64,000 bases of DNA from Lachnospiraceae bacterium (GTDB lineage: Bacteria > Bacillota > Clostridia > Lachnospirales > Lachnospiraceae): the NCBI GenBank assembly GCA_017619295.1, contig JAFZSQ010000084.1, positions 22,683 through 86,682 of the forward strand, read 5' to 3'. Both the position numbers and the translations under genes were made by a program. Shown piece by piece: positions 1 through 64,000 of the stretch. Each line of letters opens with the position of its first letter. Within the stretch, counting starts at the first letter, position 1. A model generated the notes under the pieces. That model was not told where the DNA came from and did no database searches. It worked only from the letters and a program-made list of their open reading frames with translations.

Positions 1-1372
1 GCATGAATGCGCAGGGAATAACTGTCATTGCAACCAAAAGACCAATCTTCTGAGTCTTTCCGACTTCACCGATTACCGCAGCAATCTGTGCGCTCTTGGT
101 CTCAGCATCAAGTGCTCCGGTTTCAGCCTGTGTCTCCAACTCTGAAATTCTGTTGGTGTAAGCTGTAACCTGGCAGATAAGATATGAAACTGTAGTGATA
201 ATTACTGTAAATGAGCTTGAAAGCTTGGTAAGGAAAGGTCTCATTGAAGCGATAATAGCTTCGTCTCTGGTGCCATGCTTAAGTTCATTATACTCAACAG
301 TATTGATAATGGAAATCATCATGATGAGGTATAAGCCGTACTGACCAAGGTTTGCAAGCATGAAACCGAAGGTCAATACCCAGAACTTCAAGGTTGATGA
401 AGGCATTATCACACCGCATCCAAGCTGAATGATATAGCCTATTGTTGCGGCTATTCCCATGAACTTAACCAAGGGCTGTCTGTGATACTTCTTGGAAAGT
501 GCAGGGTAGATAACCATCAATACTGCCGTTGCAGCCATACCTATTGTTGTAAATGTGGAATAGAGGCCGCCTTCATATCCGAACTCGAAGTAAATGTAGT
601 TGGAGCCTACGCCTCCGAGAACAATTCCGTTTCCGATTTCCTGAAGTAAGAAAATAAGGCAAATCCAAAGGAGCTGGTCGTTTCCGCCGATTGTCTTAAC
701 AATCTTCTTAAGGCTGACCTTGGGAGCTTCCTTTTGCATATCGTCTCTGTTCTCTCTTGCTCCGAAAATAGGGAAAAGAATAAATGCGGGAGCAAGAATA
801 CAGATAACAAGAGCGATACGTCCGTATGCTGTCTTGGCATTTCCGCCAATGGCAAATTCACCTGCTGTAAGAAGGGGAATCAATATGGAAGCAAGAGTTC
901 CGCCGATTCCGGCGAAAAGAGTAGCTCTTGCGGTAAGTGAATTTCTCTCGTCACCATCCTGGGTAAGTGCGGGAATCATTCCCCAGTATGAAATGTCATG
1001 CATGGTATATGTGATACTGTACATGAAATAGATAACGCCAAAGAAAATGATGAAATTCCAACCTGTAAGGTCGGTATTAAATACTAAATAAACAACTACG
1101 CTGGTGGAAAGAACTCCAATCAACATCCAGGGTTTAAACTTACCCCATCTTGATCTGGTTCTCTCGATGATGTTACCCATGATGGGGTCATTCAATGCAT
1201 CGAAGATTCTTGCTGCCACCATTATGGCTGTAACTGCACCCAACTGAGCTGCAGTCAGACTTCTGGTGTATAAAATAAACAACATGATATAGTTTGTAAA
1301 CAAAGCATATACCATGTCGCGTCCTACTGTACCCAGGGGGTAATAGATTAGGTTTTTCTTGTGCTGGTTCAT
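1..1372 (-). CDS. GPH-family sugar:cation symporter (C-terminus cut by window edge)
   Basis: A multi-spanning membrane transporter of the glycoside-pentoside-hexuronide:cation symporter family, which import sugars or glycosides with Na+ or H+. The start is the ATG at 1372, preceded by GGGAGG. About 457 residues are visible and the frame is still open at position 1. The N-terminus has the family pattern of a first helix followed by a short loop with AARIFDALNDPIMG, then a basic stretch with RTRSRWGKFKPW; both match the MelB-type loop after helix 2. About eleven hydrophobic helices follow. The substrate cannot be read from sequence. Its promoter must lie in the short gap after the DUF1430-like gene, where a TATAAT sequence is seen at 1405-1410. 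Family assignment is firm; substrate unknown. Confidence 0.85.
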   Translation of the reverse strand, partial: MNQHKKNLIYYPLGTVGRDMVYALFTNYIMLFILYTRSLTAAQLGAVTAIMVAARIFDALNDPIMGNIIERTRSRWGKFKPWMLIGVLSTSVVVYLVFNTDLTGWNFIIFFGVIYFMYSITYTMHDISYWGMIPALTQDGDERNSLTARATLFAGIGGTLASILIPLLTAGEFAIGGNAKTAYGRIALVICILAPAFILFPIFGARENRDDMQKEAPKVSLKKIVKTIGGNDQLLWICLIFLLQEIGNGIVLGGVGSNYIYFEFGYEGGLYSTFTTIGMAATAVLMVIYPALSKKYHRQPLVKFMGIAATIGYIIQLGCGVIMPSSTLKFWVLTFGFMLANLGQYGLYLIMMISIINTVEYNELKHGTRDEAIIASMRPFLTKLSSSFTVIITTVSYLICQVTAYTNRISELETQAETGALDAETKSAQIAAVIGEVGKTQKIGLLVAMTVIPCAFM

Positions 1373-1418
1373 GTGTGTAACCTCCCAAATAATATTACTC
1401 CCTTATTATACACCAATT

Positions 1419-3149
1419 TTAAGTTCTCTGCTTGAGCTTATTCCTGCCCCAAAGCATGAATACAATAGTTTCAAGTATTATCATAAGGATTATGCCTTTA
1501 ATCACATCAAATCTCATTACCCTCACAACTCTAAAGCCCGATAACAGATAACATATGCCAAGGCCGGCTAATGCCGGAATCAGATGAAATAGAATGTTCC
1601 CCTTCTTTTCAGAAATTAATCGGCCGGCTTCCATAAAGCCCAAAACATTTATCACGAGTAGCAAAAGTGCCAATGCAAAATCAAGCAAATCCTGTTCAAA
1701 ATCATTCTTAGCGGTTCTATAGACTGAATCAGCCCTGATAAAACCTTTTATTCCAGCTATTTCATTTAAGTAATCATCAGCAGGCTGTTCTTCATCATAT
1801 TGAAAAAACAGGGCTCTTGACGATGTGAAGAGAATATAGCTTGGATGAAAATTATCTGTGTATATAACAGCTACCGCATCAGCAATAGAGTTGTTTTCAT
1901 TCCTGCGAACCGAGTCGTCAAACGTATAATAGCTTTGTCCATCTTTCACAGGGATTATATTTACAGACAGGGGGCCTTTATTCGGATTCCACGTCTCATT
2001 TGAAGCCTCACCGTAAACTCTTTCTCCTATCAAAAACCTGTTGAAATTTAAATAATCTGTGAACTGCTCCACCAATTGGTCTTTAAGGTGCATGTATTTT
2101 TCAGGCACAGCCAAATTTATTGTGTTTTCATCATAATCAATCTTACTCTCAACTGGTTCACCATCTAAAGCCTGGATTGGGTTTATCTTATAGAAATTAG
2201 GAGAGACGGTTATATGCGTGTTGCCTCTTTCATGGATCAACCCATCTTGCTCACTATCAAGACCCATTAAGTCATTGCATGCAACATCATTAGAGTCCAT
2301 GAAAAAGCCCTTTCGTTTAAAGGTTAATTCTTTATATGCCTTCTCCGCCAACCCCCGAATCTCGATTTCTTTCTCCAAGCTTTGATTTTGACCTATATTA
2401 TTCATTACTACCCTATATACATTTGAATAGTTTCTGCAATGCAATAAGTTCTTTCCATCTACGAATACCCTCTGCGTAACAAAAGCAGCTCTTGAGATTG
2501 ATGCCGTACATAAGAAGATTAGTAGTATTATTACCGGAATACAGCAGATATACTTACCGTGACTCTTAAATCCTCCATTATTATTTTTACCAATACATTT
2601 AAGTTTTGATACACCAAAAACGACTGCTATAGACAACAGCAAAAAAGCTACACTGTAAACCTTTCCCCAATCAAGCCATCGATCTGATAGTAATAGTGAA
2701 AAAGGGGTACAAAATATTCTCTTCTCAACTTTAATTCCTTTATCAACAAGTGCTGCCTCCATAGCATTGATCTCTTCATCAGAAGTAAGTGAAACAAAGT
2801 ATAGGCTCGAATATCCCCAATGCTCAGCCTCGGTAAGTTCATCAACAGGTATGGTTCTAAAAGGAGACATTGCAATTCTCTCAGAATCAATCTCTTTCAA
2901 TAATTTTGATGATACATGCACCGCCTTATAGCCATCCTGGCCCTCATCAAGTTTAACTATATTAACGTCTTCTCTTTCAGCCCAATCTAACGTTGATGCA
3001 AATGCTTCTTCATTCTCAAATTCAATATCAAGCGTAACACAATCACCCAGCACCTAATTGTAAAAGGACAGATTAAATGTCAAAAAAGCACCTATGAAGT
3101 GAATCATTATTAACCCTAAAATCAAAAGTACTCTAATTGTATTTTTCAT
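1419..3149 (-). pseudogene. DUF1430-like bacteriocin-associated membrane protein, interrupted by an in-frame TAG
   Basis: The natural start is the ATG at 3149, preceded by GAGGG, which gives a hydrophobic N-terminal segment (MKNTIRVLLILGLIMI...). A TAG at 3056-3054 stops it after 31 codons. The same frame then runs open for 544 codons from GTG 3053, which has no Shine-Dalgarno of its own. The rest shows a ~120-residue extracytoplasmic domain, two helices, a ~270-residue extracytoplasmic domain containing NTINLAVPEKYMHLKDQ, and three C-terminal helices. This layout resembles the DUF1430/TIGR01654 putative bacteriocin-immunity proteins found beside lactococcin-972-type systems. That match is from memory of the family and moderate. 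It is driven by copy 1 of the 65-bp promoter repeat. The stop may be a real mutation, a readthrough site or a sequence error. Confidence 0.6.
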
Positions 3150-3199
3150 GTATATTTCCCTCTGAAACATTATCACTCAATCTTGCCTGATTTAATTCA

Positions 3200-3284
3200 A
3201 ACGTAACTTAGGTATATCGAAAAAGTCAATTGCACGTTGTGCAAATTGGGGGTTTTTGATTTGCACGTTATGCAAATTGCCGTA
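3200..3284 (-). promoter_or_regulatory. 65-bp promoter/operator repeat, copy 1 (before the DUF1430-like gene)
   Basis: The conserved block is 3220-3284. It holds two dyads, TTGCACGTTGTGCAA at 3230-3244 and TTGCACGTTATGCAA at 3261-3275, centred 31 bp apart (about three helical turns). Reading on the minus strand, the proximal dyad runs directly into a -35 sequence TTGACT (3229-3224), followed 18 bp later by a poor -10, TACGTT (3205-3200). A strong -35, a weak -10 and a dyad immediately upstream suggest activator control. The local XRE proteins are the obvious candidates, which is inference. Confidence 0.75.
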
Positions 3285-3313
3285 AAATCGGGTCTTCTAT
3301 AAATGCATGCAAT

Positions 3314-3344
3314 AAAAAACCAGAAGATATAATCTTCTGGTTTT
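3314..3344 (-). terminator. Terminator after XRE regulator 1
   Basis: The arms AAAACCAGAAGAT and its complement (3316-3328 and 3332-3344) pair perfectly around a 3-nt loop, and the minus-strand transcript continues into a T run. It closes the gene ending at 3351. Confidence 0.85.
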
Positions 3345-3350
3345 CATTCA

Positions 3351-3938
3351 CTATTTTCCAAATTTTTCTATCGTTATCTCGTTAATTAACATTGTAATGT
3401 CATTTAATGATTCTGTATCATCACCAGGCTCTGCATCCTTGGGAATTATAACAACTTCTATTGCACCCAGACCCTCAGTGTTCAAAAATCTCTTAAACAT
3501 TCTGTGTGAATACACTTCGGCTGACTCGTCACTATAAACAAACACAGGCTTGGCATATATCAAAAGTGTATCTCCAAATGCCCCCTCAATGACTTCCGGC
3601 TCCCCTACCATTCTATATTGGTTTTTCATGATAAAAACGGTTATAAGGGCAGTCGCACAGATGCATATGGCAATGATACATACCACTGCTATTGTTTTTT
3701 TATGCTTGTTTTCTTCTTTAGCCTTAACCACCGGCTCTTCTGGCATCAGCTCAGATTCAGGAATCTGGAGTTCTCTGCATATTAATCTTATATTGTCTAT
3801 CGATACAGGTACCTTACCTGTTTCCCATCTGCTTACTGTACTGGTATCTACATGAATTATTTCAGCAAATTCAGTCTGAGTATATCCCCTCTTTAGCCGA
3901 ATATCTCTAATTCTTTTTCCTACTTCTTTCCCTTCCAT
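3351..3938 (-). CDS. Membrane-anchored XRE-family regulator 1
   Basis: 195 aa. Start chosen at ATG 3938 because GTGAGG lies just upstream; a longer in-frame start at 4025 would run through the terminator hairpin. Residues ~5-60 are an XRE helix-turn-helix (RIRDIRLKRGYTQTEFAEII, then STVSRWETGKVPV). One transmembrane helix follows at ~82-104, then an ~85-residue extracytoplasmic domain with ESAEVY and GAIEVV motifs. The regulator at 5463-6026 has the same layout and shares YR, GxT, ESAxxY and AIE positions in that outer domain, so the two are paralogues. A DNA-binding domain tethered to an outside domain suggests a one-component envelope sensor. It has its own terminator and a GTAGAGTCTAC dyad (3970-3980) in its probable promoter. 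The ligand is unknown. Confidence 0.85.
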   Translation of the reverse strand: MEGKEVGKRIRDIRLKRGYTQTEFAEIIHVDTSTVSRWETGKVPVSIDNIRLICRELQIPESELMPEEPVVKAKEENKHKKTIAVVCIIAICICATALITVFIMKNQYRMVGEPEVIEGAFGDTLLIYAKPVFVYSDESAEVYSHRMFKRFLNTEGLGAIEVVIIPKDAEPGDDTESLNDITMLINEITIEKFGK

Positions 3939-4000
3939 TTTCCTCACCCTATGTTTACGCCTTATAATAGTAGAGTCTACCATGTTTTCAGACATAATAA

Positions 4001-4027
4001 AAGTGCTTTGCAAGAAGCAAAGCACTT
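4001..4027 (-). terminator. Terminator after the matrixin operon
   Basis: AAGTGCTTTGC and GCAAAGCACTT (4001-4011, 4017-4027) form a perfect 11-bp stem with a 5-nt loop; the minus transcript continues TTATTAT. It lies 75 bp after the stop of the 4103-4732 gene and just before the promoter region of XRE regulator 1. Confidence 0.8.
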
Positions 4028-4102
4028 ATTATAAGCATTATCGAAAGAGTAAAAATAATAAGAATTTTCTCCTTCATATTTATTTAATTAACATTGCAAC
4101 TT

Positions 4103-4732
4103 TTACTCATCAATTTCATATTTGGACTTGCTTCTGGGTCTGTCCGTTTCAATCTGATGGTTGTATCCATCCAAAACCTTTTTGTAGGTGCTGTCTGCAG
4201 CTTTTACCTTTTTCTTGCCATTATTAACTTCATTGGCTAGCTTCAGGCAAGAGTTTGGTCCAGCCGACAGCAAAGAGCCATCTTCTTGAGCATAAGCATA
4301 AAAGATATATGTTTTTCCAATCTCAGGTAAAACATCTCTCTCAAAAATAACGGTTATTTTACCATCTTCTGAAATACCCCCAGCCTTTTGAATAATAATA
4401 TCATCTTCGGTTTGGAGTTTACCTTTTATGTTTTCTATTACGCGTATAGAGTAGTCCGTATATGGCGTCGTTATTCTTTTCGCACCCGTCACCGTTTCTA
4501 TCATAACTGGGTTTTTATATATGTATCCTTCTATTCCAGTAACTTCCGCCGAAAAAACATAATCTGCATCTCCGGCTAAAGCTCGGAAATCATCCACGTT
4601 AATAGAGTAGGATCCTTCGATATATGAAATCTGGTTTTCTATACTACTGGTTTTATTTATCAACACCAGAAAAAAACCGATTAGAATCATACTTGCCAAA
4701 ACCATGACACCTATTAATAAACTTTTTCTCAT
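4103..4732 (-). CDS. Membrane-anchored extracytoplasmic protein of unknown function
   Basis: 209 aa, not assigned to a family with confidence. One N-terminal transmembrane helix (~5-25) anchors a ~180-residue outside domain that looks beta-rich, with the runs DYVFSAEVTGIEGYIY, YSIRVIENIKGKL and KTYIFYAYAQEDG. The C-terminal ~35 residues are strongly charged. It starts 12 nt after the metalloprotease stop, so the two are surely co-transcribed from copy 2 of the promoter repeat, and a terminator follows. The pairing suggests a substrate, inhibitor or surface receptor for the protease, but nothing in the sequence proves this. Confidence 0.75.
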   Translation of the reverse strand: MRKSLLIGVMVLASMILIGFFLVLINKTSSIENQISYIEGSYSINVDDFRALAGDADYVFSAEVTGIEGYIYKNPVMIETVTGAKRITTPYTDYSIRVIENIKGKLQTEDDIIIQKAGGISEDGKITVIFERDVLPEIGKTYIFYAYAQEDGSLLSAGPNSCLKLANEVNNGKKKVKAADSTYKKVLDGYNHQIETDRPRSKSKYEIDE

Positions 4733-4744
4733 TGAATCCCCCCC

Positions 4745-5236
4745 TTATCTGTTATAGCTTGCATCGTATGATGCTTTATCATTTTCTGATAGCACGGTAT
4801 GATACGTCAACTCAGCATACATTATATCCCCAAACTGGTTATGTGCCAGCCCTAAGGCATGCCCTAGTTCATGTGTGCAGGTATGCTGTTTTTCCGCTGA
4901 ACTATATCTACTCATATTATATTTATTGAAACAAATCATTCCTGCCTTGTCTGTATATCCCGATACCGAGTTTTGTTCATAATAATCTGAAATGGCGACG
5001 TCTTCTATTGTATTCCAAGAATCCTGCCTTATAACTCCGGGTTTATAATCATTCCAGGTGTCAACTCCTGACTGAAAGTAACTAAGATATTCTGATGTTC
5101 CATCCCAATCCAAGTGTTTTCCTGAGTCTAATAGGGACCAACTCATTATAGCTACGTTTGATGCATGAACACGCATTGAGCACGCCAACAGCGCACCCCC
5201 CAACAAGGTGCATAAAACTTTCATGTGGTTTTTCAT
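4745..5236 (-). CDS. Secreted matrixin-type zinc metalloprotease
   Basis: 163 aa with GGAGGG before ATG 5236. Residues 1-25 form a signal peptide ending near HAS. The zinc site is HELGHALGLAH at 122-132, the full HExxHxxGxxH of metzincins, and a Met-turn candidate follows in DIMYAEL (Met139). At about 138 mature residues it is a bare catalytic domain with no propeptide or haemopexin repeat, as in small bacterial M10/M57-like enzymes. It is first in a two-gene unit under promoter repeat copy 2, so it should be expressed together with the ABC transporter and the DUF1430-like gene. It probably cuts a secreted peptide or surface protein outside the cell; the target is unknown. Confidence 0.88.
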   Translation of the reverse strand: MKNHMKVLCTLLGGALLACSMRVHASNVAIMSWSLLDSGKHLDWDGTSEYLSYFQSGVDTWNDYKPGVIRQDSWNTIEDVAISDYYEQNSVSGYTDKAGMICFNKYNMSRYSSAEKQHTCTHELGHALGLAHNQFGDIMYAELTYHTVLSENDKASYDASYNR

Positions 5237-5270
5237 ACTAACCCTCCGTGAAAAATGTTAATAGTTTCTG

Positions 5271-5282
5271 ATCACATGTGAT
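5271..5282 (-). promoter_or_regulatory. ATCACATGTGAT palindrome in the matrixin 5' leader
   Basis: A perfect 12-bp palindrome downstream of the promoter, with the neighbouring bases CTTTGACATTA also kept. An identical palindrome with the same flank occurs at 9300-9311 in the ABC operon leader but not at promoter copy 1. It is a candidate operator for a second regulator. Confidence 0.55.
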
Positions 5283-5288
5283 GCTTTG

Positions 5289-5373
5289 ACATTAACCTCA
5301 TTAATCTCAAAAAGTCAATTGCACGTTGTGCAATTTGGCTTTTTTATCATTGCAATATTTGCAATATGCCGTA
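5289..5373 (-). promoter_or_regulatory. 65-bp promoter/operator repeat, copy 2 (before matrixin)
   Basis: The conserved block is 5309-5373. The dyads are TTGCACGTTGTGCAA (5319-5333) and TTGCAATATTTGCAA (5350-5364), centres 31 bp apart. On the minus strand TTGACT (5318-5313) adjoins the proximal dyad and TAATGT (5294-5289) sits 18 bp further on. Layout and length are the same as copies 1 and 3. Confidence 0.75.
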
Positions 5374-5391
5374 TCTGTGCCTTTCTAGGTC

Positions 5392-5431
5392 AAAAAAAAG
5401 GATTCCAAGCTTATTTATAGGCCAAGAATCC
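5392..5431 (-). terminator. Probable terminator after XRE regulator 2
   Basis: GGATTC and GAATCC (5400-5405, 5426-5431) pair, and the minus transcript then runs into eight T residues (5399-5392). The stem is short, so confidence is moderate. It would end the long ABC transporter-XRE2 operon just before promoter copy 2. Confidence 0.6.
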
Positions 5432-5462
5432 ATTTATCAATATTTCGGTAAAAATTGGGCAA

Positions 5463-6026
5463 TCAGAAAATAAAGTAGAAACATTCATGTGCGCCATTAA
5501 TGTCATTGATTTCATCGCCGGAAAGGAAAAAATAGATTTCTATAGCATCTATATCATCCCTGTCCATATAGCTTCCCTTGATTTTCTTTGCATATTCATC
5601 TGCGCTCTCGTGTTCAAATTCAAAAGTTGGCATAAGCACAACTTTATATGTTACTGTTTGTCCATATGTGTCTGGATGTGCGTCAGACACATCCGCTACT
5701 CTATAGCGTGGGAAAAAGAGCCATAATAAAGCTACAATAATCGCTATGACAACAAGGGGTATCAATAATTTCAAGATTCGGCCACCCTTTTTGTTTATCT
5801 CAGCGGTGGCTTCTTTTCCAAAAATCAGTTCTTTTTGGGTAACATTAAATTCTTGACAAATAATCTCAATCGACTCCATAGGTGGAGCAGTTTTCCCTGT
5901 CTCCCATCTGCATAAAGTTGAAGCAACAACATTAATTCTTTCCGCGAAATCAGCCTGCGACAATCCCATTTTCTTGCGCAGGCTGGCTATATTTTTCCCT
6001 ATTTCAATCTTCTCTCTGTTTTCCAT
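5463..6026 (-). CDS. Membrane-anchored XRE-family regulator 2
   Basis: 187 aa. Start at ATG 6026 with GGGAGGG upstream; the frame is open further upstream but without a better start. Residues ~10-65 hold the XRE helix-turn-helix (NIASLRKKMGLSQADFAERI, then STLCRWETGKTAP), ~92-112 a transmembrane helix, and the rest an outside domain with ESADEY and DAIEIYFF matching regulator 1. It is the last gene of the ABC operon, 63 nt after the conceptual end of the small secreted protein, so its expression probably follows promoter copy 3. That would make a feedback loop if it binds the 65-bp repeats. Confidence 0.85.
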   Translation of the reverse strand: MENREKIEIGKNIASLRKKMGLSQADFAERINVVASTLCRWETGKTAPPMESIEIICQEFNVTQKELIFGKEATAEINKKGGRILKLLIPLVVIAIIVALLWLFFPRYRVADVSDAHPDTYGQTVTYKVVLMPTFEFEHESADEYAKKIKGSYMDRDDIDAIEIYFFLSGDEINDINGAHECFYFIF

Positions 6027-6138
6027 CTTTCCCTCCCCACTACCATTTGGTATGATTTTACCACGTAGTTCAAGGGAAATCAAAGGAATTTACTGGGCGC
6101 TTACTTCTCCACTATACGTAGCATATGTATATCCATTA

Positions 6139-6459
6139 CTATAGTATGCACTTGTAAGTTTTTATCGTCCCAACGTAGCGCACTCCGTTATCTGTCACAT
6201 CGTAATTATAGTATTTGTTAGGTTTAACATTTCCCGCAAAGGTTAGTTCAATCGTAACCACTTTGCTACTACTTGAAAGAAGTATACTAGCTGTTTTGAT
6301 TTCTCTAAAAGCAACTATTTCCCCAAGTTTTATGTTTTTATCCGCTGTCACTGTTTTAGGCGTGGCTGCCTTTGAGCAGATACTAGTTCCTTCAGTGCAC
6401 AAGCAAATTGCCATTCCCATAATTATTCCTAATAAAAATTTTAAACATTTTCTTTTCAT
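6139..6459 (-). CDS. Small secreted protein, apparently frameshifted near its C-terminus
   Basis: 106 aa as read. Start at ATG 6459 with GGAGG five bases upstream. Residues ~1-30 are a signal peptide ending SICSKAA; the mature part is short, Thr/Ser/Tyr-rich and probably beta-sheet. The frame ends abruptly after TIKTYKCIL. Removing one A from the AAAAA run at 6160-6164 would continue it as TIKLTSAYYSNGYTYATYSG and on to a TAA at 6092-6090, 64 nt before XRE regulator 2. The continuation is protein-like and fills the otherwise empty gap, so the intact product was probably about 120 aa. It follows four ABC genes and is the best candidate for their cargo or for a secreted peptide. No family is recognised. 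Confidence 0.65.
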   Translation of the reverse strand: MKRKCLKFLLGIIMGMAICLCTEGTSICSKAATPKTVTADKNIKLGEIVAFREIKTASILLSSSSKVVTIELTFAGNVKPNKYYNYDVTDNGVRYVGTIKTYKCIL

Positions 6460-6510
6460 CTTTTCCTCCAACCTTCATGTTTAATTGATCCATCTAATAG
6501 TATTCTTTTT

Positions 6511-7032
6511 TCATTCCATTCCCAAATACCCTTCTAGTTTCATATATATCAGCACATAAGAAACACCGGCAAACACAGGGCAGTTCATTATCACAATACA
6601 CATACCCGGCATATCCTTCAACAGCATCCCCTCTATAAACCTTATTACAAGCATCATCATGAACCCAATTTCCGCCTTATCTAATAGAAGGGCTATAATT
6701 AGTGAAATGGATGCACCGTTAATCGCAACAAAGCACTCTCTCAAAACAATATACAAAAATACTTGTGTCGAAGCCCCCTCCAAACCGAAAAGCAATGCTA
6801 AAATTGCCGATACAAATCCGAAATACCCTAGTGAAATGACAAAAGCCTTCACCCAGTCATGAAAGAATACTTTTAATAGTTTTTGTGTACGCACAAAAAT
6901 ATAGACTACAATTCGGCTCTTATACCTAAGAAGTACCAAATAACTTACAATCCAAGGGACAAGTCGAAGCATATGATAATTAAGCCAGTCAGGTCCAATT
7001 CTGCTAAAATATGAATCCCAAATTTCAATCAT
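6511..7032 (-). CDS. Integral membrane protein of the ABC operon
   Basis: 173 aa with about four to five hydrophobic helices and short loops; no recognised catalytic motif. It overlaps the ATPase gene by 4 nt, so translation is coupled and it is probably a third membrane subunit or an accessory to the transporter. The ~60-residue amphipathic N-terminus (LRLVPWIVSYLVLLRYKSR) precedes the main helices. No family name can be given. Confidence 0.7.
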   Translation of the reverse strand: MIEIWDSYFSRIGPDWLNYHMLRLVPWIVSYLVLLRYKSRIVVYIFVRTQKLLKVFFHDWVKAFVISLGYFGFVSAILALLFGLEGASTQVFLYIVLRECFVAINGASISLIIALLLDKAEIGFMMMLVIRFIEGMLLKDMPGMCIVIMNCPVFAGVSYVLIYMKLEGYLGME

Positions 7033-7673
7033 CTATATACCACCAAGCCACGGTTCTCAACTCGATATACTTTAGTACATAATCTTTCTATTTCTTCAGC
7101 ATGATGCGATGTCATAATAATGCTTACATCTTCTTTTTCGTTCAAATCCTTAAACATTTCTGTGAAATCAGATAACGTTTCCGTATCAATTGCATTAAAG
7201 GGTTCATCAAGAATAAGCAGCTTGGGATTCTCCATAATTGCCTGTGCAATCGCAAGTCTCTGTTTCATACCCAATGAATACTTGCCAAATTTAACTCTTG
7301 ATTCTGGATCAAGCCCAACTCTTCTCATTACCTTCTTGACACCTTCTCTGTTTATTTTCTTTCTTATGTTTGCAAGAATCATAAGATTTTTAAAGCCCGT
7401 CTCTCCCGGCAAAAATCCAGCACAGTCAAGTATCACTCCAATGTCCTTGGGAAAGTCTCCACTGGCCAATTCTTCACCTAGTACGTTCACGGTCCCATTA
7501 TTCGGAGCAATCAACCCGCAAATCATCTTTAGGAATACGCTCTTTCCAGCGCCATTTTCGCCTATTACTCCGACCACCTCTCCTTGATTCATAGTGAATC
7601 CCATGTTTTCAAACAAAATGTTATTATTATATTTTTTAGACAAACCAGTAATCTCAATCACTTTCTTATCCAT
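7029..7673 (-). CDS. ABC transporter ATP-binding protein (ABC-2 exporter type)
   Basis: 214 aa nucleotide-binding subunit. Walker A GENGAGKS is at ~39-46, the signature is YSLGMKQRLAIAQAI, Walker B LLILDEPFNAID, and the switch histidine lies in MTSHHAEEI, so the catalytic residues are complete. The short length and the YSLGMKQRL signature are typical of ABC-2 exporters for drugs, lantibiotics or bacteriocins (BcrA/LanF-like). It is encoded among three small membrane proteins, consistent with an exporter or immunity pump at the membrane. Confidence 0.9.
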   Translation of the reverse strand: MDKKVIEITGLSKKYNNNILFENMGFTMNQGEVVGVIGENGAGKSVFLKMICGLIAPNNGTVNVLGEELASGDFPKDIGVILDCAGFLPGETGFKNLMILANIRKKINREGVKKVMRRVGLDPESRVKFGKYSLGMKQRLAIAQAIMENPKLLILDEPFNAIDTETLSDFTEMFKDLNEKEDVSIIMTSHHAEEIERLCTKVYRVENRGLVVYR

Positions 7674-7685
7674 ATTGATTCTCCA

Positions 7686-8423
7686 TCAAACAAATCTTTT
7701 ACTCGTTACACTCAAAAAAGACCTTTTATATCTCAGCATATGAACTAACAAAGCAAGAATCAAGGCAATTAACATCCAATACCCTAAATAGACTCTATAG
7801 TCCGGTGTTGCTTGGCCACCATTCAAATACCTCACATGCCCCCAGGGTGTCCATGCTGTTATTGCATCCCAATGAAGTTTAGTTGCAACGAAGTCAAAAA
7901 AAATGACTGCTATTGTACATAGAACAGCTATTTTTCTGCTTGAAATCAAGCAACCCGCAACCTCTCTAAAAATATGAACAGCTACCATAAGGATTATTTC
8001 ATTGATAATCTGACAAATGATTATGTCAATCAAATCACCATCCAATTCACCCGAAAAAAGTATCTCGTTTGCGGGAATAAAATAATAACTCACCATCACT
8101 GATGCAATCACATATTCAATCACTACTAGTATAGGCCAAACAAGTCTTGGCATAATTCTCGAAATAGCATACTCTGTCACATTCTTACGCCGAATCAGAT
8201 CCACATATCGATACAGTGTATCATCTTTCGCATATGTCAGGACAATCAGGAAAAGTGGATTAATAATAAGACAAATAAATACATTATTGAGCGAGTTCAT
8301 CACAATATGGCAAATATCTGCTCTGGGATTATACAACACAAACGAGTATTCACTAACATATGCTACCAATAATTCCACCGCAAATGTAATCAAAATCTTT
8401 TGGCCCCAACTAGTTTTCACCAT
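7686..8423 (-). CDS. ABC-2-type membrane subunit
   Basis: 245 aa with about six transmembrane helices and no soluble domain, the shape of an ABC-2 permease. It overlaps the preceding permease gene by 14 nt and ends 12 nt before the ATPase, so it belongs to the same transporter. The sequence is not similar enough to the 8410-9186 protein to call them duplicates by eye. Confidence 0.75.
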   Translation of the reverse strand: MVKTSWGQKILITFAVELLVAYVSEYSFVLYNPRADICHIVMNSLNNVFICLIINPLFLIVLTYAKDDTLYRYVDLIRRKNVTEYAISRIMPRLVWPILVVIEYVIASVMVSYYFIPANEILFSGELDGDLIDIIICQIINEIILMVAVHIFREVAGCLISSRKIAVLCTIAVIFFDFVATKLHWDAITAWTPWGHVRYLNGGQATPDYRVYLGYWMLIALILALLVHMLRYKRSFLSVTSKRFV

Positions 8424-9186
8424 GGTATTTATCTCCTACCCAAAAACAAATCAGTCCAATTAATATAAGCACTATATCATATAACCATATTCCACTTTTA
8501 CCTATGGCTGTATTTACGTATACCTCTGGTACAAACAAGTTTAAAGCATTCAATCCTCTTGCAAATCTATCTATAACCGCTGCGGAAAACAAGCAAAAGC
8601 AAAACGGTGCCAACATTCCAAGGTACTTGTTACGTATAACTGATATTAATCCCAATCCAAATACCGCAAATACTGCCCCCTGAATCCCAGCGTTAAAGCA
8701 ATAAAACAATCCATACAAAAAGGGACTTCCACTATATAGTCTCTCCAAGAAGGATGGGGGCGGCATTATTGACATAGTAGATACTTGTCCACCAAACACA
8801 AAAAAGCAAATTATTAGCCAAAGAAGGCAAGGAATGAACAATGACGCAAAAGTTACTAAGGCTGCAGTAAAAGCTTTTAATGATCTGTATTCCTTGTTTC
8901 CGACTTTTAGTTTTAATAGATTCTCATATCCGCTATCTCTCTCTTTACGATATGACGTTGAATAAGCCAGCACTGATGTGATTGGGAAAAATACAGCAAG
9001 GATACATGTCACTCCCATTCCATAACCTACCAGGAACTTATCTATATACGAACCTCCCCAATCAAAATCATAAATAAGTTTGTCATATATGATTTCGCTA
9101 CCGCCAAATATTAGCATTGCAAAATTGATTAACGTAACAGCAATTGCCGACCTGCTTATACAAGCTCTTTTTAATTCTATACTCAT
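8410..9186 (-). CDS. ABC-2-type membrane subunit, first gene of the operon
   Basis: 258 aa with about six helices. The loop YSTSYRKERDSGYENLLKLK, between helices 2 and 3, matches the cytoplasmic coupling loop of ABC-2 permeases (R-E-R-G-E/Y pattern). It opens the unit permease-permease-ATPase-membrane protein-secreted protein-XRE2, transcribed from promoter repeat copy 3 through a ~130-nt leader that contains a palindrome and a strong stem-loop. Confidence 0.75.
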   Translation of the reverse strand: MSIELKRACISRSAIAVTLINFAMLIFGGSEIIYDKLIYDFDWGGSYIDKFLVGYGMGVTCILAVFFPITSVLAYSTSYRKERDSGYENLLKLKVGNKEYRSLKAFTAALVTFASLFIPCLLWLIICFFVFGGQVSTMSIMPPPSFLERLYSGSPFLYGLFYCFNAGIQGAVFAVFGLGLISVIRNKYLGMLAPFCFCLFSAAVIDRFARGLNALNLFVPEVYVNTAIGKSGIWLYDIVLILIGLICFWVGDKYHGEN

Positions 9187-9232
9187 GGTTGTAATGCAAC
9201 TCCCGTTCCTTTCAACAATATCATCTCAATAT

Positions 9233-9258
9233 ATGCAGGGGATGAAAATCCCCTGCAT
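9233..9258 (-). other. Stem-loop in the ABC operon leader
   Basis: ATGCAGGGGAT and ATCCCCTGCAT (9233-9243, 9248-9258) form a perfect 11-bp stem with a 4-nt loop inside the untranslated leader, ~47 nt before the first start codon. No T run follows, so it is not a plain terminator. It may protect the RNA or take part in post-transcriptional control. Confidence 0.6.
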
Positions 9259-9299
9259 TCTCTCCTCCGATAATCTTCTGAAATTGTTTTCTGCTACTT

Positions 9300-9311
9300 A
9301 TCACATGTGAT
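9300..9311 (-). promoter_or_regulatory. ATCACATGTGAT palindrome in the ABC operon leader
   Basis: The second exact copy of the 12-bp palindrome found at 5271-5282, again followed by CTTTGACATTA. Its presence at two of the three repeat promoters suggests an extra control layer shared by the protease and transporter units. Confidence 0.55.
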
Positions 9312-9317
9312 ACTTTG

Positions 9318-9402
9318 ACATTAGTCTCTGAACTAATAAAAAGTCAATTGCACATTTTGCAATATGGCAAAAACCGCATTGCAAATTTTGCAATGCGGCG
9401 TA
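9318..9402 (-). promoter_or_regulatory. 65-bp promoter/operator repeat, copy 3 (before the ABC operon)
   Basis: The conserved block is 9338-9402. The dyads are TTGCACATTTTGCAA (9348-9362) and TTGCAAATTTTGCAA (9379-9393), centres again 31 bp apart; TTGACT is at 9347-9342 and TAATGT at 9323-9318 (18-bp spacer). The distal dyad is enlarged to a 25-bp near-perfect palindrome (9375-9399) followed on the minus strand by TTTTT, so it could also terminate transcription from the gene ending at 9413. Confidence 0.75.
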
Positions 9403-9412
9403 TTTTCGCGGT

Positions 9413-10177
9413 TTATCCCTCATATTTCTCAAATCGGCATTGTTCGGTGACTTCTTTCCCAAGAAGGGTGATTGCCCGCTTGGGGCAGGTGCTGATGCAG
9501 CGATAACACATGGTGCATTTCCCCTTGGGTACTGCTTTACCGTTTATTATTTCAAGGTTTTGCATGGGGCAGGATGCCACACACTTGGCGCACCCAATGC
9601 AGGCATCGCCGACTTTAAGTTTAGTTGAGAAGTCTGCGGTTTTGCCATAGAACCATAGACGCTGGCCAAAGAGGCCTGCTATGTGGGCGAAGAAAGAAAG
9701 GCCTTCCTTCGGATATCTACCAGGGTTACGGATTTCTCGACCTGCATGCTCTAATTTAGAATCAGCGGCTTTTACAATTCTCTTATTATCTTCGAGGGTC
9801 TTCTTTAGAAGCTTGCTGTCGCAGACTGAATCCGGCATTTTAATCTGAAGGCCGCCGAGGATTTCGGCGCCGTATTTCTTTAATATTCTGGCGCTGCAGC
9901 CGGTTCCGTCTCCCGAGAAGGCTCCCATGGTGGTAAGGCACAGGACCTTCTTGCCTGCCCAGATGTCGGAATTCTTATTTATGAAGTCCTTAACCATGTA
10001 TGGGACATTTGAAAACTGCGTGGGGTAGGCCAAGAGAATCTCGTCGTTTGCAATGATGAAATCTCTGACATCCTTATCCTCGATGGGGATTGCTTTGCCC
10101 TCAGGGGATATGATTCCCAAAAGCTTCTCCACGCAGTGTCTGGTGTTTCCTGTTCCGCTTAAATATACTCCTAACAA
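9413..10177 (-). CDS. EFR1-type flavodoxin/ferredoxin fusion protein
   Basis: 254 aa. The N-terminal ~160 residues are flavodoxin-like, with an FMN phosphate loop SGTGNTRHC at ~7-15. The C-terminal ~60 hold two 4Fe-4S motifs, CIGCAKCVASCP and CTMCYRCISTCP. This order is the EFR1 (EFR-type ferredoxin/flavodoxin) family common in anaerobic Firmicutes, probably a cytoplasmic electron carrier; the redox partner is unknown. The start is taken as TTG 10177, nine bases after GGAGG, because no in-frame ATG precedes the FMN loop. Confidence 0.85.
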   Translation of the reverse strand: MLGVYLSGTGNTRHCVEKLLGIISPEGKAIPIEDKDVRDFIIANDEILLAYPTQFSNVPYMVKDFINKNSDIWAGKKVLCLTTMGAFSGDGTGCSARILKKYGAEILGGLQIKMPDSVCDSKLLKKTLEDNKRIVKAADSKLEHAGREIRNPGRYPKEGLSFFAHIAGLFGQRLWFYGKTADFSTKLKVGDACIGCAKCVASCPMQNLEIINGKAVPKGKCTMCYRCISTCPKRAITLLGKEVTEQCRFEKYEG

Positions 10178-10262
10178 TTCTTTTATCCTCCGATTTCCTA
10201 AGTGTTGATTTTAGCATATTAGGAGATGATTAATGGGGCTTTTACCAAAGATTAAAATTGGA

Positions 10263-10312
10263 TTAAAAAAAAGAGCCCGACGGGGAGGCGAGGCCTCGAC
10301 TGTCGGGTTCTT
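10263..10312 (-). terminator. Terminator after the sugar ABC operon
   Basis: GAACCCGAC and GTCGGGCTC arms on the minus strand enclose a 20-nt loop, itself holding a GAGGCCTC dyad, and are followed by eight T residues. Confidence 0.85.
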
Positions 10313-10321
10313 CGGTAGGGT

Positions 10322-11290
10322 TTATTTAATTACTGAGAGATTCTCTCTGTCCGCAAAGATTGCTACGAAGATCAAGAAAACAACGCCCTGAATGAGCTGC
10401 ATGGCCTGAGTTGAAAGGCCCATCATAATAAGTCCGTTGTTCAGTACGATGTAGAGAAGGGAACCTACGATGATGTTCTCGAATCTTACCTTGGCGCCGC
10501 CGGAAATAGGCATTCCGCCAAGTACCAGAGCGATAAGGATCTGGGTTTCAAGCTGGTTACCAACGTTTGCTGTAGCGGAGCCGTTCTTTACGATGTTTAC
10601 GAAGGCTGCAAGACCTGTAATGGCACCGGCCAGAACGTAGATGATGAATTTCATTCTGTCGGTCTTAAGTCCTGCGAACTTAACTGCCTTCTCGCCGGCA
10701 CCGATGGCTTTAAGGTTGATACCAAACTTGGTGAATCTGAATACCACGAAGCCGATAATAAGCACTGCTGCCGTAATACCAAGCTTAATGGGTGTGGTAT
10801 CGTAATCGTAAACCTTCATGCTGGCAGCAACGGGTGAGTTGGATGCCATATACTTAATGAATCCTCTGAAGAGGAACATGGTACATATTGTTACGATGAA
10901 GGATTTAATCTTTCTGTTTACGTAGAAGTAACCGTTGACTGCACCGATTGCAGCTCCGGCTGCTACGCCGCCTACTACTGCCAGGATAATGTTAGTCTTC
11001 GACAGGAGGCATACGACAATGGATGCAATTCCCATGATGGAACCCTGGGAAAAGTCCAAGCCACCCATTGTCATTATGAAGAACACTCCTGTTGCCGAAA
11101 TCAAAACTACATACACCTGATTCAAAATAAGCTTTCGGCTGTTCCACATGCTACCCTTTGTAAGTATGTTAAAGAGTATGCATACGACGATCAAACCGAT
11201 TACCGGCAGAAGGGATCTTAGTATATTGATTGCTGACTGTTTTTTAAGTGCCCCCTCTTTTGACACTTCTTTCTTCTCTTGAATAGCCAT
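10322..11290 (-). CDS. Sugar ABC transporter permease (RbsC/YjfF-like)
   Basis: 322 aa, about eight to ten helices, BPD_transp_2 family. The start is the second ATG (11290), because GGAGGG abuts the first one too closely. It carries the family block MGGLDFSQGSIMG near residue 75 and GGMPISGGAKVRFENIIVG near the C-terminus. It is the last gene of a binding protein-permease-ATPase-permease operon and would form a heterodimeric channel with the 12818-13783 protein, as in two-permease systems such as YtfT/YjfF. The imported sugar is unknown. Confidence 0.88.
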   Translation of the reverse strand: MAIQEKKEVSKEGALKKQSAINILRSLLPVIGLIVVCILFNILTKGSMWNSRKLILNQVYVVLISATGVFFIMTMGGLDFSQGSIMGIASIVVCLLSKTNIILAVVGGVAAGAAIGAVNGYFYVNRKIKSFIVTICTMFLFRGFIKYMASNSPVAASMKVYDYDTTPIKLGITAAVLIIGFVVFRFTKFGINLKAIGAGEKAVKFAGLKTDRMKFIIYVLAGAITGLAAFVNIVKNGSATANVGNQLETQILIALVLGGMPISGGAKVRFENIIVGSLLYIVLNNGLIMMGLSTQAMQLIQGVVFLIFVAIFADRENLSVIK

Positions 11291-11302
11291 AATCATCCCT
11301 CC

Positions 11303-12802
11303 TTAGACCATCTTAGCGATGAGGCTGTTCTCATCCATGTCTTTGTCTCGCTTAAGTTCTCCATTTATTTGCCCATCTTTCATGATAATGATGCGGTCGC
11401 ACATACCTATTAACTCCATGAGCTCCTCGGAAATCATGATTATGGACTTTCCTGCTTTACGCATCTTGTCCATAAGCTGATAGATATCCTGCTTAACCTT
11501 TACGTCAATACCCCTGGTAGGACTGTCCAAAACCAGAATGTCTGAGTCTTTTCCAATCCATCTTGCGAGAACAACCTTCTGCTTATTTCCACCGGAAAGA
11601 TTTGAAACGAACTGATCTACACTTGTCATTTTCGTTGACATCTTCTCAGCATATGTATTGGCAAATGCCTTAAGTTTTCTGTCGTTCAACAAATGAGCCT
11701 TGTTTGATAATTCATCCAGTGAAGGCAAGCAGATGTTATCTCTGATGCTCTGGTTCATAACAAGTGACTCATTGTCTCTGTCCTTAGATGTGTAGGCGAT
11801 GCTGTGCTTAATGGCTGTGGGAATGTCATTAATCTCTGTTCCGTCAGCCAGTGTTACGCTGCCTTCTCTGTCAAAGGACGCTCCAAAGCAGGCCTTTCCG
11901 ATTTCGTGCATTCCGGATTCGGATAAGCCGCCAAAACCAAGGATTTCTCCTTTGTGAAGTTCAAAATTTATATCTGAAATGAGACCGGGGACGGTAACTC
12001 CCTTAACCGTCATGACAACTTCCGCAGAAACTTCTTCGCCGTAGTCTGCACGGTAGTAGCTACCGCTTACCTCACGTCCAACCATAAGTTTCTTTAAACC
12101 TTCTTCATCCACTTCAGAGCTCTTAACTGTGTCGATATAAACACCGTCTCGAAGTATTGTGATGGTATCGGAAAGTTTGAGCACTTCAGGCAAGTCGTGA
12201 GAAATGAAGATAACTGTGTTACCCTCACTGCGGATACGATTCATCTGCTTATATAATTCCTCACGCCCTTCTCTGGAAAGTGCGGTCGTGGTCTCATCAA
12301 TAACAACAATCTTGGGATCAAAGTAGGTTGCCTTAACGATCTCAACCAGCTTTCTGTCCTCAAAGTTGTAATTCTCAATCATATCTGAGGCTTTGATTCT
12401 GTCAAAACCATATTTCTTAAGAAGCTCCGTGGCCTTACGGTTCATGGCGCCGGTGTTCTTTACACCGAACTTTACGAAGGCTTCTTCATGTCCCAGAAAA
12501 ATATTCTCTGCGACGGTAAGGCCGTCGAGTGTACCAAGTTCCTGAACGATAATTGATATTCCCTCATTGTTTGCCTCCACCTGGTTGTGAGGATGCACTT
12601 CCTTGCCGTCAAGGATGAATTCCCCACTGTCCTTCTGGTAAATGCCTGCAAGAGAGTTGGTAAGAGTGGACTTACCTGAACCGTTCTCTCCAATCAGAGC
12701 ATGTACTTCTCCTTTGTTAATGTTGAAGGATACTTCCCTGAGAGCCTTAGTGATACCAAAGCTCTTACTAACCTGTTTTACTTCTAATCTGATTTCACTC
12801 AT
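11303..12802 (-). CDS. Sugar ABC transporter double ATPase (RbsA/MglA-like)
   Basis: 499 aa with two fused nucleotide-binding domains, which power import through the two neighbouring permeases. NBD1 has Walker A GENGSGKST (~37-45) and VVIDETTTAL at Walker B, with an unusual signature region (YNFEDRKLVEIVKA). NBD2 has a degenerate Walker A (GLSESGMHEIG), normal for this family, a good signature LSGGNKQKVVLARWI, and LVLDSPTRGID, where Ser replaces the usual catalytic Glu. Start at ATG 12802 after AAGGAGGAG. Spacing to both permeases is short (6 and 15 nt). Confidence 0.9.
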   Translation of the reverse strand: MSEIRLEVKQVSKSFGITKALREVSFNINKGEVHALIGENGSGKSTLTNSLAGIYQKDSGEFILDGKEVHPHNQVEANNEGISIIVQELGTLDGLTVAENIFLGHEEAFVKFGVKNTGAMNRKATELLKKYGFDRIKASDMIENYNFEDRKLVEIVKATYFDPKIVVIDETTTALSREGREELYKQMNRIRSEGNTVIFISHDLPEVLKLSDTITILRDGVYIDTVKSSEVDEEGLKKLMVGREVSGSYYRADYGEEVSAEVVMTVKGVTVPGLISDINFELHKGEILGFGGLSESGMHEIGKACFGASFDREGSVTLADGTEINDIPTAIKHSIAYTSKDRDNESLVMNQSIRDNICLPSLDELSNKAHLLNDRKLKAFANTYAEKMSTKMTSVDQFVSNLSGGNKQKVVLARWIGKDSDILVLDSPTRGIDVKVKQDIYQLMDKMRKAGKSIIMISEELMELIGMCDRIIIMKDGQINGELKRDKDMDENSLIAKMV

Positions 12803-12817
12803 GGTAAGCTCTCCTCC

Positions 12818-13783
12818 TTATTTCACTATCTCGCCCTTGGCAACTTTGGTTGTAAGTGTAACGATGATCAAAAGGGCAAGTCCGGTGATAACGTCCTGGA
12901 TAGCTGTGGGAGCTCCGAGGGCGATGAAACCGAAGAAAATAATGTTGATGACAAACTCACCAATGATGATTGCGGGAATGGGCATTCCGTATTTCTTAAA
13001 GGCCAGGCCGAAGAAACAACCCATTGTGGGTACGAAGTTTCGGCTCATGGATGCCATACCCGTAACTGCTACCATGGAAGAACCGTAGCTGATTGTAAGA
13101 ACTGCCATGACTCCAAGGAAGGCGCCACTTATTATGAAGGCCAGAATCTTATATTTGTTGACCTTGATACCCATGTTCTTGGCTACGAACTCGTTACTTC
13201 CGATAGCGTATGTATATGTGCCTATCTTTGTATAATTCAGTAATAAATATGCTACGGCAAAAGCGATTACCGCTAAAATAAGGTTACCGGGCATCTGACC
13301 GAAAGCTCGAAGATCAGAAGGAAGAGTCTGCTCAACACCGCCTGCGATGTAGTTAGCCACCGACTCATATATAAGAGCAAGTCCGGTTGTAACGATCATG
13401 GAAGGAATTCTAAGCTTTACATAGAATGAACCGTTGATTAAACCAACCAACGCTCCTGTTAAAATACTTCCAACAATCAGCCCCATATAACCAAGTCCGA
13501 AGCGATTTGCGAATACGCATCCCACAATCGCGGAAAGCATGATATTGGCGCCGATGGAGAAATCGAACATTCCCATAACCATTACAAAGTAGAAACCTAC
13601 CGCGCCCACTGCTGCTAACAGGGATGCTTCAAAGTAGCTCAGCATATTTTTCGGAGAACCGAAATTGTCCGGGGTAATAATCTTGAATATTCCCCATGAA
13701 ATTAAAACTAGGATGAAAAGCAGCAGATAGCCTTTGGCTTGTCCTGATATTTTCTTTTCCGCCGTTTTAGTTGATGCATTCAT
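12818..13783 (-). CDS. Sugar ABC transporter permease (RbsC/YtfT-like)
   Basis: 321 aa, BPD_transp_2 family. The conserved periplasmic-side block MGMFDFSIGANIMLSA lies near residue 70, and about eight to ten helices are predicted. It is the first permease after the binding-protein gene, separated from it by an intercistronic stem-loop. With the second permease and the double ATPase it should form a complete sugar importer. Confidence 0.88.
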   Translation of the reverse strand: MNASTKTAEKKISGQAKGYLLLFILVLISWGIFKIITPDNFGSPKNMLSYFEASLLAAVGAVGFYFVMVMGMFDFSIGANIMLSAIVGCVFANRFGLGYMGLIVGSILTGALVGLINGSFYVKLRIPSMIVTTGLALIYESVANYIAGGVEQTLPSDLRAFGQMPGNLILAVIAFAVAYLLLNYTKIGTYTYAIGSNEFVAKNMGIKVNKYKILAFIISGAFLGVMAVLTISYGSSMVAVTGMASMSRNFVPTMGCFFGLAFKKYGMPIPAIIIGEFVINIIFFGFIALGAPTAIQDVITGLALLIIVTLTTKVAKGEIVK

Positions 13784-13804
13784 AAAGTCACCTCTTTGTT
13801 AATT

Positions 13805-13837
13805 CGAGGCCGGTACCGTCGTTCGATATCGGCCTCG
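13805..13837 (-). other. Intercistronic stem-loop between binding-protein and permease genes
   Basis: CGAGGCCG and CGGCCTCG (13805-13812, 13830-13837) form an 8-bp GC-rich stem without a T run. Such hairpins after a binding-protein gene commonly raise its mRNA level relative to the membrane subunits. Confidence 0.6.
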
Positions 13838-13868
13838 AGCCTAAAACTCTATATAAATCCGGGGGTAA

Positions 13869-15092
13869 TTATTTGCCGGATCTTGCTGCTGCGTCTTCGA
13901 TTGAAAGTGATGCTGCAGCATTCTTTAAGCCTTCCATATCAAGCTTGGACATCTCAACGAGTTCGTCAGATGTGTAAGGAAGCTGATCTACGAAGTACTT
14001 CTCATAATCCTTATAGTCATCAGCAGATGCTACATAGAGGTAAGGGAACTTAACGTCTTCGAACTTGCCGCCGAAATCTTTGTAGTTACCCTTGATTGCG
14101 TTGTAAACAGCCATGAATGCGAAGAGAGGATCACAGTAATGTCCGCCGGATTCGCCTGCCATTGAACCGTTTGCAAGTCTCTCACCAAGGTCAGGTAAGA
14201 AGTCTGTTGAAACGATGTCGATGTCCTGAGTCTTGCCTGCACGCTCAACTGCTGCGATTGCGCCCTGGAGAGGATCTCCGCCGCCGCCTGCAGGGATAAG
14301 AGCATCGAGGTCAGGGTTAGCGCTCATAAGAGCTTCTGCTGCCTTGGAACCACCTTCTGAAGATGTTCCTGCGTACTGGGGCTCTGAAAGAACTGCCTGA
14401 TCATCGGGATGAGCTGCGTTCCATTTCTCAACGCCTGCCTTGTAACCTTCCCATCTGCCAAGCCATGTAGCATCACCCTGCTCCCAGCCGATAAGACCGA
14501 TGTTTCTGTCGCCCTTGTCGAGAAGGATCTGAACAAGCTTCTCACCGTTTTCGGGCTCGTTCTCGTGTACAGCACATACATAGTACTCGGAATCAACAGC
14601 TGCCTGATAGATGTCTGCGCTGTTTTCCTGGCTGATAATACGGAAGAACTGTGCAAGATAAACGCCGTTATCGTTACATGTCTTGATAGCTGAAGCCATC
14701 TCTGTATCTGATGAGTTACAAATGATAATACCCTGGCATCCTGCTGCGCAAAGCTGCTCAACTGATGCTGTAACTTTCTCTGAAACGTGTCCCTGGTCAA
14801 CATACTGAACCTGAACGCCGAGAGCTGCTGCTGCCTCGTCGAGGATCATCTTACACTGTGAACCAAGAACGTCTGTTGAACTCCAAATTGATACACCAAT
14901 CTTAATGTTGCTGTCATCTGTGGTAGCAGGTGCTGCTTCTTCTGTTGCTGCAGGTGCTGCTTCCTCTGTCTTTGTTTCTGTTGCTGCGGGTGCAGGTGTC
15001 TCAGATTTTGTTGCTGCTGCGTTTCCACATCCAGCAAGTGTTGATCCAACCATCAACAAACTGAGCATTACACTTACCAGTCTCTTTTTCAT
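13869..15092 (-). CDS. Sugar ABC transporter substrate-binding lipoprotein
   Basis: 407 aa. Residues 1-22 are a lipoprotein signal with lipobox STLAGC, followed by a ~45-residue Ala/Thr/Glu/Pro-rich linker, then a periplasmic-binding-protein type 1 fold (Peripla_BP_4) starting IKIGVSIWSSTDVLGS. Sugar-binding features include DQGHVSEKV, an NPDLDALIPAGGGGDP segment and a DIVSTDFLP strand. AGGAGG precedes ATG 15092. It is the first gene of the operon and lies next to the YesMN-type system on the same strand, which probably senses the same sugar. The specific ligand cannot be read. Confidence 0.9.
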   Translation of the reverse strand: MKKRLVSVMLSLLMVGSTLAGCGNAAATKSETPAPAATETKTEEAAPAATEEAAPATTDDSNIKIGVSIWSSTDVLGSQCKMILDEAAAALGVQVQYVDQGHVSEKVTASVEQLCAAGCQGIIICNSSDTEMASAIKTCNDNGVYLAQFFRIISQENSADIYQAAVDSEYYVCAVHENEPENGEKLVQILLDKGDRNIGLIGWEQGDATWLGRWEGYKAGVEKWNAAHPDDQAVLSEPQYAGTSSEGGSKAAEALMSANPDLDALIPAGGGGDPLQGAIAAVERAGKTQDIDIVSTDFLPDLGERLANGSMAGESGGHYCDPLFAFMAVYNAIKGNYKDFGGKFEDVKFPYLYVASADDYKDYEKYFVDQLPYTSDELVEMSKLDMEGLKNAAASLSIEDAAARSGK

Positions 15093-15287
15093 AAAAAAAC
15101 ATACCTCCTGATTAATTTCCCATCCCGGATCGTAAGGTGATCGGCCTTCATCCCTCCGGAAAAATAAAAATGTGTTAGTTTCTATGCGAGTACTCCCAAC
15201 GAAATCATAATATTGCCATTATGAACAAAAAAACATGGAAAATTTTCGCCGAATTGGTAATATTTTCTTTTCCCGTTTAAATTTCTA

Positions 15288-15331
15288 CAAAAAATGACCG
15301 CGATTTCGACAGTTGAAACTGCCTTTCGCGG
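15288..15331 (-). terminator. Terminator after the YesN-type regulator
   Basis: Minus-strand arms CCGCGA...TCGCGG (15331-15326, 15303-15298) with an inner GGCAGTT/AACTGTC pairing, followed by a T-rich run. The remaining ~190 bp down to the binding-protein gene hold its promoter and leader; no clear sigma-A boxes were picked out there. Confidence 0.75.
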
Positions 15332-15347
15332 CCGTTTATTGTACATT

Positions 15348-16082
15348 TTACATCTCTTTTCTATACTTGCTTGGTGAAATACCCTCCACCTTCTTGAAAA
15401 CCTTGGTGAAGTAGAAGTAGTCGTTATAACCGACAATCTCTGCTATTTCCTGGATTGAAATGCTCTCATCCCTAAGAAGCTCCTTAGCTCTTTGAATCCT
15501 TAAGGATGCGATGTAGTCGGAGAAGTTGACCTTGAGATTCTCCTTTATCATCTCGCTTAAGCGTCCCATGCTGATGTTGTATTTGGATGCCAGAGACGTT
15601 AGGGATATATCTTCCATGTAGTGCTCTCTGATTTCTGAGACTACATTGTCGATGGTCTTATCATAGGTCTGAGTCGTTGCAGTTTCCTGAACATCCTCAT
15701 CATCCTCTTCCCTGGTCTTATTCACCACCGCATCCATAACTCTCTTTAAATCTTCTTCCTTGATGGGCTTTAAAAGATAATCGAAGGCGTGATACTTGAT
15801 GGCTTCCCTTGCATACTCAAACTCAGCATAGCCTGAAATAAGCACAACCTTTGATTCGGGTGAAACGTCGGGAATATCCTGAAGAAGGTCAAGTCCCGAC
15901 AAGCCCGGCATTCTTATGTCGGTAAAAACCACATCGGGCTTAAACATGGCTATCTCTTCTCTCGCCGTCAATCCGTTGTTTGCGGTGCCTACGATATAGA
16001 CATCCATATTCAATTTCTCAAGCAGCTTCTTAAGTCCCAGTGTTATCCAAACTTCATCATCTGCTATATAAACATTTAACAT
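15348..16082 (-). CDS. YesN-type response regulator with AraC-family DNA-binding domain
   Basis: 244 aa. Receiver domain ~1-120 with acidic pocket ADDE, phosphoacceptor Asp55 in FTDIRMPG and Lys in LLKPIKEED. The AraC-type double helix-turn-helix is at ~145-244, with the second-helix signature IAEIVGYNDYFYFTKVFKKVEGIS. It is compact compared with ~500-aa YesN proteins because the long linker is missing. It is paired with the kinase 37 nt upstream and probably activates the adjacent sugar ABC operon, as these pairs usually do in Firmicutes. Confidence 0.9.
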   Translation of the reverse strand: MLNVYIADDEVWITLGLKKLLEKLNMDVYIVGTANNGLTAREEIAMFKPDVVFTDIRMPGLSGLDLLQDIPDVSPESKVVLISGYAEFEYAREAIKYHAFDYLLKPIKEEDLKRVMDAVVNKTREEDDEDVQETATTQTYDKTIDNVVSEIREHYMEDISLTSLASKYNISMGRLSEMIKENLKVNFSDYIASLRIQRAKELLRDESISIQEIAEIVGYNDYFYFTKVFKKVEGISPSKYRKEM

Positions 16083-16119
16083 CTCTCTATCCCCCCGGAT
16101 TAAAAAGAATGTGAGTTAA

Positions 16120-17805
16120 CTATTGCTCTCTCATATGTTCAGGCACGGAGATTCTTATGGTGGTGCCCTTGTTTAATTCGCTGTCTGCCTCAATGGTGTA
16201 ATCATCGCCGTAGAATAGTCTAAGGCGCTGTACTATATTGGATAAGCCTATACCGCTGTTCTCCCTGGGATTTTCAATCTCATCCCTGAATTTTGCCAGG
16301 GTTTCCTCATCCATTCCGGTACCGTCATCTTCCACAACCATCTCGAGTCGGCCATCCAAAGTCTTGATGGTGACATTAACTCTTCCGTCATCAATCTTAC
16401 TTTCAAGGCCATGGAATACCGAGTTCTCAACCAAAGGCTGAAGGAAGAATCTGATCATGGGCTTATCAAGTGCCTCTTCTTCCACATCAGTAGAAATTTT
16501 GATTTTACCCATAAAACGGTAATCGATTATTCTTGCGTATTTCTCGATGTAGGAAACCTCATCTCTGATGGTTACGATGTTGCTTCCCTTTACAGCATAT
16601 CTGAAAATGTCGGAAAGTGCCATAGCCATTTCCGCAATGTTGTCTTCGTCGTTAATTAAGGCCATATCCCTTATGCAGGATAGGGTGTTGTACAGGAAAT
16701 GGGGATTAATCTGGTTCCTGTAAGCCAAAATCTCAAGCTTCTGCTGAACAAGCTCAGTCTCGTAGAGACGAATCTTGCCGTCTTTGATTTCTTCAATCAT
16801 CCGCTGGTTCTCATCAAGCATGTGGTCAAGGCTCGATGCAACGGTTCCGATTTCATCGGTTCTCTTTAACTTAAGTCGCTTCTCGGGATTCTTAATGGAG
16901 TTTCCGATAAAGCGGTCAATCTTTGATATGGGTTTGGCCATTCTAAAATACGAGAAAAGTACGATGATGGCCAGGAATAAAAAGGTGATAACGGAAGCCA
17001 AAACAATCAGTCTTCTGATTACGTTGTTTCCTGCCGTGTTCTTTGAGACGGAAACCGCAACGGCGATTCTGATACCGTTTTGCCAGTTGCCTTCTCTGTA
17101 AACGTAGTCCGGATTACTCTTCAAATCCTTCATGGTGACGTCCTGTGGAATGTCGCCGAAGGCTCTGTAAGCCAGATCCAGATCATGGGAGTCACTAAGG
17201 AGCATGGCAGCTGTGCTGTCGTTAAAGATATTGTGGAGGGTACCGTCAAGTTTCCAGTGCTCCATAATGAAAACGCACATGCCGATCTGCTGCCTTGAGC
17301 TGCTGCCTACGCCGCTGTAGACGGGATAATAGAATGCGTAGTAAAAATCGTCACTGTCCTCATAATATCTGCCACCCGTCATATCTTCTCCCTGCCTTAA
17401 ATAGGCTTGTTTAGGGGGGAGTTCGACGTTTTTACCAAGAGTCATGACAACGTTCATGTCGTTATCAAAAAGTATGGCTGATACTATTTCTCTGTTCTTC
17501 AGGGCTACCTGGGAATAATCAGATGAGATACGGGCTTCTCTCACCTCACCGTTCTCGTCCTCAAAGGGCTCAAGAACCATGAATCGGCACAGATATTCCG
17601 CATTGTATCGAAGGTTCTCTTCATAGAGAGAGATGGTGTTGTCCGCCTGCTTAAGTAAACTCTCGGCCAGGGTGTGAGCGTAGCTTTGGGTGGTTTGGCG
17701 GACATAAAGAAAAGAAGCATACAGGGTACCTGATAAAACTACCAGGATTGCGAGGACAATACAGATAAGCTGCAAAAGAAGACTGTTTCTAATCTTCTGT
17801 ATCAT
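16120..17805 (-). CDS. YesM-type sensor histidine kinase
   Basis: 561 aa. Helix 1 is at ~10-35, followed by a ~230-residue extracytoplasmic sensor domain, helix 2 around 270-290, a HAMP segment (AKPISKIDRFIGNSI), then the His_kinase domain with NQINPHFLYNTL. The ATPase domain has N-box PLVENSVFHGLE, DDGTGMDEE and GIGLSNIVQRL. It has the GGAGGGGG ribosome site typical of the region. Its start is only 40 nt after the butyrate kinase stop, with no hairpin between, so it may be partly transcribed as the tail of the butyrate operon. Confidence 0.9.
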   Translation of the reverse strand: MIQKIRNSLLLQLICIVLAILVVLSGTLYASFLYVRQTTQSYAHTLAESLLKQADNTISLYEENLRYNAEYLCRFMVLEPFEDENGEVREARISSDYSQVALKNREIVSAILFDNDMNVVMTLGKNVELPPKQAYLRQGEDMTGGRYYEDSDDFYYAFYYPVYSGVGSSSRQQIGMCVFIMEHWKLDGTLHNIFNDSTAAMLLSDSHDLDLAYRAFGDIPQDVTMKDLKSNPDYVYREGNWQNGIRIAVAVSVSKNTAGNNVIRRLIVLASVITFLFLAIIVLFSYFRMAKPISKIDRFIGNSIKNPEKRLKLKRTDEIGTVASSLDHMLDENQRMIEEIKDGKIRLYETELVQQKLEILAYRNQINPHFLYNTLSCIRDMALINDEDNIAEMAMALSDIFRYAVKGSNIVTIRDEVSYIEKYARIIDYRFMGKIKISTDVEEEALDKPMIRFFLQPLVENSVFHGLESKIDDGRVNVTIKTLDGRLEMVVEDDGTGMDEETLAKFRDEIENPRENSGIGLSNIVQRLRLFYGDDYTIEADSELNKGTTIRISVPEHMREQ

Positions 17806-17845
17806 TCTGTATCGCCCCCTCCCTTTATGCTTCTTCTAAAAAATC

Positions 17846-18910
17846 TTAGTAATTCTTGGCTTCCTCTTCGCCGTTCATAACACGGAGTGCGCCCTGAGCA
17901 AGTGCAAGGAGCTCGTCCTCGCCTGCGTATACGCTAACGGGAGCAATCCACTCTACGCGGTCTTTGATGGCATCGGTAACTTCTTTGCCGTATGCAATAC
18001 CGCCGGTAAGGATGATCTGATCAACCTTTCCTTTAAGAACTGTAGCACATGCACCGATGTTTTTGCAAATCTGGTAGATGAATGCGTCACGAACAAGGAT
18101 TGCTTTCTCGTCGCCCTTAGCACACATTTCGTTTACTTCTCTCATGTCGTTGGTGCCAAGATATGCGTTAAGTCCGCCGCCGCCTACGATTTTCTTCTTC
18201 ATCTCTTCGTAGGTGTACTTGCCTGAGAAGCAAAGCTCTACAAGGCCGAGTGCGGGAACACCGTTAGCTCTCTCAGGTGAGAAAGCACCATCGCCGTTAA
18301 GTGCAGCATAAACGTCAACCATTCTGCCGCCCTTGTGAACGCCGCATGAAGAACCGCCGCCCATGTGAACAACGATTACGTTAACATCCTCGTACTTCTT
18401 TCCGACAGACTTGGCATACTTTCTTGCCATAGCCTTCTGGTTAAGAGGGTGGTCGATTGAAACTCTGGGAACCTCAGGAACACCTGAAAGTCTTGCAACG
18501 GGCTCCATCTCGTCAACTACAACGGGGTCAACGATGAATGAAGGAACACCGATGGAATCACCGATTTCTCTTGCAAGGATACCTCCAAGATTTGAGGCAT
18601 GCTCGCCCTGGATGGGATGAATCAAATCGTTGAGAAGTGCATCTGTAACAGCATATGTACCGCCGGGAATGGACTTAAGAAGTCCGCCACGGCCTACACA
18701 TACGTTAAGAGAGCTGATCTCAATGTTCTCTTCCTTAAGTGCATCCACAACCATCTGCTTACGGAAATCCTTCTGAGCATAGATGTTGGGATACTGATTT
18801 ATCTCTTCGGTTGAGTGGCGAAGAGTCTTATCAAGAATCTGCTTTTCATCCTCGAAAACACCAATCTTTGTAGATGTGGAGCCGGGATTTATAATTAAGC
18901 TTCTGATCAT
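17846..18910 (-). CDS. buk: Butyrate kinase
   Basis: 354 aa. Catalyses butyryl phosphate + ADP to butyrate + ATP, the energy-conserving last step of fermentation. It belongs to the acetokinase family: N-terminal INPGSTSTKIGVFED, HMGGGSSCGVHKGG (phosphate 2-type loop) and ILTGGIAYGKEV. The length is normal for Buk. It is the last gene of the butyrate run, 24 nt after ptb. Finding ptb-buk directly joined to thl...etfA means the cell can make butyrate with substrate-level phosphorylation rather than only by butyryl-CoA:acetate CoA-transferase. Confidence 0.95.
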   Translation of the reverse strand: MIRSLIINPGSTSTKIGVFEDEKQILDKTLRHSTEEINQYPNIYAQKDFRKQMVVDALKEENIEISSLNVCVGRGGLLKSIPGGTYAVTDALLNDLIHPIQGEHASNLGGILAREIGDSIGVPSFIVDPVVVDEMEPVARLSGVPEVPRVSIDHPLNQKAMARKYAKSVGKKYEDVNVIVVHMGGGSSCGVHKGGRMVDVYAALNGDGAFSPERANGVPALGLVELCFSGKYTYEEMKKKIVGGGGLNAYLGTNDMREVNEMCAKGDEKAILVRDAFIYQICKNIGACATVLKGKVDQIILTGGIAYGKEVTDAIKDRVEWIAPVSVYAGEDELLALAQGALRVMNGEEEAKNY

Positions 18911-18934
18911 GTTTTTTCTCCTGTAAAAAAATGA

Positions 18935-19864
18935 TTACTGTCTGCTCTTCTTCTCAAGCTCCTCAGCTACGATAGCGCCAAGTGCAAGAGAGTTAACCTT
19001 TGTCTCGAAATCATCTGAACGGGATGTAAGGATTACGGGAGCCTTGGTTCCTGTAATGATGTTACCGTTAATGAGTTTAGCAGTACGAACAAGGATCTTG
19101 TAAACAAGGTTACCTGCGTGGATATCAGGGAAAAGAAGGATATCTGCGTCACCCTGGATCTTACGGTCTGTACATCCTTTGTGCTTTGCAGCTTCGGGAT
19201 CGATAGCAAGGTCAAGAGAAAGAGGTCCGTCTACGATACATCCTGTAATCTCGCCTGCTTCGTTCATTCTTGTAAGCTCGGCAGCCTCAACACAAACAGG
19301 CATCTTGGGGTTAACAACTTCTACTGCTGCAAGAGGAGCAACCTTGGGATTTGTGATTCCGCAAGCGTTGGCAACTTCTACAGTGTTGTTGATGATTGCA
19401 ACCTTATCCTCAAGTGTGGGATATGTCATAAATGCAACGTCTGTGAAGAACATAAGTCTGTCAAAACCTTCGATATCGAATACGCAAACGTGTGAAAGGG
19501 GCTTACCTGTTCTAAGGCCAACTTCCTTGTCGAGAACGCTCTTAAGGAAATCCTTTGTCTCAAGACAACCCTTCATGTACATGTTTGCCTTGCCGTCATG
19601 TACAAGGCTTACTGCTTTAAGAGCGGCTTCTGCTTTGTCCACAACGTTAATGATTTCAAAACCTGTTAAGTCCATGCCGATTTCAGCTGCAATCTTTCTG
19701 ATTTCAGCCTCATCACCAACGAGGATGGAGTTAGCGATTCCACGCTCTTTGGCAGCCTTAACAGCTCTTAAAACGTGCTCATCCTGAGCAACTGCAACGG
19801 ATGCGGTTTTCATTTCGCACTCCGATAATTTCTTAAGCAAATCATTAAATCTAACGTTATTCAT
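18935..19864 (-). CDS. ptb: Phosphate butyryltransferase
   Basis: 309 aa. Converts butyryl-CoA and phosphate to butyryl phosphate and CoA. It belongs to the phosphate acetyl/butyryl transferase family: ALKAVSLVHDGKANMYMKG near residue 90, VDGPLSLDLAIDPEAAKHKG near 215, and the C-terminal TGTKAPVILTSRSDD motif. A 72-nt gap separates it from etfA, but no terminator is seen, and a ribosome site precedes the ATG. It functions with buk immediately downstream. Confidence 0.95.
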   Translation of the reverse strand: MNNVRFNDLLKKLSECEMKTASVAVAQDEHVLRAVKAAKERGIANSILVGDEAEIRKIAAEIGMDLTGFEIINVVDKAEAALKAVSLVHDGKANMYMKGCLETKDFLKSVLDKEVGLRTGKPLSHVCVFDIEGFDRLMFFTDVAFMTYPTLEDKVAIINNTVEVANACGITNPKVAPLAAVEVVNPKMPVCVEAAELTRMNEAGEITGCIVDGPLSLDLAIDPEAAKHKGCTDRKIQGDADILLFPDIHAGNLVYKILVRTAKLINGNIITGTKAPVILTSRSDDFETKVNSLALGAIVAEELEKKSRQ

Positions 19865-19936
19865 TACTATCTCCTCAAAAGTTCTTAAAGGACAGAGGAA
19901 TCCTCCCCTGTCCTTTACAAAACAATTTTAAAACAA

Positions 19937-20992
19937 TTAGTTGTTCTTCTTAGCCTTCTCAGCCTTGATTGCAGCAGTAAGCTGAGGAACAATCTTGTTA
20001 AGATCGCCTACTACACCGTAGTCAGCTACATCAAAGATAGGAGCATCCTCATCCTTGTTGATTGCGATGATAACATCTGACTCTTCCATACCTGCAACGT
20101 GCTGGATTGCTCCGGAGATGCCGATTGCGAAGTATACGTTGGGTCTTACTGTCTTACCTGTCTGACCAACCTGAAGATCTTTGGGCTTCCAGCCTGAATC
20201 TACAACTGCACGAGAGCAGGAAACAACGCCGCCTACTGCCTCAGCAAGTTCTTCAAGAATCTTGAAGTTCTCAGCGCTTCCTACGCCACGGCCGCCGGAT
20301 ACGAGAACCTTTGCATCCATAATGTCTGCAACGTCCTTAACAGCCTTAACAACTTCCTTGATGGTAACGTACTTGTTGTTGGGTGTGAAACCGGGATTGA
20401 ACTCAATAATCTCAGCCTTAGCTCCCTTAACGGGCTCAATCTTCTGCATAACACCGGGACGAACTGTAGCCATCTGAGGACGGTTGTTGGGGCATGCGAT
20501 TGTAGCGATTGTGTTTCCGCCGAATGCAGGACGAGTCATGAGAAGCTGATTGTGCTTCTGCTCGCTCTCCTTACCGGGAATTGGAACAAGAGGGAAATCA
20601 CCAATCTCAAGTACTGTACAGTCAGCTGTAAGACCTGTAGCTACACGAGCTGAAACTGTAGGGCCAAGGTCACGACCGATTGCTGTAGCACCTACGAGCA
20701 TGATCTCAGGCTTGTACTCATTAATAACAGATGCAAGAGCGTGTGCATAGGGCTCTGTTCTGTAATCCTTTAATTCGGGATCATCTACTACGATGATTCT
20801 GTCTGCGCCATACTCTGCAAGAGATCCGCAAAGATCCTTTACATTGGAACCGATAAGTACTGCGGTTACCTGAGTATTAAGAGGTGCAGCCAATTCTTTT
20901 GCTTTTCCAAGCAACTCATACGCGATGCTGTCAACTTTGTTGTCAACCTGCTGCGCGAAGACATATACGCCTTTATATTCTTCTAAGTTCAT
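19937..20992 (-). CDS. etfA: Electron-transfer flavoprotein alpha subunit
   Basis: 351 aa. With EtfB it carries electrons for butyryl-CoA dehydrogenase; in anaerobes the Bcd-EtfAB complex bifurcates electrons from NADH to crotonyl-CoA and ferredoxin. The C-terminal FAD-binding block is clear: GGRGVGSAENFKILEELAEA, PDLQVGQTGKTVRP-like KDLQVGQTGKTVRPNVY, and SGAIQHVAGMEESDVI. No N-terminal ferredoxin domain is present, as in the shorter clostridial EtfA. It starts 10 nt after etfB. Confidence 0.95.
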   Translation of the reverse strand: MNLEEYKGVYVFAQQVDNKVDSIAYELLGKAKELAAPLNTQVTAVLIGSNVKDLCGSLAEYGADRIIVVDDPELKDYRTEPYAHALASVINEYKPEIMLVGATAIGRDLGPTVSARVATGLTADCTVLEIGDFPLVPIPGKESEQKHNQLLMTRPAFGGNTIATIACPNNRPQMATVRPGVMQKIEPVKGAKAEIIEFNPGFTPNNKYVTIKEVVKAVKDVADIMDAKVLVSGGRGVGSAENFKILEELAEAVGGVVSCSRAVVDSGWKPKDLQVGQTGKTVRPNVYFAIGISGAIQHVAGMEESDVIIAINKDEDAPIFDVADYGVVGDLNKIVPQLTAAIKAEKAKKNN

Positions 20993-21002
20993 TTTAGACC
21001 TC

Positions 21003-21788
21003 CTAGATTAAATGCTTCTCATTCATTTTTCCAACGATATATGAAACTGCTTCTTCGGGTGATTCGGGAACAACCTTCTCACCTGCACCCTTACGAACCT
21101 TATCAGATGCTTTAGCGATCTTTGTGGGTGAACCTGCAAGACCAAGGTTGCAATCTTCAACATCCTTTAAGTCTGCACGGCCCCATGTGGTGATCTCTGC
21201 TTTGCAAGCATCGAAGATTCCGCCGGGAGTCATATATCTGGGATCGTTTAACTCAGAAAGAGCTGTGATAAGGCAAGGCATCTTAGCTTCTACCATGTGG
21301 TATCTGTCATCATACTGACGACGAACTGTAACCTTGTCACCATCAACCTTGATTTCCTGAGCATAAGAAATAACAGGAAGTCCGAGGTGCTCAGCGATCT
21401 GAGGACCAACCTGAGCTGTATCACCATCGATAGCCTGACGACCTGTGATGATTAAATCGTAATCGAGGTTTCTAAGTGCACCTGCGATTGTTGTGGATGT
21501 TGCCCAAGTATCTGCACCACCGAGAACTCTGTCTGTTACGAGTACACCCTTGTCAGCGCCCATAGCGATTGCTTCACGAAGAACGTCTGCTGCCTTGGGA
21601 AGACCCATTGTAAGAACGGTAACTTCTGCACCGTACTGATCTTTTAAACGAAGTGCTGCCTCAAGACCTGCTTTGTCATCAGGGTTCATGATTGCAAGCA
21701 TAGCACCTCTGTCAAGTGTTCCGTCAGGGTTGAACTTAACGCCGCCCTTTGTATCAGGACCCTGTTTAATACATACTACAACTTTCAT
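21003..21788 (-). CDS. etfB: Electron-transfer flavoprotein beta subunit
   Basis: 261 aa, the family's usual length. N-terminal MKVVVCIKQGPDTKG and the nucleotide-binding strand GRQAIDGDTAQVGPQIAEHLGL are hallmark EtfB segments; SELNDPRYMTPGGI also matches. It forms the EtfAB heterodimer with the next gene and acts with the Bcd encoded just upstream. Confidence 0.95.
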   Translation of the reverse strand: MKVVVCIKQGPDTKGGVKFNPDGTLDRGAMLAIMNPDDKAGLEAALRLKDQYGAEVTVLTMGLPKAADVLREAIAMGADKGVLVTDRVLGGADTWATSTTIAGALRNLDYDLIITGRQAIDGDTAQVGPQIAEHLGLPVISYAQEIKVDGDKVTVRRQYDDRYHMVEAKMPCLITALSELNDPRYMTPGGIFDACKAEITTWGRADLKDVEDCNLGLAGSPTKIAKASDKVRKGAGEKVVPESPEEAVSYIVGKMNEKHLI

Positions 21789-21830
21789 TTGTATTATTCT
21801 CCTTTGTCTAATTTTGAAATGACGGCCAAA

Positions 21831-22997
21831 TTACTTAAGAAGAGCGCCTGAGATAACCATACGCTGAACTTCGCTGGTTCCTTCGTAGATCTCTGTGATC
21901 TTAGCATCACGCATCATACGCTCAACATTGTACTCCTTGATGTAACCGTAACCACCGTGTAACTGTACGCACTTTGTGGTAACTTCCATAGCAACCTCAG
22001 CAGCCATAAGCTTAGCCTGTGCAGCTTCTACGGAGTAAGAAATCTTGGGGTTGGTTCTGTACTCGTCCTTCTTAGCAGCTGCCTTGTAAACAAGAAGTTT
22101 AGCTGCCTCAACCTTTGTAGCAAGGTCAGCAAGAACGAACTGAGTATTCTGGAACTGTGCGATTGAACGACCGAACTGCTTTCTCTCCTTAACATACTCG
22201 ATAGTTGTCTCGAGAGCGCCCTCAGCAAGACCAAGAGCCTGTGCAGCGATACCGATACGTCCGCCGTCGAGGGTGTGCATTGCGATTGCAAAGCCCTTAC
22301 CCTGCTGTCCGAGGAGGTTCTCCTTGGGGATACGGCAATCTGTGAAGATGAGCTCGTATGTGGATGAACCACAGATACCCATCTTGTTCTCTTTTGTACC
22401 GAATGTGAATCCGGGTGTGCCCTTCTCTACGATGAATGCAGAGATCTCTTTGAGCATTTTGCCCTTCTTCTCAACTTTACCTGTTACTGCGATAACGATG
22501 TAAACATCTGCTTCCTTACCGTTTGTGATAAAGCACTTGGAACCGTTAAGTACCCACTCGTCACCATCAAGAACAGCCTTGGTCTGCTGACCCTGAGCAT
22601 CTGTACCTGCGCCGGGCTCTGTAAGACCGAAAGCACCGAGTTTCTTACCTGATGCAAGATCGGGAACATATTTCTTCTTCTGTTCCTCTGTACCATATGT
22701 AAGGATGGGGTCTACACAAAGTGATGTGTGAGCGGAAATGATAACGGATGTGGTACCACAAACCTTAGCCATCTCCTCAACGCACATAACGTATGTCTGA
22801 ATGTCACAACCCTGTCCGCCGTACTCCTTGGGTACAGGAATTCCTAAAAATCCATATTTTGCAAGCTTATCAACCGTCTCTCTGGGGAATCTGTGCTGCT
22901 CGTCGATTTCCTGTGCAAGAGGTTTAACTTCTTTTTCGGCGAAATCCTTGAAAAGCTGTCTCGCCATTTCATGTTCTTTGCTTAAAGAAAAATCCAT
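21831..22997 (-). CDS. bcd: Butyryl-CoA dehydrogenase
   Basis: 388 aa, a short-chain acyl-CoA dehydrogenase that reduces crotonyl-CoA to butyryl-CoA. Visible motifs are [16 protein letters not shown] (FAD/substrate loop), [33 protein letters not shown], and the catalytic Glu in [13 protein letters not shown] near the C-terminus. Gene order bcd-etfB-etfA supports an electron-bifurcating complex. Start at ATG 22997 after GGAGGAAAT. Confidence 0.95.
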
Positions 22998-23030
22998 GAT
23001 TATTTCCTCCGTGTATATTAAATAAATTAA

Positions 23031-23903
23031 TTATTTTGCGTCGATGGGTGTTTTGGTGCGGTCTTCATTGTAAATGTAGAAGCCCTTGCCGCTCTTTACG
23101 CCAAGGTTGCCGCCGCGAACCATCTTTCTGATAAGAGGACATGCACGATACTTGGAATCGCCTGTCTCTTTGTAAAGTACATCCATGATAGCAAGGCAGA
23201 TGTCAAGACCGATGAAGTCGCCGAGCTCAAGGGGTCCCATAGGATGGTTAGCACCGAGCTTCATTGCTGAATCGATACCCTCAACATCAGATACACCTTC
23301 CATCTTGATGAATGCTGCTTCGTTGATCATGGGAACGAGGATTCTGTTAACTACGAAACCTGCTGCCTCGTTAACCTGAACGGGAGTCTTGCCGATTTCT
23401 ACAGAGATCTTCTTGATTGTCTCAACTGTAGCTTCGGGAGTGTTAACACCTGCAATAACCTCAACGAGTTTCATTCTGTCAGCGGGGTTAAAGAAGTGCA
23501 TACCGATCATAGGACGTGTAAGTCCGTTGCCGATCTCGGTGATTGAAAGTGAAGATGTGTTAGAAGCGAATACACACTCAGGCTTGCAGATCTCGTCAAG
23601 CTCCTTGAATGTTGTCTTCTTAACCTGCATATCTTCGAAAGCTGCCTCAACGATCAAATCACAATCCTTGCAAAGGTCCTCTTTAAGACCGGGAGTGATT
23701 CTTGCTACGATAGCATCTGCTGTAGCCTGATCCATTTTGCCTTTTTCTACAAGCTTTGCATAACCTTTTTCAATTTTGGCTTTTCCGCCTTCTGCCCACT
23801 CCTGCTTGATATCGCAGAGAGCTACTGTGTAACCGTCAATCTGAGCAAATGCCTTGGCAATGCCCTGTCCCATTGTACCGGCACCGATAATACCTACCTT
23901 CAT
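23031..23903 (-). CDS. hbd: 3-hydroxybutyryl-CoA dehydrogenase
   Basis: 290 aa. Reduces acetoacetyl-CoA to 3-hydroxybutyryl-CoA. It has an N-terminal Rossmann fold with GAGTMGQGIAKAFA at 7-20, then SNTSSLSITEI and GMHFFNPADRMKLVEVI carrying the catalytic His, and the C-terminal dimer domain with NHPMGPLELGDFIGLD. It lies between crt and bcd in the usual clostridial order. Confidence 0.95.
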   Translation of the reverse strand: MKVGIIGAGTMGQGIAKAFAQIDGYTVALCDIKQEWAEGGKAKIEKGYAKLVEKGKMDQATADAIVARITPGLKEDLCKDCDLIVEAAFEDMQVKKTTFKELDEICKPECVFASNTSSLSITEIGNGLTRPMIGMHFFNPADRMKLVEVIAGVNTPEATVETIKKISVEIGKTPVQVNEAAGFVVNRILVPMINEAAFIKMEGVSDVEGIDSAMKLGANHPMGPLELGDFIGLDICLAIMDVLYKETGDSKYRACPLIRKMVRGGNLGVKSGKGFYIYNEDRTKTPIDAK

Positions 23904-23939
23904 TTGTTTTCCTCCTATAAATGAAATAATATGTAATGT

Positions 23940-24770
23940 TTATCTGTTTTTAAAAGGAACAACCTTTAATTTCTTCTCTTTATCCTTCTCAAGGAAGTTG
24001 CCCATGCCTGCCTGCTGATCTTCTGTCTCGAAGCAGTCACCGAAGAGCTTCTCCTCGATTACGATTGCCTTGTCCATATCTACCTGAAGACCGTCGTTGA
24101 TTGCCTTCTTGGAGTTACGAACTGCGATGGGAGCCTGTGCTGCAATGCCTGCTGCCATCTTCTCTGCTGCTGCCATAAGGGCATCCTTTGCAGATACTGT
24201 AACTTCACCTGCCTCATTAACCTCAGCTGATACAACCTGGTTAACAAGACCGATTCTGTAAGCTTCTGCTGCCTTGATGTTTCTTGCTGTGTAGATTAAC
24301 TGCTTAGCCATTCCGGGGCTTACAAGTCTTGCAAGTCTCTGGGTTCCGCCGAATCCGGGAGTAATTCCAAGACCAACCTCAGGCTGACCGAATACTGCGT
24401 TATCAGAACAGATTCTGATGTCACAGCTCATTGAAATCTCACATCCGCCGCCAAGTGCAAAGCCGTTAACTGCTGCAATTACGGGGATAGGGAATGTCTC
24501 AATCTTACGGAATACATCGTTTCCTTTCTTACCGAAAGCTTCTGCCTCCTTCTTTGTAAGTGTGCTCATCTCTCCGATGTCAGCACCTGCAACGAAGGAC
24601 TTCTCGCCTGCGCCTGTTAAGATAAGGCAGCGAACATTATCAAGATCGACTGCGTCGAATGTCTTCTCAAGTTCCTCCAACACCTGTGAGTTAAGTGCGT
24701 TGAGGGCTTTCTCTCTGTTGATTGTGATGATGCCCACTGCACCCTTTTGTTCGTATAAAACAAACTCCAT
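23940..24770 (-). CDS. crt: 3-hydroxybutyryl-CoA dehydratase (crotonase)
   Basis: 276 aa. Dehydrates 3-hydroxybutyryl-CoA to crotonyl-CoA. Crotonase-fold motifs are GAGEKSFVAGADIGEM (oxyanion loop), NGFALGGGCEISMSCD and GQPEVGLGITPGFGGTQRL with the catalytic Glu. It is slightly longer than typical ~260-aa Crt proteins, owing to an insert around VSAEVNEAGEVTVSAKDA after LVNQ and a charged C-terminal tail. It is the second gene of the operon, 80 nt after thl. Confidence 0.93.
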   Translation of the reverse strand: MEFVLYEQKGAVGIITINREKALNALNSQVLEELEKTFDAVDLDNVRCLILTGAGEKSFVAGADIGEMSTLTKKEAEAFGKKGNDVFRKIETFPIPVIAAVNGFALGGGCEISMSCDIRICSDNAVFGQPEVGLGITPGFGGTQRLARLVSPGMAKQLIYTARNIKAAEAYRIGLVNQVVSAEVNEAGEVTVSAKDALMAAAEKMAAGIAAQAPIAVRNSKKAINDGLQVDMDKAIVIEEKLFGDCFETEDQQAGMGNFLEKDKEKKLKVVPFKNR

Positions 24771-24850
24771 ATTTTTCTCCTTTCTCTAAACGCACCAATA
24801 TCCGAACAGCGTAAAGCCGTTCGGATACGGTTATTTACTAAATATTTAAA

Positions 24851-26047
24851 TTAGTCTCTCTTAACGATGGTTGCACATCCCATACCGCCACCGATGCAAA
24901 GTGTAGCAAGACCGGTCTTGGCATCCTTAGCTTCCATCTCGTGGAGAAGTGTTACAAGGATACGTGCTCCTGAAGCTCCTACGGGGTGACCGAGAGCGAT
25001 TGCACCACCGTTGGGGTTAAGCTGCTTGTCAACATCGATTCCGAGATCCTTACCAACTGCTACAGACTGAGCAGCGAATGCCTCGTTAGCCTCGATGATA
25101 TCGAAGTCTTCGATCTTCATGCCGGCCTTAGCCATAGCCTTACGTGTTGCTGCTACAGGTCCGATACCCATGATTGTGGGATCAACGCCTGCAAGAGCAC
25201 CTGCTACGAATGTAGCCATGGGCTTAACGCCAAGTTCTTTAGCCTTCTCCTCAGACATAACAACGATTGCTGCTGCACCGTCGTTGATACCTGATGCGTT
25301 ACCTGCTGTAACTACGCCGTCTGCGTTAAGAGGACGAAGCTTAGCAAGTGCCTCGATGGTAGAACCTGCTCTGGGGCCTTCATCTGTATCGAAGATAACT
25401 GTTTCTTTTTTCTTCTTTATTTCTACAGGAACAATCTCTTTCTTGAATGCGCCGTTCTCGATAGCTGCACAAGCCTTCTGCTGGCTCTTAAGTGCGAACT
25501 CATCAAGCTCTTCTCTTGTAAGATTCCACTGCTTTGCAACATTGTCAGCAGTTGTAATCATGTGGTAGTCGTTGAATGCATCCCAAAGGGCATCCTTAAC
25601 CATGGTATCAACAAGTGCACCCTGGCTCTGGCTGGGCCATGTCATTCTGTAGCCGTAACGAGCATTGGGAAGTGCGAAAGGTGCAAGAGACATGTTCTCC
25701 ATACCACCTGCGATAACTACATCTGCATCACCTGCCATAATCATCTGAGCTGCCTGGTTAACACAGTTAAGACCGGAACCGCAGACAACGTTTGTGGTTA
25801 CAGCGGGAACCTCAATGGGAAGTCCTGCCTTAATGGAAGCCTGACGAGCCACGTTCTGACCCTGTCCTGCCTGGATTACGCATCCCATATATACGTGTTC
25901 TACATCTGTAGGTTTGATACCTGCTCTGTTAATTGCTTCTTTGATAACGATTGCACCGAGTTCTGCGGCGGGAATAGTTGAAAGTGATCCGCCCATGGTG
26001 CCGATTGCAGTACGACAAGCGCCTGCCAAAACGACCTTCTTAGACAT
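24851..26047 (-). CDS. thl: Acetyl-CoA acetyltransferase (thiolase)
   Basis: 398 aa. Condenses two acetyl-CoA to acetoacetyl-CoA, the first step of butyrate synthesis. The nucleophilic Cys is in [14 protein letters not shown] (~89), the His in [20 protein letters not shown], and the second Cys in [14 protein letters not shown]. It is the first gene of the operon; the 117-bp gap after araA contains TTGATA (26109-26104) with a T/A-rich -10 region, but no terminator for the ara genes. Confidence 0.95.
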
Positions 26048-26164
26048 TGTTTTCCTCCATTTGTTGTTGATTTAAAGTGACATAAAAAACTTTGTTATTT
26101 TTTTATCAACAGTCTGTCATGATTTTAACATACTTACGTCTTTTTGGCAATGGATTCTTAGCTT

Positions 26165-27661
26165 TTATCTGTAAAAAACTTCACCTAACATCAAGTCTTT
26201 CTTGAAGTCTCTTATGTTAGTGTTCTTGTCGATAATGACTGCCTCAATACCCATAGCAGCTGCCCAGTCACTCATCTGCTCTGCAGTGATGTCATAGGAG
26301 AATGCTGTATGGTGTGCGCCACCTGCAAGAAGCCATGCTTCTGTACCTGTGTAGAAGTCAGGCTGAGGTGTCCAGAAGTTAATAGCTGTAGGAAGCTTGG
26401 GAAGAGGTTTCTCAACCTTCTTACACTCAACATCCTGAATAATGAGACGGAATCTGTTGCCAAGGTCGATAAGTGATGTTGCAATACCTGCGCCGGTCTT
26501 GGACTGGAACACAAGTCTTGCGGGATCTTCTCTGTTACCCATTGAAAGGGGCTGGCACTTAATCTGGATGGGACCGTCTGAAATGGAAGGACAAATCTCA
26601 AGCATGTGTGCCTGGATGATTCCCTCTTTACCCTTTACAAGGTTATATGTGTAGTCCTCAAGCATTGATGAACCCTTTGCGTCCTTCATACCTGCGCTCA
26701 TGATCTTCATGAGACGAACCATGGCTGCAACCTTCCAGTCACCTTCTGCACCGAAGCCGTAGCCCTTCTCCATAAGTCTCTGAATTGCAAGACCGGGAAG
26801 CTGTTTCAATGCTCCTAAATCACCGAAGTGAGTAACGATTGCCTGATAGTTCTTCTCCTTTAAGAATCTCTCGAAACCGATTTCAATCTGAGCCTGAACT
26901 GCAACATGCTTCTTAAACTCCTCGGGGTCTCTGCCCTCAAGGCAAATATCGTACTTGCTGTAGTACTCATCTACGAGTGCGTTGGTATCTGATGCTGAAA
27001 CTGCAGCAACTGCCTCTGCCATCTCGTTAACAGGATAAGCGTCAATCTCCCAGCCAAACTTAAGCTGAGCTTCAACCTTATCACCCTCTGTAACCGCTAC
27101 GTTTCTCATGTTGTCGGCGATACGACAAACCCTGATGTGGCTTGACTCCATGATACCGATGGCTGTGCGCATCCAGGAAGCAATCTTCTTCTGAACATCG
27201 ACATCCTTCCAGAAGCCTACGATAACCTTTCTCTCGATTCTCATTCTGGAAAGAATGTGAGCATACTCTCTGTCACCGTGAGCTGCCTGGTTCTCGTTCA
27301 TGAAATCCATATCCATTGTTGCATAAGGAATCTCTTCATTATACTGAGTATGGAGATGAAGGAGAGGTTTTCTGAACTCCTGAAGTCCAAGAATCCAGCT
27401 CTTTGCAGGTGAGAAGGTGTGCATCCATGTGATAACACCAGCACAGTTGGGATCGTTGTTGGCCTCATTAAAGGTCTTTCTGATAAGTTCATTTGTGATA
27501 AGTGTGGGCTTCCAAACGATTTCGAAAGGAAGAACACCGGACTTGTTAAGTCCCTCTACCATTTCCTTTGAGTGCGCTGCTACATGCGAAAGGCACTCGT
27601 CTCCATATAAATCCTGTGAACCGGTACAAAACCAGAACTGATATTTTTTAATCTCAGACAT
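26165..27661 (-). CDS. araA: L-arabinose isomerase
   Basis: 498 aa, the expected length. Converts L-arabinose to L-ribulose. It starts with the typical YQFWFCTGSQDLYG, carries TWMHTFSPAKSWI, LLHLHTQYNEEIPYATMDMDFMN and EGDWKVAAMVRLMKIM, and ends FYTGTEAWLLAGGAHHTAFS with metal-binding His residues. It follows the kinase by 34 nt in the same unit. With araB and araD it feeds the pentose phosphate pathway as xylulose 5-phosphate. Confidence 0.96.
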   Translation of the reverse strand: MSEIKKYQFWFCTGSQDLYGDECLSHVAAHSKEMVEGLNKSGVLPFEIVWKPTLITNELIRKTFNEANNDPNCAGVITWMHTFSPAKSWILGLQEFRKPLLHLHTQYNEEIPYATMDMDFMNENQAAHGDREYAHILSRMRIERKVIVGFWKDVDVQKKIASWMRTAIGIMESSHIRVCRIADNMRNVAVTEGDKVEAQLKFGWEIDAYPVNEMAEAVAAVSASDTNALVDEYYSKYDICLEGRDPEEFKKHVAVQAQIEIGFERFLKEKNYQAIVTHFGDLGALKQLPGLAIQRLMEKGYGFGAEGDWKVAAMVRLMKIMSAGMKDAKGSSMLEDYTYNLVKGKEGIIQAHMLEICPSISDGPIQIKCQPLSMGNREDPARLVFQSKTGAGIATSLIDLGNRFRLIIQDVECKKVEKPLPKLPTAINFWTPQPDFYTGTEAWLLAGGAHHTAFSYDITAEQMSDWAAAMGIEAVIIDKNTNIRDFKKDLMLGEVFYR

Positions 27662-27695
27662 TTCTATATTTCCTCCTAGAAAAATACACTGTTGT

Positions 27696-29294
27696 TTAAA
27701 TGTTAATTGCCTTGCAGATATCCTTCTGTGCGGGAATTGCCTTCACATATGTCTCTATGTACTTGTCAAAACCTGCTACATCTTCGGGATCGGGCTTCAT
27801 TACGGATCCTGTCTGTCCTCCGAATACCTTGTCGGAAAGGAACTTGTCAAGAGTCTCGGCGCCTGCCTTATTTACCATATAGGAAGCAAGCACTGCCATT
27901 CCCCAGGGACCGCCTTCTCCTGCTGTCTCCATAACGGCTACGGGAGTATTCATTGCAGCTGCAAGAATTCCCTGTCCCACGCCCTTAGTCTTGAACAGAC
28001 CGCCGTGTCCGTAGATCGTATCTGCTTTTACCTGCTCCTCTTTAAAGAGGATGTCGCATCCAATCTTAAGGGTAGCAAGGGATGCGTAAAGGTGAGTTCT
28101 CATAAAGTTTGCAAGGTTCATGTCAGCGTCGGGCTTTCTTGCAAACATGGGTCTGCCTTCGTCGGTGCCGATTACGGGTTCGCCTGATAATGTGTTAAAA
28201 GCCACAAGTCCTCCGCAATCCTTTTCACCTTTAAGTGCGTTGGTGTAGAGCTTTCCGTAAATGTCGTTAAGACTTATGTTCATTCCGAACATGTCGGAGA
28301 ACTCCTTAAAGAGACCAACCCAGGCATTTAAATCTGAAGTACAGTTGTTACAGTGAACCATGGCAACCGCAGGACCTGCAGGGGTGGTAACAAGGTCGAT
28401 TTCCTCGTGAACCTTCTTTAAGTCCTTCTCAAGAACTACCATGGCAAAAACGCTGGTTCCCGCTGATACGTTACCGGTTCTTACTGCAACGGAATTGGTT
28501 GCTGTCATGCCGGTGCCTGCATCGCCTTCGGGAGGTGCAAGGGGAATACCCGCCTGCAGATTACCTGAAGGATCAAGTTTCTTTGCTCCTTCTTCGGTAA
28601 GATTTCCTGCTGCATCGCCTGCAACAAGTACCTTGGGAAGAATCTTTCTGATATCCCAGGGATATTTTTTGACCTTATCAAGGGCTGCAAACTTGTCAAG
28701 CATACCCTGATTGAAATCACAAATGGATGAATCGATGGGGAACATACCTGATGCCTCGCCGATTCCCATAACCTTCTCACCTGTCATCTGCCAGTGAATG
28801 TAGCCGGCAAGTGTGGTGAGGAAATCAATATCTTTAACATGGTCCTCATTGTTAAGAATCGCCTGATAAAGATGAGCAATGCTCCAGCGCTGAGGGATGT
28901 TGAAGTTTAAGCACTCTGTAAGCTCCTTGGCTGCAGGACCTGTTATGGTGTTTCTCCAGGTTCTGAAGGGTGCAAGAAGTTTTCCTGCTTTATCAAAAGC
29001 CATGTAGCCGTGCATCATGCCTGAAAATCCCAAAGCTTTAAGCTTTGTTATCTCAACTCCATATTTCTCCTTAACATCTTTACGGAGGTTGGCGTAACAG
29101 TCCGTAAGGCCTTCCCAAATGTCATCCAGGGAATAGGTCCATACGCCATTCTCCAGACGGTTCTCCCACTCATGGTCTCCCGTCGCTATAGGGTTGTGAT
29201 TCTCATCAATAAGAACCCCTTTGATTCTGGTGGAGCCGAATTCTATGCCAAGAACGGCACTTCCGCTCTCGATACATTGTTTAGCGTTACCCAT
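27696..29294 (-). CDS. araB: L-ribulokinase, FGGY family
   Basis: 532 aa. Phosphorylates L-ribulose to L-ribulose 5-phosphate. FGGY-kinase features are the N-terminal [50 protein letters not shown], and the C-terminal ATP-site segment [20 protein letters not shown]. The sequence looks somewhat xylulokinase-like, but it lies directly before araA, so ribulokinase is the best call. A GGAGGG site precedes ATG 29294. Confidence 0.88.
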
Positions 29295-29366
29295 AATACC
29301 CTCCTAAGTTTTATATTGAAAATACAATGAATCAATTGCTTTGCCCTTATACTTGTTGGGAGTATC

Positions 29367-29612
29367 TCACCACTTGTTGTTGGGACAGCGGCTTATTTTT
29401 GCCAGGGCTCGAAGCTCGACGTAACATCCGCAGGAAGCGCAAGTACCCGCATTTAGTTTCTCGCATTCCTTGCATACCGAGAGACGGCTTTCATATTTGG
29501 CCTCATCCACCCGGTCGTTCATCTTTATTGCTTCTTTGTATTTGTCAATCATAGCCATGTCAGCTTCCGCCATTTCGCGGAGCAGACACCTTTTGCATAT
29601 GCGTTTCTCCAT
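29367..29612 (-). CDS. Small Cys-rich protein (DUF6171-like)
   Basis: 81 aa with eight cysteines in metal-binding spacing: CKRCLL near the N-terminus, then CKECEKLNAGTCASCGCYV and a final C-PNNKW. The central helix is acidic. It resembles the DUF6171 family of Firmicutes, whose role is unknown; zinc or Fe-S binding is inferred. It ends 72 nt before araB on the same strand and may be co-transcribed with it. Confidence 0.75.
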   Translation of the reverse strand: MEKRICKRCLLREMAEADMAMIDKYKEAIKMNDRVDEAKYESRLSVCKECEKLNAGTCASCGCYVELRALAKISRCPNNKW

Positions 29613-29717
29613 CCAAAAAACTCCTAATAGGTGAAACGTTTTTCTTTATAAAAGAGTCTCATTTATAATTTACTAGTTTTTGGGCCAAAAGGCAACTGTT
29701 ATTGGGGCTTTTTACAA

Positions 29718-29770
29718 TTGACACTACATCTTTCTGACTATATACTCTTAATTGTTAAACGTATTGTTAA
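29718..29770 (+). promoter_or_regulatory. araD promoter with direct-repeat operator candidate
   Basis: TTGACA (29718-29723), a 17-bp spacer and TATACT (29741-29746) make a near-consensus sigma-A promoter. Two ATTGTTAA copies, 29751-29758 and 29763-29770, are separated by ACGT just over the expected start site, a typical repressor position. AraR or another pentose regulator could bind there; no such gene is in this window. Confidence 0.8.
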
Positions 29771-29808
29771 TTTTGAATTGATTTTATTAATTCAAGAGAG
29801 GGAGAGAT

Positions 29809-30504
29809 ATGTTAGAAAAACTGAAAAAAGAAGTGTACGAAGCAAATATTTTGCTTCCAAAGTACGGGCTGGTAACCTTTACCTGGGGTAATGTCAGTGC
29901 AATCGACAGAGAATCCGGACTCTTCGTTATCAAACCCAGCGGTGTCGACTACGAGACCATGACTCCCGATGATATGGTTGTTATGGATCTTGACGGCAAC
30001 AAGGTTGAAGGTAAGCTTAAACCTTCATCAGACACACCCACACATCTGGAGATCTACAAAGCCTTTAAGGAAGTGGGAGGAGTTGTTCACACTCATTCAT
30101 CCTATGCTACAAGCTGGGCCCAGGCAGGAAGAGGAATTCCCTGCTACGGAACCACTCATGCAGATTACTTCTACGGTGAGATTCCCTGCGTAAGATGTCT
30201 TACAGCAGACGAAATCGAATCCGCATATGAGGAAAACACAGGACACCTCATTGTAAACGAGTTCATCCGCATGAAGAAAGATCCCATTGCGGTTCCCGCA
30301 GTTCTTTGTAAGAACCACGGCGTATTCTCATGGGGCAAGGATGCTCATGAAGCAGTTCACAATTCCGTTGTTACCGAGGAAGTTGCCAAGATGGCCTTCC
30401 GTTGCGAGTTAATCAATCCCGAAGTTAAACCTGCACCTCAGGAACTTCAGGACAAGCACTACTACAGAAAGCACGGTGCAAACGCATACTACGGACAAAA
30501 CTAA
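29809..30504 (+). CDS. araD: L-ribulose-5-phosphate 4-epimerase
   Basis: 231 aa, class II aldolase family, the normal AraD size. Converts L-ribulose 5-phosphate to D-xylulose 5-phosphate. It shows [38 protein letters not shown], then [21 protein letters not shown] with the zinc-binding His pair and a [11 protein letters not shown] segment. It is the only clear plus-strand gene in the window, divergent from the araB-araA unit, with its own strong promoter and GAGAGGGAGAG before ATG. Confidence 0.95.
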
Positions 30505-30520
30505 ATACAAACAAAAAAAA

Positions 30521-30549
30521 GTGCAGTTGGGGACAGGCCCCAACTGCAC
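30521..30549. terminator. Bidirectional terminator between araD and hpf
   Basis: GTGCAGTTGGGG and its complement (30521-30532, 30538-30549) form a 12-bp stem with an ACAGG loop; an A run precedes and TTTT follows, so it can end both convergent transcripts. Confidence 0.9.
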
Positions 30550-30568
30550 CTTTTGATTTAGTAGCAAC

Positions 30569-31096
30569 TTATTTGTCAGGTTCGATCAATCCGTAGGTGT
30601 TACCCTTTCTCTTGTAAACTACGTTGGTCTGATCAGTTTCTGCGTTGATGAAAACGAAGAAGTCGTGTCCCAAAAGTTCCATCTGGATACATGCATCCTC
30701 GGGATACATGGGCTTGATATCGAACTTCTTGGTACGGACAATCTTGATTTCCTCCTCGTCCATGTAATCGTGATCCAGATAAGCATCTGTAAAGAATCCT
30801 GCGTTCTGGTGTTTATCAACGATTTTATTCTTATAACGTTTGAGCTGTCTCTCTATAATCTCTTCAACAAGGTCAATGGAGACATACATATCACTGCTGC
30901 TTTGTTCTGAACGGATTATATTGCCTTTGACGGGGATTGTAACCTCGATTTTCTGCCTCTCCTTTTCTACGCTTAAAGTAACGTGAATCTCTGTGTCTGC
31001 CGAAAAATACTTTTCCAACTTGCCGATCTTACGCTCCACAGCGTCCCTCAGACCGGGTGTGACCTCGATGTTTCTTCCAATAATAACAAACTTCAT
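30569..31096 (-). CDS. hpf: Ribosome hibernation promoting factor, long form
   Basis: 175 aa. Start at ATG 31096, where AAAGGGTG sits upstream; the longer frame has no better site. The N-terminal ~100 residues are the S30AE/RaiA domain (MKFVIIGRNIEVTPGLRDAV, VTIPVKGNIIRSEQSSSDMY, AIDLVEE-like SIDLVEEIIERQLKRYKNKI). After a linker, the C-terminal ~55-residue dimerisation domain carries IVRTKKFDIKPMYPEDA and GHDFFVFINAETDQTNVVYKR. Long HPF pairs 70S ribosomes into inactive 100S dimers in slow growth. Monocistronic with its own promoter. Confidence 0.95.
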   Translation of the reverse strand: MKFVIIGRNIEVTPGLRDAVERKIGKLEKYFSADTEIHVTLSVEKERQKIEVTIPVKGNIIRSEQSSSDMYVSIDLVEEIIERQLKRYKNKIVDKHQNAGFFTDAYLDHDYMDEEEIKIVRTKKFDIKPMYPEDACIQMELLGHDFFVFINAETDQTNVVYKRKGNTYGLIEPDK

Positions 31097-31130
31097 ATAC
31101 ATCACCCTTTCGGTTTTATATTGTATAAGC

Positions 31131-31160
31131 ATTATAGCATGAGATGTGCACGTTTTTCAA
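31131..31160 (-). promoter_or_regulatory. hpf promoter
   Basis: TTGAAA (31160-31155) and TATAAT (31136-31131) with an 18-bp spacer, ~35 nt before the start codon. Confidence 0.75.
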
Positions 31161-31264
31161 CAATTCTGGTAGATTTTATAAAAGTTTAAGAATTTATAAA
31201 TGTCAATCCGATTTGAGATTTTTATTCCGATTTTGCTAATTTTATTAGAACTAAACAAAACAAT

Positions 31265-31384
31265 TGTTCACACAAGTTTCCATAAAATCGATATCCCCAA
31301 CACAAATATGGGTATGTGGATAATGTGTATAACTTAGTGTATAAATCCTTTTTGCCTAAAATCGGCATATTTTTATGTGGATAA
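31265..31384 (-). other. Cluster of DnaA boxes in a noncoding stretch
   Basis: The gene-free interval from about 31161 to 31505 is AT-rich. On the minus strand it holds TTATCCACA (31384-31376), TTATACACT (31344-31336), TTATACACA (31332-31324) and TTATCCACA (31323-31315); the last two touch end to end. TTGTTCACA on the plus strand (31265-31273) is a weaker fifth match. Three of these fit the DnaA consensus TTATNCACA exactly. Nothing else is seen in the stretch. Gene direction does not change across it and dnaA/dnaN are absent, so a DnaA-titrating or regulatory cluster is more likely than oriC. Confidence 0.6.
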
Positions 31385-31511
31385 CTCGTTTGAAAAAAAG
31401 TTACACATTTCTTTAAAATATGCTGGTTTTTTGGGCTTTTGGTAATCTTGCACAAAGGTAGTACCTAATTACCAAAAGATAGTTCTTACAATTGAGCGAC
31501 AACAATTTTAA

Positions 31512-31534
31512 AGGCCGTGGATATTCCACGGCCT
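31512..31534 (-). terminator. Terminator after the NlpC/P60 gene
   Basis: AGGCCGTGG and CCACGGCCT arms (31512-31520, 31526-31534), followed on the minus strand by TTTAAAATT. Confidence 0.8.
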
Positions 31535-31559
31535 CACAAATATCTTTTGGGTATTAATA

Positions 31560-32756
31560 TTAGAATACTCTTCTAACAGTGATGGGCTGACGGTAGTCCG
31601 CAGGACCAACCTTGATTCCGCCCTTAGGTGTTGATGCGTGTACAATCTGGTTATTGCCCATATACAAAGCAACGTGGCCTGAATATACGACAATATCACC
31701 GGGCTGTGCATTGGCAAGTCCACCCTCAACTTCAGAACCGACTGTTGAGTAAGCACTTGAAGCTCTGGGAAGGCTGATGCCGAAGTTAGCATAAACAAGC
31801 ATTGTAAATCCGGAACAGTCGGTACCCTCTGTAAGGCTGTTACCGCCATGTACGTAAGGATTACCTACGAACTGCAATGCGAATGCAATGACATCTGAAC
31901 CAAGACTTCCGTCTCCTGTGTAGCTTACTGAAGGAGCTGTGTAAGCAGGTGCGGTATTTCCGTTTGCCGCCATGGCTGCTGCAGCTGCCTGTCTTGCTGC
32001 CTGACGCTCTGCCTGCTCTCTCAATACTCTCTTACGTTCTTCTTCTATTGATTCTGCTCTTACAAACTTGGTGGTGAGGTCTACGCAATCAGCTGCGATG
32101 TAACCTGCACCTTCCTCGATATCAATCTTAATGAAGTCATCTTCTTCATCAAGGACCAAAAGCTGCTCGCCTTCGGGGAAGAGGCAAACCTCTTCAGAGT
32201 TGGCGTCGGGCTCTGAGTGAACCTTAACGATTCCTTCCTTGACGATGGCGAGTCTCTTACCTACCTTCTTGGCAAGATCTACGGCGTCCGTACCTGTAAC
32301 GCAGTACTCACCTTTGACATATCCTGTAACGGTACCTGACTTGATGAGGTACCAGCCATCTTCTTCTCCAAGGAACTCTCCCACTGAATCGTCGTAGAGC
32401 TTACCTACAACATTTCCTTCTATGGAAGCCTTATCCCTGATGTTTACATACTGGTCAACCTGAGCGATTACCAGATTCTTGAAGCCTTCTTCTTCAGAAA
32501 TAACCTTGTCTGACTCGGCAACTCTTGCTCCGTCAATTGATTTAAGGTCCAAGGGATCGATTGTTTCTTCAATCTCAACCTTGTCTCCGTCGGTCTTCAT
32601 GGATTCAAGTGACTTACCGTTTGAAATGGTAAGGTTGATTCCGCCTGAAGGTAAAACCTTGTTAAGTCCTGAAGCCTCGGCGCTCATATTGAAAGAAGAA
32701 AACGCAACCGCTGCTAAAAGCAAGCCTGATGCGGTTTTCATAAATTGCTTTTTCAT
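31560..32756 (-). CDS. Secreted SH3-domain NlpC/P60 peptidoglycan hydrolase
   Basis: 398 aa. Start at ATG 32756 after AGGAGA; the upstream in-frame ATG has no ribosome site. Signal peptide ~1-30; two bacterial SH3-like segments at ~95-150 (YVNIRDKASIEGNVVGKLY) and ~165-225; a Gln/Ala/Arg-rich coiled stretch (~235-265); and a C-terminal NlpC/P60 domain with Cys in GTDCSGFTMLVY, His in YSGHVALYMG and His in IVHASTPKG. This is a complete Cys-His-His endopeptidase that cuts cell-wall stem peptides outside the cell. Confidence 0.93.
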   Translation of the reverse strand: MKKQFMKTASGLLLAAVAFSSFNMSAEASGLNKVLPSGGINLTISNGKSLESMKTDGDKVEIEETIDPLDLKSIDGARVAESDKVISEEEGFKNLVIAQVDQYVNIRDKASIEGNVVGKLYDDSVGEFLGEEDGWYLIKSGTVTGYVKGEYCVTGTDAVDLAKKVGKRLAIVKEGIVKVHSEPDANSEEVCLFPEGEQLLVLDEEDDFIKIDIEEGAGYIAADCVDLTTKFVRAESIEEERKRVLREQAERQAARQAAAAAMAANGNTAPAYTAPSVSYTGDGSLGSDVIAFALQFVGNPYVHGGNSLTEGTDCSGFTMLVYANFGISLPRASSAYSTVGSEVEGGLANAQPGDIVVYSGHVALYMGNNQIVHASTPKGGIKVGPADYRQPITVRRVF

Positions 32757-32814
32757 ATACTCTCCTGTGATGCTTTTCGGATTCATTTGTTACAAAATTG
32801 TTACAACCCTATTA

Positions 32815-32843
32815 AATATATCATCTGAAAGTATCTTTGTCAA
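32815..32843 (-). promoter_or_regulatory. Promoter of the NlpC/P60 gene
   Basis: TTGACA (32843-32838), a 17-bp spacer and TATATT (32820-32815), close to consensus, just after the trxB stop. Confidence 0.8.
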
Positions 32844-32845
32844 AT

Positions 32846-33754
32846 TTACACAGAAATGTAATTGAAAGCACTGGTGGCCGCATTTGCGCCATCGGCAACG
32901 GCTGTGATGACCTGACGGAGTTGTTTCTTACGACAATCTCCTGCGGCATAAATTCCGGGAGCAGATGTTACACATGTTTCATCCGCAAGTATATATCCGC
33001 CGGGATCCATCTTCACAATGTCCTTAAACAGGTCTGTGTCGGGATGAATTCCCACTGCGATGAAAACTGCGTCGGTATCAAGTTCTTTGATATCGCCGGT
33101 TTTGACATCCTTGATTACAAACTGCTTAACGGCGTCCTCACCCTTTATCTCTACGGGCACATGGCTCCACAAAACTTCCACATTGGGAAGGGCAAGAAGG
33201 GCATCCTGTAAAGACTTGGCCGCTCTCAATTCGTCCCTTCTGTGAATAAGGTAGACCTTGCTGCAGCCTTTTGCCAAAAAGATGGCGTCCTCAACTGCCA
33301 CGTCTCCTCCGCCTACAACGCAGGCAACTCTGTTTCTGAAGAAAGCGCCGTCACAGGTAGCACAATATGAAACTCCCATTCCGGTCAGCTCCTCCTCGCC
33401 GGGCACACCAAGAAGTGCGTGGTGTGCACCTGTGGCAAGAATCACCGTTTTGGTCTCGTATTCGTTCTTGTCAGTCTTAACAACCTTAACGCTTCCGCTG
33501 TCGGCTACGCTCTTAACTTCCTCCTCAACAAAGGGAGCCTCCAGCTTCTCCGCATGGGCTCTGAAGGTCTCGCCCATGTCCCATCCGCTGATTCCGGGAA
33601 GTCCCAGATAATTGTCCACTTCATATGTATTTAGAATCTGGCCGCCGCTTACGGGCTGCTTCTCGATAACAAGAATATTCATTCCCGCTCTCTTACCGTA
33701 AACCGCCGCAGAAAGGCCTGCAGGGCCTGAACCGATTATTATGCAATCGTACAT
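32846..33754 (-). CDS. trxB: Thioredoxin reductase
   Basis: 302 aa. NAD(P)H-dependent flavoprotein that reduces thioredoxin. FAD loop GSGPAGLSAAVYGKRAG at 8-24; redox-active Cys131-Cys134 in SYCATCDGAFF; second nucleotide loop VVGGGDVAVEDAIFLA; C-terminal PGIYAAGDCRKKQLRQVITA. The HRRDELRA motif after the nucleotide loop suggests NADPH use. It starts 14 nt after the DUF362 gene, so they share a transcript. Confidence 0.93.
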   Translation of the reverse strand: MYDCIIIGSGPAGLSAAVYGKRAGMNILVIEKQPVSGGQILNTYEVDNYLGLPGISGWDMGETFRAHAEKLEAPFVEEEVKSVADSGSVKVVKTDKNEYETKTVILATGAHHALLGVPGEEELTGMGVSYCATCDGAFFRNRVACVVGGGDVAVEDAIFLAKGCSKVYLIHRRDELRAAKSLQDALLALPNVEVLWSHVPVEIKGEDAVKQFVIKDVKTGDIKELDTDAVFIAVGIHPDTDLFKDIVKMDPGGYILADETCVTSAPGIYAAGDCRKKQLRQVITAVADGANAATSAFNYISV

Positions 33755-33768
33755 AGTGTGTCTCCTTT

Positions 33769-34863
33769 CTACTTTACGTATGCTTTGAGTCCGTTGTAAA
33801 TGTCGTCGGGGTCCGGAGGACAGCCCTTAATTGTGTGGTTAAACAATCTTGTGCAGTTTCCCACTCCCAATTCACCGGTTTTGCCTCTATAGCCCTGGCC
33901 GATACACACCTTCTCTTTAAGTTTCTCAAGGAGCCCTTCATCTTCCAGTCGCATGAAAGCTTCAATGAGGCTTTCATAACAGGCTGAACAGGTATCCACC
34001 TCCGTGGCCTTATCCTTAAGTTTCAGCAATCCATATCTTTTTGGTAAAATCTCATCCTTCTCAGCTTCACCTGAGCCTATGGTTTTCATCTTAAGTTTGG
34101 AAAGATCTGAGATACCTACTCCCATTTTCTCCGAAAGGCCGATATAGGGAACATCCTCCAGCTCATATCCCATGAGTCTGCAGACATAGGAGTCCACCAG
34201 AACCGGGTCTCTTGCCGCCATAACGCAATCTGTAACATATGGATTGCCGCCACCTTCACTGTCCAAATCGCCACATATGTGATCAATAACAATAAAATCC
34301 TGCTTGATTACACTGTTAAGAACGGCTATGGGCTCGTGAAGTCCCAGGGTATGGAAGCGCCTCTTCTCTGCATTTGTAATGAGGCCCTTCATATTCTTTA
34401 AGGCACAGGTTATGTTGGTCTGGCAATGTCCCTTCAAAACCGGAACGTTAATAAGGAAGTCAACATCCTGTAGGCACTTGACCACTCTGACCTTCAAATC
34501 CCCTTCGCCGGCTTCGAAGAAATTCTCCTTCTGAGTATCTACAAGCTCAACGCCATAATTTGAAGATAAGGTGTTGTAGCCACAGTACTCGAAGGCCTCC
34601 TCGGTCTTATCTCCAATCCATGAACCTTCTATTATCTTAATATCCTTCTTTCCGTTCTCCTGAAGGTACTCGATTATACCCGCCACAACTTCAGGGTGCG
34701 TCGTGGCACCAAAGTCTGCCGGCACAGGCTCCACCAGATTGGGCTTTATTCCAATCCTGGCACCCTCGGGAATCATGGAGTTTAAGTCAGCCTCCACAAG
34801 AAGCTGCTTGGTCATTTCCTTATAGTTTTTGCCGTATATTCTGTATATTTCGTTTGCTTGCAA
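33769..34863 (-). CDS. DUF362 family protein
   Basis: 364 aa from TTG 34863, eight bases after GGGAGG; an upstream in-frame ATG at 34887 would put the ribosome site inside the gene. DUF362 hallmarks are IGIKPNLVEPVP near the N-terminus, NVPVLKGHCQTNITCALKNMKG and LVDSYVCRLMGYE. Cysteines in CSACYES and the C-terminal GNCTRLF region could hold a metal or cluster. Function in this family is not established. It sits between metY and trxB and is co-directional with both. Confidence 0.82.
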   Translation of the reverse strand: MQANEIYRIYGKNYKEMTKQLLVEADLNSMIPEGARIGIKPNLVEPVPADFGATTHPEVVAGIIEYLQENGKKDIKIIEGSWIGDKTEEAFEYCGYNTLSSNYGVELVDTQKENFFEAGEGDLKVRVVKCLQDVDFLINVPVLKGHCQTNITCALKNMKGLITNAEKRRFHTLGLHEPIAVLNSVIKQDFIVIDHICGDLDSEGGGNPYVTDCVMAARDPVLVDSYVCRLMGYELEDVPYIGLSEKMGVGISDLSKLKMKTIGSGEAEKDEILPKRYGLLKLKDKATEVDTCSACYESLIEAFMRLEDEGLLEKLKEKVCIGQGYRGKTGELGVGNCTRLFNHTIKGCPPDPDDIYNGLKAYVK

Positions 34864-34897
34864 GGTTTTATCCTCCCTAATCTCCATTATATCAAAA

Positions 34898-34968
34898 GGT
34901 GCAAAAAGGGGACAGACCCCAAATCGCACGTTTCATGTGCGGTTTGGGGTCTGTCCCCTTTCTGCACC
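34898..34968 (-). terminator. Long hairpin terminator after metY
   Basis: An imperfect stem of about 30 bp runs from GGTGCA (34898-34903) through GGGGACAGACCCCAAA to the matching arm ending TGCACC (34963-34968), with a GTTTCAT loop and a TTTTG run on the minus strand. The core GGGGACAG(A/G)CCCCAA also occurs in the araD/hpf terminator. A TATAAT sequence just after it probably starts the DUF362-trxB transcript. Confidence 0.75.
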
Positions 34969-34984
34969 TGGGCCTATCCCACTC

Positions 34985-36268
34985 TTACATATTTGCGAAT
35001 GCCTGAGTAAGATCGTCGATAAGATCCTGAGGATCCTCAAGGCCACAGGAAAGTCTGATAAGTCCTGCGGGGATTCCTGCATCACGAAGCTGCTCGTCTG
35101 TTAACTGACGGTGCGTAGATGTGGCAGGGTTTAAACAACAGCTTCTTGCGTCGGCAACGTGTGTCTCAATGGCAATAAGCTTAAGTCCTTTCATGAAAGC
35201 TTCCGCTGCAGGTCTTCCGCCCTTAAGCTCGAAGGATACTACGCCGCATCCTCCCTTAGGAAGATACTTCTTTGCTCTCTCGTAGTACTTGTCTGTGGGA
35301 AGTCCTGAATATGTAACTGTCTCTACCTCGGGGCGAGCCTTCAAAAACTCGGCAACTGCCTGTCCGTTTGCTGCGTGACGAGCCATTCTTACGTGAAGTG
35401 ACTCAAGTCCGAGGTTAAGATAGAAAGCGTTCTGAGGGCTCTGGATGCAACCAAGGTCTCTCATAAGCTGTGCTGTACATTTGGTAATGAATGCACCTTC
35501 CTTGCCAAACTTCTCGGCATAGGTGATTCCATGATATGAATCATCAGGTGTGCAAAGTCCGGGGAACTTATCTGCATGAGCCATCCAGTCGAACTTACCT
35601 GAATCAACGATTACACCACCAACACCAACGCCATGGCCATCCATGTACTTGGTTGTTGAGTGTGTTACGATATCGCAACCCCATTCAATAGGTCTGCAGT
35701 GTACGGGTGTTGCAAAGGTGTTGTCCATGATAAGGGGTACTCCGTGTGCATGAGCAACTTTTGCAAAAAGTTCAATATCCAAAACAGTGAGTGCAGGGTT
35801 TGCAATGGTCTCACCGAAAACTGCCTTGGTGTTAGGCTTGAATGCTGCGTTTAATTCTTCCTCTGTAGCATCGGGAGATACGAAGGTTACCTCGATACCC
35901 ATCTTGGGAAGTGTTACAGCAAAGAGGTTGAATGTTCCGCCATAAATGGATGAAGAGCAAACGAAGTGTCCGCCGTTCTCACAAAGGCAGAAGATTGCAA
36001 AGAAGTTTGCTGCCTGACCGGATGAAGTAAGCATTGCTGCGGTACCGCCTTCCATATCGGCAATCTTTGCTGCTACGAAGTCATTTGTGGGATTCTGGAG
36101 TCTGGTATAGAAATATCCGGAAGCTTCCAAATCAAAAAGCTTACCCATGTCTTCGCTGGTATCATATTTAAAAGTAGTGGACTGAATAATGGGAACCTGT
36201 CTGGGTTCTCCGTTGCCGGGTCTGTAGCCAGCCTGTACACACTTTGTATCTATTCTGAAATCGCTCAT
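34985..36268 (-). CDS. metY: O-acetylhomoserine sulfhydrylase
   Basis: 427 aa, the usual size for this PLP enzyme of the Cys/Met metabolism family. Makes homocysteine from O-acetylhomoserine and sulfide (or methionine from methanethiol). PLP Lys207 lies in THSTTKYMDGHG; other family blocks are YFYTRLQNPTNDF near residue 53, TSSGQAANFF and the C-terminal THVADARSCCLNPATSTHRQ. It stands alone with a hairpin terminator; no S-box or T-box is visible in the ~80 bp before it. Confidence 0.92.
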   Translation of the reverse strand: MSDFRIDTKCVQAGYRPGNGEPRQVPIIQSTTFKYDTSEDMGKLFDLEASGYFYTRLQNPTNDFVAAKIADMEGGTAAMLTSSGQAANFFAIFCLCENGGHFVCSSSIYGGTFNLFAVTLPKMGIEVTFVSPDATEEELNAAFKPNTKAVFGETIANPALTVLDIELFAKVAHAHGVPLIMDNTFATPVHCRPIEWGCDIVTHSTTKYMDGHGVGVGGVIVDSGKFDWMAHADKFPGLCTPDDSYHGITYAEKFGKEGAFITKCTAQLMRDLGCIQSPQNAFYLNLGLESLHVRMARHAANGQAVAEFLKARPEVETVTYSGLPTDKYYERAKKYLPKGGCGVVSFELKGGRPAAEAFMKGLKLIAIETHVADARSCCLNPATSTHRQLTDEQLRDAGIPAGLIRLSCGLEDPQDLIDDLTQAFANM

Positions 36269-36347
36269 TTTTAGTACCTCCGGAGCATAAATAGTCTAAA
36301 CAGGATTAATTATACTCTATCCTTTAACGGTTTACCATACAAAAAAT

Positions 36348-37139
36348 CTATTCAACTCCAAGGAGCATTCTATCGTTATCCAAAGCCTCACCTGATAACT
36401 CCTTAAATCTCTGAAGAAGATCTGCCACAGTCATGTTGGCTCTCTCCTCTCCCGAAACATCAAGGATAATCTTGCCCTTGTTCATCATAATGGTTCTGTT
36501 GCCAAGCTGAAGAGCCGACTGCATGTTGTGGGTAATCATCAAGCATGCAAGCTTTTCTCTCTCCACCACATCCTTGGTAATCTTAAGCACCTTGTCTGCA
36601 GCTGCAGGGTCAAGGGCTGCCGTATGCTCATCGAGAAGAAGGAGGCTTGGAGGATTAATGGTAGCCATAAGTAATGTCACAGCCTGTCTCTGACCACCGG
36701 AAAGAAGTCCCATGGGCTGTTTCATTCTATCCTCTAATCCCATACCCAGTTCTCTTAGCATATCTTTAAACTCTTCCCTCTGGGCGTGGCTGATTCTTGA
36801 AAGCCAGCCTCCACGTCCTGCCGCAAGGGTTAAGTTTTCTTCTATAGTCATGCCTGCTGCCGTTCCTCTTAAGGGATCCTGAAAAAGTCTTCCTATCTTA
36901 ATTGCCCTTAAGTACTCCGGCATAAGCGTTATGTCCGTATCATCAAGAAAAATCTGTCCGGAATCTGTAATAAAGTCTCCTGCAATGGCGTTAAACAGTG
37001 TGGATTTACCTGCACCGTTGGCGCCTATAACAGTAATGAAATCTCCGTCTTTCACCTCAAGGCTTACATTATCGATGGCAAGCTTTGCGTTGACGGTTCC
37101 GGGATTAAATGTCTTGGAAATATTTGATATCTTAAGCAT
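36348..37139 (-). CDS. Tryptophan-type ABC transporter ATPase
   Basis: 263 aa nucleotide-binding subunit with Walker A GANGAGKSTLF, signature LLSGGQRQAVTLLMA, Walker B LLLLDEHTAALD and switch His in ITHNMQSA. It is the third gene of the binding protein-permease-ATPase operon and overlaps the permease stop by 1 nt (TAATG). The arrangement matches the TrpXYZ-type importers of Firmicutes, and the Trp T-box upstream supports tryptophan as substrate. Confidence 0.9.
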   Translation of the reverse strand: MLKISNISKTFNPGTVNAKLAIDNVSLEVKDGDFITVIGANGAGKSTLFNAIAGDFITDSGQIFLDDTDITLMPEYLRAIKIGRLFQDPLRGTAAGMTIEENLTLAAGRGGWLSRISHAQREEFKDMLRELGMGLEDRMKQPMGLLSGGQRQAVTLLMATINPPSLLLLDEHTAALDPAAADKVLKITKDVVEREKLACLMITHNMQSALQLGNRTIMMNKGKIILDVSGEERANMTVADLLQRFKELSGEALDNDRMLLGVE

Positions 37140-38074
37140 TATCTTCCCTCCCTGTTAAGTTTCCTTAAGTTCATTCTTCTCTGCAAAAGAGGGAACTGCT
37201 TCTTTAAGTAAGGTCCGCTGATAGCGATAATTACTATCACGGAGGATACCAGCTTGAGCATGTAAGCCGGCATATTGAATCTCAGAGCAATGGTATAAAC
37301 CAGCCTGAAAAGGAAAGCACCGATAACCGCGCCGATTGCTCGTCTTGTAATTCCGCCCTTTGACATGATTGCTCCACCGATAAGTAAAGAAGCAAGGGCT
37401 ACGGTAACCATACCTGAGCCTATGTCTATGTTTACGGATTTCTGGGACTGTGCCAGCAAACATCCGCTTAATGCGGTAAAAGCATTGGCGATGCAAAGTC
37501 CTACAATTGTGGTAAAGGCGGGGTTAATGGATGATGACTTGACCATGTCCGGATTGTTACCGGTTGCTCTGATGGCGAGGCCGAGTCTGGTTTTTAAAAA
37601 GAAGGAAAGGAAAGTAACCACCAATGCCACTGCAACGAAGGCGATAATCAGCTTATAGCTGCTTGCCAAAAAGGTTCCTTCCAGTTTCTCCTTTAATATA
37701 GAAAAGATGGTATCCGTCTTGTTCATGTTAAGAAGGGACGAATTGCCCATAATGGCGATGTTTACGGAATACCATGCGGTGTTTACGATAATACCTGCAA
37801 GAAGGCTTTCAACGCCCATCTTGGTTTGTAGGAAAGCCACAACGAGGCCTGACAGCATACCTGCTGCCATGGCCGCGAAAATGGACAAATATGGGTGACC
37901 GGATATGGCTACCACCGCTCCGACTGTGGCGCCCATGGTAAAGCACCCGTCTGTTGAAAGGTCACAAACATTGAGCATTGTATAGCTTAAGTACAATGCA
38001 AGAACCGTCAGGGCTGAAAAAAGCCCCAGTTCCAATGCCGTCTGTATAAGTGGTCCCATATCCGCAAAATTCAT
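37139..38074 (-). CDS. Tryptophan-type ABC transporter permease
   Basis: 311 aa, BPD_transp_2 (branched-chain-type) permease with about eight to nine helices. Conserved pieces are LSYTMLNVCDLSTDGCFTMGA near residue 30, FLKTRLGLAIRATGNNPDMV and GGITRRAIGAVIGAFLFR. It follows the binding-protein gene by 21 nt and is probably the TrpY-like channel subunit. Confidence 0.9.
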   Translation of the reverse strand: MNFADMGPLIQTALELGLFSALTVLALYLSYTMLNVCDLSTDGCFTMGATVGAVVAISGHPYLSIFAAMAAGMLSGLVVAFLQTKMGVESLLAGIIVNTAWYSVNIAIMGNSSLLNMNKTDTIFSILKEKLEGTFLASSYKLIIAFVAVALVVTFLSFFLKTRLGLAIRATGNNPDMVKSSSINPAFTTIVGLCIANAFTALSGCLLAQSQKSVNIDIGSGMVTVALASLLIGGAIMSKGGITRRAIGAVIGAFLFRLVYTIALRFNMPAYMLKLVSSVIVIIAISGPYLKKQFPLLQRRMNLRKLNREGR

Positions 38075-38095
38075 TGTAAATCTCCCGTTAAATAA

Positions 38096-39199
38096 TTAGT
38101 TGAAGCTCTCTGCTGTCTGAATCTCTACAACCTTTGTGCAGAAAGGCTCGAATGTTGCCTTAACATCATCAAAGGTCAATCCAAGTTTATCACAAATCTC
38201 TGTGTTTACGGTAGCTGTTCCGTTATCAAATGTCTTAACGGGTGTTGATGCAGGGTCAGCGCCGTTAACAAGAATCTCTGCGATCATGTCTGCTGTCTCA
38301 ACACCAAGGTTAGCGTAGTCAACACCGTATCCAAGGAAAGCTCCGTTAAGTGCGAAGGAGTCAGCTCCTGCGTAGTGCTGGATGCCAGCGTCAGCCATCT
38401 TCTCATAGATTGAAAGCTCTGCTGTCATGATTGTGTTATCAGAAGGTGTGAAGATTGCTTCTACGCCGTCAGCGATGAATGCGTCAACTGCAAGTGAAAC
38501 TTCATCAACGTTTGTACCTGTGTGCTCTACATAAGCAATACCCTTAGCATCAAGGAACTCCTTAGCCTGTGCGATTGCTGTTGTGGAAGCGTCCTGTCCT
38601 ACATCATAAAGAAGGCCGACTTTTGCAATGTCAGGATTCTGAGCAAGGATAAGGTTCATGATTGCATTTGTATCAAGATAATCGGATGTACCTGTGATGT
38701 TTGCTCCGGGAGCCTCCATTGACTCAACAAGGCCTGTTGCAAGGGGATCTGAAACTGCTGCGAAAACAACTGGAATCTTGTTGTCCTCTGTAGCGCCCTG
38801 CATTGTCATTGCAACGGGTGTTGCAACACCAACCATAAGGTCAACCTTGTCTGCCACGAAGTTTGCAACGATCTGTGAAAGAACGTTGGAGTCTGCGTTA
38901 CAGTTATCATACTCGATTGCGAAAGTTACGTTCTTCTCTGCTGAAATCTCATTAAGACGATTCTGAATGTTCTCAACAATCTGGTTTAATGAAGCGTCAT
39001 CAACGTAGTTGCAGATACCGATTGTGAAGTCTGCTTCTGCAGATGTTGTCTCTGTGCTCTCAGTTTCCTCTGAAGCGGTTTCTGTTGCTTCAGCTGTTTC
39101 AGCTGTCTTTGTGTCTGTGGAAGCAGCTGCCTCTCCACATGCGCATAAACCAAATACCATGGTCATTGCTGTTAATACTGCTACAATTTTCTTTTTCAT
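38096..39199 (-). CDS. Tryptophan-type ABC transporter substrate-binding lipoprotein
   Basis: 367 aa. Start at ATG 39199 after AGAGGAC; the frame further upstream lies inside the T-box leader. Lipobox FGLCAC near residue 22, a Thr/Glu/Ala-rich linker to ~65, then an ABC_sub_bind (PF04392) fold beginning FTIGICNYVDDASLNQIVEN, with GVATPVAMTMQGA and FTPSDNTIMTAELSIY. This family includes TrpX of streptococci, and the leader specifier codon UGG agrees. Confidence 0.9.
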   Translation of the reverse strand: MKKKIVAVLTAMTMVFGLCACGEAAASTDTKTAETAEATETASEETESTETTSAEADFTIGICNYVDDASLNQIVENIQNRLNEISAEKNVTFAIEYDNCNADSNVLSQIVANFVADKVDLMVGVATPVAMTMQGATEDNKIPVVFAAVSDPLATGLVESMEAPGANITGTSDYLDTNAIMNLILAQNPDIAKVGLLYDVGQDASTTAIAQAKEFLDAKGIAYVEHTGTNVDEVSLAVDAFIADGVEAIFTPSDNTIMTAELSIYEKMADAGIQHYAGADSFALNGAFLGYGVDYANLGVETADMIAEILVNGADPASTPVKTFDNGTATVNTEICDKLGLTFDDVKATFEPFCTKVVEIQTAESFN

Positions 39200-39271
39200 A
39201 ACTAAGTCCTCTTTCTGCGCCCCTTGGCGACTTTTTAAGTGTTTTCCCCGGGACAAGTCGATTTTTATAAT

Positions 39272-39547
39272 AAAAAAAAACCCGTCCCTGCAGTTGTTCT
39301 GCTGGGACAGGTTGAATAATCTACCTGCGGTGCCACCCGGCTTGGTGTTATAAACACCCACTTAACGCATACTGTCATATGCTTAACTTTGATTACGGAG
39401 GTCATACTCCGTCTTCCATACTCTGCTTACGCATTTCCGGTCGCCCTCTGAAGCCCATTCGGCCAAGCACTCCATGCTGCAATCCCACCACCTGCAGCTC
39501 TCTGTGAAGAAGCCCGCTTTGCTTACTCACTCTTCATCAATGGTTTA
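39272..39547 (-). ncRNA. Tryptophan T-box riboswitch (specifier UGG)
   Basis: Read on the minus strand. Stem I begins TGAAG, which pairs with CTTCA at its far side. The specifier loop has the expected 5' AGTA and, opposite, GAA followed by TGG (39457-39455), the Trp codon. The distal part, with AGAGAGCTGC and GGTGGTGGGA, matches the T-box stem I tip. The T-box core GGGTGGCACCGC is at 39338-39327. A terminator, CCTGTCCC/GGGACGGG (39311-39304, 39288-39281), is followed by nine T. Uncharged tRNA-Trp should favour the antiterminator and turn on the importer genes. Confidence 0.9.
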
Positions 39548-39553
39548 AACAGA

Positions 39554-39582
39554 AGTTACCACAGGTTCAACTGTGGTGTCAA
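39554..39582 (-). promoter_or_regulatory. Promoter of the T-box operon, with a dyad between its boxes
   Basis: TTGACA (39582-39577), a 17-bp spacer and GTAACT (39559-39554). The spacer and the edge of the -10 contain CCACAG/CTGTGG arms (39576-39571, 39564-39559), a possible repressor site. Confidence 0.65.
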
Positions 39583-39602
39583 GCATTTTTTACTTTAAAG
39601 TG

Positions 39603-40250
39603 TTAAATTATTTCAAGAAGCTCACTTATATGGTCAATTATGTGCTCTGCTCCGGTCTCCTCCAAAGCCGCTCTTTTGGAGATTCCGTAGGTTACGGCGC
39701 AGGTGTGAATCCCCGCTCCCTTACCCATACTTATGTCAAAAGCAGTATCTCCTACAACAATGGCGTCCTCGGGATTAATACTCAAATCCTTAAGTGTCTT
39801 AAAAACAGGTTCCGGATCGGGCTTATGGTTCTTTGTATCATCAGCTCCAAGAACATATTGGAAAAAGTCCGTCATATCCCAGCTCTCAAGAAATCCTCTT
39901 AATGAGGGATTGTTTCTGGAGCTTGCTATGGAGCACATTATGCCTCTCTTTTTAAGCTCCTCCAAAACTTCTCTTATTCCGTCGAAAACTGTGGGGGGAT
40001 ATTCTACCTTGGATATGGCGAAGGTATCTCTTGCTACCCTTACACAGTCCTCAATCGTCTTATCTGAAGCGTCGGGATACAAAAGTCTGTATCCATCTTC
40101 GGCGGGAAGTCCGATAACCGATGCACACTCATCGTCACTCTTAACCTCAAGTCCGAGTCTTCTCATCATCTCCTGCTTGGATACAACAATGGACTTTCTT
40201 GTATCGGCAATGGTTCCGTCGAAATCAAATATTACAAGTTTAATGCTCAC
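39603..40250 (-). CDS. HAD-family phosphatase (phosphoglycolate phosphatase-like)
   Basis: 215 aa. HAD superfamily with a cap: motif I FDFDGTIADT with Asp9/Asp11, motif II SIASSRNNPS, motif III Lys in NHKPDPEPVF, and motif IV VVGDTAFDISMGKGAG. Cytoplasmic; the substrate could be phosphoglycolate, a sugar phosphate or pyrophosphate. Its start overlaps the larE stop by 4 nt, so the two are translationally coupled. Confidence 0.85.
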   Translation of the reverse strand: MSIKLVIFDFDGTIADTRKSIVVSKQEMMRRLGLEVKSDDECASVIGLPAEDGYRLLYPDASDKTIEDCVRVARDTFAISKVEYPPTVFDGIREVLEELKKRGIMCSIASSRNNPSLRGFLESWDMTDFFQYVLGADDTKNHKPDPEPVFKTLKDLSINPEDAIVVGDTAFDISMGKGAGIHTCAVTYGISKRAALEETGAEHIIDHISELLEII

Positions 40251-41065
40251 TTCTTTAAAACCTCGTTCATGCTGCCGACTCTGTAGCCCAATAAATCCAA
40301 AGTTACATATCGGAAGCCTATCTTTTTTAGTTCTTCGCAGATTTCATTTCGAAGTTCTTCTTTCGAAATACTCTCAATATCGTACGACGGAACTTCAATT
40401 CTGGCAAGGTCTCCGTGAACTCTTACTCTCTCTTCTCTGAAACCCTTGTCTATAAGGAACTGCTCAGCCTTATCAACCATAGCCAGTTTCTCAGGGGTTA
40501 TCTCCTCACCGTAAACAAATCTTGAGGCAAGGCATGCGTAGGAGGGCTTATCCCAGGTGGGAAGCCCCAGTTCTTTTGAGATTGCTCTGATGTCAGCCTT
40601 GGTAAGGCCTGCTTCCCTTAAGGGGCTCTTGACCTTTAACTCAGCCACAGCCTCAAGTCCCGGTCTGTAGTCTCCAAGGTCATCCATGTTTGAGCCTTCT
40701 GCCACATACTCGATTCCATGTTCTTTGGCTATTCTTTGTATCTCTCCAAAGATATCGAACTTACAGTAATAGCAACGTCTCGGGTCATTAAAGCGAACCT
40801 TCTCCTCCTTAAGAGGGTCAGTCTCAGCCATCTCCAAGATTATGCCTCTTTCCTCACAGAATTTCTTTGCTTCCTTTATCTCTCTTTCGGGCACGAAGGA
40901 ACTCACTTCCGTAACGGCAATGGCCTTATCACCCAAAACCTCGTGAGCCACGGTAATAAGAAGTGTCGAATCCACTCCACCAGAAAAACCCACGGCCAGA
41001 GAGCCGAGGGTCTTTATGTATTCTTTCAGTTTATTTAATTTCAGTTCTGTTTCTTTTTCTAACAT
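40247..41065 (-). CDS. larE: LarE-type ATP-dependent sulfur transferase
   Basis: 272 aa. PP-loop SGGVDST at 28-34; family blocks EGSNMDDLGDYRPGLEAV and KPSYACLASRF. LarE supplies sulfur for the nickel-pincer cofactor of lactate racemase and relatives. Three cysteines, 98 and 101 (RRCYYCK) and 178 (ACLAS), are arranged as in LarE forms that carry a 4Fe-4S cluster rather than sacrificing a single Cys; this is inference. No larA, larB or larC lies in the window, so the user of the cofactor is elsewhere or the protein does another job. Confidence 0.85.
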   Translation of the reverse strand: MLEKETELKLNKLKEYIKTLGSLAVGFSGGVDSTLLITVAHEVLGDKAIAVTEVSSFVPEREIKEAKKFCEERGIILEMAETDPLKEEKVRFNDPRRCYYCKFDIFGEIQRIAKEHGIEYVAEGSNMDDLGDYRPGLEAVAELKVKSPLREAGLTKADIRAISKELGLPTWDKPSYACLASRFVYGEEITPEKLAMVDKAEQFLIDKGFREERVRVHGDLARIEVPSYDIESISKEELRNEICEELKKIGFRYVTLDLLGYRVGSMNEVLKK

Positions 41066-41074
41066 GGTAAAACC

Positions 41075-42070
41075 TTAATATCCTATTTTTGCGAGAACCT
41101 CGTCAAGGAATCTGGCGTTTGTAAGTGAGAAATCCTCAGTAATGTAGGGCTTCTCCTTGCCTTCTATGGCTCTTGTGAGCTGGCTTACCTCAAGGCAATA
41201 GTTGTTACTTACGGTAATCTTTCTGGTAATCTCCTTGCCTTCGGATAACACCTTATAAGTTACATCTCCCGACTGATTATACTCAACGTCAGATCTGATA
41301 TATCCTTTATCTCCGTGAATGAAGAGCCTGTCATAACGGTGATTTGTATCAACGCCAAGGTTCATTCCCACGTTAAATGTGGCTCTGATTCCATCCTCGA
41401 ATTCTATCATGGTCTGGGCCAGCTCATCAACACCGTTATCAGAAAAATAAGCATCTGCCATAAGATTCACGATTCCGTCCCTGTAGCCCTTATTAGATGC
41501 AGCATTAAGGATAGTAAGAATCAAGGTTGAGCAATAGCAACCCACATCATAAACCGCTCCGCCGCCCTGCTCCTTATAAAGGCGCACATTCTCGGAATAA
41601 TTCTGCGTATGGAAAGCAGTATCGATAAAGTCCACCTTGCCGATAAGACCCGATTTAATATCATCCGTAAGGGATTTGATGTACTCGTTATGAAGGTATG
41701 CGTAGGCTTCCATGAGATAAACATTATTCTCCCTGGCTGCCTTAAACATCTCCTCTGCTTCCTTGGCATTCATAGCCATGGGCTTTTCAACCAGTACATG
41801 CTTTCCTGCCTTTAATGCCTTAATTGCCCATTCGGCATGAAGGTGGTTGGGCAAGGGAACATAAACGGCCTGAACATCAGGATCGTTTAAAAGATTCTCA
41901 TAGCCCACATAATATTTCTCAAAGCCAAATTCTTCTTTGTATCTCTTGGCTTTCTCTTCGTTTCGTCCTGCTACTGCGTAGAGTTCGCAATCTTTTGCCA
42001 AAAGCATACCGGGAATTGTACATCCCTTCGCTATGCCTGCGGTTCCAAGTACGCCCCATTTAACGCTCAT
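41075..42070 (-). CDS. Gfo/Idh/MocA-family oxidoreductase
   Basis: 331 aa. N-terminal Rossmann fold (WGVLGTAGIAKGCTIPGM, residues 5-22) for NAD(P), the conserved VLVEKPMAMNAKEAEEMF with the EKP motif, and the C-terminal sheet domain with DVGCYCSTLI. Such enzymes oxidise or reduce sugars and related polyols; the substrate is not readable. It sits 9 nt before larE and 15 nt after the alcohol dehydrogenase stop, in one operon. Confidence 0.88.
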   Translation of the reverse strand: MSVKWGVLGTAGIAKGCTIPGMLLAKDCELYAVAGRNEEKAKRYKEEFGFEKYYVGYENLLNDPDVQAVYVPLPNHLHAEWAIKALKAGKHVLVEKPMAMNAKEAEEMFKAARENNVYLMEAYAYLHNEYIKSLTDDIKSGLIGKVDFIDTAFHTQNYSENVRLYKEQGGGAVYDVGCYCSTLILTILNAASNKGYRDGIVNLMADAYFSDNGVDELAQTMIEFEDGIRATFNVGMNLGVDTNHRYDRLFIHGDKGYIRSDVEYNQSGDVTYKVLSEGKEITRKITVSNNYCLEVSQLTRAIEGKEKPYITEDFSLTNARFLDEVLAKIGY

Positions 42071-42085
42071 AGAATACCTCCCGGA

Positions 42086-43264
42086 TTATTTGGCTGCCTT
42101 AAATATAGCAAACATGTCCTCTTCCTTGAGGAACTTGGCTGAGCCCTTGCCGCCGTTAACACCTACGGCACACTTATGAGCCATCACCTTCATGTCCTCT
42201 TCGGTTGCGTTAACGCCCAGTTCTCTTAAGTTTGTGGGCATGTTGATTTCGCGGTAAAAATCTTCAACCGCTTCTATACCCTTAAGGGCGATTTCTTCGT
42301 CAGTTCCCACTTCAGGAACATCCATAACCTTAATGGCAAATCTCTTAAATCTGGGGAGGCAATCCTTGTACACATATCTTGCCCAGCTTCCCCAGATAGC
42401 TGCCAGACCTGCACCATGAGCCACGTCATATAAACCGCCCAGCTCATGTTCAAGCTTATGAGTCATCCAGTCGCCGCCGTCGCTTCCGCATCCGGTAAGA
42501 CCGTTGTGTGCAAGACTTCCTGCCCACATAACCTCTGCTCTGGCATCGTAATTCTTAGGATCTTTAACAAGAATCTTGGCGTTCTCTTTCACGGTGCGAA
42601 GGAGTCCCTCTGCCAGAGAATCTGTAAGCTCCATATGTCCGCCGTTTGAGAAATAACGCTCCATTGTATGCATCATGATATCAGTGCATCCGCAAGATGT
42701 CTGATAGTCAGGCAAAGTCATTGTAAGCTCGGGATTCATGATGGCGAATTTGGCTCTTCCGAAATCAGAGCTATAGCCTCTCTTAACAAGGCCCTCTTCC
42801 TTTGTAATAACGGAAGAATCACTCATTTCACTTCCCGTTGCGGCAATGGTAAGGATTACGCCAAGAGGAAGGCAGCCTTTGGCCTGTCTCTTGTAATCGT
42901 AGAAATCCCATACATCACCTTCATTAAACACACCGTAGCCAATGGCTTTGGCTGAGTCAATGGCACTTCCGCCGCCAACTGCCAAAAGGAAATCTATATT
43001 TTCTTTCTTACAAAGTTCGATACCTTCACGCACCAGCCCAAGTCGGGGATTAGGAACTGCCCCACCTAATGAAACATAGGAAATTCCGGCTTCATCCAGG
43101 GTGTCCGTAACCTTCTTCATAAGGCCGCTTCTTATTACGCTTCCACCGCCGTAATGAATAAGAACCTTCTTTCCTCCAAATTCCTTTATAAGTTCGGCAA
43201 CCTTTGATTCTGTGCCTTTACCGAAAACAACCTTTGTTGGTGTGTAATACTTAAAATCAAACAT
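42086..43264 (-). CDS. Iron-containing alcohol dehydrogenase
   Basis: 392 aa from ATG 43264, which follows AAGGAGGGG. Type III alcohol dehydrogenase: GGGSVIRSGLMKKV and GGGSAIDSAKAIGYG bind NAD(P); metal ligands are expected in the DIMMHTMERYFS and HKLEHELGGLYDVAHGAGLAAI blocks. It resembles NADPH-dependent butanol dehydrogenases (BdhA-like), so a reductive role on short aldehydes is plausible but not proven. Confidence 0.9.
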   Translation of the reverse strand: MFDFKYYTPTKVVFGKGTESKVAELIKEFGGKKVLIHYGGGSVIRSGLMKKVTDTLDEAGISYVSLGGAVPNPRLGLVREGIELCKKENIDFLLAVGGGSAIDSAKAIGYGVFNEGDVWDFYDYKRQAKGCLPLGVILTIAATGSEMSDSSVITKEEGLVKRGYSSDFGRAKFAIMNPELTMTLPDYQTSCGCTDIMMHTMERYFSNGGHMELTDSLAEGLLRTVKENAKILVKDPKNYDARAEVMWAGSLAHNGLTGCGSDGGDWMTHKLEHELGGLYDVAHGAGLAAIWGSWARYVYKDCLPRFKRFAIKVMDVPEVGTDEEIALKGIEAVEDFYREINMPTNLRELGVNATEEDMKVMAHKCAVGVNGGKGSAKFLKEEDMFAIFKAAK

Positions 43265-43374
43265 ATTTGACCCCTCCTTATGTGGTTTCATTTAAATACC
43301 CAAGTACTTTTATAGTATATTGCGTCAAATACATCGTCAAGTCCAATCCTGCTTTTAAAATAGGCAGAAAATGC

Positions 43375-44637
43375 TTATGAATTAAGCAAAAACGCGGTTG
43401 CTCCGTGGGCAGGAAGATTAACTGTAAGCTTCTGGGCGTTGCTGACTTTTTCCCCTGTCCAAAGGTCTCTTCCGGATACAGAATCATATATCTCAAGGTC
43501 AGTGAGGGGGAAGGTAATTTCATTATCCTTCTCGCCTGCGTTAAATACTGCAACGTACCATCCGCCATCATCGCAGACTGCTACCCAGAGAATCATCTCC
43601 ACTCCGTTAATCTCTTTCCGCCATACCTGATGAGAATGGCGGGCCTTCTTGTTCATGGCAATGATGTCTTTATTCGTAAGAAGCTTAAATGTCTCGTCAT
43701 CGAGCTTGGTCATCTCTGCCCCAATCATAAGAGGAGATCTGAAGATACTCCAAAGAGTCATCATGGTTTTCTCTTCATCAAAAGAGAAGGCGGTGCGATT
43801 GTCAGGTGAATAGTCCTGCTTGATTGCGCCTACGGGAAGCATATCCGCATCGGGCCAATGACCTGCGCCACAGTGTCCTGCCCAGCGCTCACACCTTTCA
43901 AACATGGCATAGAGAAGATTCCATTCATCCCAGAAATCATCTGTGATACGCCACATATTAGCGGTCTGCTTGTAAAGTTCAGCCTTCTCCGGAAGGGCAG
44001 GCCCGGGAGAGAGACTTAGAATCATGTCTCTTCCACAATTCTTAAGAGCATCGCTCAAAAGAATAAGCTCTTGTTCCTCATGCGGGAGCTCTCTTGCAAT
44101 ATCATCACACTTTATGAAATCAACGCCCCACTCAGCATAGAGCTTAAATATACTCTCATAGTATTCTTTAGCCCCTTCCTTCTCGGGATTAACTCCGTAC
44201 ATATCGGTATTCCAGGCGCAGATGCTGGCAGTTTTCGCCACTTCACGGGCAGTATGCTTACTTCCAAGAATTGCTGTGTTTCTATGCACCGCCTGCCTTG
44301 GAATCCCTCGCATAATATGAATTCCGAACTTAAGCCCCAGAGAGTGTACATACTCTGCCAAAGGTGCAAAGCCCTTTCCGCCTGCTGATGAGGGGAATCT
44401 TTCAGGTGCAGGAATAAGTCTTGAATACTCATCCATGCAAAGCTCCGTGAAGGGTTCATACTCGTGGGTCTTGGCATTTGGTGCACTCCACTGTATGTCC
44501 ACAACCACGTACTCCCATCCATACTGTTTAAGATTCTTAGCCATGTATTCCGCATTGGCTCTTACAATGTCTTCAGTTACAGCTGCACCGTAGCAGTCCC
44601 AGCTGTTCCATCCCATTGGGGGTGTTAATTTGTCCAT
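43375..44637 (-). CDS. Alpha-galactosidase, glycoside hydrolase family 27
   Basis: 420 aa, no signal peptide, so cytoplasmic. The GH27 opening is PPMGWNSWDCYGAAV (6-20). The nucleophile Asp is in VDFIKCDDIAR and the acid/base candidate Asp in WRITDDFWDEW; a beta-sandwich C-terminal domain follows. It would release terminal alpha-galactose from oligosaccharides imported into the cell. The start lies 4 nt after the BRO-N gene stop, an odd partner, and its ribosome site is inside that gene's end. Confidence 0.9.
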   Translation of the reverse strand: MDKLTPPMGWNSWDCYGAAVTEDIVRANAEYMAKNLKQYGWEYVVVDIQWSAPNAKTHEYEPFTELCMDEYSRLIPAPERFPSSAGGKGFAPLAEYVHSLGLKFGIHIMRGIPRQAVHRNTAILGSKHTAREVAKTASICAWNTDMYGVNPEKEGAKEYYESIFKLYAEWGVDFIKCDDIARELPHEEQELILLSDALKNCGRDMILSLSPGPALPEKAELYKQTANMWRITDDFWDEWNLLYAMFERCERWAGHCGAGHWPDADMLPVGAIKQDYSPDNRTAFSFDEEKTMMTLWSIFRSPLMIGAEMTKLDDETFKLLTNKDIIAMNKKARHSHQVWRKEINGVEMILWVAVCDDGGWYVAVFNAGEKDNEITFPLTDLEIYDSVSGRDLWTGEKVSNAQKLTVNLPAHGATAFLLNS

Positions 44638-44641
44638 GTGT

Positions 44642-45517
44642 TTATACCTCTTTCAAATCTTCAGATGAAACTTCTTCTATCATTTTCGTGAAAACAGTAT
44701 TCAATTCCACTGCCTTCTTCTCAGATATCACTGATTTGCCTGTTCGTTCTTCCAAAGCCTTACGTGCTATTCCGGCAACTTCCCCGCCCTTTCTTGCCAC
44801 GTCTACACTCTCCGAAAAGTCTTTCGGATGTTCAACCTTAGAAATATCGGTGGTGGATGTTTCAGCCAGCATGTTTAGTATTAGTTCAGTAGTGGTCATG
44901 TTATCCCTAAGATTCTCTTTCTTAAGGCCCTTAAGATTCTTGTACTGCCTTGTTGTCATTCCTGACCATGCTTTACTTATCTCATCAGTCAGAATCGCGT
45001 ACTCGCTGCCTTTCCTAATACCGCGCTTATCCCACCCATCAGTCAGTTCTTTCCTGACCTGAATGGCTTGCAGGCGTTGGTTAATCCATTCCCTTGAATA
45101 CCCCTTCTTGGCATATGTCTCAAGCGCACGGTCAATTGTGAGCTCAGGATCAATGACTTCCTCCATACGTTCACGCCCAACTCTGGCTAGCCATAATTTA
45201 AGCGGTTCCGCTTTCTTAGATGGAACAGATTGGATAATACGGAACAGTTGCTCCGTGGTCGCCACATCAGTCAGGTATCTCTTTCCATCCTTAGGTGATT
45301 TCATTTTCAGTTGGTTACAATTTGTAACCAACTGGTTTCCCTCTTCAGCCATGCGATTCTTCAAGACTTTCCAATAATTTCTTGCTCCGTCATGGTCCGG
45401 TTGCTCTGTTAGTGCCCCAACAACATCAACTACAGAAAAATACCATTCTTCTTCATCTTCAACCCACGCTGTTCTGATAGGCTGATCCTCAAATAATTGT
45501 ACCTTCTCATTTCCCAT
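44642..45517 (-). CDS. BRO-N domain (phage antirepressor-like) protein
   Basis: 291 aa from ATG 45517 (AAGGGAG upstream). The N-terminal ~110 residues are a BRO-N domain (IRTAWVEDEEEWYFSVVDVV, RNYWKVLKNRM, YLTDVATTEQLFRIIQSVPS). The C-terminal half, from about 130, has the DinD-like/BRO-associated helical stretch with REWINQRLQAIQVRKELTDGW. Such proteins bind DNA or act as antirepressors in phages and also occur alone in chromosomes. No other phage gene is near. It has a TTGAAA-17-TATAAT promoter and runs directly into the alpha-galactosidase gene. Confidence 0.82.
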   Translation of the reverse strand: MGNEKVQLFEDQPIRTAWVEDEEEWYFSVVDVVGALTEQPDHDGARNYWKVLKNRMAEEGNQLVTNCNQLKMKSPKDGKRYLTDVATTEQLFRIIQSVPSKKAEPLKLWLARVGRERMEEVIDPELTIDRALETYAKKGYSREWINQRLQAIQVRKELTDGWDKRGIRKGSEYAILTDEISKAWSGMTTRQYKNLKGLKKENLRDNMTTTELILNMLAETSTTDISKVEHPKDFSESVDVARKGGEVAGIARKALEERTGKSVISEKKAVELNTVFTKMIEEVSSEDLKEV

Positions 45518-45551
45518 ATGTTTGTAACTCCCTTCCAAATATCTATAGCTC

Positions 45552-45580
45552 ATTATAGCAAACATTTGTTCTGTTTTCAA
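45552..45580 (-). promoter_or_regulatory. Promoter of the BRO-N gene
   Basis: TTGAAA (45580-45575), a 17-bp spacer and TATAAT (45557-45552), immediately after the acetyltransferase terminator. Confidence 0.8.
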
Positions 45581-45609
45581 TGGGATGATAAACAAACTTT
45601 TGAAAAAAA

Positions 45610-45646
45610 CAAAACTTGTTTGTTCAAGCTGGACAAACAAGTTTTG
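45610..45646 (-). terminator. Terminator after GNAT gene 1
   Basis: CAAAACTTGTTTGT and its exact complement (45610-45623, 45633-45646), a 14-bp stem, followed on the minus strand by seven T. Confidence 0.9.
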
Positions 45647-45661
45647 ATGTTCTTTTTTTAG

Positions 45662-46147
45662 TTAAACAGTCATTACATATACCTGGCAAGGATTCCATTC
45701 ATCCCACAAGGTTGGGAAGACCTCAAATTCCTTAAATCCAAGTGAAAGATAAAAACGATTGGTTGCATCATACTCGTCGTATCTTCCCATTTGTACGGTT
45801 TTTACCTGAAGGAAAGAATATCCTTTTTTCTTGGCCTCCTCTTTGGCCATCTCAAAAAGTTTCCTCCCGATTCCTTTTCTGTGATACTCCTTCAAAATGC
45901 CCATAACATAGAGTTCTAACGTGTCTTTCCCTGTCTCCTTTAAGCTGATAAATCCAACGGGTTTGTCATTGTCATAGGCGGCATAAAATGGATATGCTGA
46001 ACTCTCCTCAATATATTCTTCCCTGGCCTCCGGAATCCCAAACCACTCGGGAAGAGCTTCTAAAATCAATCTGGAAATCCTCTTTTTCTCTGAGAGTTCA
46101 AGTGTTTCTAAAACTTGCACTGCATCCGATTTTACTGAATCTAACAT
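45662..46147 (-). CDS. GNAT-family N-acetyltransferase 1
   Basis: 161 aa. Start at ATG 46147, seven bases after GGAGG. The acetyl-CoA-binding motif is MGILKEYHRKGIGRKLFEMA, with the beta-bulge strand PVGFISLKETG before it and TNRFYLSLGFKEFEVF at the end. Acceptor unknown. The gene is preceded by a 12-codon leader ORF and a stem-loop, so its translation may be regulated. Confidence 0.85.
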   Translation of the reverse strand: MLDSVKSDAVQVLETLELSEKKRISRLILEALPEWFGIPEAREEYIEESSAYPFYAAYDNDKPVGFISLKETGKDTLELYVMGILKEYHRKGIGRKLFEMAKEEAKKKGYSFLQVKTVQMGRYDEYDATNRFYLSLGFKEFEVFPTLWDEWNPCQVYVMTV

Positions 46148-46169
46148 TTTCAATCCTCCGATTATTTAT

Positions 46170-46197
46170 TGGAGGGTCAAATCTCGTGGGCCCTCCA
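46170..46197 (-). promoter_or_regulatory. Leader stem-loop before GNAT gene 1
   Basis: TGGAGGG (46197-46191) and CCCTCCA (46176-46170) pair around a 14-nt loop. The upstream arm lies in the leader ORF. The CCTCC arm could instead pair with the GGAGG ribosome site of the acetyltransferase gene, so leader translation may switch the structure. Confidence 0.45.
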
Positions 46198-46215
46198 TAC
46201 ACGATTGTTTTTCAT
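46177..46215 (-). CDS. 12-aa leader peptide ORF upstream of GNAT gene 1
   Basis: ATG 46215 follows AGGAGG by seven bases, a very strong site for so short a frame. It encodes MKNNRVWRAHEI, then TGA. The stop falls in the loop of the stem-loop described at 46170-46197, ~30 nt before the acetyltransferase start. It resembles the attenuator leader peptides of antibiotic-response genes; the function is inferred. Confidence 0.45.
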   Translation of the reverse strand: MKNNRVWRAHEI

Positions 46216-46307
46216 ATTAATTCCTCCTTTCCTCATTGATATCTAATCAAAAGCAAAACTGCAATGCATATAATAATCCAAGCATTGTCACTCCGCATTT
46301 GGTCTCA

Positions 46308-46769
46308 TTACAGCAATTCCATATTTATTGACTTCTCGGTAAAACCGCATTTTCTATACATCTCGCGAGCGGCGGCGTTTCTGGCATTTACCTGTAACTC
46401 TATGCCGTCCAGGCCTTCTTCCTCTTTGATGGCCTTAACTTTGTCAAAGAATAAGTGACCGATTCCCTTGCCTCTGTACTCAGCATCGACCGCCATGGAG
46501 TCAATAAAGATAACATTTCTTGTAACTTGTGCAGGATTTTCTATGTGCCTTCTGTCAATTCCAAGCACTCCCACAACTTTACCCTCTGTCTCGGCCACGT
46601 ACATGCTTCCTTTGTCGAGAAGGAATGAATAGTAATCTTCATCGAAGAAATACGGATTATCCTGGTATATGTCAGGTCTCCAATCAACATGAAGTTTCTG
46701 AACCTGATACATTATCTTTGCGACAGCTTCATAATCTCCGGCCACCGCGATTCTTACCGTAAAACCCAT
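46308..46769 (-). CDS. GNAT-family N-acetyltransferase 2
   Basis: 153 aa. N-terminal FTVRIAVAGDYEAVAKIMYQ, acetyl-CoA motif VDAEYRGKGIGHLFFDKVKA, and the C-terminal AREMYRKCGFTEKSINMEL typical of RimI/YjaB-like GNATs. Small-molecule or protein acceptor not identifiable. It lies 55 nt after GNAT 3. Confidence 0.87.
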   Translation of the reverse strand: MGFTVRIAVAGDYEAVAKIMYQVQKLHVDWRPDIYQDNPYFFDEDYYSFLLDKGSMYVAETEGKVVGVLGIDRRHIENPAQVTRNVIFIDSMAVDAEYRGKGIGHLFFDKVKAIKEEEGLDGIELQVNARNAAAREMYRKCGFTEKSINMELL

Positions 46770-46824
46770 TGTTATACCCCTCTCTACTTAATTAGTTTTA
46801 CACTCATTATTTCATCTTCCTCAT

Positions 46825-47340
46825 TTATTCTACTCGATATTCAAAATCAATTAAAGTCATCTTCTCATTAACCGGGTGTTCTTCGCCAACCTGAACAAAT
46901 CCGCATTTCTTGTACAGATGTACATTCCCGGCTTCCTGTTTTATGGTGTCCAGCTTCCAGCACTTTACTTCAGGGTACATCTCAAAGGCCTTCATAATAG
47001 CTACATATCCTATTCCCTGATTCTGGTATTCAGGAAGGATGAACAGTGGACTTATAAAAGATACCTTCTTTTCTTCAGGGTCATTGTGACCAAGATTTAT
47101 TGCTCCGACCCTGGCTCCATCCTTTACGATGAAGTAATACTTTCTATTCGGTCTTTCCGCTCTGAGCCTTACGCGCTCCAGAGTCTCAATAGCGGGTGAG
47201 CCTTCATCATGGTACTTGTCATAAAGTGGCATAAAGCTCTTTATCTGCATCTGGTGTAACTGAGGCAACTCATCCTCTCTGACCTCCTCGAGCTTTATTC
47301 TGCTTACAAGTTCAGATTTACTTTTATCTGTCAAATTCAT
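46825..47340 (-). CDS. GNAT-family N-acetyltransferase 3
   Basis: 171 aa. Start at ATG 47340; GGAGG lies eight bases upstream, so the TTG at 47355 is rejected. Acetyl-CoA motif LPEYQNQGIGYVAIMKA and VHLYKKCGFVQVGEEHPV. The N-terminal ~40 residues are charged. It is first in the row of three GNAT genes and follows the small-peptide unit's terminator. Confidence 0.85.
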   Translation of the reverse strand: MNLTDKSKSELVSRIKLEEVREDELPQLHQMQIKSFMPLYDKYHDEGSPAIETLERVRLRAERPNRKYYFIVKDGARVGAINLGHNDPEEKKVSFISPLFILPEYQNQGIGYVAIMKAFEMYPEVKCWKLDTIKQEAGNVHLYKKCGFVQVGEEHPVNEKMTLIDFEYRVE

Positions 47341-47361
47341 CTCTCCTACCTCCAAGTATAC

Positions 47362-47397
47362 AAAAAGGCCTTATCAAACACATCGCTTGATAAGGCC
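47362..47397 (-). terminator. Terminator of the small-peptide unit
   Basis: GGCCTTATCAA and TTGATAAGGCC (47367-47377, 47387-47397) with a 9-nt loop, then TTTTT on the minus strand. Confidence 0.88.
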
Positions 47398-47438
47398 ATA
47401 ATATACATCTATGTCTTTCCTGTGTTACGGATTAATCA

Positions 47439-47537
47439 CTAACATGACCTCATCAAGTATGCAAAATCAGACCCCTGAATGTGATAATACACGGGCTTGT
47501 AATTAAGCATATTATTGTTGAGATTACGCTTAGTCAT
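47439..47537 (-). CDS. 32-aa peptide in its own transcription unit
   Basis: ATG 47537 follows AAAGGATG; the frame encodes MTKRNLNNNMLNYKPVYYHI..., Tyr- and Asn-rich, ending in SC before TAG. There is no signal peptide or transmembrane helix. A near-consensus promoter (47604-47576) and a strong terminator (47397-47362) bracket it with no other gene inside, giving a transcript of about 200 nt. It could be a small protein, a peptide precursor or an sRNA with a chance ORF. No homologue is recognised. Confidence 0.55.
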   Translation of the reverse strand: MTKRNLNNNMLNYKPVYYHIQGSDFAYLMRSC

Positions 47538-47575
47538 GTTTACATCCTTTCTCACACAATGAAAAGTTATGTCTG

Positions 47576-47604
47576 AGTATAATAGGAGAATTAGTTCTTG
47601 TCAA
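47576..47604 (-). promoter_or_regulatory. Promoter of the small-peptide unit
   Basis: TTGACA (47604-47599), a 17-bp spacer and TATACT (47581-47576), among the best sigma-A matches in the window. Confidence 0.85.
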
Positions 47605-47621
47605 CACTAATATTTTGAATC

Positions 47622-49175
47622 TTATGCCATCTCTTTAACACTGTCGAACTCTTCCTGAATTTCCTTTTCAGGCTTCTCTGTTACAAGGCTTACGACAACA
47701 ATAGCGATAATACCAATAAGGAATGCAGGCGCAAGTTCGTAAAGATCCCATACACCGCCCATGGGTCTTACAAGGTATTTCCAGATGAATACCATAGCAC
47801 CACCGGCAACCATACCTGCCATAGCACCATATTTGTTGGTACGCTTCCAGTAAAGGGACAGAATCATGATGGGTCCGAATACTGCACCGAAGCCTGCCCA
47901 TGCGAAGGATACGATTCCAAAGATGGAGCTGTCAGGGTTCCATGCAATCAAAACACCGAATACCGCTACCGCAATAAGTGTTGCTCTTGCTGTAATCATT
48001 GCAGCTCTCTCGGAAAGCTTAACTCCGAAGGTCTGCTGAATGATGTTCTCGGAAACTGATGATGATGCGGCAATAAGCTGTGAGTCTGCAGTTGACATTG
48101 TGGAAGCAAGGATACCTGCCAATACAAGACCTGCCACCAAAGCAAGAATAAATCCGTTCTCACTGATCTTTCCTGCAAGAACAACGATAAGTGTCTCTGC
48201 TGTAGATGAGCTTCCGGGATTTGCAGGATCAACAAGGCTTGCAATAGCACCGGTCTGTGTCAAAGCTCTTCCCACAACTCCGAGGAATACTGCAATACCA
48301 AGAGATACAACAACCCAAACTGAAGCGATTCTTCTTGAAAGTTTAAGTTCTCCGGCTTTTCTTACAGCCATGAATCTAAGAAGAATGTGAGGCATTCCAA
48401 AATAGCCTAAGCCCCAGCAGAACATAGTAACTTTATTAAAGAATCCGTAAGGAGATGCCGCATTTGCCGCATTGTCATAGGTTGCACTTACGTTTAAGAA
48501 TCCGGGAAGTGCATTGGCATTTGAGATAACTGCCCCTAAGCCGCCTGCATGTGAAACACCGTAGCCAAGCACAAACAATAAAGCCAATGTCATAACGATT
48601 GACTGAATGAAGTCAGTCTTTGAGGCTGCAAGGAAACCACCTGTGGTTGTATAACCCACGATGATAACTGCTGAAACTATCATTGCAAGCTGATAATTTA
48701 CACCAAACAATGAAGAGAAAAGTTTTCCGCAGGCAGAGAAACCTGATGCTGTATAGGGCACGAAGAAAATCAGAATGAAGATTGCGCCTACACACAAGGT
48801 AATGTTGCTTTTGTCACGGAATCTCTTCTTAAAGTAATCAGGAATTGTGATGGCATCAAGCTTCTCTGTATAATTACGAAGTCTTTTTGCCACCAAAAGC
48901 CAGTTGAGATAAGTTCCCACAATAAGGCCTACTGCAGTCCAGCCCGCATCTGCAATACCCGTAAGATATGCAAGACCGGGAACGCCCATAAGAAGATATG
49001 AGCTCATGTCGGATGCTTCGGCACTCATGGCTGTTACAAGGGGGCCAAGTTTTCTTCCGCCAAGGTAGAAGTCCTTAACGTCGTTAGTGTCCTTGGAACT
49101 GATGAATCCTACCAATAACATCATGGCAAGATATACGAGAATAGAAATTACGATACCGATTTGAGCACTTGTCAT
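47622..49175 (-). CDS. putP: Sodium/proline symporter
   Basis: 517 aa, SSS family with 13 predicted helices. Family blocks include LGGRKLGPLVTAMSAEASDMS and SSYLLMGVPGLAYLTG near residues 40-70, plus ILASTMSTADSQLIAASSS, which carries sodium-site serines. The length and the SAEASDMSSYLLMG pattern are those of PutP. Imports proline with Na+. It is monocistronic with a promoter at 49247-49219; no terminator hairpin was seen between its stop and the strong promoter at 47604. Confidence 0.93.
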   Translation of the reverse strand: MTSAQIGIVISILVYLAMMLLVGFISSKDTNDVKDFYLGGRKLGPLVTAMSAEASDMSSYLLMGVPGLAYLTGIADAGWTAVGLIVGTYLNWLLVAKRLRNYTEKLDAITIPDYFKKRFRDKSNITLCVGAIFILIFFVPYTASGFSACGKLFSSLFGVNYQLAMIVSAVIIVGYTTTGGFLAASKTDFIQSIVMTLALLFVLGYGVSHAGGLGAVISNANALPGFLNVSATYDNAANAASPYGFFNKVTMFCWGLGYFGMPHILLRFMAVRKAGELKLSRRIASVWVVVSLGIAVFLGVVGRALTQTGAIASLVDPANPGSSSTAETLIVVLAGKISENGFILALVAGLVLAGILASTMSTADSQLIAASSSVSENIIQQTFGVKLSERAAMITARATLIAVAVFGVLIAWNPDSSIFGIVSFAWAGFGAVFGPIMILSLYWKRTNKYGAMAGMVAGGAMVFIWKYLVRPMGGVWDLYELAPAFLIGIIAIVVVSLVTEKPEKEIQEEFDSVKEMA

Positions 49176-49218
49176 ATTTTTTCCCTCTTTCCAAAATTTA
49201 ATCGATAAACTCTTTGTC

Positions 49219-49247
49219 AGTTTACCATATTAAAGTGTGTAAGTAAA
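49219..49247 (-). promoter_or_regulatory. putP promoter
   Basis: TTTACT (49247-49242), a 17-bp spacer and TAAACT (49224-49219), ~45 nt before the start. Confidence 0.6.
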
Positions 49248-49272
49248 GAGGCGAGTGTATAATTATTTACAT

Positions 49273-49301
49273 CAAAAAACCCCCGAAGAAATTCGGGGGT
49301 T
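49273..49301 (-). terminator. Terminator after the BMP-family gene
   Basis: AACCCCCGAA and TTCGGGGGTT arms (49278-49287, 49292-49301), then TTTT on the minus strand. Confidence 0.9.
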
Positions 49302-49318
49302 AATCTTTTTAAATATCT

Positions 49319-50512
49319 TTATTGAACGATTGTAATAATATCCGAAAGGATATAGTGGAAAGTAGGGTAAGAGGTTTTTTCATTCTCGATATAACCTGTG
49401 TTAAGGTCGCAGGTATCTGACGGAATGGAGGGGTCGGCGCCCTTGTAGTCACCCTTGAAGACAAAGTCCACGTTGCCTTTCTTAAAGCGCTCGATGGCAC
49501 TGTTCATGGCTTCCTCGGTTCCCGGTGCAGCATTCTGCTGATTCAGGTCAACCATCTCAACCCATCCCTTTTCAAAGCCGGCTGAAACATCCGTACCATG
49601 AATACGGCCGGTTACCACCTTCTCTATCTTCCTGTTACTCATAATCGCCTCTGCAGCCCCAAGCACATAGGGTTCCCAGCAAACTCTTGAAGTAACAAGA
49701 GATGAACCCGGAGCCACCTCCGACATGCTCTGGTTGTAACCCACAAAGTAAACGGGCCTGGTTTCAATGTCCTCCTCGCAGGCTATGGCAGGGCCGATGG
49801 TGTCGGTATGCTGTGAAATGATTACGCATCCTGCGTCAATGAGGTTCTGTGCTGCACTCTTCTCCTGGGCGTAGCTGCTCCAGGTTTCGGTGTAGCAAAC
49901 CTGCATGGTGGCAGTGGGTACAACAGATCTTACTCCAAGTAAAAATGCGGTATATCCGGAAATGACCTCGGAAGTAGGGAACGCTGCGACAAAGCCGACC
50001 AGCGCCTGATCTTCTGTGATCAGTCCCTCTTTAATCATCTCGTCAATCTTCATGCCTGCGGCGATACCGCTTACATATCTTCCCTGATAAGCTTCGCCCT
50101 TGAATGTATGGTAATTCGCAGGAACGCTCATGCCGTCCATATTCATATATGATGTCTGGCAAAATTCCACATCAGGATACTCTTTGGCAAGTTTTACCAC
50201 AAGGTCGCTGTAGCCGTTAAAGAATATGATATCGCAGCCCTCATCCGCAAACTTTCTCAAGGGCTCCTCCATCTCATCATCCAGCACGTTACTTGCCGTA
50301 ACAATCTCAACCTTCTCTCCGTACTTCTTTTCAAGGGCATCCTTTGCGAGGGAGAAGTTATAGGTATACGGCGTGCTTTCGTCATTGTCGTAGATAAAGC
50401 CAACCTTAAGGCTGTCCCTTCCACCGGTAAGATTAAATAATCTGAAACAAAGAATGAGCAGACCAAGCATGACGATACTGGTCAGTGCACAAACTATATA
50501 AACCCGTTTCAT
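49319..50512 (-). CDS. BMP-family substrate-binding protein (PnrA/BmpA-like)
   Basis: 397 aa. An N-terminal hydrophobic anchor or signal (~1-25; Cys22 is not in a clean lipobox), then the basic-membrane-protein fold beginning KVGFIYDNDESTPYTYNFSL, with CDIIFFNGYS, RYVSGIAAGMK, VGFVAAFPTSEVISGYTAF and GCVIISQHTDT. This family binds nucleosides or related ligands. No ABC ATPase or permease accompanies it; instead it overlaps by 4 nt the end of the ECF-S/propeller/HD-GYP gene, which suggests it delivers ligand to, or signals through, that protein. Confidence 0.88.
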   Translation of the reverse strand: MKRVYIVCALTSIVMLGLLILCFRLFNLTGGRDSLKVGFIYDNDESTPYTYNFSLAKDALEKKYGEKVEIVTASNVLDDEMEEPLRKFADEGCDIIFFNGYSDLVVKLAKEYPDVEFCQTSYMNMDGMSVPANYHTFKGEAYQGRYVSGIAAGMKIDEMIKEGLITEDQALVGFVAAFPTSEVISGYTAFLLGVRSVVPTATMQVCYTETWSSYAQEKSAAQNLIDAGCVIISQHTDTIGPAIACEEDIETRPVYFVGYNQSMSEVAPGSSLVTSRVCWEPYVLGAAEAIMSNRKIEKVVTGRIHGTDVSAGFEKGWVEMVDLNQQNAAPGTEEAMNSAIERFKKGNVDFVFKGDYKGADPSIPSDTCDLNTGYIENEKTSYPTFHYILSDIITIVQ

Positions 50513-53500
50513 ACGTCAGCTCCTTTCACTTCAGAAGAATTGCCTTCGCCTTTTTTCATCTGCGCTTCCTGAATCTTCTTATCTTCCTCTACGCGGCGTG
50601 AAAGTTCCTCTTTATTCTCATCACCGATACCGTGTATCTCTTCACTCTTTTGTGCATAGATTTTCTCAAGGTCGATTACTCCCTTGTCAACCAGACGAAG
50701 GAACGCGTCAACCGCATCAGGATCAAACTGGGTACCTCGTCCGTTCTTCATTTCGTTCAGGACATAATCATTATCCATGTGATTACGGTATACACGGTTT
50801 GATGTCATGGCATCAAAAGCATCCGCCACACTGATAATTCTTCCGTACAAAGGTATCTCATTGCCTTTAAGGCCCTCGGGATAACCCCTGCCGTCATATC
50901 GTTCATGGTGGTATCTTGTTCCATCCCAAACGTGTTCAACCAGTGTAAAGTCCTTAAGAATATCGGCACCGCTTATAACGTGGGATTTCATCTTTGCATA
51001 CTCGGCATCGTCAAGTCTTCCGACCTTGTTAAGAACGCCGTCGGGAATTGCTATTTTACCGATATCATGCATCTGCGCGGCTTTTCTTAGATTTGCCAGC
51101 TCCTTATCTCTCTTCCACCACTTAAAGCAGTTCATCTCTCTTGCAATAAGTTCGGAATACTCAGCCACACGGCTTGAATGCTGACTTGTACGCACGTCCT
51201 TGGCATCGACCGCATTTGCGATAGCCATTACGGTTTCGTTTGCCATGTTAATTTTTATCTGCTGACGGTTAATCTGTCTTTGTACTATCAACCAGGTAAA
51301 CCAGATAAGAATCAATCCAAGTATGAGAAGCATATATACGGTAAATCCGGGTTGTTCGTAGATTTCACCCTCTTTTATCAGATCAAACTGACGCTCCTCC
51401 ACTACCTTATCGCCGGCGCTGTCAAGGATTGCCAGATGGAATTTATAACTTCCCGCCGGCAGATTAATGTAGATTATGTTGTTAAGGCTGTTCTGATGAA
51501 CGATGGTCCACTGCGTATCGTAACCTTCGAGGAAATAACCCACATAGGGCTCCTGAATGGTGTAATTCAATATCTCGGGGGCCAGCTCCACACGGTTAAC
51601 TCCCTGGCCGACGGTTATGGCACCGGTCTTAAGAGGCGGCTGCAAAACGCCGTCAAGCTTAATGGATGCCAGCTGCATACGATAAGAACGAACATCGCTG
51701 TTGTATTTATCAACATCTATGATATATACGCCTGTATCGCAGGGAAGGAACAGCTCGCCGTTTCCGTTGTAATAGTTCCAGGAATTGGCTGTAAGTGAAG
51801 TACCAAGGCCCCTCTTGGCATCCAAAAGCTCCCAGGCAATCTCACCGCCTTCCACCAGCTCATCACGCTCCACAACGTAAATACCGGCGCTGGACATTAC
51901 AAACAGCGTATCCTCGTCCTTAACCCAGATATCATAGTTGTTAAAGTACGGGAACTTGTCCAGAACGCTTACACTTCCGTCCTCTTCAAGGAAACACAAG
52001 CTGTTACTGGTTACTATAAATACACCGTCGGATTTGGGATCCTTGACGGTTCTTAAGATTACTCCGGAGCTTAGTCCATCCTCGCGGGTAATCATTCTAT
52101 CTATCTTGCCATCCTTTAAAACGGCGATGCCGTCACCATCCGTACCTGCCAGAATGGTTCCGTCGCTTTGCTCAGTCACCGTAAGAATCATGGAGTTAAC
52201 GAGACCATCCTCATTACGAATGGTGCGCTCTACCTTGTGATTCTTTATGAAGCTGATTCCCGAATCCCCGGCTGCCAGTATTGTTCCGTCAGAAAGGCCT
52301 GTCACAATTCGGGCACGGTTTCCGAAGCTGCCGTTATCGGCATTATAATCCCAGACTTCTCCGTCCGCAGAAAACTCCATAAGGCCGCTGCCGTAGGTAC
52401 ATATCCAAAGATGATTCTTATCATCCACGTACATACAGCGGATTCGTTTTCCGTCCAGAGTTTCCGTCAGAGTATTATTAATCTCGTGTCGGCAGGATTT
52501 ATCAACCACGTCAAGGCCTTTATCAGTGCCGATGTAATAGCAGTTCTGCCAGAATACTATGGCATTGATAACCTGACGTTCCATGCCGATTGAGCCGTAA
52601 ACGTCCTTGAAAGGAGATTTGGATAATCTTAAAAGTCCAAGTCTTGAAGACGTGAACCAAAGGTTACCCTGATAGTCGTAGAGCATATTGTCGATGGAGT
52701 TGTCGAATTCGTTGGTGTTAAGGTGGTGATAACCACCCTTGTCCATATATGATATTCCGCTGTCGGATGTAATAAACAGCGTTCCATCGTTTATATAATT
52801 AAGGCTGTTAATGTTATTTGTGTCCTGACAGGTCATCACCTTGACCTGCTTGAAATCCTCCCCCGAAATGTCATAGCAATAGATTTCATCGGTGGAAGTA
52901 CCAACCATAAGTGTCCCATCGGGAGCAAAAGCACAACAGTTGAAAATTTCTGAACTGTCGGGCAGCTGAAGCTCAGAAAGGATATTTCCTCCCTTCAAAA
53001 GGAAAAGTCGTCCGTCGCTTGCAATTGTGGCAACGTGACCGGTCTCGTCGGCAGTGATACTGTCCGCATAATTAACCTCTGAAAGGGTATTCACCGCCTT
53101 AAGTCCGTTATTCATTACTATAATCTGCATGCTTGAAGTCGTGCCTATATAGTAAAAACCGTCTGATCCTCTGATAATGCTTCGTACGGAGTTTGAGGGA
53201 AGTCCGTCGGAAGTATCAAGCACATTTACGATTTCCTCACGGATTGTGATGGAAAGGCCGTTGTCGTTTGTGCCTATCCACATACGACCCTCTTCGTCCA
53301 CATATAAGCAGTTGACGTTTTTGACAGATTCATAATCATCTATCCAGCGGAATTCTCTGCCGTTGTATCTGTAGAGACCTGCATATGTTCCGATCCACAA
53401 AACGCCGTCATTGGTCTGGGCTATGTCATTGGCTTCACCGCAGGGGAGGCCATTGTTGCTGCTGAATACATTCTGGACATAATCATTGTAATCATTGGAC

Positions 53501-54162
53501 GCGGAAAGATCCGCCGCCTGGGCTTTAATGGGCGCAGCAAGAACAAGCAATGATGTCAGAGCCACAATAATGGCAGATGACGCAGTATTGCCCTGCATAA
53601 AAGTCTTATTTTCAGCGTGTTTCTTGGAATTTCGGCGAATAATAATTGCCAGATAAACCGTCGCAATAGTGAGCACTTTGTCGGCAAACTCTATAGCTAA
53701 CTGCCCTAAGAATGCGCTTATGGCGATAGGCCATTCTTTATCAAGCAGATAATCTATAAGTCCGTCTCCCCACTTATTGCCCGTATAACCTTTAGAAAAA
53801 ATGAAATTGATGGGCACCGACACCACAAGTGCCGTAAGCACTGCAAAAGAGGCAGCCTTCATGAAACCGTAAAACTGGTCGAACCACCTTCGTTTTGCGG
53901 CCATACCCACTATAATGCCAAGGGCGATGCTGGTAATTGAATACGCAGCCGAAAGGCTATTGATCATGCTGTAAGCAATATTACCGACCAGTCCCACCAT
54001 AGCTCCGCAGACCGGACCGGCTACATAGGCGCACAATGCCGTTCCGAAGGAATCAGCCCAAATTGGAAGCTCAAGCCAAACCGACAGAAGTTTGCCGCCT
54101 ATATTCATGCCAATGCACATTGCAATAAAAAGAATTATCTTCCGGGTACTCCAGGTTCTCAT
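50509..54162 (-). CDS. ECF S-component / beta-propeller / Y_Y_Y / HD-GYP fusion protein
   Basis: 1217 aa. Residues ~1-180 form about six helices resembling an ECF-transporter substrate-binding (S) component (ADSFGTALCAYVAGPVCGAM, AYSITSIALGIIVGMAA). From ~210 to ~860 repeated blades such as DGVLWIGTYAGLYRYNG and LWFTSSRLGLLRL are two-component-regulator-type propeller repeats outside the membrane. A Y_Y_Y domain follows (~870-930), a helix at ~940-962, and a C-terminal HD-GYP domain with HDIGK at 1032-1036 and HHERYDGRGYP at 1085-1095, all key residues kept. The expected output is cyclic-di-GMP hydrolysis controlled by a ligand outside. Propeller-Y_Y_Y proteins usually end in a kinase or GGDEF, so the S-component front is unusual. 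Confidence 0.85.
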   Translation of the reverse strand: MRTWSTRKIILFIAMCIGMNIGGKLLSVWLELPIWADSFGTALCAYVAGPVCGAMVGLVGNIAYSMINSLSAAYSITSIALGIIVGMAAKRRWFDQFYGFMKAASFAVLTALVVSVPINFIFSKGYTGNKWGDGLIDYLLDKEWPIAISAFLGQLAIEFADKVLTIATVYLAIIIRRNSKKHAENKTFMQGNTASSAIIVALTSLLVLAAPIKAQAADLSASNDYNDYVQNVFSSNNGLPCGEANDIAQTNDGVLWIGTYAGLYRYNGREFRWIDDYESVKNVNCLYVDEEGRMWIGTNDNGLSITIREEIVNVLDTSDGLPSNSVRSIIRGSDGFYYIGTTSSMQIIVMNNGLKAVNTLSEVNYADSITADETGHVATIASDGRLFLLKGGNILSELQLPDSSEIFNCCAFAPDGTLMVGTSTDEIYCYDISGEDFKQVKVMTCQDTNNINSLNYINDGTLFITSDSGISYMDKGGYHHLNTNEFDNSIDNMLYDYQGNLWFTSSRLGLLRLSKSPFKDVYGSIGMERQVINAIVFWQNCYYIGTDKGLDVVDKSCRHEINNTLTETLDGKRIRCMYVDDKNHLWICTYGSGLMEFSADGEVWDYNADNGSFGNRARIVTGLSDGTILAAGDSGISFIKNHKVERTIRNEDGLVNSMILTVTEQSDGTILAGTDGDGIAVLKDGKIDRMITREDGLSSGVILRTVKDPKSDGVFIVTSNSLCFLEEDGSVSVLDKFPYFNNYDIWVKDEDTLFVMSSAGIYVVERDELVEGGEIAWELLDAKRGLGTSLTANSWNYYNGNGELFLPCDTGVYIIDVDKYNSDVRSYRMQLASIKLDGVLQPPLKTGAITVGQGVNRVELAPEILNYTIQEPYVGYFLEGYDTQWTIVHQNSLNNIIYINLPAGSYKFHLAILDSAGDKVVEERQFDLIKEGEIYEQPGFTVYMLLILGLILIWFTWLIVQRQINRQQIKINMANETVMAIANAVDAKDVRTSQHSSRVAEYSELIAREMNCFKWWKRDKELANLRKAAQMHDIGKIAIPDGVLNKVGRLDDAEYAKMKSHVISGADILKDFTLVEHVWDGTRYHHERYDGRGYPEGLKGNEIPLYGRIISVADAFDAMTSNRVYRNHMDNDYVLNEMKNGRGTQFDPDAVDAFLRLVDKGVIDLEKIYAQKSEEIHGIGDENKEELSRRVEEDKKIQEAQMKKGEGNSSEVKGADV

Positions 54163-54233
54163 CGCATATACCTCCCGTATATGTTATGTCCTTCTTTTTA
54201 TGTTGCAGTGTACCCTTATGGTATCCCCACTTC

Positions 54234-54262
54234 ATTATATCCCCAGATATACTTGTATTCAA
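54234..54262 (-). promoter_or_regulatory. Promoter of the HD-GYP/BMP unit
   Basis: TTGAAT (54262-54257), a 17-bp spacer and TATAAT (54239-54234). Confidence 0.8.
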
Positions 54263-54277
54263 TACACTCTTACGCAA

Positions 54278-54309
54278 AAACAAAGTCTCCCGGATAACCC
54301 GGGAGACTT
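54278..54309 (-). terminator. Terminator after Bce-like module 1
   Basis: AAGTCTCCCGG and CCGGGAGACTT arms (54283-54293, 54299-54309), then TTTGTTTTT on the minus strand. Confidence 0.88.
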
Positions 54310-54323
54310 CTTAAATACTCTCC

Positions 54324-56372
54324 TCATTTTGCGTCACTGACAATGTTGTAGTAAACATTGGAAGTAACCTTGTAAACTATTGAATAAAATACCGCAAATA
54401 ATACATAACTGATCAATGTTGTCACTATAAACAATTTCTGATCAAAAAGCCCGAAAAGATTCAAAATCTTTCCTATCATGGGGAAAGCAAACACGAGATG
54501 AACCCCTGCAAAGAGAAGCGGTATAAAGAATACCACAAGAAGCTGTGAGTTAATGCTGGTCTTAATCTCTTTGCTCGTCATTCCCACTTTTCTCATGACT
54601 TCGAATCGTTTACTGTCCTCATAGCCTTCAGAAATCTGCTTGTAGTAAATAATGAGCACTGCTGCCAAAATAAACACGATACTTAATACTATTCCGATAA
54701 AGAACATGCTTCCGTTAAAGGACATGATTTCGACACTCTCATACTCTCTCTCGTCAAAATATAAGTAAGATTCTTCTGCTATCTCAGGGTCATTTTGCAT
54801 AACCTCACTGACGGCTGCCTTTACTTCCATTGCATAGTCGAAGTCATTCATGGAAGGGCATTTTACGTCAAAATTATAGTGCCATTCGTAGTTAAAATAC
54901 GCACTTTCTTCCTCTTCCATGGCCTGAACCAGACTGTTTGTGACAAAGTCAAAATCCGGGACCACGAGAACCATTTGAGGAAGTATGCTGCTTAAATAAT
55001 TGTTTACAAAAAATTTATCTTCACCCTCATCGACAATTTTATAGCTTTCATTGAAACTTCCGGCGCTCAGTATCACCGTTTCAAATTCATCACCCGATGA
55101 TGAAAAAACCAATGCCTCTCCATCATTTAACATAGTGTTCTTCCCTGAATATCTATTGTAGATTGAAACCGGAACAATGTAGAAATCTCTCATGTTCGCA
55201 ATTTCATTAAACTCCGAAAAGTCACCATAAACGTCAAGTTTGTTATCCTTGGCAACACAGCTTGTCTCCCAATAAGACATATCTGTAACCACTTCTGTTT
55301 CCGCGCCGTTTTGAACTCCGAAATCCTCAAAGGCTTTTCTTAAGTTATCAAGCCTTTCTTCATCAAGTCCCTTGTTATCGGTAAATTTGAATGTAAAGTT
55401 AATATCCGCAGGATATCTGCTTTCAATCATACCCTTTGTTCCAAACCACAGGCATGAAGTGGATGAAATCATAACAAGCACCATTGTGGCAATGATTGCT
55501 ATGGATGCAAGTCCCGCACCATTTCTCTTCATTCTGTATACCATTGAAGAAACGGATACAAAGTGTTTGGGATTGTAGTAATATTTTTCATTCTTCTGAA
55601 GTATGCGGCATAAAACCACACTTCCCGCAATCATCAAAAGATATGTGGCTATGATTACCAAAACCACCGCCAGGAAGAACCAGGCTATGGCAGCAACAGG
55701 GTGATCAATGGTTACGGCAATATAATATGCGATTCCAAGAATCACCGCTCCAAGGAGTCCAAGAAGCCAGTTGGCCTTGGGAACCTTCTCGCCTGCTTTA
55801 TCGCTCTTAAGAAGGGAAACGGCGCTGCTGCGGCTCACCTTGATTACGGATGAAAGCCAAATAAGCGCGAAAATGGCCACATAAAAGAACACTGTAATCA
55901 TTACGCATGTGGGATTCACTCTAAAATTGTAGTTAACGTCGGCTCCGATAATCTTCATAAGGCCAACCTCAGCAAGTTTTGAGAGGATTATGCCCACCAA
56001 AAGACCAAAAAAGAGTGAAATCACGGATGTAATAAGGGTCTCATGTGTAATAATCTTAACAAGATTTCTCTTGTTCATTCCAAGCACATTATAAAGTCCG
56101 AATTCCCCCGCTCTCCTTCTGATTAAAAACGAGTTGGTGTAATAAAGGAAGATTACCGAGAATACGGCTATTACCAGGCATCCAAGGGCCATTACGGTGC
56201 TTGCTGTACTTCCCCCTCTCGGCAAAAGCGAAGTGGTCTCCGAAGAAGCCAAAAAGGTAAGTATATAAAAGATTGAAATCATGCAAATGCAGGTCAGAAT
56301 ATAAGGAAATACCATTCTTCTGTTTTTCCTTATACCATCCCAGGCAAGCTTGGGATAAAAGAATGTTTTCAT
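54324..56372 (-). CDS. BceB-type ABC permease 1 (peptide-antibiotic detoxification/sensing)
   Basis: 682 aa with about ten helices and a ~230-residue extracellular domain between helices 7 and 8, the hallmark of BceB-type permeases. FtsX-like segments are GEFGLYNVLGMNKRNLVKII near residue 95 and KRFEVMRKVGMTSKEIKTSI near the C-terminus. Such permeases remove or sense cell-wall-active peptides such as bacitracin and signal through a partner kinase. It overlaps its ATPase gene by 1 nt. Confidence 0.9.
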   Translation of the reverse strand: MKTFFYPKLAWDGIRKNRRMVFPYILTCICMISIFYILTFLASSETTSLLPRGGSTASTVMALGCLVIAVFSVIFLYYTNSFLIRRRAGEFGLYNVLGMNKRNLVKIITHETLITSVISLFFGLLVGIILSKLAEVGLMKIIGADVNYNFRVNPTCVMITVFFYVAIFALIWLSSVIKVSRSSAVSLLKSDKAGEKVPKANWLLGLLGAVILGIAYYIAVTIDHPVAAIAWFFLAVVLVIIATYLLMIAGSVVLCRILQKNEKYYYNPKHFVSVSSMVYRMKRNGAGLASIAIIATMVLVMISSTSCLWFGTKGMIESRYPADINFTFKFTDNKGLDEERLDNLRKAFEDFGVQNGAETEVVTDMSYWETSCVAKDNKLDVYGDFSEFNEIANMRDFYIVPVSIYNRYSGKNTMLNDGEALVFSSSGDEFETVILSAGSFNESYKIVDEGEDKFFVNNYLSSILPQMVLVVPDFDFVTNSLVQAMEEEESAYFNYEWHYNFDVKCPSMNDFDYAMEVKAAVSEVMQNDPEIAEESYLYFDEREYESVEIMSFNGSMFFIGIVLSIVFILAAVLIIYYKQISEGYEDSKRFEVMRKVGMTSKEIKTSINSQLLVVFFIPLLFAGVHLVFAFPMIGKILNLFGLFDQKLFIVTTLISYVLFAVFYSIVYKVTSNVYYNIVSDAK

Positions 56373-57133
56373 TATTTGTTACCTCCCTTGGTTAAAAGGG
56401 TAAGGGTTTCTGTAATCTTCTGATAGAAGTTGTCATTGGTGCCTTCACCTCTGTAAATCTGGTGGAAAACCTCACCGTCCTTGATGAAAAGCACGCGACT
56501 TGCACAGCTTGCTGCCTTTGCCGAATGGGTAACCATAAGAATGGTCTGGCCCATGGCATTTACTTCGCCGAAAAGTCTTAAAAGCTCATCGGAAGCCTTT
56601 GAATCAAGAGCACCTGTAGGCTCGTCCGCAAGGATAATCTTGGGATCTGTAATAAGAGCTCTTGCAACTGCAGCTCTCTGCTTCTGACCACCGGATACCT
56701 CGTAGGGATACTTTTTAAGAAGCTCAGAAATACCAAGTCTTGCCGCAATGGGTGTAAGCTTGCTTCTCATGCTCTTATAGTTGTTTCCCGCAAGAACCAG
56801 GGGAAGGAAAATGTTATCCTCAATGGAGAAGGTATCCAAAAGGTTAAACTCCTGGAACACAAACCCCAGATTGTCACGTCTGAAGTTGGCAACCTTTTTC
56901 TCTGAAATTGCCGAAAGGTCCATGCCCTGTAAGATAATCTTTCCGGCAGTGGCCTTATCAAGTGCAGCAAGAATATTTAAAAGGGTGGTTTTACCGGAAC
57001 CGGATTCACCCATGATTGCTACGAACTCGCCCTCTTCAACTTCAAAGCTCACATCACGGAGAGCCTCTACCTGCTGGCCTCCAAAACGTGTCTTATATAT
57101 TTTCTTTAAATTTTTAACTTCAAGTAAACTCAT
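56372..57133 (-). CDS. BceA-type ABC ATPase 1
   Basis: 253 aa. Walker A GESGSGKTTLL, Q-loop FVFQEFNLLDTF, signature YEVSGGQKQRAAVARAL, Walker B IILADEPTGALD and switch His MVTHSAKAAS are complete. It belongs to the MacB/LolD/BceA class. Together with the 54324-56372 permease it forms module 1. The promoter region carries the CTTACA-spaced operator shared with module 2. Confidence 0.92.
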   Translation of the reverse strand: MSLLEVKNLKKIYKTRFGGQQVEALRDVSFEVEEGEFVAIMGESGSGKTTLLNILAALDKATAGKIILQGMDLSAISEKKVANFRRDNLGFVFQEFNLLDTFSIEDNIFLPLVLAGNNYKSMRSKLTPIAARLGISELLKKYPYEVSGGQKQRAAVARALITDPKIILADEPTGALDSKASDELLRLFGEVNAMGQTILMVTHSAKAASCASRVLFIKDGEVFHQIYRGEGTNDNFYQKITETLTLLTKGGNK

Positions 57134-57165
57134 CTATTTAAACCTCCATTTTGTTTTACAGTTTG

Positions 57166-57236
57166 ATTCTAAATAAAAAAGCCGATCCATTCCATTGAAT
57201 CGGCTTACAATCCATTCCAAAAACTTACATTTTTGT
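57166..57236 (-). promoter_or_regulatory. Operator/promoter of Bce-like module 1
   Basis: CTTACA occurs at 57204-57209 and 57224-57229, exactly 20 bp apart, the second extended as CTTACATTTTTGT. A -10 TAGAAT lies at 57171-57166, 33 bp from the nearer repeat, with no good -35. The same spacings occur before module 2. This is the layout of an OmpR-type activated promoter and fits the 58240-58914 regulator. Confidence 0.7.
57173..57206 (-). terminator. Terminator after the Bce-like kinase
   Basis: AAGCCGAT and ATCGGCTT arms (57179-57186, 57199-57206), then TTTTTT on the minus strand. It overlaps the module 1 promoter. Confidence 0.82.
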
Positions 57237-57246
57237 CACATGGGTT

Positions 57247-58236
57247 TTACTCAATAATGTTCTTCTTTGTTTCCAGGTCTATCTTAATCTTGGTACCTAC
57301 CCCTACCTGAGATTCGGCGCATATTTCATGATTGAGATTCTTGCAGATTCTGCTGCAAAGGTAGAGACCTATGCCACTGGCTCTTTTATCTGCGCGTCCT
57401 CTTACGCCGGTATAGTTTCTCTCAAATATACGTGGAAGATCTTCAGGTGAAATACCCATGCCCGTATCCTCAATGCAAAGAGTCATAGGCTCCTCCACAT
57501 ATATGGAAATCTCTCCCTGCTTTGTGTATTTTAAAGCATTGGAAAGAACCTGCTCAATAACAAAAGACAGCCACTTTTCATCCGTCAGCACCTTCCTGCC
57601 CACAGGCGAATAGGTAAGCTTGAGCTTTCGCATTATGAAATCTCCCGCAAACTTTTTGACAGCCTCGCCTATTATGGAGTCCAGGTCATACTCTTTGAAT
57701 ATATAGTCGTTACCGGGTCCTTCAAGCCTTAGGTAGGTAAGCACCATCTCCACGTAGCGCTCAATCTTTCCAAGTTCCGAAAGAAGAGTCCTGGATAATT
57801 CGCTGTCCTCTCTCTGAAGCCTCAGTCTCATGGATGCAATGGGAGTCTTAATCTGATGAACCCATAGTGTGTAATAATCCATCAGTTCAACCGAGTCTTC
57901 CTTAGCATCATCCATAACCTTGCGTCTCTCTTTTACCAGGTCCCTTATTATCTCAAGGTAGTCCTCTTCAAGCTGCGAATGGGGCTTTGAGGCATACTCC
58001 ATTAGTTCTGTCACAGTGTTCCCAAGCTCGGTTATTTCTTTATGTCTCTCATAGAAGCCATAGTACCTGAAAGATAAATATATAATTCCCATCAAAACAC
58101 AAAGAACAATGGGATAAGTCACTGCTTCCATAGGCAGGTCAAACAAATTAAAGGACACCACCAGCATGGCAAAAAAGCCAAGAAAGATTGCGACTCCGCC
58201 TCTTATGCTTTTTAAGAATGACATAAACAACTTCAT
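57247..58236 (-). CDS. BceS-type intramembrane-sensing histidine kinase
   Basis: 329 aa. Two N-terminal helices (~13-32, ~38-58) with almost no outside loop, so it cannot bind a ligand itself and is expected to read the BceB-type permease. Phosphoacceptor His in YTLWVHQIKTPIASMRL (~133); ATPase domain with N-box FVIEQVLSNALKYTKQG, IEDTGMGISPEDLPRIFE and RASGIGLYL. It is encoded 3 nt after its regulator gene and ends at a terminator before module 1. Confidence 0.92.
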   Translation of the reverse strand: MKLFMSFLKSIRGGVAIFLGFFAMLVVSFNLFDLPMEAVTYPIVLCVLMGIIYLSFRYYGFYERHKEITELGNTVTELMEYASKPHSQLEEDYLEIIRDLVKERRKVMDDAKEDSVELMDYYTLWVHQIKTPIASMRLRLQREDSELSRTLLSELGKIERYVEMVLTYLRLEGPGNDYIFKEYDLDSIIGEAVKKFAGDFIMRKLKLTYSPVGRKVLTDEKWLSFVIEQVLSNALKYTKQGEISIYVEEPMTLCIEDTGMGISPEDLPRIFERNYTGVRGRADKRASGIGLYLCSRICKNLNHEICAESQVGVGTKIKIDLETKKNIIE

Positions 58237-58239
58237 GGC

Positions 58240-58914
58240 CTACTCCACTATGTAACCCACACCTGATTTGGTGGTGATAAAATCGTTAAGTCCTGCGTTT
58301 TCAAGCTTCTTTCTGAGTCTTCCCACGTTTACGGTAAGAGTGTTCTCATCAACAAAGTCTCCGCTCTCCCACAAAGCCTCCATAAGCTTCTCGCGGCTTA
58401 CAATCTTTCCTTTGTTCTGCATCAATGTAAAAAGCAGACGGTACTCATTCTTCGTCAGTTCAATCTTATTGTCCTCATAGGTAAGGGTGTTGTCCTCAGT
58501 GTTTAACATTGCACCCCTGTGCTCAACTATAGGCGTGGGCAAGCCAAAGTCGTAAGTCCTTCTAAGGAGAGCTTGCACTTTTGCCGTAAGAACATTCTGA
58601 TCGAAGGGCTTTGCGATAAAATCGTCTGCTCCCATATTCACAGCCATTACGATATTCATATTGTCGGAGGCGGAAGAAACTACGATAACAGGAACCGAGG
58701 AAACCTTCCTTATCTCGCTGCACCAGTGATAGCCGCTCATGAAGGGCAGAGAAATGTCCATAAGAACAAGATGGGGCTGAAATTCCGCGAATTCCCCCAT
58801 CACGTTGTGAAAATCGGAAACCGTCTTGGCCTCCATATTCCACTGCTTCATCTGCTCGGCAATGCTCTCGGCAATACCTGCGTCGTCTTCCACAATTAAA
58901 ATCTTGTAATCCAT
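58240..58914 (-). CDS. BceR-type OmpR-family response regulator
   Basis: 224 aa. Receiver ~1-118 with EDD acidic pocket, phosphoacceptor Asp in LVLMDISLPFMSG (~53) and Lys in DFIAKPFDQ; winged-helix DNA-binding domain ~130-224 (LTKNEYRLLFTLMQNKGKIVS, DENTLTVNVGRLRKKLE). It probably binds the CTTACA direct repeats before both ABC modules. It is first in the regulator-kinase unit. Confidence 0.93.
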   Translation of the reverse strand: MDYKILIVEDDAGIAESIAEQMKQWNMEAKTVSDFHNVMGEFAEFQPHLVLMDISLPFMSGYHWCSEIRKVSSVPVIVVSSASDNMNIVMAVNMGADDFIAKPFDQNVLTAKVQALLRRTYDFGLPTPIVEHRGAMLNTEDNTLTYEDNKIELTKNEYRLLFTLMQNKGKIVSREKLMEALWESGDFVDENTLTVNVGRLRKKLENAGLNDFITTKSGVGYIVE

Positions 58915-58987
58915 ATCAATTATTAAATCTAATCCCCTTTTGGTATTTTTACTCCAAAAATACTATACCATAATATCCGCCGGAATG

Positions 58988-59012
58988 AAAAAAACACCCC
59001 TCTGGGGGGTGT
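58988..59012 (-). terminator. Terminator after Bce-like module 2
   Basis: ACACCCC and GGGGTGT arms (58994-59000, 59006-59012), then seven T on the minus strand. Confidence 0.85.
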
Positions 59013-59025
59013 CTTTTCAATTAGA

Positions 59026-61017
59026 CTAATCTTCTTTTAACACTATGCCGGAATATACTCTGTAAGCGCCGTAGTACATTAATACGTAAGCCACAAATAT
59101 GCCTGCGCAGAACAGAATTACGCAAAGCCTGATAAAGTCCATATCTGTAAGCATAAAGAGTTTCATAACCCCTTTCATTACGCTAAAGCAGGCTGCTACA
59201 TGGCAGAAGGCCATTACTACCGGCAGGAAGAAAAGAAGGCCGTTTTCCGCAAAAATACATTTTTTGATTTCTGCTTTGTACATGCCGATTTTCTTCATAA
59301 TCAAAACACTTTCGATATCGTCCAAAGCCTCTTCTATCTGCTTGTAATACATAATAAAAATCATATACATGATAAGGATTATGCTTATGAAAGCTCCCAG
59401 GAAAAGGAAAATTGCGTTTCTTGCATATCTTGTCTGCCTCTGAGTGGCATTACTGTCCATATAATCAACTGTCCCAAGAGCTTCCAGTTTGTCGCATAGA
59501 CATACATCAAAACGACTTTCCTCATCTTTGTTTCCTGAAACGTTGTACAATATGGTGTTTCTGAACTCTCTCGTGTTTCCCTGTGCCACAAGGCTTTCAC
59601 GAATTCTATCAAGAGTGGCTTCATCCTTCACTATCACGTGAAATTTATAGGCGTATTGAATATTGTCAACGTCAGTGAAAATAGGAGCACTTAGTGTTTT
59701 TGCCACCTTGAATTCATTTCCGTATACATTGACCCGATCAAGGTTCTCAATAGGTATTTCTTCATCACTTATAAAAATAACTTCCCCGTCATTTAACGAT
59801 AAATTCGTGTTTTCGTTTTCGTTAAAGTCATCAAGGGGCATCATTTCTATAATGTCCGGAAGATTTCGTCCGGTCTCATGCTCATTGCTGAATTCACCTG
59901 TGTTTTCATCAAATGTGGTCTGAAAAGCGTATCTTTTTGCAAACCAGATTCCTTCAACTTCAAGGCCATTTTCTTTTGCCGCATCTTTTATGGCATCAAC
60001 GGCTGCGGGAACATCTTCAACTGTTTTAACATTTATTTCGCCGTCGGTTCTATATGCCTTCGAAGCCTGATTCTCTGTTCCCAGATACAACGCAATGGTT
60101 GACGAAGCCCCTACTATTACGCAGGTAAACAGTATACATATTACAGATAAGGAAAGTGCATTATTCCTGGTTCTTGATGCAAGCTTGGCGAGGGTGGAGA
60201 AGAAGGTGTTTTTATAATAAAGGCCCTCATTCTTCTTAAGCGCCAGTTCTATCATCACCACAAAGCTTGATATGGCAAAGAAGCTTCCCACAAACAATAT
60301 ACCGATTGCAAGAACCAGTGTCCTTATGCTGTTTACAAAGTCGTCCACGCGATTTATATAGATATACGCGCCGATTATAAGCGCTACTCCAAAAATTCCC
60401 TTTAAAACATCAATCAGATGAAGTTTCTTTACCGGCTCAACGGTATCTTCTTCTTTGAGAAGGGCAATGATTTTTTTCTTGTTGGCGGAAATCATGTTCT
60501 TAAAAAGAATAATGATATCCATAACCGCAAACACTATTAACGATACATATATATTTGTGGCCGAAAACTCGCCCGAGTATTTAAAATCGCAGCGCATAAG
60601 GCGGAAAAGCACCTTATATAAGTACTTTTGTAAGAACACTCCCAAAGCGATTCCCACAGAAGAATAAACCACAAACATGTAGAGAGTTTCAAAGGAAAGA
60701 ATGCTGTTAATGTTCTTTGGTTCAAGCCCCCATACGGCATAAAGTCCAAGTTCCTTGTTTCTTCTTTTCAAGAGAAGACGATTGGTATATACCTTGAAGG
60801 CAAAAGAAATTATTGCGAGGAAAACGCAAGCCACCAGCAAAATAAATCTTACGCTGTCGTATCCTTTAACCACCGCAAGGCCCTTATTGGTGGCAGTAAA
60901 AGCAAAGAGGTAAAAGGATGTGATTGTAAACACGCTTACTATCAGATTTACAAGGTGGAACTTTTTGTTTTCCAGAATGTTTTTGAACGCGATTTTTGCC
61001 CAAAATGTCTGTTTCAT
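59026..61017 (-). CDS. BceB-type ABC permease 2
   Basis: 663 aa with the same ten-helix/large outside-domain plan as permease 1. FtsX-like pieces are RNKELGLYAVWGLEPKNINS near residue 90 and DIESVLIMKKIGMYKAEIKK near the C-terminus. The outside domain (~315-520) is clearly different in sequence from permease 1, so the two modules probably recognise different peptides or have split sensing and detoxification. Confidence 0.9.
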   Translation of the reverse strand: MKQTFWAKIAFKNILENKKFHLVNLIVSVFTITSFYLFAFTATNKGLAVVKGYDSVRFILLVACVFLAIISFAFKVYTNRLLLKRRNKELGLYAVWGLEPKNINSILSFETLYMFVVYSSVGIALGVFLQKYLYKVLFRLMRCDFKYSGEFSATNIYVSLIVFAVMDIIILFKNMISANKKKIIALLKEEDTVEPVKKLHLIDVLKGIFGVALIIGAYIYINRVDDFVNSIRTLVLAIGILFVGSFFAISSFVVMIELALKKNEGLYYKNTFFSTLAKLASRTRNNALSLSVICILFTCVIVGASSTIALYLGTENQASKAYRTDGEINVKTVEDVPAAVDAIKDAAKENGLEVEGIWFAKRYAFQTTFDENTGEFSNEHETGRNLPDIIEMMPLDDFNENENTNLSLNDGEVIFISDEEIPIENLDRVNVYGNEFKVAKTLSAPIFTDVDNIQYAYKFHVIVKDEATLDRIRESLVAQGNTREFRNTILYNVSGNKDEESRFDVCLCDKLEALGTVDYMDSNATQRQTRYARNAIFLFLGAFISIILIMYMIFIMYYKQIEEALDDIESVLIMKKIGMYKAEIKKCIFAENGLLFFLPVVMAFCHVAACFSVMKGVMKLFMLTDMDFIRLCVILFCAGIFVAYVLMYYGAYRVYSGIVLKED

Positions 61018-61026
61018 CTTTCCACC

Positions 61027-61779
61027 TTACTTTCTTGCGTTATATAAAAAGTTTGCTATTTCTTCTTCAAATGCCTCATCGGTCTGTTCACTCTTATCAA
61101 GCGTGGTTCCGATGACGCCGTCCTTTAAGAACAATACCCTTTTAGCCTTTGAGGCTGATTTAACGCTGTGGGTAACCATGATTATGGTCTGTCCAAGATC
61201 GTTAAATGTTTTAAACAGGTCCATTAACTGTTCTGAATTCTTGGAGTCAAGGGCTCCCGTAGGCTCATCCGCAAGCACCAAAGCAGGCTTGCATACAAGG
61301 GCTCTGGCAACAGCGGTTCTTTGCTTTTCACCTCCCGAAATTTCATAGGGGTATTTGTTTAAAAGCTTGGTGATGCCTGTTTTTTCCGCAAGTTCCTCAA
61401 CTCTTTCGTTAATCTCCTTCTTGCTCTTATTAAGAAGCACAAGAGGAAAGGCAATGTTGTCCTTAACGGTGAAATAGTTAAGCAGATTAAAATCCTGGAA
61501 CACAAATCCCAGTTTCTCTCTTCTGAATCTGCAGATTTCTTTATTGTCCATCTTGGAAATGTCGCTTCCTCCGATAATCACTTCTCCGGAAGTCGCGGCA
61601 TCCAAGGATGCTATGATATTTAACGTCGTAGTCTTTCCAGAACCCGATTCCCCCATAATCGCTATGAAGTCACCTTCCTCGGCATCAAATGAAATTCCTT
61701 TCAAAGCCTCATACTGCACGTTTGAACGCTTGGTATAGTATGTTTTGTGTAAACCCCTTAACTCTAACATCTTTCTCAT
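61027..61779 (-). CDS. BceA-type ABC ATPase 2
   Basis: 250 aa. Walker A GESGSGKTTTL, FVFQDFNLLNYF, signature YEISGGEKQRTAVARAL, LVLADEPTGALD and switch His MVTHSVKSAS. Paralogue of ATPase 1. Start at ATG 61779 after AGGAGA. It is encoded 9 nt before its permease; the operator-bearing promoter lies ~45-115 nt upstream. Confidence 0.92.
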   Translation of the reverse strand: MRKMLELRGLHKTYYTKRSNVQYEALKGISFDAEEGDFIAIMGESGSGKTTTLNIIASLDAATSGEVIIGGSDISKMDNKEICRFRREKLGFVFQDFNLLNYFTVKDNIAFPLVLLNKSKKEINERVEELAEKTGITKLLNKYPYEISGGEKQRTAVARALVCKPALVLADEPTGALDSKNSEQLMDLFKTFNDLGQTIIMVTHSVKSASKAKRVLFLKDGVIGTTLDKSEQTDEAFEEEIANFLYNARK

Positions 61780-61822
61780 TTCACAGTCTCCTGATTATTG
61801 CATTTATTTTTCAACTGCAGTC

Positions 61823-61896
61823 AGTATAGCAAAGGGCCATAGCAAAAAAAATTTCTTTGCCTTACATTCTTGCCTTAAAACTTACATTTTTGTAAG
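61823..61896 (-). promoter_or_regulatory. Operator/promoter of Bce-like module 2
   Basis: CTTACA at 61861-61866 and 61881-61886 (20 bp apart), the second within a CTTACATTTTTGTAAG dyad. The -10 TATACT is at 61828-61823, 33 bp from the nearer repeat; the -35 position is only a T run. Spacing equals that at module 1. Confidence 0.7.
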
Positions 61897-61935
61897 TTCT
61901 TGTGGCTTTTGATAATCAAAGGCGGGTTTAGGCAT

Positions 61936-61965
61936 AAAAAGAACCCCGGTAAATACCGGGGTTCT
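61936..61965 (-). terminator. Terminator after the XRE-AbrB gene
   Basis: AGAACCCCGGT and ACCGGGGTTCT arms (61940-61950, 61955-61965) with an AAAT loop, then TTTTT on the minus strand. Confidence 0.9.
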
Positions 61966-61977
61966 GATACTTCCACG

Positions 61978-62409
61978 TCACTCTATACTTTCTTTCGCAC
62001 TGTTGATAATACCGAGAAGGCCCGTCTCCTTAATTAGAGCTATACCCTGGAATTCATCTCCGAGGACAATCAGATTGTCGCCTGTTTTAATATCGAAGAT
62101 CTTTCTTGCCTTGGCAGGAATAACAATCTGACCCTTATCTCCCACTTTGACCATTCCAAAGATATGTTTTCCTTTCGGCGGTATAGCATATCCCAGGTTG
62201 TCCGAATCATTCTTTTCATATGATATAAGGTCATCCATGGTTACATCAAATAGGTCAGCCAGCATCTTACATCTTTCTATATCCGGCAGCGACTCTCCTG
62301 TCTCATATTTTGAAAGGGTCTGTCTGGATACGCCTATCTTCTCCGCAATATCTTCCTGTGACAGGTTATTAAGCTTTCTCAATTCCACAAGGTTATCTGC
62401 AAAACTCAT
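61978..62409 (-). CDS. XRE-type regulator with C-terminal AbrB domain
   Basis: 143 aa from ATG 62409. Residues ~4-60 are an XRE helix-turn-helix (LVELRKLNNLSQEDIAEKIG, then RQTLSKYETGESLPD). The last ~55 residues are a SpoVT/AbrB-type swapped hairpin (VKVGDKGQIVIPAKARKIFD). The two DNA-binding modules are separated by a short linker with DNLGYAIPPKGKH. Its start overlaps the acyltransferase stop by 4 nt (ATGA). Possible targets are its own operon or cell-envelope genes; unknown. Confidence 0.85.
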   Translation of the reverse strand: MSFADNLVELRKLNNLSQEDIAEKIGVSRQTLSKYETGESLPDIERCKMLADLFDVTMDDLISYEKNDSDNLGYAIPPKGKHIFGMVKVGDKGQIVIPAKARKIFDIKTGDNLIVLGDEFQGIALIKETGLLGIINSAKESIE

Positions 62410-63482
62410 TCTTTCTTCTCCTTTTTTATTCCCAGAACACACCACCTTATGAAAGGTATGCGGCTTATGATTTCATACAGAAGGTAGGAGCCTGCGAATG
62501 CTGCTATTGTAACCAGCAGGTATACGATGATGGGTGCAAGGGACGGACACAGTGTATGCAGATACCATCCGCTGACCGCGATCATCAGATAATGGAATAC
62601 GTATAAGCCCCATGATTTTTTGCACATCCACTTTGAGAAAGCATTCGTGGAATTGCCCCATTTTTTCATGAAGGCAAGTATTCCGAGAGTTCCAAACCAT
62701 GCGTATACGTTGCACATGATTGTATCCAGAACAACGTGATCCGGATAAGACTGCCCTTTATATAAAATCACGAAGGCAATGCAGGATGCGAGAGCAAGGA
62801 TGCTTAATAACAGCCAGTTTTTGCCAAGTCCATCCATCACTTCGTCATGGGACAGTACAAAGTAGCCGATCAAAAAGCCCAGTCCGTAGATACCGAATCT
62901 GTATACCACTATTATCGGTGTGTTGAGTATCTGTGCTGCTCCGTATACAGGTATAACAAGGAGTATGAGCATCAGAGTATTGGCCTTGCCACAGATATTA
63001 TAGAATCTGTCTTTTTCTATCTTTCTGAGCAGTACAAGTATCAGGCTGAAGATCCAGAGCATCTGGAGGTACCACAGAGGACCTAATCCGCTGACTGCCA
63101 TTATAAGGAAAAGGATTGGCCCCGGTACATTGCTCATGGAATCGAATGCACCGGACATCAGCATGTTGTAATAGCCAAGAATCCAGCCGAACACCAGAAG
63201 GCCGATTGTTGAAGGCACAAGATATTTTCTCGTCCTTACTTTTATGAATTCCTTCTCTGTTCGCTTGCCCAGCTCGTAGCGCGCTGACATGCCGGATACC
63301 ACAAACAGTAGTAACATGAACCATGGATATACTATGTACTGATATATATCCTGAGGCTGATGTTCACTGAAGGGGCCGATTATCCCATGCTGTACTACGC
63401 CGTTAAATATGTAAATTACATGATAGATGACAACCAGCACTACTGTTATCCAGCGAATATTATCTAAGTATGTCTTTCTCAT
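62406..63482 (-). CDS. Acyltransferase family 3 membrane protein
   Basis: 358 aa with about ten helices. The acyltransferase-3 opening is RKTYLDNIRWITVVLVVIYH, with the conserved catalytic-type His at ~22 and a FVVSGMSARYELGKR loop. Such proteins O-acylate polysaccharides, peptidoglycan or other surface molecules. It is translationally coupled to the XRE-AbrB regulator. A hairpin with a T run lies ~50 nt before the start and may attenuate it. Confidence 0.87.
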   Translation of the reverse strand: MRKTYLDNIRWITVVLVVIYHVIYIFNGVVQHGIIGPFSEHQPQDIYQYIVYPWFMLLLFVVSGMSARYELGKRTEKEFIKVRTRKYLVPSTIGLLVFGWILGYYNMLMSGAFDSMSNVPGPILFLIMAVSGLGPLWYLQMLWIFSLILVLLRKIEKDRFYNICGKANTLMLILLVIPVYGAAQILNTPIIVVYRFGIYGLGFLIGYFVLSHDEVMDGLGKNWLLLSILALASCIAFVILYKGQSYPDHVVLDTIMCNVYAWFGTLGILAFMKKWGNSTNAFSKWMCKKSWGLYVFHYLMIAVSGWYLHTLCPSLAPIIVYLLVTIAAFAGSYLLYEIISRIPFIRWCVLGIKKEKKE

Positions 63483-63527
63483 ATTTCTACCACCTTTGCT
63501 AAATATTTTAACATTTTTCTTAATAAT

Positions 63528-63566
63528 AAAAAAGTAAGCTCCGCCCGTCCACCAAGCAAAGCTTAC
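63528..63566 (-). terminator. Hairpin with T run in front of the acyltransferase gene
   Basis: The minus-strand arms GTAAGCTTTGC and GCGGAGCTTAC (63566-63556, 63544-63534) pair over 11 positions, including two G-U pairs, with an 11-nt loop, then TTTTTTATTATT. A separate terminator lies ~50 nt upstream, so this is either a second terminator or a leader attenuator. Confidence 0.55.
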
Positions 63567-63605
63567 ATATTTTACTATTTTTTGTTAAATTTGGTTGCAA
63601 AAGCA

Positions 63606-63638
63606 TAAAAAATCCCCAGAAACACAGAGTTTCTGGGG
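63606..63638 (-). terminator. Terminator after the right-edge gene
   Basis: CCCCAGAAA and TTTCTGGGG arms (63614-63622, 63630-63638), then TTTTTT on the minus strand, ~90 nt after the stop at 63727. Confidence 0.85.
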
Positions 63639-63726
63639 TTTGTAAATTCTTTTTGAAATCGATACGATTATCTCTTTGAGAACGATTCTTGTTTTCATGA
63701 AATAATTCTAACACATTCAAATAGAA

Positions 63727-64000
63727 TTACTCATAATTCACTGTTATTTTTCCCAACGTTATTTTATCCAGAACCTTATCATTAGTCTTTACTGTATGTT
63801 CCGGTAGAATCTTTTCTTGATAATACACGCCGTCCCAGTTTAGAAGCTTTTCTGGGTCTTCGGAATATCCTGTTAAATCACAGGTATTTACAAGAAATCT
63901 GGCATATTTTACTGCAAGAGCATGTTTTATCCTCATATTAGTGAGGATGTTTTCATCCAACCCTGTTCTTGCAAGCTGATTCCCGGTCATGCTGCTTAAG
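63727..64000 (-). CDS. Unidentified protein, C-terminal part only
   Basis: The frame is open to the right edge, so only the last ~90 residues are visible. They include RTGLDENILTNMRIKHALAV and LLNWDGVYYQEKILPEHTVK, soluble and mixed in charge, with two cysteines at most. No family is recognised. It ends TVNYE before a TAA and is followed by a terminator. Confidence 0.55.
   Translation of the reverse strand, partial: LSSMTGNQLARTGLDENILTNMRIKHALAVKYARFLVNTCDLTGYSEDPEKLLNWDGVYYQEKILPEHTVKTNDKVLDKITLGKITVNYE

Follow-up and report, generated by a model that had tools for sequence, protein, structure and literature searches.

What joins a secreted protease, an ABC transporter and two XRE-type regulators that lie among three near-identical promoters, and what reads those promoters? 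The question arises from the window analysed here, a 64-kb stretch of the Lachnospiraceae genome of a gut-type bacterium, which a first-pass annotation had described as a self-contained module. The explanation put forward in this work, which we hold to be moderately probable, is that the locus is a metzincin–TIMP-like (Mtz-Tim) system under a dedicated double-operator promoter read by two membrane-anchored proteins, XRE1 and XRE2, together with an exporter and accessory genes.

Double-dyad promoters in the window

Three blocks (3220-3284, 5309-5373 and 9338-9402), all read on the minus strand, each contain two TTGCA-N5-TGCAA dyads:

3261..3275, minus strand: block 1 outer dyad, exact TTGCAN5TGCAA
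3230..3244, minus strand: block 1 inner dyad, abutting TTGACT at 3224-3229 (dyad scan and block alignment)
3200..3229, minus strand: block 1 -35 TTGACT, 18-bp spacer, TACGTT
5350..5364, minus strand: block 2 outer dyad, exact
5319..5333, minus strand: block 2 inner dyad, abutting TTGACT at 5313-5318
5289..5318, minus strand: block 2 -35 TTGACT, 18-bp spacer, TAATGT
5271..5282, minus strand: block 2 start-site palindrome ATCACATGTGAT
9379..9393, minus strand: block 3 outer dyad, part of a longer hairpin (9374-9398)
9348..9362, minus strand: block 3 inner dyad, abutting TTGACT at 9342-9347
9318..9347, minus strand: block 3 -35 TTGACT, 18-bp spacer, TAATGT
9300..9311, minus strand: block 3 start-site palindrome ATCACATGTGAT

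The window holds six exact TTGCANNNNNTGCAA dyads, all within the blocks (3230, 3261, 5319, 5350, 9348 and 9379) and set 31 bp apart, start to start, in every block pair (3/3). Allowing one mismatch raised the number to 14 matches versus 3.85 ± 2.01 expected (largest 9), a count reached by 0/100 shuffled windows. In each block, TTGACT(TTTT) touches the inner dyad and is followed by an 18-bp spacer and a TAnnnT -10 box (TACGTT, TAATGT and TAATGT in blocks 1, 2 and 3, respectively); the -10 boxes are poor in 4/4 promoters, the fourth being that on contig C29 described below. The first-pass annotation had reported these positions, dyads and promoter elements correctly, while the common length of 65 bp to which it drew attention just follows from the dyad spacing and a partly shared edge. 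Block 1, with its imperfect dyad centres, escapes a geometry scan.

Comparison of the promoters revealed identical half-sites and -35 elements, diverged spacers, and whole outer dyads that are just 50–90% alike. Between +20 and +49 relative to TTGACT, a region that excludes the dyads, blocks 2 and 3 are 80–90% alike, as would be expected if a single promoter had recently been copied and had no regulator of its own; however, divergence has reached the spacers and not the half-sites or the -35, and the same layout recurs in another genus next to an XRE relative (G206, see below), which makes recent copying very unlikely. The inner-dyad stretches of block 1 and C29 are identical in letters, and the start-site palindrome is absent from block 1 and the C29 block.

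Every block comes after a same-strand gene, and the dyads might be read as terminators or hairpins ending the upstream genes rather than as operators. The hairpin scan flagged the inner dyads of blocks 1 and 2 as terminator-like, and the outer dyad of block 3 is a strong terminator-like hairpin (-17.9 kcal/mol, with TTTTT after it) and may additionally terminate the EFR1-type ferredoxin gene upstream. Nevertheless, the inner dyads of blocks 1–3 and of the G206 promoter, when folded, reach just -5.3, -6.5, -4.5 and -2.6 kcal/mol, respectively, hairpins so weak that a terminator role was rejected for these dyads, and the 31-bp phasing, the fixed -10 and the start-site element would be left unexplained. 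With a second role possible for the block 3 outer dyad, termination as a general account of the dyads is highly improbable.

Occurrence of the promoter in the genome and beyond

In the assembly from which the window comes (2.75 Mb, 99 contigs, 95.8% complete), the composite pattern AAAAGTCAATTGCAN5TGCAA occurs without mismatch at four places, the three blocks and contig C29 (control, 0), and the fifth place has three mismatches. The exact double dyad is likewise found at four places, and many scattered copies were not seen. The C29 promoter carries three dyads and lies upstream of a lipoprotein-like gene; because this fourth promoter is located elsewhere, the set cannot be called self-contained.

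At one mismatch or fewer, the double dyad was found in 0/298 other family genomes drawn, and at two or fewer it was absent from the single further genome of the genus. The exact dyad was found in 0/15 matrixin loci from elsewhere (L008-L017, L041-L043, L054 and L074, of which L041 repeats L010). The background of the composite pattern across 397 genomes amounted to one unrelated match (G243) and two matches of the reversed control. The G243 match, in a lactate permease region as judged by eye and with no BLAST match to window or G206 proteins, was set aside as chance.

Membrane-anchored XRE regulators and the G206 promoter

Two paralogous regulators are encoded between the blocks on the same strand, as the first-pass annotation had recognised:

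5463..6026, minus strand: XRE2, HTH_3 domain, one transmembrane segment, outer domain
3351..3938, minus strand: XRE1, HTH_3 domain, one transmembrane segment, outer domain

The paralogs match HTH_3 at 54 and 41.3 bits, and each has one strong transmembrane segment (19-residue hydropathy of 3.0–3.2). From their sequences, a DNA-binding domain, a transmembrane segment and an outer domain in one chain would fit a transmembrane transcription regulator. Regulators of this type, such as ToxR and CadC, have an inner DNA-binding domain, one transmembrane segment and an outer domain; the main text of a survey of them (PMC10269533) contains 0 occurrences of 'XRE'. XRE1 and XRE2 share this three-part layout, with HTH_3/XRE as the DNA-binding domain. 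The dyad scan of the 64-kb window found no dyads 5′ of either XRE gene.

The only convincing XRE relative among the 298 other family genomes belongs to G206, a genome of another genus, where it lies beside a trypsin-like secreted protease. The promoter of this protease has the same layout: a double dyad, though with another half-site, TTGACTTTTT, plus ATCACATGTGA as the start-site element. Since the half-site is TTGCA in the present genome and TTCA in G206, the link between XRE and operator rests on position, not letters. Searching G206 for its own operator pattern (three mismatches or fewer) returned one exact place, the trypsin promoter, and five further places with 2–3 mismatches, near the control level (2). 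XRE relatives are very rare, so that this cross-genus case is a single one: the 325 order genomes gave, besides the present genome, one weak match of 7.6e-4 (G531), the 368 phylum genomes none at E ≤ 1e-4, and viral contigs and plasmids none, with further weak outer-domain matches in five genomes (E 0.005-0.0094). Lack of dyad conservation in related loci, which the first-pass annotation would take as a refutation, holds for the 15 matrixin loci and not for the single locus with an XRE relative.

Whether the XRE proteins activate or repress bears directly on these promoters. If they were repressors like the CI/Cro pair of Listeria, the promoters would come on by XRE loss and the start-site palindrome would be an operator; ATCACATGTGA(T) does lie close to +1, both in G206 and in blocks 2 and 3, and the two Listeria XRE regulators are described as repressing one another and controlling mtz-tim (in sections 4.1-4.2 of PMC8235301). 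By contrast, the whole of the inner dyad is upstream of the -35, and a second dyad follows in phase 31 bp further out, an arrangement typical of activators; all four -10 boxes are poor; and the XRE genes here encode membrane-anchored proteins and are not divergent. The layout of an activator bound upstream of the -35 is that of lambda cI at PRM. Repression is considered unlikely, and the activator control preferred here, together with the annotated idea of one shared promoter type, draws support from the conservation pattern within the genome and from the G206 case.

The metzincin–TIMP-like pair

Downstream of block 2, the following features were found:

4745..5236, minus strand: Mtz, secreted matrixin, HELGHALGLAH
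4103..4732, minus strand: Tim, predicted membrane-anchored TIMP/NTR-fold protein
4001..4027, minus strand: terminator-like hairpin after tim

Mtz, the matrixin already noted in the first-pass annotation, has a hydrophobic N-terminus and carries HELGHALGLAH (HExxHxxGxxH) followed by DIMY (Met-turn). It scores 24.4 bits against the Matrixin model (cut-off 24) and has a predicted metzincin fold, with karilysin (4in9) as the best fold match. The gene directly after it had been overlooked; its product, Tim, is predicted to have an NTR/OB fold like that of TIMP/NTR domains, so that the core of the locus is a metzincin–TIMP-like pair. The Tim model was based on alignment A1 of 16 rows, one of which (L007:7730-8290; BLAST E 1.1) was placed by eye. 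Foldseek gave Tim modest TM-scores (for the first 8 matches, 0.34-0.38 of the query), with only 4 matches at E ≤ 0.001, and the Tim profile found nothing better than E 0.19 among solved-structure sequences. Members of the TIMP family have a free N-terminal Cys and six disulphides, whereas Tim has one Cys and thus departs from this signature; it has an N-terminal hydrophobic segment and no lipobox Cys. A bacterial matrixin with a dedicated inhibitor is also found in Tannerella forsythia, as karilysin with potempin A (PDB title 8b2q). The best 50 Foldseek matches for Tim do not include potempin A, which has no bearing on the likeness of the two.

The annotation knew of no named system of this kind, a statement that does not hold: a matching core pair is published as the Mtz-Tim locus of Listeria monocytogenes (Boichis et al. 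2021, PMC8235301), in which a secreted metzincin precedes a TIMP-like protein and two XRE regulators lie nearby. In comparisons with Listeria records other than LMRG_00713/00714, Mtz is 50.7% identical to a Listeria protein over 82% of Mtz, and Tim 39.8% identical over 79% to the unverified Listeria phage record OR848502. In contrast to the opposite-facing CI/Cro-like switch of Listeria, both XRE genes here are on the same strand and encode membrane-anchored proteins; the double-dyad promoters, the ABC unit, the small secreted protein and the fourth, unlinked promoter are additional. Tim is a lipoprotein in Listeria, unlike here, and Tim proteins without a lipobox have been reported in other Firmicutes (PMC8235301).

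A phage origin of Mtz-Tim has been suggested in the Listeria report (PMC8235301). OR848502 is weak evidence for it, as the record is unverified and unannotated and has an ABC-transporter-like frame adjoining the pair. A further hint of phage origin is viral contig L054, in which mtz-tim lies near tape-measure-like and amidase-like frames (named by eye). In the present window, no phage or mobile genes were recognised by eye among the reading frames of 1-16 kb, and 1419-9402 is lower in GC. In G118, the pair stands beside agr genes and without these dyads.

Exporter and accessory genes

The remaining genes of the locus are as follows:

8410..9186, minus strand: permease-like membrane protein, sub-threshold DUF2705 match
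7686..8423, minus strand: presumed exporter, membrane protein 2, no family match
7029..7673, minus strand: ABC ATPase, nearest NCBIfam model TIGR03740
6511..7032, minus strand: membrane protein of 173 aa, no family match
6139..6459, minus strand: small secreted protein of 106 aa, no family at curated cut-off
3054..3149, minus strand: DUF1430-like gene, first piece, up to an in-frame TAG
1419..3053, minus strand: DUF1430-like gene, remainder in the same frame, weak TIGR01654 match

The exporter-like ABC unit of the first-pass annotation is present, and its permease-like protein shares 25% identity with a G118 protein of the ABC-2 type. The DUF1430-like assignment is weak, at 35.3 bits against TIGR01654 (cut-off 189.35), and this sub-threshold match and the in-frame stop, by which the gene may be broken, leave the label of putative immunity protein unsupported. 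A kinship of the 106-aa protein with a 113-aa G206 protein, suspected by eye, received no BLAST support at E < 1, and a defence-system library returned general HTH and ATPase models only.

A DUF1430-type membrane protein, an ABC protein and a small secreted protein recall lactococcin-972-type clusters, whose DUF1430 protein has seven transmembrane segments; in a Lachnospiraceae species, the mediterrocin cluster contains both a DUF1430 protein and an ABC protein (PMC12345188). The small secreted protein could accordingly be a bacteriocin and Mtz-Tim incidental, in agreement with the weak TIGR01654 match and with an ABC ATPase whose closest NCBIfam model is the one for lantibiotic protection (TIGR03740, 138.7 bits, cut-off 309.75). 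However, 0/10 locus proteins match the lactococcin-972 peptide family at E ≤ 1, the ATPase reaches just 95.5 bits against the lactococcin-972 exporter model TIGR03608 (cut-off 254.85), behind many others, the DUF1430-like frame is interrupted, and the core is a protease–inhibitor pair conserved elsewhere. A bacteriocin cluster is thus a rather improbable reading of the locus.

Proposed mechanism and biological meaning

In the Mtz-Tim explanation favoured here, one promoter type would drive Mtz-Tim, the exporter, the small secreted protein and the DUF1430-like protein, plus the C29 lipoprotein-like gene. XRE1 and XRE2 would act as one-component membrane regulators, their DNA-binding domain facing the cell interior and a small domain the exterior, and most likely bind the paired dyads, whose centres near -44 and -75 would be three helical turns apart on the same face, recruiting RNA polymerase to a promoter whose -35 is good and whose -10 is poor. 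By analogy with Listeria, where Mtz is reported to cleave Tim and free the TIMP-like domain (PMC8235301), secreted Mtz probably cleaves Tim here, with an action on the envelope of the producing cell or of neighbouring cells, and the transporter and the DUF1430-like protein would protect the producer.

A bolder and doubtful extension is that a portable control cassette, made up of membrane-anchored XRE and composite promoter, serves secreted proteases of unrelated kinds, a matrixin here and a trypsin-like enzyme in G206, with the outer domain sensing the protease–inhibitor state at the cell surface, for instance freed Tim. Synthesis of protease, inhibitor and transporter would then be tied to events outside the membrane.

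Taken together, the metzincin–TIMP-like pair is already known from Listeria, while the control layer and the gene set, with both XRE proteins membrane-anchored and near-identical double-site promoters, appear to be new. Mtz-Tim travels with differing controls: CI/Cro in Listeria as published, adjoining agr genes in G118, and membrane-anchored XRE here. In this Lachnospiraceae-type genome, the locus offers a bacterial parallel to the MMP–TIMP pair of animals, controlled by a seemingly dedicated membrane-to-DNA switch, and its readable operator and four native promoters make sensing, activation and protease–inhibitor action testable.

Paired-dyad promoter blocks and the units they head

Three 65-bp promoter blocks, each described in the first-pass annotation as heading a separate unit of one locus, were found in place, and all features described here lie on the minus strand of the window:

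3220-3284, minus: block 1, heading a DUF1430-like gene
3351-3938, minus: XRE1, HTH_3 regulator with one transmembrane segment, upstream of block 1
5309-5373, minus: block 2, heading a matrixin gene, a Tim-like (TIMP-like) gene and a terminator-like hairpin
5463-6026, minus: XRE2, HTH_3 regulator with one transmembrane segment, upstream of block 2
9338-9402, minus: block 3, heading an exporter-like unit of two membrane proteins, an ABC ATPase, a third membrane protein and a small secreted protein

As claimed, each block carries two TTGCA-N5-TGCAA dyads with starts 31 bp apart, the inner of which abuts TTGACT, followed by TTTT and a TAnnnT box at 18-bp spacing. The window holds six exact dyads, all within the three blocks, and 14 one-mismatch dyads against 3.85 expected, a number reached in none of 100 shuffles. 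In a scan of the whole genome of origin, the inner dyad plus -35 is matched perfectly at just four places, namely the three blocks and a promoter on contig C29, which has three dyads at spacings of 31 and 32 bp upstream of a lipoprotein-like gene (locus L007, frame 11885-12889) that gave no match in family searches. The exact double dyad, with at most one mismatch, was found in none of the 298 other family genomes, and a search of the one other genome in the genus gave no double dyad either. The family is probably Lachnospiraceae, since the contig that carries the matrixin of genome G101 has a gene also present in a Lachnospiraceae record.

Among the products of the block 3 unit, one of the first two membrane proteins has a sub-threshold DUF2705 match, and the nearest model for the ABC ATPase is a lantibiotic-protection one, with a score far under the cut-off. 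The outer dyad of block 3 extends to a 12-pair hairpin (window 9374-9398) followed by TTTTT, and may have a second role as terminator of an EFR1-type ferredoxin gene. The DUF1430-like gene does follow block 1, but its protein scores 35.3 bits against TIGR01654 (cut-off 189.35), and its frame meets a TAG after about 31 codons (window 3054-3056), readable as a pseudogene, an assembly error or a restart.

When the four promoters were aligned at the first T of TTGACT and compared in pairs, likeness was 80-100% over the inner dyad and TTGACTTTTT (-20 to +9) and 50-90% over the outer dyad (-50 to -31; identical half-sites, variable centre), falling to 10-60% in the ten bases between the dyads (-30 to -21) and 20-40% in those from +10 to +19. 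All four retain TA...T at the -10 position. Because the dyads and -35 are alike while the stretches between them differ, the likeness appears to be more than that of a copied stretch. A further element, TAATGTCAAAG(C/T)ATCACATGTGAT, is common to blocks 2 and 3; within it a 12-bp palindrome, absent from the first-pass annotation, would span roughly +1 to +12 of the transcript. The palindrome is missing from block 1 and from the C29 promoter, the latter keeping AAGTATCA.

A Mtz-Tim core pair of a described kind

According to PMC8235301, the metzincin Mtz that Listeria monocytogenes secretes and the TIMP-like lipoprotein Tim are encoded beside two XRE regulators that work as a CI/Cro switch; Tim is cleaved by Mtz, and the released part is proposed to raise the sensitivity of the cell to lysis. 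A Listeria protein annotated as a matrixin family metalloprotease shares 50.7% identity with the window matrixin over 82% of the latter's length. The core pair thus belongs to this described kind, which leaves the earlier view that no named system is known unsupported.

A Tim-like gene follows the matrixin in all 13 other loci read (L008-L016, L042, L043, L054, L074). Among these, L014 is near-identical to L015; the count leaves out L041, a repeat of L010, and L017, which stops too soon. Two Tim genes are present in L009, L014 and L015, and in five loci (L009, L011, L012, L013, L016) a second matrixin lies between matrixin and Tim-like gene. HExxHxxGxxH is intact in 13 of 18 proteins scanned; in all five tandems of complete genes the first copy is without it and the second has it, which suggests that the first is a dead-protease partner. 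An FtsX-type transporter follows mtz-tim in these five loci, and in L014 one lies with a two-component system a few kb before the pair, L015 looking alike. On a viral contig (L054:5992-7113), matrixin and Tim gene lie between tail-like and amidase-like frames, named by eye; this Tim is 37% identical to that of the window. A lipoprotein on the C29 promoter contig (L007:7730-8290) looked Tim-like by eye and has no matrixin; its kinship is not supported by BLAST against the window Tim (E 1.1).

Genome G118 appears to hold a window-like gene set under different control. AgrB (95.3 bits), a GHKL kinase (67.0 bits) and a response regulator (by eye) stand beside genes for matrixin, Tim, a small secreted protein and a pair of membrane proteins, of which one has an ABC-2 match (28.9 bits). 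The ABC ATPase encoded there shares 36% identity with that of the window, and TIGR03740 is the best NCBIfam model for both ATPases. Agr control is proposed in PMC8235301 for phage-borne mtz-tim; in G118 the agr genes adjoin the pair.

Dyads accompany the XRE regulators

XRE1 and XRE2 are 28% identical over 163 residues, each with one strong hydrophobic segment between HTH domain and outer domain, in agreement with their annotation as paralogous membrane-anchored regulators. Their own genome has no further relative of similar strength, the six remaining matches being weak, at E 1e-4 to 5e-4, and largely confined to the HTH. A single clear relative of the outer domain turned up among 299 family genomes, in G206 (E 6.6e-12); the XRE gene there precedes a trypsin-like secreted protease gene. 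The matrixin search of these genomes gave matches in four of them, the own one plus G101, G118 and G268, and not in G206.

Conservation of the dyads at related loci held in part. Exact dyads are missing from all 15 matrixin loci fetched, in which TTGACTTTTT occurs just once, on the reverse strand inside the L008 tim frame; a comparable double-dyad layout does lie beside the G206 XRE relative. The lack of exact dyads at matrixin loci argues that they go with the XRE regulators rather than the protease. The G206 intergenic stretch reads imperfect dyad, 32 bp, perfect 13-bp dyad TTCATATTATGAA, TTGACTTTTT, TATGGT (17-bp spacer) and AAAGTATCACATGTGA, the inner dyad centre standing 8 bp ahead of TTGACT, the distance seen in the window. 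A scripted geometry search, with dyads of at least 5/6 pairs at 0.4% of positions as background, returned only this XRE-trypsin stretch in the 19-kb G206 locus; it also picked up the C29 promoter along with blocks 2 and 3, and missed block 1 (imperfect dyad centres). Without mismatch, GYATCACATGTGAY occurs in blocks 2 and 3 and the G206 trypsin promoter and nowhere else in either genome; one mismatch adds three places (control, 3 in the own genome). Across 397 family genomes, a composite pattern matched the G206 promoter, three of the four own promoters and a lactate-permease promoter counted as unrelated to them (reversed control, two matches). Independent protein and DNA searches thus converge on one G206 locus. 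It is a single case, not a series, since beyond the own genome 325 order genomes yielded one weak XRE match, and nothing at E <= 1e-4 came from 368 phylum genomes.

Possible mode of action

Transmembrane regulators are already known as a class, as are DUF1430/ABC neighbours in bacteriocin clusters and a metzincin–TIMP-like pair beside XRE genes; searches of open-licence PubMed Central papers found neither a membrane-anchored XRE regulator of the window kind nor its promoter layout. Lambda cI at PRM touches RNA polymerase without covering the promoter. With the -10 hexamer set at -12 to -7, the inner and outer dyad centres fall near -44 and -75 on the same face, a cI-at-PRM-like arrangement for which activation by the membrane-anchored XRE proteins is the favoured reading by analogy. 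A protein on the paired dyads could contact RNA polymerase and leave the promoter uncovered, and Mtz and Tim, by analogy with Listeria, would act jointly outside the cell, on the envelope.
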